The notes below the pieces were generated by a model. The model searched no databases, was not told the DNA's origin, and saw only the letters and a list, made by a program, of their open reading frames with translations. The position numbers and the translations under genes are program-made. From Thiomargarita sp. (GTDB lineage: Bacteria; Pseudomonadota; Gammaproteobacteria; Beggiatoales; Beggiatoaceae), in the NCBI GenBank assembly GCA_020721045.1, contig DYNN01000013.1:6781-45393 (forward strand): DNA of 38,613 bases, written 5' to 3'. Shown piece by piece: positions 1 to 38,613 of the stretch; the first letter of the stretch is position 1, and each line of letters opens with the position of its first letter.

Positions 1-1410
1 TTAATCAAGTGCTGTTAATTCAACGAGTTTACTGTCTGGTTGTTGAGTCACTTGGTTGCGTAAGTCGTAAAGCGCATTCTGCAAACCTTCTTCAATAACA
101 GGATGATAGAAGGGCATTTTTAATAAATCAAATACGGTCAAATTTTGTTGAATCGACCAAGCCAATAAGTGAGCTAAATGTTCGCCATGTGGCACAATCA
201 TTTCTGCACCTAGTAATTTACCAGTATTTTTTTCTCCATAAATATGTATCATTCCTTTGTTTTTAGACATAATAAGTGCACGTCCTTGCATTTGAAAATC
301 CATTTTGCCGACGATAATATCAGAGTAATTTTCAAGTACCAGCCATGTTTTGCCAACGCTGATAATGTTAGGATCAGTGAAAGTAATGCTTAATTTTGTT
401 TTGCGTTTGAATGCTGTCACTACTTCTTGTCCTGCATTAAAACCAGCAATTCGTCCTTCATCACCCGCTTCGTGTAAAACAGGACGTTCACCATTCACAT
501 CTCCAGCAATAAAAATTGGTAAATCATCAACTTGCATGGTATTAGGATTAAATTCTGGAATACCACGTGCGTCAAGTTTCACGCCTAATTTTTCAATACC
601 TAAGCCGGCAATATTGGGTACGCGCCCTAAACTGGCAAGCACTTTATCCACTATAATAGATTGCGTACCGCAACGAACCAGTAATTTATCGCCCAATTGT
701 TCTAATTCTGCGGCTTCACCTAACCATAATGGAAATTCTTGTTGAAACAGATCAATCGCAATGTCGTTAATGGTTGGGTCTTTAATGCCGGCAATTGATT
801 GCAGTAAATCCATGCCGACGATTTCTATCCCAAGACGATGTAAGGCTTGTCCGATTTCTAAACCGATAACGCCTAAGCCTAGTACAGCCATTTTTGCGGG
901 CAAATCTTCTTGTTCAAATAAATTATCAGTCGTTAAAATATAATCTTTAAAGTGAGCCCACGCTTTAGGAATGAAAGGCGTGCTTCCCGTTGCAATAATA
1001 ATTTTTTTAGCTTGAATGTGCTGATTATTAACTTTTAATACAGTAGGTTCCACAAATTCTGCATAGCCATCAATAATTTTATCGTGTAAATGGGTAATAG
1101 GTCCGCTGATCACACGATTTACAAAGCCATCGCGTAATTTTCTCACTTGACGCATTACCGCCGGAATATTAATACGTAATTGTTCCGCACCTTGAATGCC
1201 GTTATTAGCAAATACATGACGATGGTGGTAGTCTTCTGCAATTTGAATTAAGACTTTAGAAGGCATACAACCCACGCGTGCGCAGGTCGTTCCTTGCTGT
1301 CCACCATTGATCAAGACAAAGTTATCGGTTGCTTTACGTACAGCAGACAGCGCATATAAACCAGCTGAACCTGTACCAATAATAGCAATATCAACAGTTT
1401 TCTTTTCCAT
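1..1410 (-). CDS. lpd: Dihydrolipoamide dehydrogenase-type flavoprotein
   Basis: A 469-residue FAD/NAD(P)-disulfide oxidoreductase, expected to reoxidise dihydrolipoamide (E3 activity) with NAD+ in the cytoplasm. The N-terminus has the FAD-binding GTGSAG motif, followed by the redox pair in CARVGC, a second dinucleotide fold around LGLGVIGLEIG, the FAD-contacting IFIAGDVNG segment, and the C-terminal dimerisation domain with the HPVIEE active-site His-Glu. The start is placed at the ATG preceded by AAGGAAAATAC. A longer frame reaches a GTG overlapping the ileS stop, but it adds ten residues unlike the family. The Cys pair spacing is normal, but Ala-Arg-Val-Gly between the cysteines differs from the usual Asn-x-Gly form and is typical of the stand-alone subgroup. 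There are no E1/E2 genes or lipoyl domain nearby, so its lipoyl partner is unknown. The frame is complete: its stop codon is the first three bases of the window. Confidence 0.88.
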   Translation of the reverse strand: MEKKTVDIAIIGTGSAGLYALSAVRKATDNFVLINGGQQGTTCARVGCMPSKVLIQIAEDYHHRHVFANNGIQGAEQLRINIPAVMRQVRKLRDGFVNRVISGPITHLHDKIIDGYAEFVEPTVLKVNNQHIQAKKIIIATGSTPFIPKAWAHFKDYILTTDNLFEQEDLPAKMAVLGLGVIGLEIGQALHRLGIEIVGMDLLQSIAGIKDPTINDIAIDLFQQEFPLWLGEAAELEQLGDKLLVRCGTQSIIVDKVLASLGRVPNIAGLGIEKLGVKLDARGIPEFNPNTMQVDDLPIFIAGDVNGERPVLHEAGDEGRIAGFNAGQEVVTAFKRKTKLSITFTDPNIISVGKTWLVLENYSDIIVGKMDFQMQGRALIMSKNKGMIHIYGEKNTGKLLGAEMIVPHGEHLAHLLAWSIQQNLTVFDLLKMPFYHPVIEEGLQNALYDLRNQVTQQPDSKLVELTALD

Positions 1411-1436
1411 GTATTTTCCTTTTGCTAAAGCGATTA

Positions 1437-4265
1437 TCACGCATAAAATCGTTGTTCACCTTGTTGTGTGATGTTTTCTACACAACGCGCACATAATTGC
1501 GGATGTTCGACATTTTGACCCACGCTGTCACGATGATGCCAACAACGAGTGCATTTTGGATGGGTGGAGACGCGTGTGGCAATAAAAATTCCTTCATATT
1601 CAACAGCTTCATTTGTGCGCTTATCAATAAAATGTACTGTAGCACTTGAAGTGATAAAGATAAAACGCAATTCTTCTCCAAATGCTATCAATTGTTGATA
1701 CAAAGGTTTGTCACAATAAATGTCGATTTCTGCCTCTAATGATGCACCGATAGTGCCGCCAACTCTCAGTTTTTCTAATTCTTTACTTACTGATTCACGC
1801 AATTGAAAAATTTCTGTCCAAGTGGCAGCCGATACTTTTGCGGTTGATGACAGTGGAAATAAGCCAGTGTACCAAGTGGCAAGATGCACGGATTCATTGT
1901 GTTCACCTGGCATTACGCGCCAAATTTCATCGGCGGTAAAACTCAAAATAGGTGCAAACCAACGTACTAGGGCTTCGACAATGTGATATAACGCCGTTTG
2001 TGCGGAACGTCTAGCAATACTGTGCTTTTGGCAAGTATATTGTCGATCTTTGATAATATCCAAGTATAAGCTACCCATTTCTACCGCACAAAAATGGTGA
2101 ATCTTTTGATAAACTAAGTGAAATTGATAGTTATCATAGGCTTGAATGATTTCTTGCTGTAAATGATAAGCGCGATCCACTGCCCAACAATCTAACGCTA
2201 ACATCTGTTCAGGCTCAACACAATCTGTTTTAGGATCAAAATCATGCAAATTTGCCAATAGAAAACGTGTGGTATTACGTAAACGACGATAAGCATCAGC
2301 AACACGTTTGAGAATTTCATCAGAAACCGTGATTTCTCCACGAAAATCGGTGGCAGAAACCCATAAACGCAGAATATCAGCCCCTAAATTTTTAATCACT
2401 TGCTGCGGTGCAATCACATTACCCAATGATTTAGACATTTTACGTCCCTGGGCATCGACAGTAAATCCATGAGTTAAAACACTTTTATAAGGTGCAGCGC
2501 CGTTATTCATGGCAATGCTGGTCGTTAATGAGGAATTAAACCAACCACGATGTTGATCAGAACCTTCTAAATATAAATCTGCCGGTGTGCTTAATAAATC
2601 GTGAGTTTCCAGCACTGTCGCATGAGTTACGCCGGAATCAAACCAAACATCTAAAGTATCCGTCACTTTGTGATAATAATCACCTTCATCACCAATTAAT
2701 TCACCAGTTTCTAATTCAAACCAAGCATCTATTCCCTCAAGTTCAACTTTTTTAGCAATATGTTCAATGAGTTGCATTGTTTGAGGATGTAATACTCCCG
2801 TTGATTTATGTACAAATAAGGGAATAGGCACACCCCAAGTTCTTTGTCGCGAAATACACCAATCCGGACGATTTGCAATCATGCCTTCAATACGTTGTTG
2901 TCCCCAATCAGGTATCCATTTAACATTTTTAATCGCTGCAAGTGCTTGTTGACGCAACTCTTTTTTATCCATACTAATAAACCATTGCGGCGTTGCACGA
3001 AAAATAATCGGTGTTTTATGTCGCCAACAATGTGGATAGCTATGATGAATCCGTCGTTCATGCAGTAATTTACCTTGTGCTTTTAACACATCGATAATAT
3101 GCCCATTGGCTTTATAAACGTGTTCGCCGGCAAATAAAGGTGTATCAGGTAAAAAACAACCTTTACTATCTACGGGATTGTATACAGCTAAACCATAACG
3201 TTTACCTACGATATAGTCGTCTTCACCATGTCCGGGCGCAATATGTACGCTGCCGGTACCCGCATCCGTCGTGACAAAGTCGCCTAAAATAATCGGTACT
3301 TGACGATCATAAAAGGGATGTTTAAGTTGAATACCTTCTAAATTTTTTCCTTGGCAGTAAGCGACAACATGATAATGATCAGTACCATAACGAAACATTG
3401 TATCTTTTAATAAGGCTTCGGCAATAATCAAACGTTCGGGTCCAAATTGCCCTTCATCACACTGTACTATGGCATATTCTAAATCCGGATTTACTGCAAC
3501 TGCTTGATTAGCAGGTAAAGTCCATGGTGTTGTTGTCCAAATTACCATTGATAAAGGACCTGAACCTAAACGCTCGGGTGCATGATGACAGCGCGCTAAT
3601 AGACTCTCATCTTCCAATACTGCAAAACGCACATCAACGGTGAGTGAATCTTTGAATTCATATTCAACTTCTGCTTCCGCCAAGGCTGAACCACAATCGG
3701 TGCACCAGTGAACCGGTTTAAATCCTTTGTCAATATGACCTGCTGCCACAATGCGCCCTAAGGCACGAATAATATTGGCTTCAGTTTGATAATTCATTGT
3801 TAAATAAGGATTTTTCCAATCGCCCGTAATACCTAAACGCTGAAAATCGGTACTTTGTTTTTTAATTTGTTGCAGCGCATATTCTCGACAAGTACGGCGA
3901 AAAGCACTGGGTGCGGCTTTATCGCCTGCCTTACCAATACGCTTTTCAACTTCCAACTCAATGGGTAAACCGTGACAATCCCAACCGGGTACGTAAGGTG
4001 CGTTAAAACCACTCAATGTCTTTGATTTAACAATAATATCTTTAAGAATTTTATTCACCGCATGACCAATATGAATATCACCATTGGCGTAGGGCGGACC
4101 ATCGTGTAAAATAAAAGTAGGTTTACCTTGATTTTGTTGTCTAAGTAATTGATATAAATTAATTTCTTCCCAATATTTTAACATATCAGGTTCACGCTGT
4201 GGCAAATTACCGCGCATGGGGAAATCAGTTTGTGGTAGATTTAATGTATCTTTATAATCTTTCAC
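1437..4265 (-). CDS. ileS: Isoleucine--tRNA ligase
   Basis: A 942-residue class I aminoacyl-tRNA synthetase that charges tRNA-Ile, close to the length of the E. coli enzyme. The HIGH signature lies at residues 65-68, inside a [11 protein letters not shown] stretch, and KMSKS is near residue 609. A large CP1 editing domain sits between them, and the C-terminal zinc knuckle is CTRCW ... CARC. Translation starts at GTG: the residues after it ([10 protein letters not shown]) align directly with the conserved N-terminus of bacterial IleRS, and GAGA lies 5 nt upstream. In many gammaproteobacteria ileS is followed by lspA; here the lpd-type gene follows with about 26 nt between the stop and the preferred lpd start, so the two are probably co-transcribed. 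Confidence 0.97.
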
Positions 4266-4420
4266 TGTTTTCTCTAAAAAAGTCCTGAAGTGGATGTGCG
4301 AGATGCAATTAAAAATATCGCATCAAATGAAACCGTTAGTTGCTTAATTATATACTGTGAGCCATGATAATCCTAGCGAGTGCTTGAAAGAAAGTCATCG
4401 TAAATAGGTGCTGTTTTCAT

Positions 4421-4449
4421 TTGCAAATTCAATCATAATATTGTACAAA
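4421..4449 (+). promoter_or_regulatory. Weak candidate sigma-70 promoter for moaE
   Basis: TTGCAA and TACAAA are separated by 17 bp, and TACAAA lies about 40 nt upstream of the moaE start, in the 222-bp gap between divergent ileS and moaE. Each hexamer matches four of six consensus positions. In AT-rich DNA this level of match is expected often by chance. Confidence 0.25.
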
Positions 4450-4487
4450 ATAATTAGTTTTTCAAATTTTACTAAGCCAAAGCAAAC

Positions 4488-4922
4488 ATGAAAATAGAAA
4501 TTACCACGATACCATTCAATCCATGGCAATCACTGCAAATATATGAAAATAATCTAGTTTCTCAACGAGGTAAATGGGGTGCAGTCGCAACATTTATTGG
4601 TAGTATGCGAGATTACAACGAAGGCGACACTGTTAAGGCAATGTTTTTAGAGCATTATCCGGGGATGACAGAAAGCTATTTACAACGTTTAAGTGAAACC
4701 GCTTTACAACGTTGGGAGATATTAGATAGCTTGATTATTCATCGAGTAGGCGAAATCAATCCTGCAGAGTCAATTGTTTTAGTTGCAGTTTGGGCTGGAC
4801 ATCGTGCACCTGCATTTGATGCCTGTCGTTTTTTGATTGAAGAGTTAAAACATCACGCCCCTTTTTGGAAAAAAGAAACTTTGCAAGATGAGCATCAACG
4901 GTGGGTTGAAAAAAATACTTAA
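4488..4922 (+). CDS. moaE: Molybdopterin synthase catalytic subunit
   Basis: A 144-residue protein that would transfer sulfur from thiocarboxylated MoaD onto precursor Z to form molybdopterin, for molybdenum cofactor synthesis in the cytoplasm. Family landmarks are ATFIGSMRDYN near residue 35, HRVG at 85-88, the HRAPAFDACR block at 105-114, and KHHAPFWKKE, which carries the two conserved catalytic lysines (Lys121 and Lys128). Length is normal. No Shine-Dalgarno sequence precedes the ATG. It stands alone: moaD, moaA and moaC are not in the window, so the partner small subunit must be encoded elsewhere. It is divergent from ileS. Confidence 0.95.
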   Translation: MKIEITTIPFNPWQSLQIYENNLVSQRGKWGAVATFIGSMRDYNEGDTVKAMFLEHYPGMTESYLQRLSETALQRWEILDSLIIHRVGEINPAESIVLVAVWAGHRAPAFDACRFLIEELKHHAPFWKKETLQDEHQRWVEKNT

Positions 4923-4988
4923 ATTTGCGATTTTATATTGTTTTGAGACAATTAGTGATAAATATGCACCCATTTGATTAAAATCTGT

Positions 4989-5025
4989 GTAAAATGTTAT
5001 CTTATCTAGTTGAAAACAATTTTAC
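4989..5025. promoter_or_regulatory. Imperfect inverted repeat upstream of the 5.05-11.2 kb cluster
   Basis: GTAAAATGTT and AACAATTTTAC form an imperfect 10-11 bp dyad ending about 27 nt before the first start codon of the four-gene cluster. The position suits an operator or leader hairpin, but the sequence is AT-rich and may be fortuitous. Confidence 0.25.
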
Positions 5026-5052
5026 ATAATGCCACTCACCATTGACTAAATC

Positions 5053-5721
5053 ATGACAGAAGAAATACGCACAAATCCTCAAGAAATTGCTGAAATTATT
5101 GAAAGTGCAATGCGCGAATTTAATTTAGCAATGAAATATCGAGAAGATGTCAGTAATCTTACTCGTAAACGCGCTGAACAAATTATTCGCTTTAGTATCA
5201 TTGGATTATTGTTGTTAGGTATCGCAATGTTTTATCTACTTTATACCTTGACGAAAAGTATGAGCAGCATCACATTGCGGGTGAATGAAGCCTCGTCTTA
5301 TATAGAAAATGTTAATGTCAATCTTCAAGCGGTGTCTACCAATCTATTCTCTATTCGAGAGTCAATTGATCATACTAATCAGCTAATTAACACAATGCCA
5401 GTGATGACTCAAGCGGTTAACCAAATGAGTGGAGACATGAATAAAATTCAAGCATCATTGGATAATATTAACTTTAATATCAGTGTGATGCCGGTGATGG
5501 ATGATTCAATCAATCAAATGAGTGCTAATATTTTTGATATGACTGGTAATATGAAAACTATTAACACTAGCATCACTACAATGAGTGACGATATTGCAAA
5601 AATCAACTATCAACTTAATACTGTTAATCAACAATTTGTTGGCTTAAACGAGCAAGTTAATTTTATGGGACATCATATCAATGACATCTCTAAACCAATA
5701 AAATATATGCCGTTTCCTTAA
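5053..5721 (+). CDS. Inner-membrane protein with a long periplasmic coiled coil, unknown function
   Basis: A 222-residue protein I do not recognise as a named family. It has a charged cytoplasmic N-terminus of about 45 residues, one membrane helix at about residues 46-68, then a helical region rich in Asn, Met, Ser and Ile with hydrophobic heptad spacing to the C-terminus. Two internal repeats begin with MPVM about 32 residues apart, each followed by a QMS segment. The layout resembles the signal-conversion part of chemoreceptors, but there is no HAMP or CheA-binding tip, so it is not an MCP. It is the first gene of a close-set cluster (16 nt to the next start) with a prepilin-like protein, a secreted repeat protein and a hybrid kinase. 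A role in tethering or sensing at the envelope is inference only. No clear ribosome-binding site is visible. Confidence 0.8.
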   Translation: MTEEIRTNPQEIAEIIESAMREFNLAMKYREDVSNLTRKRAEQIIRFSIIGLLLLGIAMFYLLYTLTKSMSSITLRVNEASSYIENVNVNLQAVSTNLFSIRESIDHTNQLINTMPVMTQAVNQMSGDMNKIQASLDNINFNISVMPVMDDSINQMSANIFDMTGNMKTINTSITTMSDDIAKINYQLNTVNQQFVGLNEQVNFMGHHINDISKPIKYMPFP

Positions 5722-5737
5722 TAAAGTTCCTTTGACG

Positions 5738-6112
5738 ATGAATAAATTAAGAGGCTTTTCTTTGTTAGAAGTCATTATTGCCATGGCAATTGTTGGTTTA
5801 GTATTGGGCACTGTATTTGGTTTATTTGCTGGCAGCAAACGCCTAGCATTTAAAGCGACTGATAGTATTGATAATATTTTATTTTTACGTGCAGCAATTA
5901 ACATGGGGCAATTATTAGAAGAAGCTGATTATCCCAAGTATCCAGAGCGCATTGCGCAAGAATCGACTTTGCGGGTGGATAAATTATTGGAACCCCCTAA
6001 ACATTTGAAAGATAAAATGCAATTGGGACTAGAACCTTATGTATGGATTGATCAATCGAAAGAAATGGAGTGGGTTGGAATTCGTTGGAAAAAATTAGAT
6101 GTTGTTCACTAA
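5738..6112 (+). CDS. Short type IV prepilin-like protein
   Basis: A 124-residue protein with a class III (type IV pilin) signal: a short basic leader MNKLRG, cleavage expected between Gly6 and Phe7, then FSLLEV with the conserved Glu at mature position 5 and a hydrophobic helix of about 20 residues. It should be processed by PilD-type prepilin peptidase and assembled as, or with, a pilus or pseudopilus. The C-terminal domain is small, has no cysteine pair, and resembles minor pilins or pseudopilins more than a major pilin. A TTG two codons upstream is the alternative start. No pilin genes lie beside it; instead it is the second of four tightly spaced genes ending in a hybrid kinase. The only other pilus or secretion-type gene in the window is the PilC/GspF homologue at 18.3-19.5 kb. 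Confidence 0.85.
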   Translation: MNKLRGFSLLEVIIAMAIVGLVLGTVFGLFAGSKRLAFKATDSIDNILFLRAAINMGQLLEEADYPKYPERIAQESTLRVDKLLEPPKHLKDKMQLGLEPYVWIDQSKEMEWVGIRWKKLDVVH

Positions 6113-6128
6113 ATTGGGAGTGATTTCT

Positions 6129-7034
6129 ATGTATCGCGTTTATCTTTTCACATTTTACCTCATATTTTCAATAAATTGTATTGCAAAAGAGATAACAATT
6201 GATGAAGTTTATCAACAAGCTTATCGTATTAACGAGGAAATTGAAATTTTAAAACGCCATTTTGATATCGATGAAATGATACAAGTTGCTCCTATTTATG
6301 CCGATTTTACTTCAGCGCATACTTGGCAGAAAGCTTATGAAATTTTATTTAAATTAAACATATTACGTGAAAAACATGATCTACCTTTTTTAGCCGTGTC
6401 CTCACGTGAGCCCAGTTTAAATCCAAAACCACAAATTGTTTTTGCTCAATCGCTACGTATTTTAACTGAGATAGATATTCTTAAATATCAATTAGATATT
6501 ACAGAAAAAACAGAATTGCCGCCTAAGTTTTCGGGTAAAACATTAACCGATAATTTTAACTTAATGAATCATATTTCTTATCAAATTGATTTGCTGACCG
6601 GTACAAGCTTTACCCCTTCCTATGTATTTGCTCAAACAATACGAATTAATGAGGATGTTAATACAATTTTAGACGTTTTGAATATTCAAGATAATACAAT
6701 CCCACCGCCAAAACAAAATAATATGATACCTGCTGATGCGTTCAAAACAGCTTTGCAATTATTACAAGAAATTAAACGCTTAGAGCAATTGGGAAATATT
6801 AAAGGCATCGAAAGTTATCCATTTGAACAAATAGAAAAAATTACCCCTTCTGAAGTGTTTAGTATGACTGGCATTTTATTGGCTGAATTGCAAGTTATTA
6901 AAGCTGATTTGGGTTTATTTCACGCTTTAACGCCAATTGCTCAATATTATGAAAATAGAACACCCAGCGATGTGCAGCAAATATTAGGTTGGAGTATACG
7001 CAAGTTACAATTAATCACTACATTAGTTCATTAA
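6129..7034 (+). CDS. Secreted protein built of about eight short helical repeats, unknown function
   Basis: A 301-residue protein with a Sec signal peptide (MYRVYLFTFYLIFSINCIA, cleavage expected before KE). The Cys near the cleavage site is not in a proper lipobox. The mature part is about eight imperfect units of 25-45 residues, each starting with a Thr-Pro-x-x-Val-Phe-like step, then an amphipathic helix of the type RINEEIxxLkxxLxI; clear units start at ITIDEV, FTSAHT, PKPQIVF, LTDNF, FTPSYVF, IPADAF, ITPSEVF and RTPSDV. This suggests an all-helical periplasmic scaffold or ligand-binding solenoid. The start was set at the ATG preceded by GGGAG with 8-nt spacing; a longer frame begins inside the previous gene at 6099. 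It lies 16 nt after the prepilin-like gene and 19 nt before the hybrid kinase, consistent with an accessory sensor function. I cannot name a family. Confidence 0.82.
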   Translation: MYRVYLFTFYLIFSINCIAKEITIDEVYQQAYRINEEIEILKRHFDIDEMIQVAPIYADFTSAHTWQKAYEILFKLNILREKHDLPFLAVSSREPSLNPKPQIVFAQSLRILTEIDILKYQLDITEKTELPPKFSGKTLTDNFNLMNHISYQIDLLTGTSFTPSYVFAQTIRINEDVNTILDVLNIQDNTIPPPKQNNMIPADAFKTALQLLQEIKRLEQLGNIKGIESYPFEQIEKITPSEVFSMTGILLAELQVIKADLGLFHALTPIAQYYENRTPSDVQQILGWSIRKLQLITTLVH

Positions 7035-7053
7035 TTAAATCAAGAGAATATCA

Positions 7054-10000
7054 ATGTCTATTGCCCAAGTATTTCGTAATAGTATTAAAACGAAACTAAG
7101 TATTTTATTTTTAATATTAGCAATTTTCCCTTTTATTGGTATTGGTTATTATGGTTATAGTACTAATGTACACTCTTTGACTGAAAATTTATTAGTTAAC
7201 AATCAAAAAGATATCACAACAACGCTACAAAATTTTCAAGGAATATTAGACATTATCCCTGATGATGTCACGTTTCTAGTTAATTTTTTTGCTCTACAAC
7301 GTTACTTACAATGGCGTAATGTGGGCGAACCTTATAAAACTACGATGTGGTTAGGCAGTGTACGTGATGCTTTTAGTTCTTTTCTTGTGGCTTATAAACA
7401 TTATTATAAAATTCAAATAATTGATATTAATGAAGAAATTTTATTAAACATTACTTATGATCCAAAAACAACAGCAACAACCATTGTTAATGAAAGTAAG
7501 ATCACGAGTCAAGAAGAGAGCGAGTATTTTAAGAAAACAATTACAGCACCACGAAACAATATTACACTACTAGATTTTCATTTAGAACAAACACATAAAG
7601 ACAATAAAGAAGTAACACCAGTGATACGTTATGCAATGCCTATTTTTGATAGCAATGATGTTGTTCATGGTGTATTGATTTTAACGCTTAATGGGCAATT
7701 GCTGTTGGATATCGTTGCACGACAATCGAATCAAGAGTACGGTAGTAGTTACCAACTAATTGATCAGCAAGGACAATATTTATTTCATCCAGATAATCGC
7801 AAAGCATGGAAAATGGAAGGAAATCTTTCATTTCAGAATGAATCGCCAGAATTATTTGAATTAATGCGTAAAAAGATTCAAAACTCTTTATCTATTAACA
7901 ATAAATTAATTGCTTTTCAAAGAGTTTATCTGCTGAAAGGCAACAATACTTATTGGGTACTATTGAGAGAAAGTGATGATGAACAAGCGTTAGCCTCCGT
8001 GCACCTGTTTAGTTACATTTTTTTATCCACAATCATAGGAATAGTAGTTGTTGTTTTACTCTTTTCACATTGGTTTACCAGTAAACTCACTACACCTTTA
8101 ATTAGCATTAACGAACAATTAAAATTATTAGCACGTGGTCAACTCACTGATGTAAAAATTAATTATTGTAGTCACGATGAAATTTACGAAATAATAACTT
8201 CAGTGCAATTGTTAAAAACAGGTTTTCAAGCCACGATAGATCAAGCCAATGCAATTGCACGCGGCAATTATAAAAATCAAATTAAGTTGCTTTCAGAACA
8301 GGATCAATTAGGGATTGCGTTGGTCAATATGACGAACACATTGTATGCAGTGACAACGAAAAATTTTGATCAAGATTGGCTAAAAACCGGACAAATGCAA
8401 CTTAACAATAAGGTGAGTGGTGAACAAGAAATAGCGACCTTAACGCATAATATTATTTCCTTTCTTGCGGCTTATCTCAACGTCCAATTAGGTGCGCTAT
8501 ATTTAGTTGAACACGCCGCATTGCCTAATACCCCGATTTCTCTTAAATTAGTTGCAACTTATGCGTATACCCGTCGTAAAAATTTAGCCAATAAATTTGT
8601 GCTAGGAGAAGGTTTGGTTGGACAAGCTGCTTTGGAACAACGCGAAATTTTACTTACTCAAGTACCTGAAAGTTATATACATATTCAATCAGGTTTGGGT
8701 GACAGTGTACCTTATCAAATTATAGTAATACCTTTTTTATATGAAAATGAATTGAAAGGTGTGATTGAATTAGGAAAACTCACTGAATTTGGCGAATTAG
8801 AACTCGATTTTTTGCGTCAAGTCATACCACACATTGCCGTTGCTGTGAATACCTGCGAATCACGCGGTAAAATGCAAGAATTACTACATCAAACGCAAAC
8901 GCAAACTGAAGAATTGCAAGCACAATCTGAAGAATTGCAAACGCAAACCGAAGAGTTACAAACGCAACAAGAAGAATTAACACAAACAAATCAAGAACTT
9001 GAATTACGCACTAAAGATTTAGAACGTCAAAAAGAAGAAGTGCGACAAAAGAATACCGTGTTGGAAAAAACGCAGCAAGAGATTGAAGCTAAAGCCAAAG
9101 AATTAGAGTTAGCGAGCAAATATAAATCAGAATTTTTAGCAAATATGTCGCATGAATTGCGTACTCCATTGAATAGTTTACTAATTTTAGCGCAACTTTT
9201 AGTTGATAATAAAACGAATAATTTAACTAATAAACAAATCGAATACGCTAAAACGATTTATAGTGCAGGCGGCGATTTATTGACTTTAATTAACGAAATC
9301 TTAGATTTATCCAAAGTAGAAGCGGGAAAAATTGAGGCAAATATTGAAACGATTGAATTGGATGAATTATTAAAATCGACTGAGTACAAATTTCGCCATG
9401 TTGCCGAAGAAAAGCATTTATCCTTTGAAATCATAAAACAAGATAATTTACCGACACGCTTAAAAACGGATATTCAACGCTTAAAACAGATTATTAATAA
9501 TTTATTATCCAATGCTTTTAAATTTACTGAACAAGGTAGTGTGACACTGACGGTGAGTCGTCCACAAATAATACCTAGTAATATTAAACAGTTATCTGCG
9601 CAGCAAACGATCACAATTGCGGTGAAAGATACGGGTATCGGTATTCCTAAAGATAAACAACAAATCGTTTTTGAAGCCTTTCAACAAGCCGATGGTACGA
9701 CTAGCCGGCGTTATGGAGGGACTGGGTTGGGATTATCAATTTCGCGTCAACTCTCTCGTTTGTTGGGCGGTGATTTACAAATTACTAGCGAAACTAATCA
9801 AGGTAGCACTTTCACATTGTATATTCCAGAACAATCAATGGGTAAGCGAGTGAGTACCTCAGCGATAGAAAACACAGAAATTAAAGAAATTCAATCAATT
9901 ACCCAAACGGATACCGCTAAATTGGCATTGATCGAAGCGTTTAAAAATGACACCTCAGAAATTGAAGCATTTCAGATTAATCAAGTAACTGATCAGATTG

Positions 10001-11211
10001 TTTTAATTGATGATCGAGATTGTTTAAACGATGGAGATCGCGTTATTTTAATTATTGAAGATGATACCAAGTTCGCGCAATTATTAATGGATTTAGCGCA
10101 TGAACAAACGTTTAAATGTCTGATTGCGAATAATGGTAAAATAGGGTTGCAATTAGCACAAGAGTTTATCCCAACCGCGATTTTCCTAGATATTGGTTTG
10201 CCCGAGGTTGATGGCTGGACAGTGATGGAAAAATTGAAAAGTGATCCAACAACACGTCATATTCCAGTGCATTTCATGTCAGGTTCAGATCATACATTAA
10301 ATGCAAAATTGATGGGTGCTGTGGGTTATATGTTTAAACCGGTGAGCATGGCAGACATCGGGGATGCATTTCACAAAATTCAATCAATTATCGATAAGGA
10401 ATTGAAAGATTTATTAATTGTTTCAGATAATCAGCAACGTATTCAGTCGATATTAGCATTGTTAGATAATCAAAGTATTAACGCAATTATCGCCCACACT
10501 TGTGTTGATGCGTGCCAATCTTTGGAATCTCAACAGCTTGATTGTATTATTATTGATGTTGATGTCGAACAAATTAATGGTATTCACTTGTTAGAACAAC
10601 AATTATGGCGTGAGCATCATTTGGGTAGCATCCCGATTATTATTTACGCCGATCGTGCATTGACTAAACAAGAAGCGTCTATTTTGCAACAATGTACTGA
10701 TAAATTAACCATTAAAGCAGTTTATTCACCAGAAAGATTACTAGATGAAGCCACCTTATTTTTACATCAAGTTGAAGCTAAGTTACCAAAAGATAAGCAG
10801 AAAATTTTACGCATGATTCATGACAAGCAGGCGATTCTCATGGGTAAAAAAGTCTTGTTAATTGATGATGATGCGCGAAATACTTTTGCATTGACTACAG
10901 TGTTAGAAGATAAAGAAATGGAAGTCATTATCGGTAAAAATGGTAAAGAAGCATTGAAATTGTTAGAACAACATCCAACCGTTGACATTGTGTTAATGGA
11001 CATCATGATGCCAGAAATGGACGGTTATGAAGCCATGCAACAAATTAGGAAACAAGAGCGTTTTCGCAAATTGCCCATTATCGCATTGACTGCAAAAGCG
11101 ATGAAAGGTGATCGGGTAAAATGTATTGAAGCTGGCGCAAACGACTATATGACTAAACCTGTTGATACTAATAAATTAATTTCTCTAATGAGAGTATGGT
11201 TATATCGTTAA
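7054..11211 (+). CDS. Hybrid sensor histidine kinase with three receiver domains
   Basis: A 1385-residue membrane kinase. Order: membrane helix about 17-37; periplasmic sensor region about 38-316, probably double-Cache-like; second membrane helix about 317-340; HAMP and a second HAMP-like stretch to about 430; GAF domain about 447-605; Gln/Glu-rich coiled coil with repeated TEELQTQ heptads about 610-685; HisKA with phosphoacceptor His700 in MSHELRTPLN; HATPase with NNLLSNAFKF, DTGIGIP (about 859) and GTGLGLS. Three receivers follow: REC1 with Asp1046, a degenerate REC2 with Asp1168 but lacking the acidic pair and the conserved Lys, and an intact REC3 with Asp1316 and a KPVD motif. There is no DNA-binding or enzymatic output domain and no Hpt, so the signal must pass to a separate partner. 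AGAG precedes the ATG. It ends the four-gene cluster and probably reads a periplasmic or pilus-related cue. Confidence 0.95.
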   Translation: MSIAQVFRNSIKTKLSILFLILAIFPFIGIGYYGYSTNVHSLTENLLVNNQKDITTTLQNFQGILDIIPDDVTFLVNFFALQRYLQWRNVGEPYKTTMWLGSVRDAFSSFLVAYKHYYKIQIIDINEEILLNITYDPKTTATTIVNESKITSQEESEYFKKTITAPRNNITLLDFHLEQTHKDNKEVTPVIRYAMPIFDSNDVVHGVLILTLNGQLLLDIVARQSNQEYGSSYQLIDQQGQYLFHPDNRKAWKMEGNLSFQNESPELFELMRKKIQNSLSINNKLIAFQRVYLLKGNNTYWVLLRESDDEQALASVHLFSYIFLSTIIGIVVVVLLFSHWFTSKLTTPLISINEQLKLLARGQLTDVKINYCSHDEIYEIITSVQLLKTGFQATIDQANAIARGNYKNQIKLLSEQDQLGIALVNMTNTLYAVTTKNFDQDWLKTGQMQLNNKVSGEQEIATLTHNIISFLAAYLNVQLGALYLVEHAALPNTPISLKLVATYAYTRRKNLANKFVLGEGLVGQAALEQREILLTQVPESYIHIQSGLGDSVPYQIIVIPFLYENELKGVIELGKLTEFGELELDFLRQVIPHIAVAVNTCESRGKMQELLHQTQTQTEELQAQSEELQTQTEELQTQQEELTQTNQELELRTKDLERQKEEVRQKNTVLEKTQQEIEAKAKELELASKYKSEFLANMSHELRTPLNSLLILAQLLVDNKTNNLTNKQIEYAKTIYSAGGDLLTLINEILDLSKVEAGKIEANIETIELDELLKSTEYKFRHVAEEKHLSFEIIKQDNLPTRLKTDIQRLKQIINNLLSNAFKFTEQGSVTLTVSRPQIIPSNIKQLSAQQTITIAVKDTGIGIPKDKQQIVFEAFQQADGTTSRRYGGTGLGLSISRQLSRLLGGDLQITSETNQGSTFTLYIPEQSMGKRVSTSAIENTEIKEIQSITQTDTAKLALIEAFKNDTSEIEAFQINQVTDQIVLIDDRDCLNDGDRVILIIEDDTKFAQLLMDLAHEQTFKCLIANNGKIGLQLAQEFIPTAIFLDIGLPEVDGWTVMEKLKSDPTTRHIPVHFMSGSDHTLNAKLMGAVGYMFKPVSMADIGDAFHKIQSIIDKELKDLLIVSDNQQRIQSILALLDNQSINAIIAHTCVDACQSLESQQLDCIIIDVDVEQINGIHLLEQQLWREHHLGSIPIIIYADRALTKQEASILQQCTDKLTIKAVYSPERLLDEATLFLHQVEAKLPKDKQKILRMIHDKQAILMGKKVLLIDDDARNTFALTTVLEDKEMEVIIGKNGKEALKLLEQHPTVDIVLMDIMMPEMDGYEAMQQIRKQERFRKLPIIALTAKAMKGDRVKCIEAGANDYMTKPVDTNKLISLMRVWLYR

Positions 11212-11304
11212 ATAATGCCTAATTAATATTCTCTTTAAACTTGATCTAAAATGATAGAATGAATTTTGCTATACTCTCATGTTTTATTAGTTATGCATAG
11301 GAAT

Positions 11305-11396
11305 ACTGCCATTGAATTAGGGAATTTTTATTTTTCAACCGCTTAAATTCCTCTCCCACTTTTTTCAAAGAAGTCATCACCTAACTTAATGGCAGT
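11305..11396. repeat. Diverged MITE-like element
   Basis: A 92-bp stretch whose ends are inverted repeats (ACTGCCATTGAATTAGG against CCTAACTTAATGGCAGT, 15 of 17 matching). The interior (a GGGAATTTTTATTTTTCAA-like tract followed by a CTTAAATTCCTC-like tract) aligns by eye with the two better-preserved elements near 28.2 and 28.6 kb. It has no ORF and no obvious target-site duplication, suggesting an old copy. It fills part of the 276-bp gap between the hybrid kinase and the DUF349 gene. Confidence 0.65.
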
Positions 11397-11487
11397 GAGT
11401 CTAGGCGCTAAAATAAATAGTGATTAAACCTAGCAGAAGTTTTCAATCGTAAATTTTCTAGTTGATAAACCGGATTCAAATATTAAT

Positions 11488-14400
11488 ATGATTTTCACCA
11501 AATTGATTAAACCCAAATGGCAAAATGCTGATCCAGAAGTACGCAGAACAGCAGTTAAAGAAATTGATGATCCCAATATTATCAATGAAATGGCACAGCA
11601 TGATGAATCTATCGCCGTGCGACGAGCAGCAATCCATAAAATCAATGATTTAACTTTGCTAGATACTTTCGTACAACAAGAAGCAGACAGTAGTATAAGA
11701 GAAGTCGCATTACAACGCTTTAAACAACTGCTGGCGGGTCAAAAAGATAACATCATACCGCTTGAAACCAAGCTAGATTGGGTAAATCGTAATTTGCCAC
11801 TTGAATTACTTGAATATATTGCCAAACATGGGCAAGAAGTTGAATTACGATTAATTGCCACTCAACGTATTAATAATCAAGAAATTTTAGCCGATATTGC
11901 GATCACAGATCAAAGCAGCAAAGTGCGTTTGGTTGCGGTAGAAAATTTAACTCAACATGCACCACTAGAACAAGTCTTTAAAAGCACGCGCAATCGAGAT
12001 AAAACCGTCAGCCGTATTGCACATGACAAATTAAACGCTTTGATCGAAGCGAATGAACGCCCATTAAAAATTCGTCAAGAATGTGAAGCAATTTGTATTC
12101 GTTTAGAAAAATTGGGGCGTGGCGATCGTTCAATCAAAATTTGGGAACAAGAACACGCAGAAAGTAAACATCTGCAAAATCGTTGGCAAGCTATTGATCA
12201 AACAGCAATTGAATCTGAATTACAAGCGCGATTTACAACGGCACAACAGGCATTTGCTACTGCATTGGAACAATTTCAAACGGCAATTCGTTTGCACCAA
12301 CAAGCTGCGGTAGAGCGGTTAGAAAAGAAAACAGTTTATTGTCAACAAATCAACGAATTATTGGCTGAACTTAACGAATTACAACCCACTCAACGTTTTC
12401 CCAACTCAGACACCGCAAAAGCTTTGCAACAACGGATTGATGTGATTGAAAAACAATGGAGTGAATTGAGTGACAAATATGAATCTGAAGAAGAAAAACG
12501 ATATCAGATTGAATTTAAACAAAATAGTACTACCGCACGAAAACTTTATCAACAGTTGAGCGAAAGCAGCACGGTGATCACGCAACTGGAAAAGATTAAT
12601 CGAGAAATACAAGCGGCATTAGAGGGTCGTGAACCGATTAAAAGCGGGCAAATTAGCCATTTTACCGAACAATGGCATAAACAATTTGCGCGTTTGTTGG
12701 CAGCTTCTTTGTTTGCAGATTTAAAACAGCAATTTAATGAAAGAATTCAAGCATTACAGCAACAATTTGAAGCGCAAAAACAACAAACTGAACAAGCAAC
12801 ACAAGAAATTCAACAGCAATTGAAAGAAATGGAAATTGCTTTAAGCGAAGGTCAATTACAAGCGGCAATGACTTTAGAACAACAAGTCATAAGCAAATTG
12901 AAGCATAATAAACAACTTGTTGCCCGTAACTCTTTGGAAGAACGTTTACAAAATTGTTCAACTAAAATCAAGGAATTACGTGATTGGCAAGATTGGGGTA
13001 TTCTATTAAGACGTAAAAGTTTGTGTCACTTGGTAGAATCCATTGTGCCCATTGATATCGTAGAAAAACAAGATTCTTCTGAATCAATATCCGCAACAGA
13101 AGACGTTGATCAACGATTAAAAAATATCGATCCAGCTGAGTATGAAGCGATTGAACTATCTTTGAAAAATGAATTATTATTGCCTGATCTCAATGATTTA
13201 GAAGATGTAGCACGTTTTATTCAGAATGCACAAACAGCTTGGAAAGCATTGGGTGCAGCCGGTTATTCGCATCAGTTATGGGAACAGTTTAATGCGGCGT
13301 GTAATCGTGCTTATCAACCTTGCCAAGTTTATTTTGAAGGTAAAGCCCAAGAACGTGCGGATAATTTAGCAAAAAAACAGAAAATTTGCGAAAAACTTGA
13401 AGTCTTTCTTGCAGAAATCAATTGGGATCAAAATATCGCTTGGAAATCCGTAAGTAATTTTACTGATAAAATGCACAAAGAATGGCATATAATTGGTGTA
13501 ACTAATAAACGAGATAAGAAAGCAATACAAAAACACTTCACTGATCTCAATGATCAAATTGATAAAAAACTCAGCGATGAAAGAACACGTAATTTGAATG
13601 AACGCCGCGGACTGATTGATGATGCTAAAACTGCGGCTGAATCTGATGGTATTGATCAAGCGATTCAAAAAGTAAAAGAGCTACAAAAAAAATGGCATGT
13701 GACAGTTCCTAGTAAACGCACGGTTGAACAAGCGGTATGGAAAGAGTTTCGTCAAATCTGTGATAGTGTATTTGAACGACGCAGATCGCTACAAGCTGAA
13801 CAACAACAAGTTTTACAAGACAATACTAACCAACGTGCATCATTGTGTGAACGGGTCAAAGCATTATTAAAATTAACTGGTGAACAGGTTAATACTATTC
13901 CAACTCAATTGAAAGAACTACAACTTGAATGGCAGAATATAGCTGAAATAACTGGGCAACAAGATCAAAATAGTAAAATGCAGGAAAGACAATTTGCGGC
14001 GGCGGTTAAAAACGTGGAGGCTAATTATCCAAAACAACTGGCTATGCTGCAACATAAACAACTGATTTTATTGAGGCAGAAAGCTGATTTATGTGTAGAA
14101 GCTGAACAATCTGAGCAACTAGACTCAATACGCACACGCTGGGAAACTATGCCAAAATTGCTAGATGATCGCTTGGAAACACAGATACAACAACGATTTA
14201 CAACAGCTTGTGCCAAACAAACCAGTCGTGATCCTGCGCTGTTAGAACGAAAAGAAATATTGTGTATTCGCATGGAAATTTTAGCCGGTATTGAATCACC
14301 GCCTAAACAGCATAAAGCCAGAATGGAATATCAAGTGATGCGTCTATCAGAAGCCATGAGTGGTGGCGAAAAAAATATTGATAAACAAGAAGATGCGCGA

Positions 14401-14502
14401 GAAATTCAATTGGAATGGTATTTAAACGGTTTAATCGCAGATGAAGTAATGGAATTAGAACTGCGTTTTGCCAAAGCACGGGAAGCATTTTATTCTTCTT
14501 GA
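11488..14502 (+). CDS. DUF349 protein with N-terminal HEAT-like repeats
   Basis: A 1004-residue cytoplasmic, highly helical protein without signal or membrane segments. Residues about 1-190 contain HEAT-like units (DPEVRRTAVKEI, SIAVRRAAIHKI, SSIREVALQRF, SKVRLVAVENL). The rest is a series of coiled-coil modules of about 70-100 residues, each centred on an invariant Trp (for example RWQAID, QWSELS, AWKALG, EWHIIG, KWHVTV, EWQNIA, RWETMP) followed by basic-aromatic helices, which is the DUF349 pattern. I count seven or eight Trp-centred units. The family has no firmly established function known to me; the architecture suggests a scaffold or nucleic-acid-associated role. No Shine-Dalgarno precedes the ATG. 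The stop lies about 60 nt before the exonuclease III start, so the two may be co-transcribed. Confidence 0.88.
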   Translation: MIFTKLIKPKWQNADPEVRRTAVKEIDDPNIINEMAQHDESIAVRRAAIHKINDLTLLDTFVQQEADSSIREVALQRFKQLLAGQKDNIIPLETKLDWVNRNLPLELLEYIAKHGQEVELRLIATQRINNQEILADIAITDQSSKVRLVAVENLTQHAPLEQVFKSTRNRDKTVSRIAHDKLNALIEANERPLKIRQECEAICIRLEKLGRGDRSIKIWEQEHAESKHLQNRWQAIDQTAIESELQARFTTAQQAFATALEQFQTAIRLHQQAAVERLEKKTVYCQQINELLAELNELQPTQRFPNSDTAKALQQRIDVIEKQWSELSDKYESEEEKRYQIEFKQNSTTARKLYQQLSESSTVITQLEKINREIQAALEGREPIKSGQISHFTEQWHKQFARLLAASLFADLKQQFNERIQALQQQFEAQKQQTEQATQEIQQQLKEMEIALSEGQLQAAMTLEQQVISKLKHNKQLVARNSLEERLQNCSTKIKELRDWQDWGILLRRKSLCHLVESIVPIDIVEKQDSSESISATEDVDQRLKNIDPAEYEAIELSLKNELLLPDLNDLEDVARFIQNAQTAWKALGAAGYSHQLWEQFNAACNRAYQPCQVYFEGKAQERADNLAKKQKICEKLEVFLAEINWDQNIAWKSVSNFTDKMHKEWHIIGVTNKRDKKAIQKHFTDLNDQIDKKLSDERTRNLNERRGLIDDAKTAAESDGIDQAIQKVKELQKKWHVTVPSKRTVEQAVWKEFRQICDSVFERRRSLQAEQQQVLQDNTNQRASLCERVKALLKLTGEQVNTIPTQLKELQLEWQNIAEITGQQDQNSKMQERQFAAAVKNVEANYPKQLAMLQHKQLILLRQKADLCVEAEQSEQLDSIRTRWETMPKLLDDRLETQIQQRFTTACAKQTSRDPALLERKEILCIRMEILAGIESPPKQHKARMEYQVMRLSEAMSGGEKNIDKQEDAREIQLEWYLNGLIADEVMELELRFAKAREAFYSS

Positions 14503-14564
14503 AGCGAGAATTGGGTTATTTCAATGTAACCCATTATATTAATAGCAAATTGTCGAGAATGGAA

Positions 14565-15344
14565 ATGATACGTGTTATTACGGTTAACGTAAATGGAATT
14601 CGGGCGGCGGCTAAAAAAGGTTTTTTCACTTGGTTGGCAACACAAAATGCGGATATCGTTTGTTTACAAGAGACTAAAGCGCAACAACATCAATTAACCG
14701 ACGCAATTTTTTCACCAGAGGGTTATTTTTGTTACTACCACGACGCCCAAAAAAAGGGTTATAGTGGCGTTGCGATTTACAGTCGTCATGAACCGCTTGA
14801 AGTGATTAGAGGTATTGGCTGGCAAGATATTGATTGTGAAGGACGTTATTTAGAAATACGCTTTCCTCATCTTTGTGTGGTTTCTTTATATTTACATTCG
14901 GGCACATCGGGTGAAGTGCGTCAAGCTTTGAAATTTGATTTCATGCGACGATTTATGCCCCATTTACGTGCACTTAGTACAAAATCGCAAGCATATATTA
15001 TATGTGGTGATTGGAATATTGCACATAAACCGATCGATTTAAAAAATTGGAAAGCAAATCAAACAAGTTCTGGATTTTTACCAGAAGAACGGGCATGGAT
15101 GGATCAATTATTTGGGGAAAGTGGCTTTGTTGATGCATTTCGTGTTATTAATCAACAAGCTGAACAATATACTTGGTGGTCACATCGTGGGCAAGCTTGG
15201 GCAAATAACACCGGATGGCGTATTGATTATCAAGTCGTTACTTCTGATTTGAAAGATAAAATTGTCGATGCCAGTATTTACAAAACACAACGCTTTTCTG
15301 ATCATGCACCGTTAATCATTGATTACAATGAAAATTTATTATAA
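14565..15344 (+). CDS. xth: Exodeoxyribonuclease III / AP endonuclease
   Basis: A 259-residue Mg2+-dependent enzyme of the exonuclease-endonuclease-phosphatase fold, expected to cleave DNA at abasic sites and degrade 3' ends in base-excision repair. Catalytic landmarks are VNVNGIRAA (Asn), CLQETKAQ (metal Glu), GDWNIAH (Asp and Asn) and the C-terminal FSDHAPL (Asp-His). The frame is open upstream to a TTG overlapping the DUF349 stop, but that would add 22 atypical residues. The ATG chosen has GAGA six nt upstream and gives the usual family N-terminus; an ATG two codons earlier is possible. No extra domains are present. Confidence 0.93.
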   Translation: MIRVITVNVNGIRAAAKKGFFTWLATQNADIVCLQETKAQQHQLTDAIFSPEGYFCYYHDAQKKGYSGVAIYSRHEPLEVIRGIGWQDIDCEGRYLEIRFPHLCVVSLYLHSGTSGEVRQALKFDFMRRFMPHLRALSTKSQAYIICGDWNIAHKPIDLKNWKANQTSSGFLPEERAWMDQLFGESGFVDAFRVINQQAEQYTWWSHRGQAWANNTGWRIDYQVVTSDLKDKIVDASIYKTQRFSDHAPLIIDYNENLL

Positions 15345-15388
15345 TACAACGAGTTATAGAAATAGTAGATTGAATTTAAAAGTATAAA

Positions 15389-15850
15389 ATGAAAATATGG
15401 GTAGATGCAGACGCTTGTCCGACAGTGATTAGAGATATTTTATTTAGAGCAGCCAAGCGCACCGGCATAGAAATAATATTTGTTGCCAATCAACCTGTGC
15501 GTATACCGCCGTTACCCTGTATCAAATTTCTTCAAGTTTCACTGGGTTTTGATGTAGCCGATAAAGAGATAGTGAAAAGACTCAGTCCGGGTGATTTAGT
15601 AATTACCGCTGATATTCCTTTAGCCGCAGATGTGATTGAAAAAGGCGGATATGCCCTAAATCCGCGCGGCGAACTCTACTCCACTGACAATATCAGTGCG
15701 CGATTAACAATGAGAGATTTCATGGATTCCCTACGTGCCAGCGGCATCGATACCGGTGGTCCTGCCCCATTAAATCAAAACGATAGAAAATTATTTGCTA
15801 ATCAATTAGATAAACTACTTACACACTACATAAAAAATCAAAATTGTTAA
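15389..15850 (+). CDS. yaiI: YaiI/YqxD family protein (DUF188)
   Basis: A 153-residue protein with the family's invariant opening [10 protein letters not shown] followed by [12 protein letters not shown], a central [20 protein letters not shown] block, and the [19 protein letters not shown] segment. The fold is related to PIN/NYN nucleases, with conserved acidic residues at the N-terminus and in the TADIPLA block, but the physiological substrate is not established. Length is normal. Its stop codon overlaps by four bases the stop of the converging kinase gene, leaving no room for a separate terminator between the two. Confidence 0.92.
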
Positions 15851-18312
15851 AAAGAAGGTGTAAACAGAATATTTTGAGAATCAGTTTTTTTAGGTAAGCT
15901 TGTTGTCTCAGATTCACGATTTGGCATTGTTTTTATTGCTAAATTTTCATTGATTTCCTGTTGCAATTTTAATAAATTACTATTTGCAGGATAAAGCATC
16001 AATCCCTTAGTGACCGTAGATAAACTAGCAATTAAATCCTTTGCTTCCTGTTGTTTTTTAGCTAATTGTTCATAATGTTGCGCAATTTGCCGTAATCCCG
16101 ACAGTGCCGGTTGATTTTTGCCATCCAATTGTAAAACATTTTGATATAAATAATATGCCGCATCAAATTGTGCTTCTTTCAACTGTTGTGCGGCAGTTGC
16201 CAACAACTTTGTAATTTTATCATTCACTTTTTCCACCGGTTTTGCAATAACAGGTACCATTTTAACTGGCGGTTGAGTCGTAGCATGGTTTGATTGCGCA
16301 ATCATTTTCTTTTGTAACGCTAATAAATTTACATGATTGGGTGAAACTTTCAATCCTTTTTCAATTAATGTTAAACTTTTTTCCAAACTAACAGACTCAC
16401 TACGCGCTAATTTTTCATATAAATCAGCTATTTTTACCAATCCATTTTGTGCTTGTACATGATTGGGTGCTAACGCTAAAATTTGTTGATATGTTTCATG
16501 CGCACAGTCACCGATAGGTTCAGTCAAATGCAGAGCGGTTATTTGCTGTTCAGCTTTTTCTAATAATTTCTTGATATTATTTTGAGCAATGGGGGCAGAC
16601 GGTAGTGGTAACGGTAATTTTGTAGTCAATAATTGTTGTTTTAAATCAATCAATTGTTGAGATGTTGGAAATAATAATAACGCCTGATTAAGTAAACTCG
16701 TCTGTTGTGATATATCATTTGATTGAGCATTAACAAGTTGAACATATTGTGTTTCTAATTGTTGCAATGCGTCAATTGCCAGTAAATTATTGGATTCTAA
16801 TGATAAAATTTGTTGATAAATATGATAAGCCGCTTCCAATTGATCGATCTGAAAATACTGTGTTGCCTGTTCAATTAATTGATTAATTTGAGAATTATGT
16901 AATTGTTGTTGTATTTGTTGAGTTTGTAAAGTATGTTGTAATTCTTGTAATTCTTTATCAAATTTGTTTAATTGTAAACCTTGTGTAACCCATTGTAATC
17001 CTTTGGTAAAATCACCAATTTGTTCCGCTTGTTTTGCTTGTTGGATGTGATAATGAATAATTTGATTAATTCCTTGTTTTGCATCGGGATTATATAAATC
17101 AATCGCTAAAATTTGTTGATAAGTTTCATAAACATTATTTCTTATTGGTGTAGTGATTTGCTGATTTAACCACTGCATCTTTGCTTTTTCTAACAAGGGT
17201 AAAATCGGTGGTTTAATAAAATAACTCAATATTATCATTGATAACGTTAAAGTAGTGATAATCGCCAACACTGTCATTTTAATTGGATAAGATGAGAATT
17301 GAGTGCGTCGATTGGGAATTAGCACTGTGACAGATTGTCGACCTTCCAACGCAGCTTTAAAATCTTGCACAGTTTGAAAACGTTCTTCTAATTTGACGGC
17401 TAACGCAGTGAAAATGGCGGTACTGACAGTTTCAGAAATCGAGATATCTGGTTGTTCTATCAAAGGAATCAGGGTATCATCACAAAATCTATCCGTAGCT
17501 GCAGGTGGTAATTTTCCGCTGATTAACAAATATAACAAAGCACCACACGCATAAATATCTGTCCATGAACCAATTTTCCCCTTTCCTGAATACTGTTCTA
17601 ACGGTGAATAACCATGTTTAAGCACCAAATCTAAACTACGACTGTTTTCTCCCACTACATGTCGCGCTGCACCAAAATCAATTAAAATTGGAATTCCAGT
17701 TGGCAATAATCGAATATTCTGTGGCGAAATGTCACGATGATAAATCTGTTGTGCATGAACTTCTGTCAAAGCGTCCAAGATAGGAAAGATGATGGTTAGG
17801 GCTTCATCAACAGTTAAACAACAGCCTAAGCGACTGAGTAATTCAGTCAAATTTTCGCCTTCCAAATATTCCATAACCATATAAGCAGTTTTATTTTCTT
17901 CAAAAAAATTAATCACACGTACAATATTGGGATGGTCAAATTTGGCTAGATTACGTGCTTCATCGATAAATAATTGTAATCCTTGATTAAATGCTGCTTC
18001 TTGTTTTTTAAGCGGAACGATATGAGTTGTTTGAAAATCACGTGTTGCCAATGCTGACGGGAGAAATTCTTTAATCGCAACTTTCTTTTGCAACCATTTA
18101 TCAAAACCAATATAGGTGATACCAAAACCACCCTGTCCTAAAGCTTTGCCAATAATATATTGATTTTTTAATAAAATATGCGGTTTTAGATAGAGTGGAT
18201 GTGGGGTATATTGCCGTTCATTGTAACCACAAATAGGACATTCTGGACGTAGTGATTTAGACTGCATACAATTGATACAAAAGCGATTTAAATCTAAAAT
18301 TTCATCCTTCAT
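15847..18312 (-). CDS. Membrane Ser/Thr protein kinase with zinc ribbon and TPR-like repeats
   Basis: An 821-residue Hanks-type kinase. Residues 12-28 form a Cys4 ribbon (CINC and CPIC). The kinase domain follows at about 50-325: glycine loop GQGGFG (59-64), Lys81 in VAIKE, catalytic loop HRDISPQN (192-199), DFG at 212-214, and a YSPLEQY substrate-binding segment. A single membrane helix is at about 346-366, so the catalytic part should be cytoplasmic and the tail periplasmic. The tail holds four repeats of about 100 residues, each opening with a YQQIL-x-L/I-like TPR helix followed by a second TPR-like pair (QGL or KGL-x-x-x-P). The start is the ATG of MKDEI; the frame extends 31 residues further into the pilC-like gene but loses family resemblance. 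It lies 26 nt after that gene and third behind spoT. Substrates are unknown. Confidence 0.93.
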
Positions 18313-18338
18313 GAGTTCTTTCACCGTTTTGTCCTTAG

Positions 18339-19547
18339 CTAACGCGCACCGGCAAAGGTTGTAATTAAATCGTAAATAGGTCCCAACACCGATATCATCA
18401 CCCAACCCAATAATAATCCTAAAATAACAGTCATGATAGGTTCGATGAGAGTTTGTATTTTTTCAATTGCTTCTTTCACTTCTCGATTGTAAAAATAACT
18501 GGCATTGCGCAGTGCAGCATCTAATTCACCTGTCGTTTCACCGATTTTAACCATGCGCAAAATTAAAGGTGGAAATAGGCGTACTTTTTCAAAACTTTCA
18601 CTGATACTAATTCCTTCTGCAATATAATCATGAACTTGTTTAATCGCTTCTTCAATCACTTTGTTATCGGCAAATGTTTGACTGATCACTAAACTATCCA
18701 AAATAGTGATGCCGGAACTATATAATAAAGCGAAAAAGTTGGTAAAGCGTGCGAGAATAATTTTTTCTAAAATAGGACCGATCAACCAGATTTTTAAAAT
18801 AAGGCGATCAGTGAAAAAATGGAAACTGGGGCTGATTTTAATCAGAGTTTTTATCGAAAAAAATAGAATAATGGGGAAAATAAGGATAATATACCAATAA
18901 TTGACAAATAGGTGTGAAATAAAAATAAGTGCTTGAGTATGTATGGGCAGTTCTGCATTAACACTTTTAACAAAAGTAATAAGTTGCGGCACAAGGTATA
19001 ACATGAGAAAAAATAACACACCTAAAATGACAACTCCCATAAATATCGGATACATCAGTAATTTTTTGGTTTTAGCAATTATTTCATCATGCCATTTTAA
19101 TGTTTCGGTTAAATGTTGGAAAATAGTGCTTAAATTACCACTTTCTTCGCCTGCACGAATCAAACTTACAAAAACTTGATTAAAAATATCAGGAAAATGT
19201 GCCATGGCTTCTGACAGCTTTTCACCTCCTTCTATATTGGTAATAAGGCTTGATGAGATTTCGCGCAGACGTGATGGAGGTAAACTGTCTCGCAAATCAC
19301 TCAGCCCTTCTAATAAAGGCACGCCTGCACGTGTCAAAGTTTCCATGTAAAAACAAAAATTTATCAGATCATGACGAGAAACTTTACCCACATAAGTATA
19401 GCGTGTTTTCTGGGTACGATAATGGATTAAATCTAAACCCATTCGTTCAAGTCGTGTCTCTAAATCGCTGATATTATTAGCATCGAGCTGACCTTGAACG
19501 ATATTGCCGTGATTGTCCATCGCTCGATAAAAAAATTGCTTGGACAT
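18339..19547 (-). CDS. Type II secretion/type IV pilus F-family inner-membrane protein
   Basis: A 402-residue polytopic protein of the GspF/PilC family, the inner-membrane platform that works with a PilB/GspE-type ATPase to assemble pilins or pseudopilins. It shows the short N-terminal FFYRAMDNHG-like domain and two T2SSF modules of about 120 residues (near 65-190 and 265-390), each with a GVPLLEGL or GITILDSL motif and a RAGEESGNL or KIGETTGEL motif. Three membrane helices lie near 165-190, 215-235 and 370-390. Length is standard. None of the usual partners (ATPase, peptidase, pilins) adjoin it; spoT lies 27 nt upstream and a Ser/Thr kinase 26 nt downstream. It could serve the prepilin-like protein at 5.7 kb or a complete pilus encoded elsewhere. 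Whether it is PilC, MshG-like or GspF cannot be decided from sequence alone. Confidence 0.92.
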   Translation of the reverse strand: MSKQFFYRAMDNHGNIVQGQLDANNISDLETRLERMGLDLIHYRTQKTRYTYVGKVSRHDLINFCFYMETLTRAGVPLLEGLSDLRDSLPPSRLREISSSLITNIEGGEKLSEAMAHFPDIFNQVFVSLIRAGEESGNLSTIFQHLTETLKWHDEIIAKTKKLLMYPIFMGVVILGVLFFLMLYLVPQLITFVKSVNAELPIHTQALIFISHLFVNYWYIILIFPIILFFSIKTLIKISPSFHFFTDRLILKIWLIGPILEKIILARFTNFFALLYSSGITILDSLVISQTFADNKVIEEAIKQVHDYIAEGISISESFEKVRLFPPLILRMVKIGETTGELDAALRNASYFYNREVKEAIEKIQTLIEPIMTVILGLLLGWVMISVLGPIYDLITTFAGAR

Positions 19548-19574
19548 AATATTAGAAAATCAGTTGGTTATAAA

Positions 19575-21755
19575 TTAATTTTTGGTTCTTTGAATGCGTG
19601 TTACTTCATTTAAACGTTTGATATGGCGCATAATTTCTGCCAAATGGGTTCTATTTTTTACCCATAATGATAATTTTAACATACTGGTAATGCCGTCACG
19701 ATTATCATTTGATACACTTTCTATATTACTATTCATATCTGTAATTGCTGTAGCAACTTTTGCCAATACACCGCGTTGATTGCGCACATCAATACGAATG
19801 TCAACTAAAAATTCTCGATTCACTTCTTGTTCCCAAGCGACAGATAGCCATTTTTCTGGAGAATAACGTTGATTTAACAATTGCTTACAGTTTAAAGTGT
19901 GAATCACAATGCCTCTATCGGCACTGACAAAACCGACAATTTCATCACCGGGGATAGGGCGACAACAACGTGAAAAAGTAACAACCGTACCTTCAGTTCC
20001 TTTAATAATCAAATTGTTAGCGCGAGATTCTTCGGTGTGTTCGTAAGTGTGATCAAATTGCCGTGCAATCACTAAAGCCATTATATTACCCAAACCTACA
20101 TTGGCTAGTAATTGATTCATATCGCTTAATTTGAAAATATTAATTAATTGGGTGCGCTGTTCCTCATTTAATTTATCAACACTAATATTGTAGTGACTTA
20201 ATTCTTTGTCTAACATGCGTTTTCCTAAGAGGATTGCATCTTCATGTTTCAAATTTTTCAAGAAGTTACGAATATGATTACGGGCGCGCGCTGTTACCGC
20301 AAAGTCTAACCAGCGCGGACTAGGGCGAGCCAATTCGGCAACAATAATTTCTACGGTTTGTCCACTGATCAAACGTGTTGATAAGCTCATGTATTGACTA
20401 TCAATTTTAGCACCAATAGCATGATTGCCAATGTCGCTGTGAATCGCATAGGCAAAATCTAACGCGGTTGCATCTTTCGGTAATTGCTTAATTTTTCCTT
20501 TAGGCGTAAAAACATAGACTTCATTAGGAAATAAATTTCGTTTAAATTGATCAAAAAAGTCCGCTGAGTCGTTGATATCTTGTGGTAATTCTAGTAAATT
20601 TTTGATCCATTCGCGTGTACGTTGGCGTGTATGGTTGAGTAAATCGGTATTGTTGTTACTGTCTGATTTGCCTTTAAATAGTAATGCGCCATATGCCACA
20701 ATGCCAAATTCTGCTTGCTCGTGCATGTTGGCGGTACGAATTTGTATTTCTAAAGGTACTGCGTAAGGGCTAATGAGTAGTGTATGTAGTGATTGATAAC
20801 CATTGAGTTTGGGAATCGCAATGTAATCGTGAAAACTACCGTCAATCGGTTTATATAAGTTGTGTACGATGCCCAAAATACGGTAGCATTGGTCAACAGA
20901 TTCTTCCATTGAATCGATAACAATTTGAAAAGAATAGAGTTTAGTTGCTTCGTTGAAAGTAGGGCGTTTGTTCAGCAATTCATCTTTCTTTTTTTCGCGC
21001 ATTTTATAATAAATACTGTAAACATGGCGTTCACGACGAAATACTTTGGCATTGATATTTCGTTGTTTTAATTTTTGTTGAATACTGTTTTGAATCGTAG
21101 AAAAGTGTTCGATGCGTTGTTGGCTGTGACAAAGTGTGGTTAATCTATGCAAAATCACTTTGTAGCGCAGTGGATAGAGTGCGGCAAAACAAAGGTCTTC
21201 TAGCTGAATGCGCATATTATTCATGCCAAGGCGACTGGCAAGTGGTGCGTAAATTTCTAGAGTTTCTTTTGCAATACGACGGCGGCTGGCGGATTTCATG
21301 ACGTTGAGGGTGCGCATGTTATGCAAACGATCGGCTAATTTTACAATAATGACACGAATGTCTTTTGTCATAGCCATCAACATTTTACGAAAGCTTGCCA
21401 TTTTTACCAATTCACGATTGCCACCTTCCATCAAGGTTAATTTACTGACTCCATCGACTAATTCAGCCACTTGCTCATTAAATTCTATTGCCAATTCTTC
21501 TTTGGAAATACCTGTATCTTCAATCACATCGTGCAGTAAAGCAGCGGATAAGGTTGTCACATCTAAGCGCATATTTGCTAGAATGTGAGTAACTGTCAAT
21601 GGATGTTGAATGTAGGGTTCTCCGGAAATGCGGAATTGTCCTTGATGCGCATTGGCACTGAATGCGTAAGCGTGACGTATTTGGTCAATTTGTTGTGGCT
21701 CAAGATAAGTCACGAGTAGTTCGCACAATTCATCAATTTGGATACAAGCAGGCAT
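19575..21755 (-). CDS. spoT: SpoT-type (p)ppGpp hydrolase with a degenerate synthetase domain
   Basis: A 726-residue long RSH protein controlling the alarmone (p)ppGpp. Order: HD hydrolase about 20-200 with His51, His75-Asp76 and Glu79-Asp80 (LHDVIEDT) and KLADRLHNMRTL, all intact; synthetase about 225-370; TGS about 400-465 (VYVFTPKGKIKQLP); conserved-Cys region with CCRPIPGDEIVGF; C-terminal ACT. The synthetase is unusual. Where SpoT has Asp-Ile-Tyr-Ala-Phe-Arg, this protein has Lys272-Leu-Tyr-Ser-Phe-Gln277, losing the catalytic Asp and conserved Arg. The RXKD motif reads SFHD (307-310), and the AAHWAYK motif reads VAYGALLFK. NGYQSLHT and EIQIRT remain. From family knowledge this predicts hydrolase activity without synthesis. 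It heads a minus-strand run with the PilC-like and kinase genes. The ATG start gives the normal family N-terminus. Confidence 0.93.
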   Translation of the reverse strand: MPACIQIDELCELLVTYLEPQQIDQIRHAYAFSANAHQGQFRISGEPYIQHPLTVTHILANMRLDVTTLSAALLHDVIEDTGISKEELAIEFNEQVAELVDGVSKLTLMEGGNRELVKMASFRKMLMAMTKDIRVIIVKLADRLHNMRTLNVMKSASRRRIAKETLEIYAPLASRLGMNNMRIQLEDLCFAALYPLRYKVILHRLTTLCHSQQRIEHFSTIQNSIQQKLKQRNINAKVFRRERHVYSIYYKMREKKKDELLNKRPTFNEATKLYSFQIVIDSMEESVDQCYRILGIVHNLYKPIDGSFHDYIAIPKLNGYQSLHTLLISPYAVPLEIQIRTANMHEQAEFGIVAYGALLFKGKSDSNNNTDLLNHTRQRTREWIKNLLELPQDINDSADFFDQFKRNLFPNEVYVFTPKGKIKQLPKDATALDFAYAIHSDIGNHAIGAKIDSQYMSLSTRLISGQTVEIIVAELARPSPRWLDFAVTARARNHIRNFLKNLKHEDAILLGKRMLDKELSHYNISVDKLNEEQRTQLINIFKLSDMNQLLANVGLGNIMALVIARQFDHTYEHTEESRANNLIIKGTEGTVVTFSRCCRPIPGDEIVGFVSADRGIVIHTLNCKQLLNQRYSPEKWLSVAWEQEVNREFLVDIRIDVRNQRGVLAKVATAITDMNSNIESVSNDNRDGITSMLKLSLWVKNRTHLAEIMRHIKRLNEVTRIQRTKN

Positions 21756-21843
21756 GACTATTTCAGAAGATCAGTAATAAATGTGTGTATGAAATAGCTA
21801 TACAAGGTAAAAGAGAGACTGAAGTTATCTCAACCTGATTTTC

Positions 21844-21928
21844 GTAGGGTGTATAAGCAAAGCGTCATACACCGATTTTTGGAACTTTCGCACTTCTTGG
21901 TGCATGACGCTTAGCTTATGCACCCTAC
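21844..21928. repeat. Palindromic repeat element with 30-bp arms
   Basis: The arm at 21844-21873 begins GTAGGGTGTATAAGC, and the arm at about 21898-21928 is its near-perfect inverse (ending GCTTATGCACCCTAC), with roughly 27 of 30 positions pairing around a 24-nt loop. It could fold into a long hairpin. It lies in the 430-bp gap between divergent spoT and the aminotransferase gene and carries no ORF. Its form fits a non-autonomous dispersed repeat. The rest of the gap is AT-rich upstream sequence with no other element I can support. Confidence 0.75.
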
Positions 21929-22185
21929 AAACTATAAAACTATAAACAATTCATCTGGCTATTATTTTACTTATATCGAACTCATGTTAAATAGCCAATT
22001 TGGATACTAAAAACATTCTTATCTATTGTCAAGAGTTTTCTAAATTATTATGAATTTTGTTTGGAAAAGCAGTCCTGACAAAATTCAATATTTTTCTATT
22101 CCAGTAGATAAGCAAATTCTGTATCATATCAAGAAAAAATGCCGTAAACCAACTGACTAACACTTCTATATTAAGGAAACTGACT

Positions 22186-23370
22186 GTGAGTTTGCAATTA
22201 TCCGATCGTGTACAATCAATTAAACCGTCGCCTACGTTGGCTGTGACGGCACGTGCTGCTGAAATGAAGGCGGCTGGGCATGATATTATTGGATTAGGAG
22301 CGGGCGAACCTGATTTTGATACGCCACGCCATATTAAGGATGCTGGGATTGCAGCAATAGAAAAGGGGCAGACTAAATACACACCAGTAGGTGGTACGGC
22401 TTCTTTAAAACAAGCGATTATTGAAAAGTTTGCTAAAGAAAATGAACTAAAATACACCGCTAAACAAATTTTAGTTTCTTGTGGGGGCAAACAAAGTTTT
22501 TATAATCTTGCTCAAGCCTTGTTAAATCCCGGTGATGAGGTCATTATTCCTGCACCTTACTGGGTTTCTTATCCTGATATGGTTTTGCTTGCCAGTGCAA
22601 CTCCGGTGATTGTCAGCGCGGGAATTGAGCAAAATTTTAAAATTACTGCTGAACAGTTAGAGGCAGCAATTACAGATAAAACTCGTTTATTTGTCGTCAA
22701 CAGTCCATCAAATCCAACGGGTGTGAATTATACTCCACATGAACTTGCCTTATTGGGAGAAGTTTTGAAAAAATACCCGAATATTGTAGTGGCAACTGAT
22801 GACATGTACGAACACATTTTATGGACAGGCAAGCCGTTTAAAAATATTTTGAATACAACACCTGAGTTAACCGATCGTACCATGGTATTAAATGGTGTTT
22901 CAAAGGCTTATGCGATGACGGGATGGCGAATTGGGTATGCGGCGGGTCCTGAATCTTTAATTAAAGCAATGGAAAATATTCAATCACAAAGCACTTCCAA
23001 TCCTACCTCTATTTCACAGTATGCGGCTGAGGCGGCATTAAAAGGCGATCAATCCTATATTGCTGAAAGTACAAGTGTTTTTAAAGAACGACATGATTTT
23101 GTTCTTGATAGCTTACGCAAAATTAATGGAGTTGTTTGTTCGCCCGCTGACGGGACTTTTTATATTTTCCCTGCTTTACAAGCGGTGATGGATCGCTTAA
23201 ATATTAAAACTGATGTTGAATTGAGTGAATTTTTGATTGAGAAAGCGGGTGTTGCCGTTGTACCCGGCTCTGCTTTTGGAGCACCGGGTTATATTCGTAT
23301 TTCTTTTGCAACTAGCATGGAAAATCTGCAAAAAGCAATGGAACGTTTGCAAAATACTTTGAATTCCTAA
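22186..23370 (+). CDS. aspC: Aspartate-type class I aminotransferase
   Basis: A 394-residue PLP enzyme of fold type I, expected to interconvert aspartate and oxaloacetate using 2-oxoglutarate/glutamate. Motifs are GLGAGEPDFDTP near the N-terminus (substrate carboxylate binding), VNSPSNPTG (PLP-binding Asn), ATDDMYEHI (PLP nitrogen-binding Asp), NGVSKAYAMTGWRIGY with the Schiff-base Lys, and the C-terminal RISFATS with the substrate-binding Arg. It starts at GTG, supported by AAGGA eight nt upstream and by the conserved N-terminus. The sequence is of the Thermus/Bacillus-like subgroup rather than the E. coli AspC subgroup, so exact substrate range (aspartate, possibly prephenate or other amino acids) is uncertain. 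It stands alone, divergent from spoT and convergent with tolB. Confidence 0.92.
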   Translation: MSLQLSDRVQSIKPSPTLAVTARAAEMKAAGHDIIGLGAGEPDFDTPRHIKDAGIAAIEKGQTKYTPVGGTASLKQAIIEKFAKENELKYTAKQILVSCGGKQSFYNLAQALLNPGDEVIIPAPYWVSYPDMVLLASATPVIVSAGIEQNFKITAEQLEAAITDKTRLFVVNSPSNPTGVNYTPHELALLGEVLKKYPNIVVATDDMYEHILWTGKPFKNILNTTPELTDRTMVLNGVSKAYAMTGWRIGYAAGPESLIKAMENIQSQSTSNPTSISQYAAEAALKGDQSYIAESTSVFKERHDFVLDSLRKINGVVCSPADGTFYIFPALQAVMDRLNIKTDVELSEFLIEKAGVAVVPGSAFGAPGYIRISFATSMENLQKAMERLQNTLNS

Positions 23371-23395
23371 GCCGGCTTATTGCGAAAAAATGCGG

Positions 23396-23428
23396 ATTCA
23401 GTGCAGAGATTTAAATGCTGCACTGAAT
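23396..23428. terminator. Hairpin between convergent aspC and tolB
   Basis: ATTCAGTGCAG and CTGCACTGAAT form a perfect 11-bp stem with an 11-nt loop, centred in the 85-bp gap between two gene ends. The position suits a bidirectional terminator, but neither side has a clear T-run, so a processing or mRNA-protecting hairpin is an alternative. Confidence 0.5.
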
Positions 23429-23455
23429 TCAAACAAGTGCGGTGTTTATATAATT

Positions 23456-24730
23456 TTACTTAATTAAAGGCGACCAAACCGCTTCACGTACTTCTTGCCC
23501 GCCTCCTTCCACTAATCGTTGTTTTACTCTGCCATCAACCGAAACGACTGCTAAATGAGCACCTGAGCCGTAAATAACCATACTACCATTTGGTGCAAAA
23601 CAAGGTGATTCGTCTAAAGTGGTACGTGTTAAAATATTTAATTGTCGATTGCTCATATTTAATACCGCAATTTGGTAACCGCCACTACCACCATGCAACA
23701 ACGTTAACTGGCTACCATCTGGGGAAAATTGTGCACTGGCGTTATAATTTCCTTCAAAAGTCAAACGTTGTGCATTTCCGCCACTGACTGACATTCGGTA
23801 CAATTGCGGACCACCACTGCGATCTGAAGTAAAGACAATGCTTTGTCCATCAGGTGACCATTCGGGTTCAGTATCAATAGCTGGATTGTTGGTTAATCGG
23901 GTTAAGCCGCCGCCTTGAACTTGCAATGCGTAAATTTCTGGATTACCGTCTTTAGATAAAGTTAAAGCCAAGCGAGAACCATCAGGTGACCAAGCGGGTG
24001 CTGAATTTAAACCCGGATAGGATGCAACTTGACGACGCGCACCACTATAAACATCTTGAATAAATACAGAAAACTTTTTGCCTTCCATAGAAACATAAGC
24101 TAATTGTTGTCCATTGGGTGACCAAGCGGGTGAAAAAATAGGTTCTTTAGAATTCAATAATTCCCGCGGGTTAGCCCCATCAACATCGGCAATATATAGG
24201 TGGTAACTTGATTGTTTACGACTTATGCGCTTCATACTAACATAAGCAATATTAGTATTAAAAGCACCCATTTGACCCGTTAACGCTTCGTAAATTTTAT
24301 CACTGATTTGGTGCGCTACTTTTCTAATAGTATTAGGTGCTACACTATACTTAAACCCTAATATTTGATTACCATTAAATACATCTAATAAGTGAAACGT
24401 AATGGTATAACTACCATTGCCGCTAGTTTCAATTCGACCAATCACTAAGTGAGGTACTGATGTCGCTTGCCAAATTGGGTAGTTAACCTGTGAAATATCA
24501 CCGGGTAATTCAGGAAAAGTTTTAATAGGCGTAAAATAACCCGTGCGATATAAATCGTTACTAATAATTGTGGCAATATCATCGCGTGGTGCCATGCCGC
24601 TGACTTGTTGGAAGGGCACAATTGCAATGGGTTGTCCACCTTGGGTATCACCTGTAATTTCAATATTTAAAACGGCATAAACCGGCGTTAAAATTGAAGC
24701 AAGTAAACCAAAAAACAAAATACGTATCAT
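23456..24730 (-). CDS. tolB: Tol-Pal system protein TolB
   Basis: A 424-residue periplasmic protein with a Sec signal peptide (cleavage expected after PVYA near residue 19), an N-terminal D1 domain about 22-150, and a C-terminal six-bladed beta-propeller with repeated PAWSPDG, PEWSPDGQ and AQFSPDG blade motifs (about 165-420). It links Pal to the inner-membrane TolQRA complex during cell constriction and maintains outer-membrane integrity. AGAGG lies upstream of the ATG at good spacing. It is usually encoded in tolQRA-tolB-pal; here none of the partners flank it. Instead it follows cbbO by 85 nt on the same strand. Its family assignment is secure; its separation from pal and tolQRA is the unusual point. 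Confidence 0.95.
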   Translation of the reverse strand: MIRILFFGLLASILTPVYAVLNIEITGDTQGGQPIAIVPFQQVSGMAPRDDIATIISNDLYRTGYFTPIKTFPELPGDISQVNYPIWQATSVPHLVIGRIETSGNGSYTITFHLLDVFNGNQILGFKYSVAPNTIRKVAHQISDKIYEALTGQMGAFNTNIAYVSMKRISRKQSSYHLYIADVDGANPRELLNSKEPIFSPAWSPNGQQLAYVSMEGKKFSVFIQDVYSGARRQVASYPGLNSAPAWSPDGSRLALTLSKDGNPEIYALQVQGGGLTRLTNNPAIDTEPEWSPDGQSIVFTSDRSGGPQLYRMSVSGGNAQRLTFEGNYNASAQFSPDGSQLTLLHGGSGGYQIAVLNMSNRQLNILTRTTLDESPCFAPNGSMVIYGSGAHLAVVSVDGRVKQRLVEGGGQEVREAVWSPLIK

Positions 24731-24815
24731 CTTGTGAACCTCTGAGTTAAAGAATACATATACAATTGAAACATGACTACTGACTATTGAAGAAACGACG
24801 GCATATTTCCTAATT

Positions 24816-27065
24816 TCAACGTGTTAAGGCAACGAAGAGTTCTGGCAATTTTTGTGGTAAACGTTCTACGCGATCAATGACAGTATATTGTTTACCAAAC
24901 ACATCTTGCACGTAAGTATCAGCATCAGGATCAAGATTGACACAAAAAGTGTAAATACCCTGACGATCCAATTCTTGAACTGCTTTGTGTGCATCTTCAA
25001 TCAGCAAACGTGGGTCTGCTTCGTCAATATCATGCGGTTCTCCATCTGTTAGAATTAACAGTAATTTTTTCTCTGCTTTACGCGATTTTAAATAATGTCC
25101 CGCATGACGTATCGCCGCACCCATACGAGTGGAATAGCCCGCTTGCATGGCACTTAAACGACTTTTAACCCGATCATCCCATATTTCACTATAACCTTTA
25201 ATATGTTGATAACGCACTTCATGACGGGTGTTTGATGAAAATCCGGCAATTGCGAATTCATCACCCACACATTCAATTGCCCAAGCCAGTAGAGCAACAG
25301 CTTCTTGACTAAATTGAAGAATACTTTGTTCACATCCTGCTGGTATTTGATTAACCGATTCAGATAAATCAAGCAACAACATCACGGCAATATCACGACC
25401 GTCATGACGATGGCTCATGTTAATCCGTGGATCGGGTTGTACTCCGCTTTTTAAATCGATCAAAGAACGAATCGCAACGTCTAAATCTAAATCACTACCT
25501 TCTTCTTGATAACGCACACGGACATAATGTTGTGGTTTAAGTAAATCGAGCAATTGTTTCAGTCGTTTAGCTAAAGCTTGGTGTTTAAGTAGTAATTTGT
25601 CAATTAATTCGGGACTCGTGGAAGGATGTAAACTTTCATATAAACTGACCCAATCCGGACGGTACATTTGTCCTTGATAGTCCCATTCATGATAGTGACG
25701 TGGTGGCAAGCGATCGGTGTCTTGTGTTTGCTCGGGTTTACGTTTTTCTTCAAATAATTCTTCTTCATCACCGTCTTCAATGTAACGCCATAAATGACGG
25801 TTGTCATCGCGGTAATCAATTTCTGTATCGGTGAAATAAACTTTTGCTGCTAAATCGGCTTGACGACGGGTGCGTGCAATATAAGAAATTGCCAAAGCTG
25901 CAACATCGGCAGTGCTGTGCGTGGGTTGCACCATAATTTCATGAAAACGTTGCACAAATTCTAGTAAATTAGGTTCGGTGTAAGGGTGATTAGGATTAAG
26001 GATCGCATAAGAAAACATGGCTAACCGATGACGAATACAAGATTCTTTTTCAGGATCGCAAGCGTCTTGATCGGGTACAGGATGTAAAGCTAACCAAAGT
26101 GTACGTAGTCCGGGATACTGTTGCATTGCCAAATATTCTACTCGGCTGTCTTCAAATAATTCTATCGCAACCCGTTGAAAAGGACTGTAATTATCAGCAA
26201 TAATAGTGCCTGACCAACGTTTATGAGCAGCAACATGAGAAATCAGAGCCCGATAACGATCAATGCCCTTTACGCCATCACGATCATCGTAAACATCTGG
26301 TACGCGAATGCCACGATCATCAAAATATGGCATCGGTTTGCGCAGTTGATCAAAAGCGTCAGAATAAGGCAGAAAATGCTCTTCTCGATCCCATAATGCC
26401 CGCATACATAAATCAAGTTGGCGTTCATGGTCGGCGTACAAAGTACCATGACGTTCTCGCTGTAACATAGCGCGACTGTCTGCAGATTGCAACATGAAAT
26501 AATCGCGTTGACGTTCTGGATGATGTAGATAATGGGCTAAACCATATTCAATCCAGTTGCGTAATCCTTGCCAAGATAATTCTTGCAATAAGCCCGGCAT
26601 CCGTTTTAGTAAATCACCTAAACTAGGACTGGAAATCGTCGCCGATTGATTGTGGTGAATCGATGTGCTGGTGCGATCCATGAATTCTAATATTAAAGCA
26701 CAGTAATTATTCAGCAATTCCAAACTTGCCAGTCGTCGAGAAACTTCTGCCAGTGTTTGTAGAAAGCTGGGAATAGAATTACCATTAGGACTGCGGGAAA
26801 TTTTCCATACCGTTTGTGAAACTAAGCTTAATATGGGTTCACCTAATCGTTTCGCCACTTCTGGCATTTCTTCAAGATACACCAAGACTGGCTCAACACC
26901 TCGTCCAATCATACAAATTAACGAGGCACCTTCTAAATAATCTTTAATGCCACTCGGCGACAACAGCGTTTCAGCCCCTTTCAAACAATCAGCAAACACA
27001 GAATCAATTTCTTTAAAATTACAAGTGAGTTGTCGACGGTAATTTGATAAATCGGTATCATTCAT
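24816..27065 (-). CDS. cbbO: CbbO/NorD-family von Willebrand factor A protein
   Basis: A 749-residue protein expected to act with the AAA+ protein CbbQ as a RuBisCO activase, where CbbO is the adaptor that recruits CbbQ hexamers to inhibited RuBisCO. The N-terminal two thirds are helical and family-specific (GIKDYLEGASLICMIGRG, then a SWQGLRNWIEYGL segment). The C-terminal vWA domain from about residue 555 has the MIDAS motif LLDLSESVN near 566 and a TDGEPHDIDE metal-site segment near 674. It follows cbbQ by 51 nt. NorD is the alternative name for the same family in denitrification clusters; the close match of the neighbour to CbbQ and the lack of nor genes favour CbbO. No RuBisCO gene lies in the window. 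No clear ribosome-binding site precedes the ATG. Confidence 0.88.
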   Translation of the reverse strand: MNDTDLSNYRRQLTCNFKEIDSVFADCLKGAETLLSPSGIKDYLEGASLICMIGRGVEPVLVYLEEMPEVAKRLGEPILSLVSQTVWKISRSPNGNSIPSFLQTLAEVSRRLASLELLNNYCALILEFMDRTSTSIHHNQSATISSPSLGDLLKRMPGLLQELSWQGLRNWIEYGLAHYLHHPERQRDYFMLQSADSRAMLQRERHGTLYADHERQLDLCMRALWDREEHFLPYSDAFDQLRKPMPYFDDRGIRVPDVYDDRDGVKGIDRYRALISHVAAHKRWSGTIIADNYSPFQRVAIELFEDSRVEYLAMQQYPGLRTLWLALHPVPDQDACDPEKESCIRHRLAMFSYAILNPNHPYTEPNLLEFVQRFHEIMVQPTHSTADVAALAISYIARTRRQADLAAKVYFTDTEIDYRDDNRHLWRYIEDGDEEELFEEKRKPEQTQDTDRLPPRHYHEWDYQGQMYRPDWVSLYESLHPSTSPELIDKLLLKHQALAKRLKQLLDLLKPQHYVRVRYQEEGSDLDLDVAIRSLIDLKSGVQPDPRINMSHRHDGRDIAVMLLLDLSESVNQIPAGCEQSILQFSQEAVALLAWAIECVGDEFAIAGFSSNTRHEVRYQHIKGYSEIWDDRVKSRLSAMQAGYSTRMGAAIRHAGHYLKSRKAEKKLLLILTDGEPHDIDEADPRLLIEDAHKAVQELDRQGIYTFCVNLDPDADTYVQDVFGKQYTVIDRVERLPQKLPELFVALTR

Positions 27066-27116
27066 AATGCGTTGTCAATCCATAATTGATGTTGAATTGA
27101 ATGAATCACAATATAA

Positions 27117-27920
27117 TTAAGCAAACACAGCTGTAATTGCGTGATTTAAAGTTGAGCGAATATCTACATCATCAGTAATCGGATTCACCAAACTCATGCG
27201 ACAAGCAGCAATAGGCGCAATACCGCGTTTGATTAAACGAGCAGCATACACCAATAAACGCGTTGAAATACCTTCATCTAATCCGTGTCCTTTGAGATTA
27301 CGGGCTGTTTCACCAATTTTGACCAACTTTTTCGCAATATCCAAGCTCGAATCTGTTTCTTTAGCGATAATTTCAGCTTCTAATTCTGCAGTGGGATAAT
27401 CAAAAATCAATGCAGAAAAGCGTTGTTTAGTTGATTGTTTTAAATCTTTCATTAAACTCTGGTAACCGGGATTGTAAGAAATCACCAGTTGAAAATCTGG
27501 ATGCGCTACAACCAACTCTCCCTTTTTATCCAAGGGTAAACTACGGCGATGATCAGTTAAGGGATGGATTACAACTGTTGTATCCTGACGCGCTTCAACA
27601 ATTTCATCAAGATAGCAAATTGCTCCAATGCGCGCGGCAGTCGTCAACGGACCATCTAACCAACGGGTGCCATTTGCATCTAATAAATAACGTCCAACCA
27701 AATCTGATGCTGTCATGTCTTCATTACAAGCCATCGTGATCAACGGTTTATTGAGTTTCCAAGCCATATATTCGACAAAACGAGATTTGCCACAACCGGT
27801 GGGACCTTTAAGCATCACTGGTAAGCGTTCATCATAGGCTGCCTGATATAAATCAACTTCATCTGCTTGCGCTTTATAATAAGGTGCTTTGCTAATGTGG
27901 TATTGTTCAATATTAGTCAT
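27117..27920 (-). CDS. cbbQ: CbbQ/NorQ family AAA+ ATPase
   Basis: A 267-residue MoxR-type AAA+ ATPase. Walker A is GPTGCGKS (39-46), Walker [11 protein letters not shown] (101-110), and SYNPGYQS supplies the sensor 1 Asn. Together with CbbO it would remodel inhibited RuBisCO to release tight-binding sugar phosphates. The segments [31 protein letters not shown], and [17 protein letters not shown] match the CbbQ group closely from family memory; NorQ/NirQ are near paralogues and remain possible. AGG lies seven nt upstream of the ATG. The gene begins the cbbQ-cbbO-tolB run. Upstream is the 0.78-kb repeat island, so the promoter must lie in or near the 27.92-28.02 kb stretch. Confidence 0.9.
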
Positions 27921-28023
27921 GGTTTACCTATCCGCTCTTAAAATAATTAACAATTATTAACACAAATGGCTTTTATTATAGCTGATTCCCAGTAAGTGTA
28001 GTATTTTTTTGTTACAAAGCATT

Positions 28024-28148
28024 GAGGCTGTAAAATCGGCGGCAATAAATCTGCTTGCTGCCTATTTTCCTACTTTATATCTTCTAATCTAACACCTTTA
28101 CTCGGCTTTACATTAGAATAACTTACTTTGGAGTTCCTTTACAGCCTC
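28024..28148. repeat. Older inverted-repeat element, interrupted at its right end
   Basis: GAGGCTGTAAA at 28024-28034 is matched by its exact inverse TTTACAGCCTC at 28138-28148, giving 11-bp terminal inverted repeats around an AT-rich interior of about 100 bp with no ORF. The right end is directly followed by the MITE at 28153, whose 9-bp target duplication (GCCTCTGGA) overlaps this terminal repeat. The simplest reading is that the MITE inserted into the edge of this element. Confidence 0.45.
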
Positions 28149-28152
28149 TGGA

Positions 28153-28280
28153 ACAATGCCATTAAGTTAAGCGTTTCCCCCCTTTTTTAAAGGGGGCAGG
28201 GGGGATTTAAGTAATTGAAATATAAAAAATCCCCCTTTGGTAAAGGGGGAAGCAAAATTTCCTTAACTTAATGCTATTGA
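28153..28280 (+). repeat. MITE-like element, copy A
   Basis: A 128-bp element with terminal inverted repeats (CAATGCCATTAAGTTAAG and the inverse of CAATAGCATTAAGTTAAG, 16 of 18 matching). The interior has G- and C-tract palindromes around CCCCC-TTT-AAA-GGGGG. It is flanked by an exact 9-bp direct repeat, GCCTCTGGA, at 28144-28152 and 28281-28289, the hallmark of transposition. No coding capacity. It is nearly identical to, and inverted relative to, the copy at 28580-28715. Confidence 0.85.
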
Positions 28281-28387
28281 GCCTCTGGAGTCATGAAACG
28301 ATGTGCTAAAATTCTACATGCTGTTGCCGTTATTCTGAAAATTCTAAAATCCTGTAAATCCTGATTCAGACAAAAGGAAAACACCCC

Positions 28388-28542
28388 ATGAGCGGTTTAG
28401 ACGTCATTGCACAACTTGAACGACGAATTGGCAAATGTTTGGAAGTTCTTTTGAATTGAAAATTCTGTTTCTGTTTGGTTCAATTGATATTAAAAAATTA
28501 GTGAGTGCAGTGCAGAATAAACGCATTAAAACTTCAGACTAA
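28388..28542 (+). pseudogene. Decayed small ORF between two MITE copies
   Basis: An ATG with AAGGA nine nt upstream opens a 23-codon frame (MSGLDVIAQLERRIGK...) that stops at 28459. A second open stretch in another frame (KILFLFGSIDIKKLVSAV...) runs from 28459 to a stop at 28542. The junction at the TTGAATTGAAAATT run could be a frameshift in a former 50-residue gene. I do not recognise a family. The strong ribosome-binding site is the main reason to call it a relic rather than noise. Confidence 0.35.
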
Positions 28543-28579
28543 ACAGAAGTTTAGCGCGGAATGCGCCCACCCTGAGCAC

Positions 28580-28715
28580 CAATAGCATTAAGTTAAAGAA
28601 ATTTTGCTTCCCCCTTTACCAAAGGGGGATTGAGGGGGATTTTTTATATTTCAATTACTTAAATCCCCCCTGCCCCCTTTAAAAAAGGGGGGAAACGCTT
28701 AACTTAATGGCATTG
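28580..28715 (-). repeat. MITE-like element, copy B
   Basis: A 136-bp element that is the inverse of copy A apart from a small extra segment (about 10 bp, a duplication around GATTGAGGGG) and isolated changes. Ends are CAATAGCATTAAG and CTTAATGGCATTG. It is flanked by ACCCTGAGCAC (28569-28579) and ACCCTGAGTAC (28716-28726), a target duplication with one mismatch. It overlaps the end of the ABC ATPase gene and supplies that gene's last residues and stop codon. Confidence 0.85.
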
Positions 28716-29465
28716 ACCCTGAGTACGTCCACGAGTTCCGTGAAAATATTGTTGTAACCAAGGATGTTCCATTTTTAATAAAGTTTCAATGGGAGATGCT
28801 GCAATCACGTGCTTATCAGCCAATACAGCAATACGATCGGTGACTTTCCATAAAGTATCTAAATCATGAGTCACTATGACAATTGTTAAACCTAATAACT
28901 CTTTGAGTTTTAATATTAAATCATCTAAAGCATCAGCACCAATGGGGTCTAAGCCGGCGGTGGGTTCATCTAAAAATAAAATATCTGGGTCTAAGGCTAA
29001 AGCCCGCGCCAGTGCTGCACGTTTTACCATGCCGCCGCTGAGTTGATTGGGATATTTATGCGCTGTTTCTGGTGCTAATCCAACTAATGCAATTTTAAAA
29101 GCTACAATTTCTTGAATTAATTTAGCATCGAGTTGGGTATGTTCTTGTAAAGCAACAGCAACATTTTCTGCGACGGTTAAAGAACCGAATAAAGCCCCGT
29201 GTTGAAACATGACACCACAGCGTCGACGTAACTCTAATGTTTCTTTTTCTGATAATTTAATGATTTCTTTATCAAATACTTGAATAGAACCCGCTGTGGG
29301 TTTTTCTAATAACAAAATTTCTCTCAGCAAAGTCGATTTGCCAGTACCACTACCTCCAATAATTGCAATAATTTCACCAGCTTGAATGGTCAAATTAAGC
29401 TGTTCATGAATGATAGCAGTACCAAATTTTGTTTGTAAATCACTAATTTGAATAATAGCTGACAT
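28704..29465 (-). CDS. MlaF-type ABC transporter ATPase with repeat-derived C-terminus
   Basis: A 253-residue ATPase. Walker A is GGSGTGKST (about 37-45), the Q-loop segment is VMFQHGALFGSLTVAENV, the signature is LSGGMVKRAALARAL, Walker B ILFLDEPTAGLDP, and the switch His lies in THDLD. The FGSLTVAENVAVAL and GLDPIGA features place it with the Mla/Mce lipid-transport ATPases rather than CcmA. Partners (MlaE permease, MCE protein) are absent; it follows ccmB by two nt and is probably translationally coupled. The last residues (CH and the stop) come from the inserted MITE copy B. Removing the element and one target copy would give an ending of GGRIPR and a stop at 28551-28553, so the original end was probably a few residues longer. 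It may be an orphan, or may work with a permease encoded elsewhere. Confidence 0.9.
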   Translation of the reverse strand: MSAIIQISDLQTKFGTAIIHEQLNLTIQAGEIIAIIGGSGTGKSTLLREILLLEKPTAGSIQVFDKEIIKLSEKETLELRRRCGVMFQHGALFGSLTVAENVAVALQEHTQLDAKLIQEIVAFKIALVGLAPETAHKYPNQLSGGMVKRAALARALALDPDILFLDEPTAGLDPIGADALDDLILKLKELLGLTIVIVTHDLDTLWKVTDRIAVLADKHVIAASPIETLLKMEHPWLQQYFHGTRGRTQGQCH

Positions 29466-29467
29466 GA

Positions 29468-30145
29468 TTAACTTAAACTAATACGTAAAGCAGCTGCGGT
29501 GGCAAAGGGCGATAAAGTCAGTGATAGCGAGAGTAGTGCCGCTAAAAAATATAGTTGTCCGATGACGGGTAAACCACTACTAGCAGTGGCAACCGCGTTT
29601 GCTCCAAAAATTAATACTGGAATATATAAAGGTAATACTAATAGTGATAATAGCACACCACCGCGTCGTAAGCCTACAATTAAAGCGACACCAATCGCCC
29701 CAATAAGACTTAAAACAGGTGTACCTAAAGCGAGGGTTGCCATTAATGTCCACATTGCGTCAGTTGGTAATGCGACTAATACACCTAATAGTGGGGCAAT
29801 AACGAGTAGTGGTAATCCCGTCAATAACCAGTGAGCAAACACTTTAACCAGTACAAGTAGTGATAACGAATGTGCGGTTAAGGCGATTTGTTCTAAACTG
29901 CCGTCTTCAAAATCTGAACGAAATAAGTTGTCCAGTGATAACATGGCGGCAAGTAAGGCGGCGACCCAAATAATACCCGGGGCAATTTGTTGCAATACTT
30001 TTGATTCAGGACTGATGCCTAAGGGAAATAAACTCACGACAATAACGAAAAATAACAAGGGATTAGCGAGTTCACTGCGATGACGATAAGCTAAAGTTAA
30101 ATCGCGCTTTAATAAGGTATAAACCGGTGAAAAATTGCTAGACAT
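29468..30145 (-). CDS. ccmB: Heme exporter permease CcmB
   Basis: A 225-residue inner-membrane protein with six predicted membrane helices, of the usual CcmB length. Recognisable segments are LKRDLTLAYRHRSELANPLLFF at the N-terminus (shortened motif: RDLTLAYRH), FPLGISPE, WVAALLAAMLSLDNLFRSDFEDGSLEQ, and LPLYIPVLIFGA. In system I cytochrome c maturation it forms the CcmABCD complex that releases holo-CcmE. The start is the ATG of MSSNFS; the frame extends 18 residues upstream without family resemblance or a ribosome-binding site. CcmA, C, D, E, F and G genes are not adjacent: upstream is an HdeA-like gene and downstream an Mla-type ATPase. ccmH and ccmI are found 6 kb away on the other strand. 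Confidence 0.93.
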   Translation of the reverse strand: MSSNFSPVYTLLKRDLTLAYRHRSELANPLLFFVIVVSLFPLGISPESKVLQQIAPGIIWVAALLAAMLSLDNLFRSDFEDGSLEQIALTAHSLSLLVLVKVFAHWLLTGLPLLVIAPLLGVLVALPTDAMWTLMATLALGTPVLSLIGAIGVALIVGLRRGGVLLSLLVLPLYIPVLIFGANAVATASSGLPVIGQLYFLAALLSLSLTLSPFATAAALRISLS

Positions 30146-30207
30146 GATGATATGTGCATGAATGGTGGAGTAGTGCAAGTCGGTTAAGTCTTGCACCAAA
30201 TGAAAAG

Positions 30208-30555
30208 TTATTGTTGCTTTTTATCGTCTAATTGTTTCCATAAAACTTCTTGTAATGTCTTGACAAATGTGGCTTGTGGGTGTTCACTACATAAATTTTT
30301 TAATCCATAAATGTCGGTTTCAACCGCTTTAGGGCTGATCAATGGCATTTCTTCCAAACCTAACACGCCGATTCTATAGCCATTCGCCCAAACGGTGGCA
30401 ATCATTGCAATCTGATTTTGGGTGTCAACGTGTGCAGTAAATTGTTCGCAAGTGTAAGTGGTTAAATCTAATTCACGTTTTTCAGTTGATTCAACAGCGG
30501 ATGCGTTGTTGGTTAAGATGATTGTACTGAGTAACCATAAAAGTATGGCTTTCAT
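30208..30555 (-). CDS. Small secreted protein resembling HdeA/HdeB
   Basis: A 115-residue protein with a clear Sec signal peptide (MKAILLWLLSTIILTNNASA, cleavage before VES). The mature part has two cysteines, in YTCEQF and LCSEHP, about 54 residues apart, with a helix containing ATVWANGYRIG between them. The Cys spacing, TCEQF start and overall size resemble the HdeA/HdeB acid-stress periplasmic chaperones, but the similarity is by pattern only. It lies 32 nt after pgi and 62 nt before ccmB, so is likely co-transcribed with both. An alternative is an unrelated small disulfide-bonded periplasmic protein. Confidence 0.7.
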   Translation of the reverse strand: MKAILLWLLSTIILTNNASAVESTEKRELDLTTYTCEQFTAHVDTQNQIAMIATVWANGYRIGVLGLEEMPLISPKAVETDIYGLKNLCSEHPQATFVKTLQEVLWKQLDDKKQQ

Positions 30556-30587
30556 TATGTGATCCTTATATATAATACGGTTTATAA

Positions 30588-32219
30588 TTATTTTTTAAAT
30601 GAGCGTCTTTTTTTAATATAAGCCAACAAACCATCGGTGGATGCATCATATTTACCGCCTGCATATTGTCCGGTTAATTCGGGTAATAGAGTACTTGCGA
30701 CTTGTTTACCTAATTCAACGCCCCATTGATCAAAGGGATTGATATGCCAACAAACACTTTGAACAAAAGTTTTGTGCTCGTATAAGGCAATTAAAGTTCC
30801 TAAAATTTCTGGGGTTAACTTTTGATAAACAAGGGTGTTTGTCGGTTGATTACCGGGGAATACGCGATGTGGTAAAATTGCTTCATCTACGCCTGCTTGA
30901 CGGGTTTCTTCTGCATTTCTGCCCACCATTAACGCCAATGTTTGCGCTAAGGCATTGGATAACACGGCATCTTGATGATCCGGCAATGCGTGTTGACTGT
31001 CAATAGCAATGATAAAATCAGCCGGCACTAATTGTGTACCTTGATGTAATAGTTGATAAAAAGCATGTTGTCCATTGTTACCTAATGCGCCCCAAGTAAT
31101 GGGACAGGTTGCATAGTCAACTGGTTGATTGTCGCGGGTTGTTTGTTTGCCTAAACTTTCCATAACAAGTTGTTGTAAATAATCAGGAAAATATTTTAAA
31201 GCAAAGTCATAAGGCAGTACTGTGTGTGTTTTGGCTGCAAAGAAATTTACATACCAAACGCCAATGAGTCCCATTAATACGGGCATATTTTGTTCAAACG
31301 GTGCGGTTTTGAAATGATTGTCTAATGCGTGCGCACCAGCAAGTAATTGATTAAAATTGTCCATTCCAATCGTAATGGCTATCGGTAAACCAATCGCAGA
31401 CCATAAGGAGTAACGTCCACCCACCCAATCCCAAAATTCAAACATATTCGCGGGATCAATACCAAATTGCTCGACTTGTTTTGCTGCGGTACTGATCGCA
31501 ATAAAATGTTTGGCAATCGCTTGTTCATCACCTAATTTATTGATTAACCAAGCACGGGCACTGTTTGCGTTGAGCATGGTTTCTTGGGTGGTAAATGTTT
31601 TGGAGGCGATAATGAATAGGGTTGTTTCTGGATTAACTTCTTTGAGTATTTGAGTGAGTTGTGCAGAATCAACGTTGGAAACAAAAAAAATGCTTAAGCA
31701 AGGGTGATGGTAATTTTTTAAGGCTTGGGTCACCATTAAGGGACCTAAATCTGAGCCGCCAATACCAATATTAACAATAGTATCAATTGCTTTGCCAGTA
31801 TGACCTAACCATTTACCTTCATGAATTTTATTAACTAATGTATGCATTTTACCCAGCACCGAATTGACACCGGGCATCACATCTTTGCCATTAACTAGAA
31901 TAGGCGTATTACTTTGATTACGTAAAGCAATATGTAAAGCGGCGCGTTTTTCGGTATCATTGATGATTTCGCCTTGAAACAAGCGATTAATCCATTCTTT
32001 TAATTTGACATCTGTTGCAAATTGTAATAATAATTGTAACGTTTCATGGGTTAAACGATTTTTGGAATAATCTAATAATAAACCACAACTTTCTAATGAA
32101 AAATTTTCAAAGCGTTGATTATCTTGAGCAAATAGCTCGCGCAAATGAATGGATTGAATGTTTTGATAATGTGCTTTCAGTTTTGTCCAACTGACTGATT
32201 GTGTGATAGAAGTATTCAT
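30588..32219 (-). CDS. pgi: Glucose-6-phosphate isomerase
   Basis: A 543-residue cytoplasmic enzyme converting glucose 6-phosphate and fructose 6-phosphate, serving glycolysis/gluconeogenesis and storage-carbon metabolism. Signatures are VNIGIGGSDLGP (phosphate binding), VSNVDSAQL, SKTFTTQETM, GGRYSLWSAIGLP, and the C-terminal PFDQWGVELGK with the conserved Gln-Trp-Gly-Val-Glu block. Length matches the E. coli enzyme. It is the first gene of a minus-strand run (pgi, HdeA-like, ccmB, MlaF-type ATPase). The 260-bp gap upstream is shared with the divergent receiver-kinase gene. Confidence 0.97.
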   Translation of the reverse strand: MNTSITQSVSWTKLKAHYQNIQSIHLRELFAQDNQRFENFSLESCGLLLDYSKNRLTHETLQLLLQFATDVKLKEWINRLFQGEIINDTEKRAALHIALRNQSNTPILVNGKDVMPGVNSVLGKMHTLVNKIHEGKWLGHTGKAIDTIVNIGIGGSDLGPLMVTQALKNYHHPCLSIFFVSNVDSAQLTQILKEVNPETTLFIIASKTFTTQETMLNANSARAWLINKLGDEQAIAKHFIAISTAAKQVEQFGIDPANMFEFWDWVGGRYSLWSAIGLPIAITIGMDNFNQLLAGAHALDNHFKTAPFEQNMPVLMGLIGVWYVNFFAAKTHTVLPYDFALKYFPDYLQQLVMESLGKQTTRDNQPVDYATCPITWGALGNNGQHAFYQLLHQGTQLVPADFIIAIDSQHALPDHQDAVLSNALAQTLALMVGRNAEETRQAGVDEAILPHRVFPGNQPTNTLVYQKLTPEILGTLIALYEHKTFVQSVCWHINPFDQWGVELGKQVASTLLPELTGQYAGGKYDASTDGLLAYIKKRRSFKK

Positions 32220-32357
32220 AACATTAAAAATGGTTTATTCTGTTAGAAAGTTATAACGATTAAGCCACAATGGTACATTATAGCATCTGATTTTAGCGCG
32301 AATTGTAGCATATTTTGACATAGAGATAATAGCTGCATCTTGATTTAAGGACAAACT

Positions 32358-32376
32358 TAGACTATAGTAGACTATA
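32358..32376. promoter_or_regulatory. Direct repeat with 10-bp period between pgi and the receiver-kinase gene
   Basis: TAGACTATA occurs at 32358-32366 and again at 32368-32376. A 10-bp period puts the two copies on the same helical face, the geometry used by some response-regulator sites. It lies in the shared upstream region of divergent pgi and the 32480 gene, but could be chance. Confidence 0.3.
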
Positions 32377-32479
32377 TGTCCAAGATACATAGTCACATAG
32401 TTAATATGTTTTTGTCCGGCTAATCTACCTTTTATACGTTTATAATACTCATCAATCAAACCATAACATATTATTTTCC

Positions 32480-33652
32480 ATGAATATCGCTCAACAACAA
32501 TCTAACGATACTTTATTAATTATTGATGATATGCCGGATAATGTTCTGGTTTTGCTAGATTTTTTGAATCAATCTGGTTATCAAGTACTGGTTTCACAAG
32601 AAGGTGAAGAAGGTATCCAACGTGCAGAGTATGCTCGACCGGATTTAATTTTATTGGATGTGATGATGCCGGGATTAAATGGTTTTGATGTTTGTAAAAT
32701 ATTGAAATCAAAAGAAACGACGAAAGATATTCCGGTTATTTTTATGACAGCGTTGATTGATACTGTTGATAAAGTAAAAGGTTTTGAAATGGGAGCTGCT
32801 GATTATATTACTAAACCCATTCAATACGAAGAAGTATTGGCAAGAGTATCAACTCATTTAAAAATTCATCGGCAAAAACAGGAATTAAAAGAAAAAAATC
32901 AACAATTACAACAAGAAATTCATTTTCGTAAAGAAGTACAATCCTCATTGGAACAGGCAAATAAGAATTTTAAGCAGCGTAATATGGAGTTGGATGCGTT
33001 TGCGCATACTGTCGCTCAAGATTTAAAAAAGCCATTGGCTGCTATGATCAGCATCACCGAGTTATTGTTGTCCAGTTGCACGATAGAAAATAGTGTTGAG
33101 AAATTGTGTTGGTTGGTGCAAGCAGAAGAGAAGATGAACAAGATTATCGATGAATTACTACTCATGCACGGCGTTTCGACCAAAGCAAAAATTGAAAAAC
33201 AACCTGTTGATATGGCTAGAGTATTGCAACAAGCGACACAGCGAGTGTCTTCTTTATTAAATAATTATGAAGGCAAAATTGATATTTTAACCGAAATACC
33301 CAATGCGTTCACTTATGCGCCTTGGATTGAGGAAGTGTGGGTCAATTATTTAACTAATGCGATCAAATACGGTGCGCGTCCACCACAAGTAAAAGTCGGT
33401 GCAACGGTGATATCAGATGAACAAAAAGTGCAATTTTGGGTACAAGACAACGGTCATGGTTTGTCACCAGAAACACAAACCCATTTATTTATGCCATTTA
33501 CCCAATTACCCAAAGAACGCATTCATGGACATGGCTTGGGCTTATCCATCGTTAAACAAATTGTAGAAAAATTAGATGGACAAGTTGGGGTTAAAAGCGA
33601 ATTAGGCAAAGGCAGCTTATTCTATTTCACCTTATCCAATCATATTGAATGA
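32480..33652 (+). CDS. Receiver-histidine-kinase-like protein lacking the phosphoacceptor His
   Basis: A 390-residue soluble protein. Residues about 12-130 are a receiver with the acidic pair in LLIIDDMPDN, phosphorylated Asp in LILLDVMMPG, and a TKPI motif. A short coiled coil (about 130-170) leads to a HisKA-like helix reading FAHTVAQDLKKPLAAM. The position normally occupied by the phosphorylated His (VAHDLKNPL in relatives) is Gln180. The ATPase domain appears intact: NYLTNAIKYGARPP, DNGHGLSPE, HGHGLGLSIVKQIV. It should therefore bind ATP but not autophosphorylate at the usual site; His177 is close by but is at a different helical position. It may be a receiver-controlled pseudokinase that regulates another kinase. 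It stands alone, divergent from pgi. Confidence 0.92.
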   Translation: MNIAQQQSNDTLLIIDDMPDNVLVLLDFLNQSGYQVLVSQEGEEGIQRAEYARPDLILLDVMMPGLNGFDVCKILKSKETTKDIPVIFMTALIDTVDKVKGFEMGAADYITKPIQYEEVLARVSTHLKIHRQKQELKEKNQQLQQEIHFRKEVQSSLEQANKNFKQRNMELDAFAHTVAQDLKKPLAAMISITELLLSSCTIENSVEKLCWLVQAEEKMNKIIDELLLMHGVSTKAKIEKQPVDMARVLQQATQRVSSLLNNYEGKIDILTEIPNAFTYAPWIEEVWVNYLTNAIKYGARPPQVKVGATVISDEQKVQFWVQDNGHGLSPETQTHLFMPFTQLPKERIHGHGLGLSIVKQIVEKLDGQVGVKSELGKGSLFYFTLSNHIE

Positions 33653-33823
33653 ACCCGCTTAAATAACTTCTCAAATATCGTATCTTATAATAAAATTACG
33701 TCACACGCTTATCATTACAAGCATTTTATGTAGATTACTTAAATAATACCCGATTACACAAATACAGCAGCAATTGTTAGCATCAAACTTACAATTTACG
33801 ATTATCCTCGAGGAATTTCAGTT

Positions 33824-34585
33824 ATGTTAATTATCCCAGCCATTGATCTTAAAGATGGTAAGTGTGTACGACTCAAGCAAGGGCGAATGGAAGATGATAC
33901 CGTATTTTCAGATGACCCTGTTGCAGTGGCAGAACGTTGGATTTCAGCAGGTGCACGTCGCTTACATATTGTTGATTTAAATGGTGCTTTTGCCGGAACA
34001 CCTGTTAATGCTACAATTATTCACCAAATTGTTGAAGCTTTTCCCAATATTCCCATTCAAGTGGGTGGTGGTATTCGTAATGCTGATACCATTCAAACTT
34101 ATCTGGAAGCCGGCGTAAAATATGTGATTATTGGCACAAAAGCCGTCACCAATCCACATTTTGTATCAGATGTATGTATAGAATTTCCCAGACATATTAT
34201 TGTAGGATTAGATGCAAGACAAGGCAAAGTCGCTATCGATGGTTGGTCAAAACTCTCTCATCACAACGTGATTGATTTAGCACAACGCTTTGAACAATAT
34301 GGAGTTTCTGCCATCGTATATACTGATATTAGTCGAGACGGTATGCTGCAAGGAGTTAATATCGAATCAACGGCTGAATTAGCGCGCGCTATCAGCATTC
34401 CAGTCATTGCCTCCGGCGGAATTAAATCACTGGACGACATTAAATTACTGTGTGAAATCGCCGGTGAAGGTATTGTTGGTGCAATTACCGGACGCGCAAT
34501 TTACGAAGGCACGCTCGATTTTCAACAAGCCCAACAACTTGCCGATCAACACACCACTTCGAGTAATCAATATGGGACTCGCTAA
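33824..34585 (+). CDS. hisA: Phosphoribosylformimino-AICAR-phosphate isomerase HisA
   Basis: A 253-residue (beta/alpha)8 enzyme of histidine synthesis (Amadori rearrangement of ProFAR to PRFAR). The two half-barrel signatures are clear: [12 protein letters not shown] with catalytic Asp8, [10 protein letters not shown], and the second half [10 protein letters not shown] (catalytic Asp) and [16 protein letters not shown] precedes the ATG at proper spacing. It overlaps hisF by 14 bp, implying translational coupling. Other his genes (hisB, hisH, hisI/E) are not adjacent, so this is a two-gene his unit in which hisH for the glutaminase half of IGP synthase must be elsewhere. Confidence 0.97.
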
Positions 34586-35336
34586 ACGTATTATTCCCTG
34601 CTTAGATGTAGACGCTGGACGTGTCGTTAAAGGCGTTAAATTCGTTGACATTCGTGATGCTGGTAATCCGATTGAAGTTGCCAGACGCTACGATGAACAA
34701 GGCGCAGATGAACTGACATTTTTAGACATTACCGCCAGTTCAGACGACCGTGATACTATAGTACATGTTGTTGAAGCCGTTGCCAGTGAAGTTTTCATTC
34801 CACTCACTGTTGGCGGTGGTATCAGACAACTGGCAGATATTCGTCGCATGTTAAATGCAGGTGCGGACAAAGTGAGCATTAACACCGCTGCCGTTTTTAA
34901 TCCAGATTTTGTCGGCGAAGCCAGTAGCCACTTTGGTTCACAATGCATCGTTGTCGCCATTGATGCTAAACAAGTAAATTCAACACACTGGGAAGTTTTT
35001 ACCCACGGCGGACGCAAGCCAACAGGCATTGATGCAATAGAATGGGCAAAAAAAATGGTTGCTCTCGGTGCTGGCGAAATTTTACTCACTAGCATGGATC
35101 GAGATGGCACCAAAAACGGCTTTGATCTCGCACTGACACGCGCTATTAGCGAAGCTGTTGAAGTTCCAGTGATTGCCTCAGGTGGCGTGGGTACTTTAGC
35201 ACATCTCGCTGACGGGGTTACTCAAGGCAAAGCCGATGCAGTACTGGCTGCTAGCATCTTTCACTTTGCTGAATACACAATTGCTCAAGCCAAACAATAC
35301 ATGGCTGAACAAGGAATTGAAATGCGATTATCATAA
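34572..35336 (+). CDS. hisF: Imidazole glycerol phosphate synthase subunit HisF
   Basis: A 254-residue cyclase subunit that converts PRFAR and ammonia (from HisH) into IGP and AICAR. Family marks are the opening [20 protein letters not shown] with catalytic Asp11, [16 protein letters not shown] with the second catalytic Asp, TSMDRDGTK, and [12 protein letters not shown]. The start is the ATG at MGLAKR, inside the hisA end; a longer upstream frame exists but encodes hisA shadow sequence. It shares the half-barrel origin of HisA. accD follows 66 nt later. Confidence 0.97.
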
Positions 35337-35402
35337 TGATTAAAAAATTTTTCCTTGTCACTACGCCCCATATCGTTCAAAACGTTAGGATTATCACTAC
35401 TT

Positions 35403-36296
35403 ATGAGCTGGTTTGAAAAACTCCTACCTTCGCGTATTCGTACCGATGGTAAAAAAAGCAAACATACGGTACCAGAAGGATTGTGGAGTAAATGTCCATT
35501 ATGTCAAGCCGTCTTGTATCGTGCTGAATTAGAAAGATATTTAAATGTATGTCCCAAATGTAATCATCACTTGCGTTTGAGTGCACGACGACGGCTGGAA
35601 AGTTTTCTTGATTCAGAAACTTATCAAGAAATTGGTGCAGAATTAGCCCCAACTGATCGCCTCAAATTTCGCGATAGCAAAAAATATAAAGACCGCCTAT
35701 TACAAGCGCAAAAAAATACCGGTGAAAAAGATGCGCTCATTGTCATGAAAGGAGAAGTGATAGGCGTTCCAGTCGTTGCTACTGCGTTTGAATTTAGTTT
35801 TATGGGAGGGTCTATGGGCAGTATTGTCGGTGAAAAATTTATTCTAGCCACCCAAGCAGCAATTGATAACCACATTCCCTTAATTTGTTTTTCAGCCAGT
35901 GGTGGCGCACGGATGCAAGAAGCCTTATTTTCTCTGATGCAAATGGCAAAAACCAGTGCAATTCTGAAACGCTTAACCCAAGCTGGATTACCCTTTGTTT
36001 CCGTGTTAACTGACCCAACCATGGGCGGTGTTTCTGCCAGTTTAGCGATGTTAGGAGATATTAATATTGCCGAACCCAATGCGTTAATTGGCTTTGCCGG
36101 ACCGCGTGTGATTGAACAAACAGTGAGAGAAACCTTGCCAGAAGGCTTTCAACGTAGTGAATTTTTGTTAAAACATGGGGCAGTTGACATGATTGTTGAT
36201 CGTCGTCAAATGCGGCAGAAAATCAGCTCAATTTTAGCAATTTTAATGCACCAACCTCGTCCTGAAATACCTTTAGAATTAGAAAATAGTACTTAG
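35403..36296 (+). CDS. accD: Acetyl-CoA carboxylase carboxyltransferase subunit beta
   Basis: A 297-residue subunit that, with AccA, transfers the carboxyl group from biotin-AccB to acetyl-CoA to make malonyl-CoA. The N-terminal zinc ribbon is CPLC ... CPKC (about 31-53), and the crotonase-like domain carries [43 protein letters not shown], and [11 protein letters not shown]. The start is the ATG of MSWFEKLLP, the normal family N-terminus; an upstream in-frame extension of 16 codons is not supported. It is often beside folC in gammaproteobacteria; here hisF precedes it and ccmH follows after about 110 nt. Confidence 0.96.
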
Positions 36297-36304
36297 TAAA
36301 GATC

Positions 36305-36355
36305 GGTAGCGTAAACTAAAATCCTGCTTGACGGACAGATAGATTTTACGCTTAC
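36305..36355. other. Imperfect inverted repeat between accD and ccmH
   Basis: GGTAGCGTAAA and the inverse TTTACGCTTACC form an imperfect stem of about 11 bp with a loop near 29 nt, just after the accD stop. It could be an attenuator or small repeat, but there is no T-run typical of an intrinsic terminator. Confidence 0.3.
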
Positions 36356-36406
36356 CCCTAAAATCGCTTTAAAATTTCACCCCTCATCTTCGTTAACTAC
36401 TAATCT

Positions 36407-36874
36407 ATGAAAAAATTAATTATTTTGCTTGCATTACTCCTGTTTACCACAGTTTTACCGGCTGTCGATAAAGTCAAAATCGAATTTAGCGACGTTACCC
36501 AAGAACAACGTTATGCACATTTAACTGAAGAATTACGTTGTGTAGTGTGTCAAAATCAATCATTAGCCGATTCCAATGCGGATTTAGCCCAAGATTTACG
36601 TGATCAAGTGCGTGACATGATTTTACAAGGCAAAACAGATGAACAAATTACTGATTATTTAGTATTGCGTTATGGTGATTTTGTTTTATATAATCCCCCT
36701 TTAAAACCAAAGACTTATGTATTATGGTTAGCACCAAGTTTATTAGCTTTTGTCGCATTATTGGCAATTATTTATTTTGTCCGTCGCCATGTGAAAATGA
36801 CTACAGTGACACCAGAATTAACTGAAGAAGAACGTAATAAAATGAAACAACTATTTGAAAAACAAGGAATGTAA
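36407..36874 (+). CDS. ccmH: Cytochrome c maturation thiol-disulfide protein CcmH
   Basis: A 155-residue protein with an N-terminal signal peptide (about 1-19), the periplasmic CcmH motif LRCVVCQNQSLADS with redox cysteines Cys45 and Cys48, a three-helix bundle including DLAQDLRDQVRDMI and DYLVLRYGDFVLY, and one C-terminal membrane helix (about 104-125). It keeps the apocytochrome CXXCH cysteines reduced for heme ligation by CcmF/H. The length fits the short CcmH form, whose TPR part is encoded separately as CcmI. The ccmI ATG follows directly after the stop with no gap, implying coupling. The rest of the ccm operon is missing here. Confidence 0.95.
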   Translation: MKKLIILLALLLFTTVLPAVDKVKIEFSDVTQEQRYAHLTEELRCVVCQNQSLADSNADLAQDLRDQVRDMILQGKTDEQITDYLVLRYGDFVLYNPPLKPKTYVLWLAPSLLAFVALLAIIYFVRRHVKMTTVTPELTEEERNKMKQLFEKQGM

Positions 36875-38110
36875 ATGCTTAATTTTTGGATAATTGCTGC
36901 CAGTTTAATCGGTTTAGCACTGACTTTTGTGATACCGCCTTTATTAAAAAAAACCACGACAACCACTCACGTTGAACGAAATGCTTTAAATATCGCTATT
37001 TATCAGGAACGTTTAGCAGAATTAGCGCAAGAAAATTTAACGCCACCACAATTAGCACAAGCAAAGCTGGAATTAGAAAAAACTTTATCGCAAGAGCTTG
37101 AAGAGCAAGCAAAATTACGTCAGCCCACCGCGCATTGGATCAGTATAATTTTTATAGTTGTTTTAATACCGCTCATTTCTATAGGCGGCTATCTACGTTT
37201 AGGTCAACCGCAACTAATTGAAACAAAAGCTATTGATACAGCAACAGACTCGCAACAAGCTTCCATCGAAATGATGGTCACTAAATTACAAGAACGTCTA
37301 GCTAAAAATCCAGATAATTTAACTGATTGGGATATGTTAGCACGTACTTTAACGGTGTTGGAGCGATTTTCAGAAGCAAACGATGCTTTTATTAAAGCTC
37401 TAACCTTAGGTGGTGATACTGATCCAGAAATTTTAATTAGTTTTGCAGAATCTTTGGGTAAAGCTAATGCAGGTGAATTAATTGGCTTACCCAGTTTGTT
37501 ATTAGATAAAGCGTTGCAATTAGAGCCTGACAATCAAAAAGCTTTGTGGATTTATGGATTTGCTGCGATGCAAACTCAACAATACCTGCTTGCAGCCCAA
37601 CGTTGGCAGCGTTTATTAGCACAGATTCCAGCAGAAGAAACCAATGCGCGTCAAACGTTAACCAGTGCGATTGCAGAAGCACAACAACTTGCACAAACGC
37701 CTGCGATGACTGATGCAATGGCAGAAGCTTCTACAAGTACATCAACAACGATGACCGAACAAATAACGCAAATTCAAGTAAATGTAACACTTGATACCCG
37801 TTTGCAGGCTAAATTACAACCTACGGATACGGTATTTATTTACGCTAAAGCAATGCAAGGTCCGCCGATGCCATTGGCTGTGGTGAAAAAATTAGCGAGC
37901 GAATTGCCTTTAACCGTGACTTTAGATGACAGTATGGCAATGACGCCGGAGATGAAATTATCTAGTTTTAAACAAGTGATTGTTGCAGCACGTATTTCTA
38001 GGTCTGGTTCTGCCATGACTGAATCAGGGGATTTGTTGGGGCAAATAGATGCGATTGATTTGGAACAAACTGCAGCAATCAACATCACTATCGATCGGGT
38101 TGTGCCATAA
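36875..38110 (+). CDS. ccmI: Cytochrome c biogenesis protein CcmI
   Basis: A 411-residue membrane protein that acts as apocytochrome chaperone in system I maturation. It has a membrane helix at residues 1-21, a cytoplasmic loop with the conserved ALNIAIYQERLAEL segment, a second helix about 88-110, a TPR region about 125-270 (LAKNPDNLTDWDMLART, LEPDNQKALWIYGFAA), and a C-terminal beta-rich domain (VNVTLDTRLQAKLQPTDTVFIYAKA) known in long CcmI/CcmH2 proteins. It corresponds to the C-terminal half of E. coli CcmH. Downstream is about 500 nt without a convincing gene. Confidence 0.93.
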   Translation: MLNFWIIAASLIGLALTFVIPPLLKKTTTTTHVERNALNIAIYQERLAELAQENLTPPQLAQAKLELEKTLSQELEEQAKLRQPTAHWISIIFIVVLIPLISIGGYLRLGQPQLIETKAIDTATDSQQASIEMMVTKLQERLAKNPDNLTDWDMLARTLTVLERFSEANDAFIKALTLGGDTDPEILISFAESLGKANAGELIGLPSLLLDKALQLEPDNQKALWIYGFAAMQTQQYLLAAQRWQRLLAQIPAEETNARQTLTSAIAEAQQLAQTPAMTDAMAEASTSTSTTMTEQITQIQVNVTLDTRLQAKLQPTDTVFIYAKAMQGPPMPLAVVKKLASELPLTVTLDDSMAMTPEMKLSSFKQVIVAARISRSGSAMTESGDLLGQIDAIDLEQTAAINITIDRVVP

Positions 38111-38179
38111 TACTGCTGCTTTTAATCGTGCTAATTTGAAATTATTGAATTTATTAACGCACTGAAAAATAATCTTCTA

Positions 38180-38202
38180 GTCCCAACGGTCTCCGTTGGG
38201 AC
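38180..38202. repeat. Short perfect palindrome, repeat-like
   Basis: GTCCCAACGG and CCGTTGGGAC form a perfect 10-bp stem with a TCT loop, 70 nt after ccmI. There is no T-run after either arm, so it is more like a REP-type palindromic repeat than an intrinsic terminator, although it could stabilise the ccmHI transcript end. Confidence 0.6.
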
Positions 38203-38613
38203 GAGGAATTCTCACTATTGCTCATCTAGTTCACACTTTAATTCAAAAAAGATTCGTGTAAAGTTCTTTTATCGGAATATTTACATCGAATTCACGCTAG
38301 ATAATCATACGTTGTAAAAACTAATTTACACTGTTATTCATAACTTCTAAAATGATTAGCATGTGGTGCAATGCGATAGATAGTGTCAGAATATGGGTAA
38401 GTAATCGTCATTATTCTGACAAATCTGATGAATACACAATTGACATTAATCTTGCTATAGGGAAGTTGGTTAAAGATTGAAATGTAACCTAAATACTTTT
38501 CGTTGACGGTGTTATTTCTTGCTTGGATAAAAAATGAGAAAATTATACTGTTTTTTATAAATTGTTTGCATGATAATGCATAGCCTGTAATATACATCAC
38601 TTAAACAAAAGAT
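38203..38613. other. Gene-poor end of window
   Basis: This AT-rich stretch contains no ORF with family resemblance, ribosome-binding site or codon pattern I can support, and no tRNA or obvious repeat. An 88-codon open frame on the minus strand (38334-38600) lacks a recognisable domain. The window ends here, so a gene beginning beyond the edge cannot be excluded. Confidence 0.5.

Follow-up and report, generated by a model that had tools for sequence, protein, structure and literature searches.

The SpoT protein encoded in the 38,613 nt stretch of Thiomargarita sp. DNA analyzed here (the window) is most probably a hydrolase-only SpoT (SpoT[Hs]), in which a pseudo-synthetase domain would be kept as a regulatory or scaffold domain. 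Judging from sequence comparison, we put the probability of this reading at about 0.87. SpoT normally both synthesises and degrades ppGpp, an alarm signal of starvation. The hydrolase residues were intact and the catalytic residues of the synthetase were lost, as in SpoT[Hs] proteins. A hydrolase-only function had been proposed by a first, sequence-only reading of this DNA, and the residues of the protein, its relatives and the presence of RelA in the genome all argue for it.

The open reading frame from 21755 to 19575 on the minus strand encodes 726 aa and represents a full-length SpoT. The gene and two of its C-terminal domains were located as follows:

19575..21755, minus strand: spoT, long RSH protein of 726 aa (Pfam, TIGR00691 and identity to Beggiatoaceae SpoTs)
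20343..20519, minus strand: TGS domain, residues 413-471 (Pfam)
19587..19820, minus strand: ACT domain, residues 646-723 (Pfam)

The domain order HD-SYNTH-TGS-helical-ZFD-ACT was that of long RSH (RelA/SpoT) proteins, with Pfam matches to HD_4, RelA_SpoT, TGS, RelA_AH_RIS and ACT_4 in this order and a TIGR00691 score of 672 bits (cut-off 499). Orthology to gammaproteobacterial SpoT and an intact HDxxED motif identified the protein as SpoT as against RelA. The SpoT model PRK11092 scored 787 bits versus 398 bits for the RelA model, full-length identity to other Beggiatoaceae members reached up to 60%, the protein grouped with SpoTs in a tree built from SpoT rows only, and the hydrolase motif HDVIED was present. 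PRK11092 is a bifunctional equivalog model, and the window SpoT stayed below its curated cut-off (787 versus 947 bits). Proteins from E. coli and from MAGs of Pseudomonas and Ectothiorhodospiraceae (one each) passed this cut-off, and that of a Halomonas fell slightly short of it (937 bits); the cut-off alone is therefore not diagnostic of activity. The AlphaFold model of the window SpoT had a mean pLDDT of 82 and a pTM of 0.60, with unreliable relative placement of the domains. The best Foldseek match of the full-length model was A. baumannii SpoT (7QPR).

Most Beggiatoaceae members and outgroups carry rpoZ directly upstream of spoT. In the genome studied here spoT (window 19575-22186) is no longer located behind rpoZ, which is found on contig C4 (G000:C4:11819-11974). 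A gspF/pilC-like gene starts 27 bases after spoT and is possibly co-transcribed; this linkage was tested across Beggiatoaceae and was not general. The 3' end of the gspF-like gene is overlapped by a serine/threonine protein kinase-like gene (window 15847-18405, 852 aa), the product of which has a C-terminal half that is long and repeat-like.

The hydrolase domain showed the same catalytic and metal-binding positions as E. coli SpoT:

21171..21689, minus strand: (p)ppGpp hydrolase (HD) domain, residues 23-195, intact (catalytic and metal positions as in E. coli SpoT)
21516..21533, minus strand: HDxxED motif, H75-D80 (alignment)
21318..21341, minus strand: KLADRLHN motif, residues 139-146 (alignment)

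All examined residues (R42, Y48, H51, H75-D76, E79-D80, D142, R143 and N146) were present, which extends the earlier statement that the hydrolase His, HD and ED residues are kept. Retained hydrolysis would be expected from these residues.

The synthetase domain was altered at several sites:

20673..21053, minus strand: pseudo-synthetase domain, residues 235-361 (PF04607 94-98 bits; fold retained in the model)
20943..21002, minus strand: expanded loop ahead of the catalytic site, residues 252-271 (20 residues versus 12 in other SpoTs)
20940..20942, minus strand: Lys272 replacing the Mg-binding catalytic Asp, D259 of E. coli or D272 of RelTt (alignment)
20925..20927, minus strand: Gln277 in place of Arg, E. 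coli R264 or RelTt R277, five residues further on (alignment; role of R277 from PMC9974481)
20826..20837, minus strand: SFHD in place of RXKD, residues 307-310, Asp310 kept (alignment)
20781..20831, minus strand: guanine-binding G-loop HDYIAIPKLNGYQSLHT, residues 309-325, conserved (alignment)
20733..20750, minus strand: EIQIRT, E336-T341, second acidic residue kept (alignment)
20673..20699, minus strand: VAYGALLFK in place of AAHWAYK (alignment)

The E. coli SpoT and RelA reference sequences were taken from the MG1655 record. NEATKLYSFQIVID of the window SpoT aligned gap-free with HSIMDIYAFRVIVN of E. coli SpoT, and the strand YSFQIVID showed no gaps relative to YAFRVIVN. K272 therefore corresponds to D259 and Q277 to R264. 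The sequence-only reading had placed Lys272 at the D259 site and had noted the SFHD loop and the altered AAHWAYK segment, in agreement with the alignment. It had also named a shifted position of the catalytic Asp as an argument against itself; we rejected such a shift, since the strand following the site aligned gap-free. Overlooked in that reading were the family-wide changes, the insertion ahead of the site, and the intact guanine loop together with E336. R241, K251, D310, K316, N318, Y320, Q321, H324, E336, Q338 and R340 were kept in the window SpoT. In RelTt numbering the protein carries D272K and R277Q and retains the equivalents of Q347 and Y329. The side of the active site on which R249, R277, Y329, D272 and Q347 of Thermus Rel lie was taken from PMC9974481; these residues correspond to E. 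coli positions 236, 264, 303, 259 and 321, as matched by spacing.

The window SpoT was compared to those of 32 other genomes in its GTDB family (24 other genera) and to one fragment. The set from outside the family (n = 89) comprised 15 proteins from other families of the same class, E. coli SpoT, and 73 named gamma- and betaproteobacterial proteins among the matches listed, which were chosen by peptide patterns including part of the G-loop and the HD motif and are thus biased toward those motifs, not toward the Asp. Asp in the D259 column was absent in 29 of 33 Beggiatoaceae SpoTs versus 0 of 89 elsewhere in Gamma- and Betaproteobacteria (73 of these among the matches listed). The 33 proteins, including that of the window, had Asn (17), Asp (4) or one of K, Q, E, H, R, S, T and G (12) in this column. 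Fisher's test gave p = 4e-24 for Asp in 89/89 outside versus 4/33 inside the family, a value which overstates the independent evidence due to shared ancestry. An insertion of 6-9 residues ahead of the catalytic site was found in 28 of 34 members. In E. coli numbering, replacements also affected R236 (11 of 33), Q321 (8) and E319 (12), the last being the second acidic residue, which is kept as E336 in the window SpoT. The loss noted in the window protein was thus conserved in relatives, a point that the sequence-only reading had wanted checked. A sequencing or assembly error could be suspected, as the genome is a draft of 253 contigs. The open frame is intact, however, and the Asp is also absent in 28 other members, among them G010 and G028 of one genus, assembled in 3 and 1 contigs, so that the probability of such an error is practically negligible.

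The loss of synthetase residues in Beggiatoaceae SpoTs is not universal. In the SpoT of G011 alone, K238R is the single change among the twelve listed synthetase residues; the AAHWxYK segment is missing there as well (MAKGFLQ instead). In the three other proteins with Asp (G014, G030 and G006) R236 and E319 are absent. A tree built without the synthetase columns, by a quick method and with many weak forks, required at least 4 changes between Asp and not-Asp; the loss was therefore repeated within Beggiatoaceae or reversed in places. The G011 protein (L013) with its Asp259 is nested among Asn-bearing relatives, by retention or reversion.

SYNTH was the domain with a clear drop in conservation in Beggiatoaceae SpoT. 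Its mean pairwise identity was 0.496 within the family and 0.625 outside; the corresponding values were 0.663 and 0.626 for HD, 0.484 and 0.530 for Core, 0.599 and 0.591 for TGS, and 0.452 and 0.362 for ACT. Of the positions that are near-invariant outside Beggiatoaceae, 98% were kept in HD and 78% in SYNTH. The catalytic positions are freely variable (N, K, Q, E, H, R, S, T or G), as would be the case if the domain were a decaying remnant without function. For congeneric pairs, though, dN/dS of SYNTH was 0.06-0.26 and similar to that of HD, with some dS values near saturation. The domain is thus under purifying selection and not decaying freely. The frame is also open in all members, and the fold is confidently predicted: the N-terminal half of the model superposed on S. 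aureus Rel with 2.1 A over 352 columns (TM 0.94 by target). We consider a functionless remnant very unlikely.

Conservation within SYNTH differed between the two sides of the active site. The ATP/metal-side positions 236, 238, 246, 259, 264, 319 and 321 were kept in 12-79% of Beggiatoaceae SpoTs, versus 97-100% for the guanine-loop positions D293, N301, Y303, Q304 and H307 (E. coli numbering). For positions other than those matched to Thermus Rel, the side was assigned by us. This pattern would fit a pseudo-synthetase that acts as a guanine-nucleotide sensor, the G-loop binding GDP or GTP without reaction and the bound nucleotide tuning the hydrolase. The pseudo-synthetase of A. baumannii SpoT, which is regulatory, lacks the Tyr of the G-loop and shows no GDP binding (PMC9974481), and a sensor function of the intact loop would be consistent with this as well. 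On the other hand, folding or contacts to Core or TGS may be the reason why the loop is kept, and some basal members (G006, G009, G014, G016 and G030) have altered loops (NHY, NQY, NQS). We therefore regard the sensor function as a tentative suggestion; it refines the hydrolase-only explanation and is not opposed to it. If it is true, the ATP/metal half decays freely and the guanine half is held across Beggiatoaceae SpoTs, and hydrolysis of ppGpp would be adjusted directly by the cell's level of guanine nucleotides.

A hydrolase-only SpoT calls for a separate synthetase, as the sequence-only reading had pointed out, and the lack of any other synthetase in the genome would have spoken against it. 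Exactly two domains of PF04607 are encoded in the genome (99.9% complete), that of the window SpoT and that of a 740-aa RelA on contig C19, which is the only other synthetase domain. The synthetase motifs of this RelA are intact (GRPKH, FDVRAVRV, NGYQSLHT, EVQIRT, ASHWRYK) and its hydrolase is degenerate. As expected, this state would fit a division of labour with SpoT. The RelAs of 20 further Beggiatoaceae were likewise synthetase-intact (21/21 including the one on C19). Across 42 Beggiatoaceae genomes PF04607 scored 136-157 bits for full RelA versus 58-125 bits for long SpoT without overlap, the window SpoT reaching 94-98 bits, and a RelA match was present in every genome where SpoT was read.

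These data also bear on a weakly working synthetase, in which E336 on its own, or else a residue of the expanded loop, would hold the metal. E336, R241, Q338 and the whole G-loop are kept, and the loop ahead of the site is expanded and charged, which leaves a small probability of residual or altered synthesis by the window SpoT. However, the alignment register is set by a strand without gaps, the second acidic residue, E319, has been replaced in 12 of 33 relatives, a RelA match accompanies every SpoT read in the family, and D259N alone abolishes synthetase activity of E. coli SpoT (PMC11796413). We consider such an activity unlikely. This laboratory change is the commonest natural state (Asn) in Beggiatoaceae SpoTs.

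The RelAs of G007, G032 and G002 (L054, L055 and L057) largely keep the HD motif (e.g., ILHDVVEDK, KLADRLDN), which is less degenerate there than in E. coli RelA and is lost in the RelA on C19. An extra PF04607 domain (45-70 bits) was found in ORFs of 353-377 aa in four Beggiatoaceae genomes (G025:C87, G060:C662, G017:C284 and G032:C241); these are possibly small alarmone synthetases or related proteins. Contig C230 of the genome studied here encodes a MESH1-like small hydrolase of 184 aa with the HD, ED and D/N residues present, and 30 of 36 Beggiatoaceae genomes have such a protein. Its gene overlaps the end of a gspE/pilB-like ATPase gene (L074:1485-3748, G000:C230), a linkage that was tested across Beggiatoaceae and was not general.

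Hydrolase-only SpoT was previously described in Moraxellaceae (PMC9974481, PMC3153485). In A. baumannii SpoT the same Asp is lost along with other residues, and the enzyme is synthetase-dead (PMC9974481). This protein (PDB 7QPR) shares with the window SpoT the long RSH architecture, intact HD residues, and loss of the SYNTH Asp and of the Arg five residues after it. The A. baumannii set of RelA, SpoT[Hs] and the separate small alarmone hydrolase SahA (PMC12742793) is also the same as the RelA, SpoT and MESH1-like hydrolase found here. In contrast, the guanine loop (PKxNGYQSLHT) and Q338 are lost in A. baumannii and kept in the window SpoT, whose G-loop is conserved in sequence, unlike the degenerate one of Moraxellaceae-type pseudo-SYNTH domains. 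The loop ahead of the site has 12 residues in A. baumannii and 20 here, and the window SpoT is much less divergent (end branch of 0.48 versus 3.16, the latter so long that the tree alone cannot place the A. baumannii protein). Common descent with the Moraxellaceae SpoT was considered and is unlikely: the Pseudomonas relatives of Moraxellaceae have the Asp, and A. baumannii SpoT is without the loop insertion. The Beggiatoaceae loss thus appears to be a second origin by convergence. The Moraxellaceae analogy of the sequence-only reading holds for function; in relation it would be one of convergence, and the window SpoT, with its guanine loop kept, is not a Moraxellaceae protein.

Bifunctional E. 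coli SpoT[HS] agrees with the window SpoT in domain order, in the hydrolase residues and in having TGS and ACT domains. It differs by D259, the catalytic Asp of bifunctional SpoTs (Lys272 here), by R264 (replaced here), and by RXKD and AAHWAYK (altered here). RelA[hS] is likewise a long RSH protein in which one of the two activities is gone and the inactive domain persists as a regulator; it lost the hydrolase, whereas the window SpoT lost synthetase residues. In the literature searched, which included few subscription papers and may miss an earlier report, hydrolase-only SpoT was described for Moraxellaceae only and for no Beggiatoaceae. What appears new about this known kind of protein is the lineage, Beggiatoaceae, and the split condition of the site.

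For the hydrolase-only SpoT of the window we propose the following function. The Mn-dependent HD domain would cleave the 3'-pyrophosphate off (p)ppGpp that stems from RelA, which would be the only synthetase of the cell and its sole (p)ppGpp source. With Lys for the Mg-binding Asp and Gln for the adenine-contacting Arg, the pseudo-synthetase would be unable to use ATP as a pyrophosphate donor. Since the domain is folded in the model and under purifying selection, it would most likely serve as a scaffold or as an allosteric relay that connects the hydrolase with the sensor domains of the C-terminus, a role that was shown for the pseudo-synthetase of Acinetobacter SpoT (PMC9974481).

In these bacteria (p)ppGpp could rise only via RelA or reduced hydrolysis, and models of SpoT-dependent synthesis from E. 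coli (carbon and fatty-acid starvation) would therefore not be transferable. Annotations naming these SpoTs 'bifunctional' would be wrong. With their graded decay and one member with the Asp, the Beggiatoaceae SpoTs offer comparative material on why a dead synthetase domain persists. Loss of the SpoT synthetase was so far described for one family, Moraxellaceae, and a second, apparently separate family-wide loss would make full division of labour between RelA and SpoT a recurrent evolutionary outcome.
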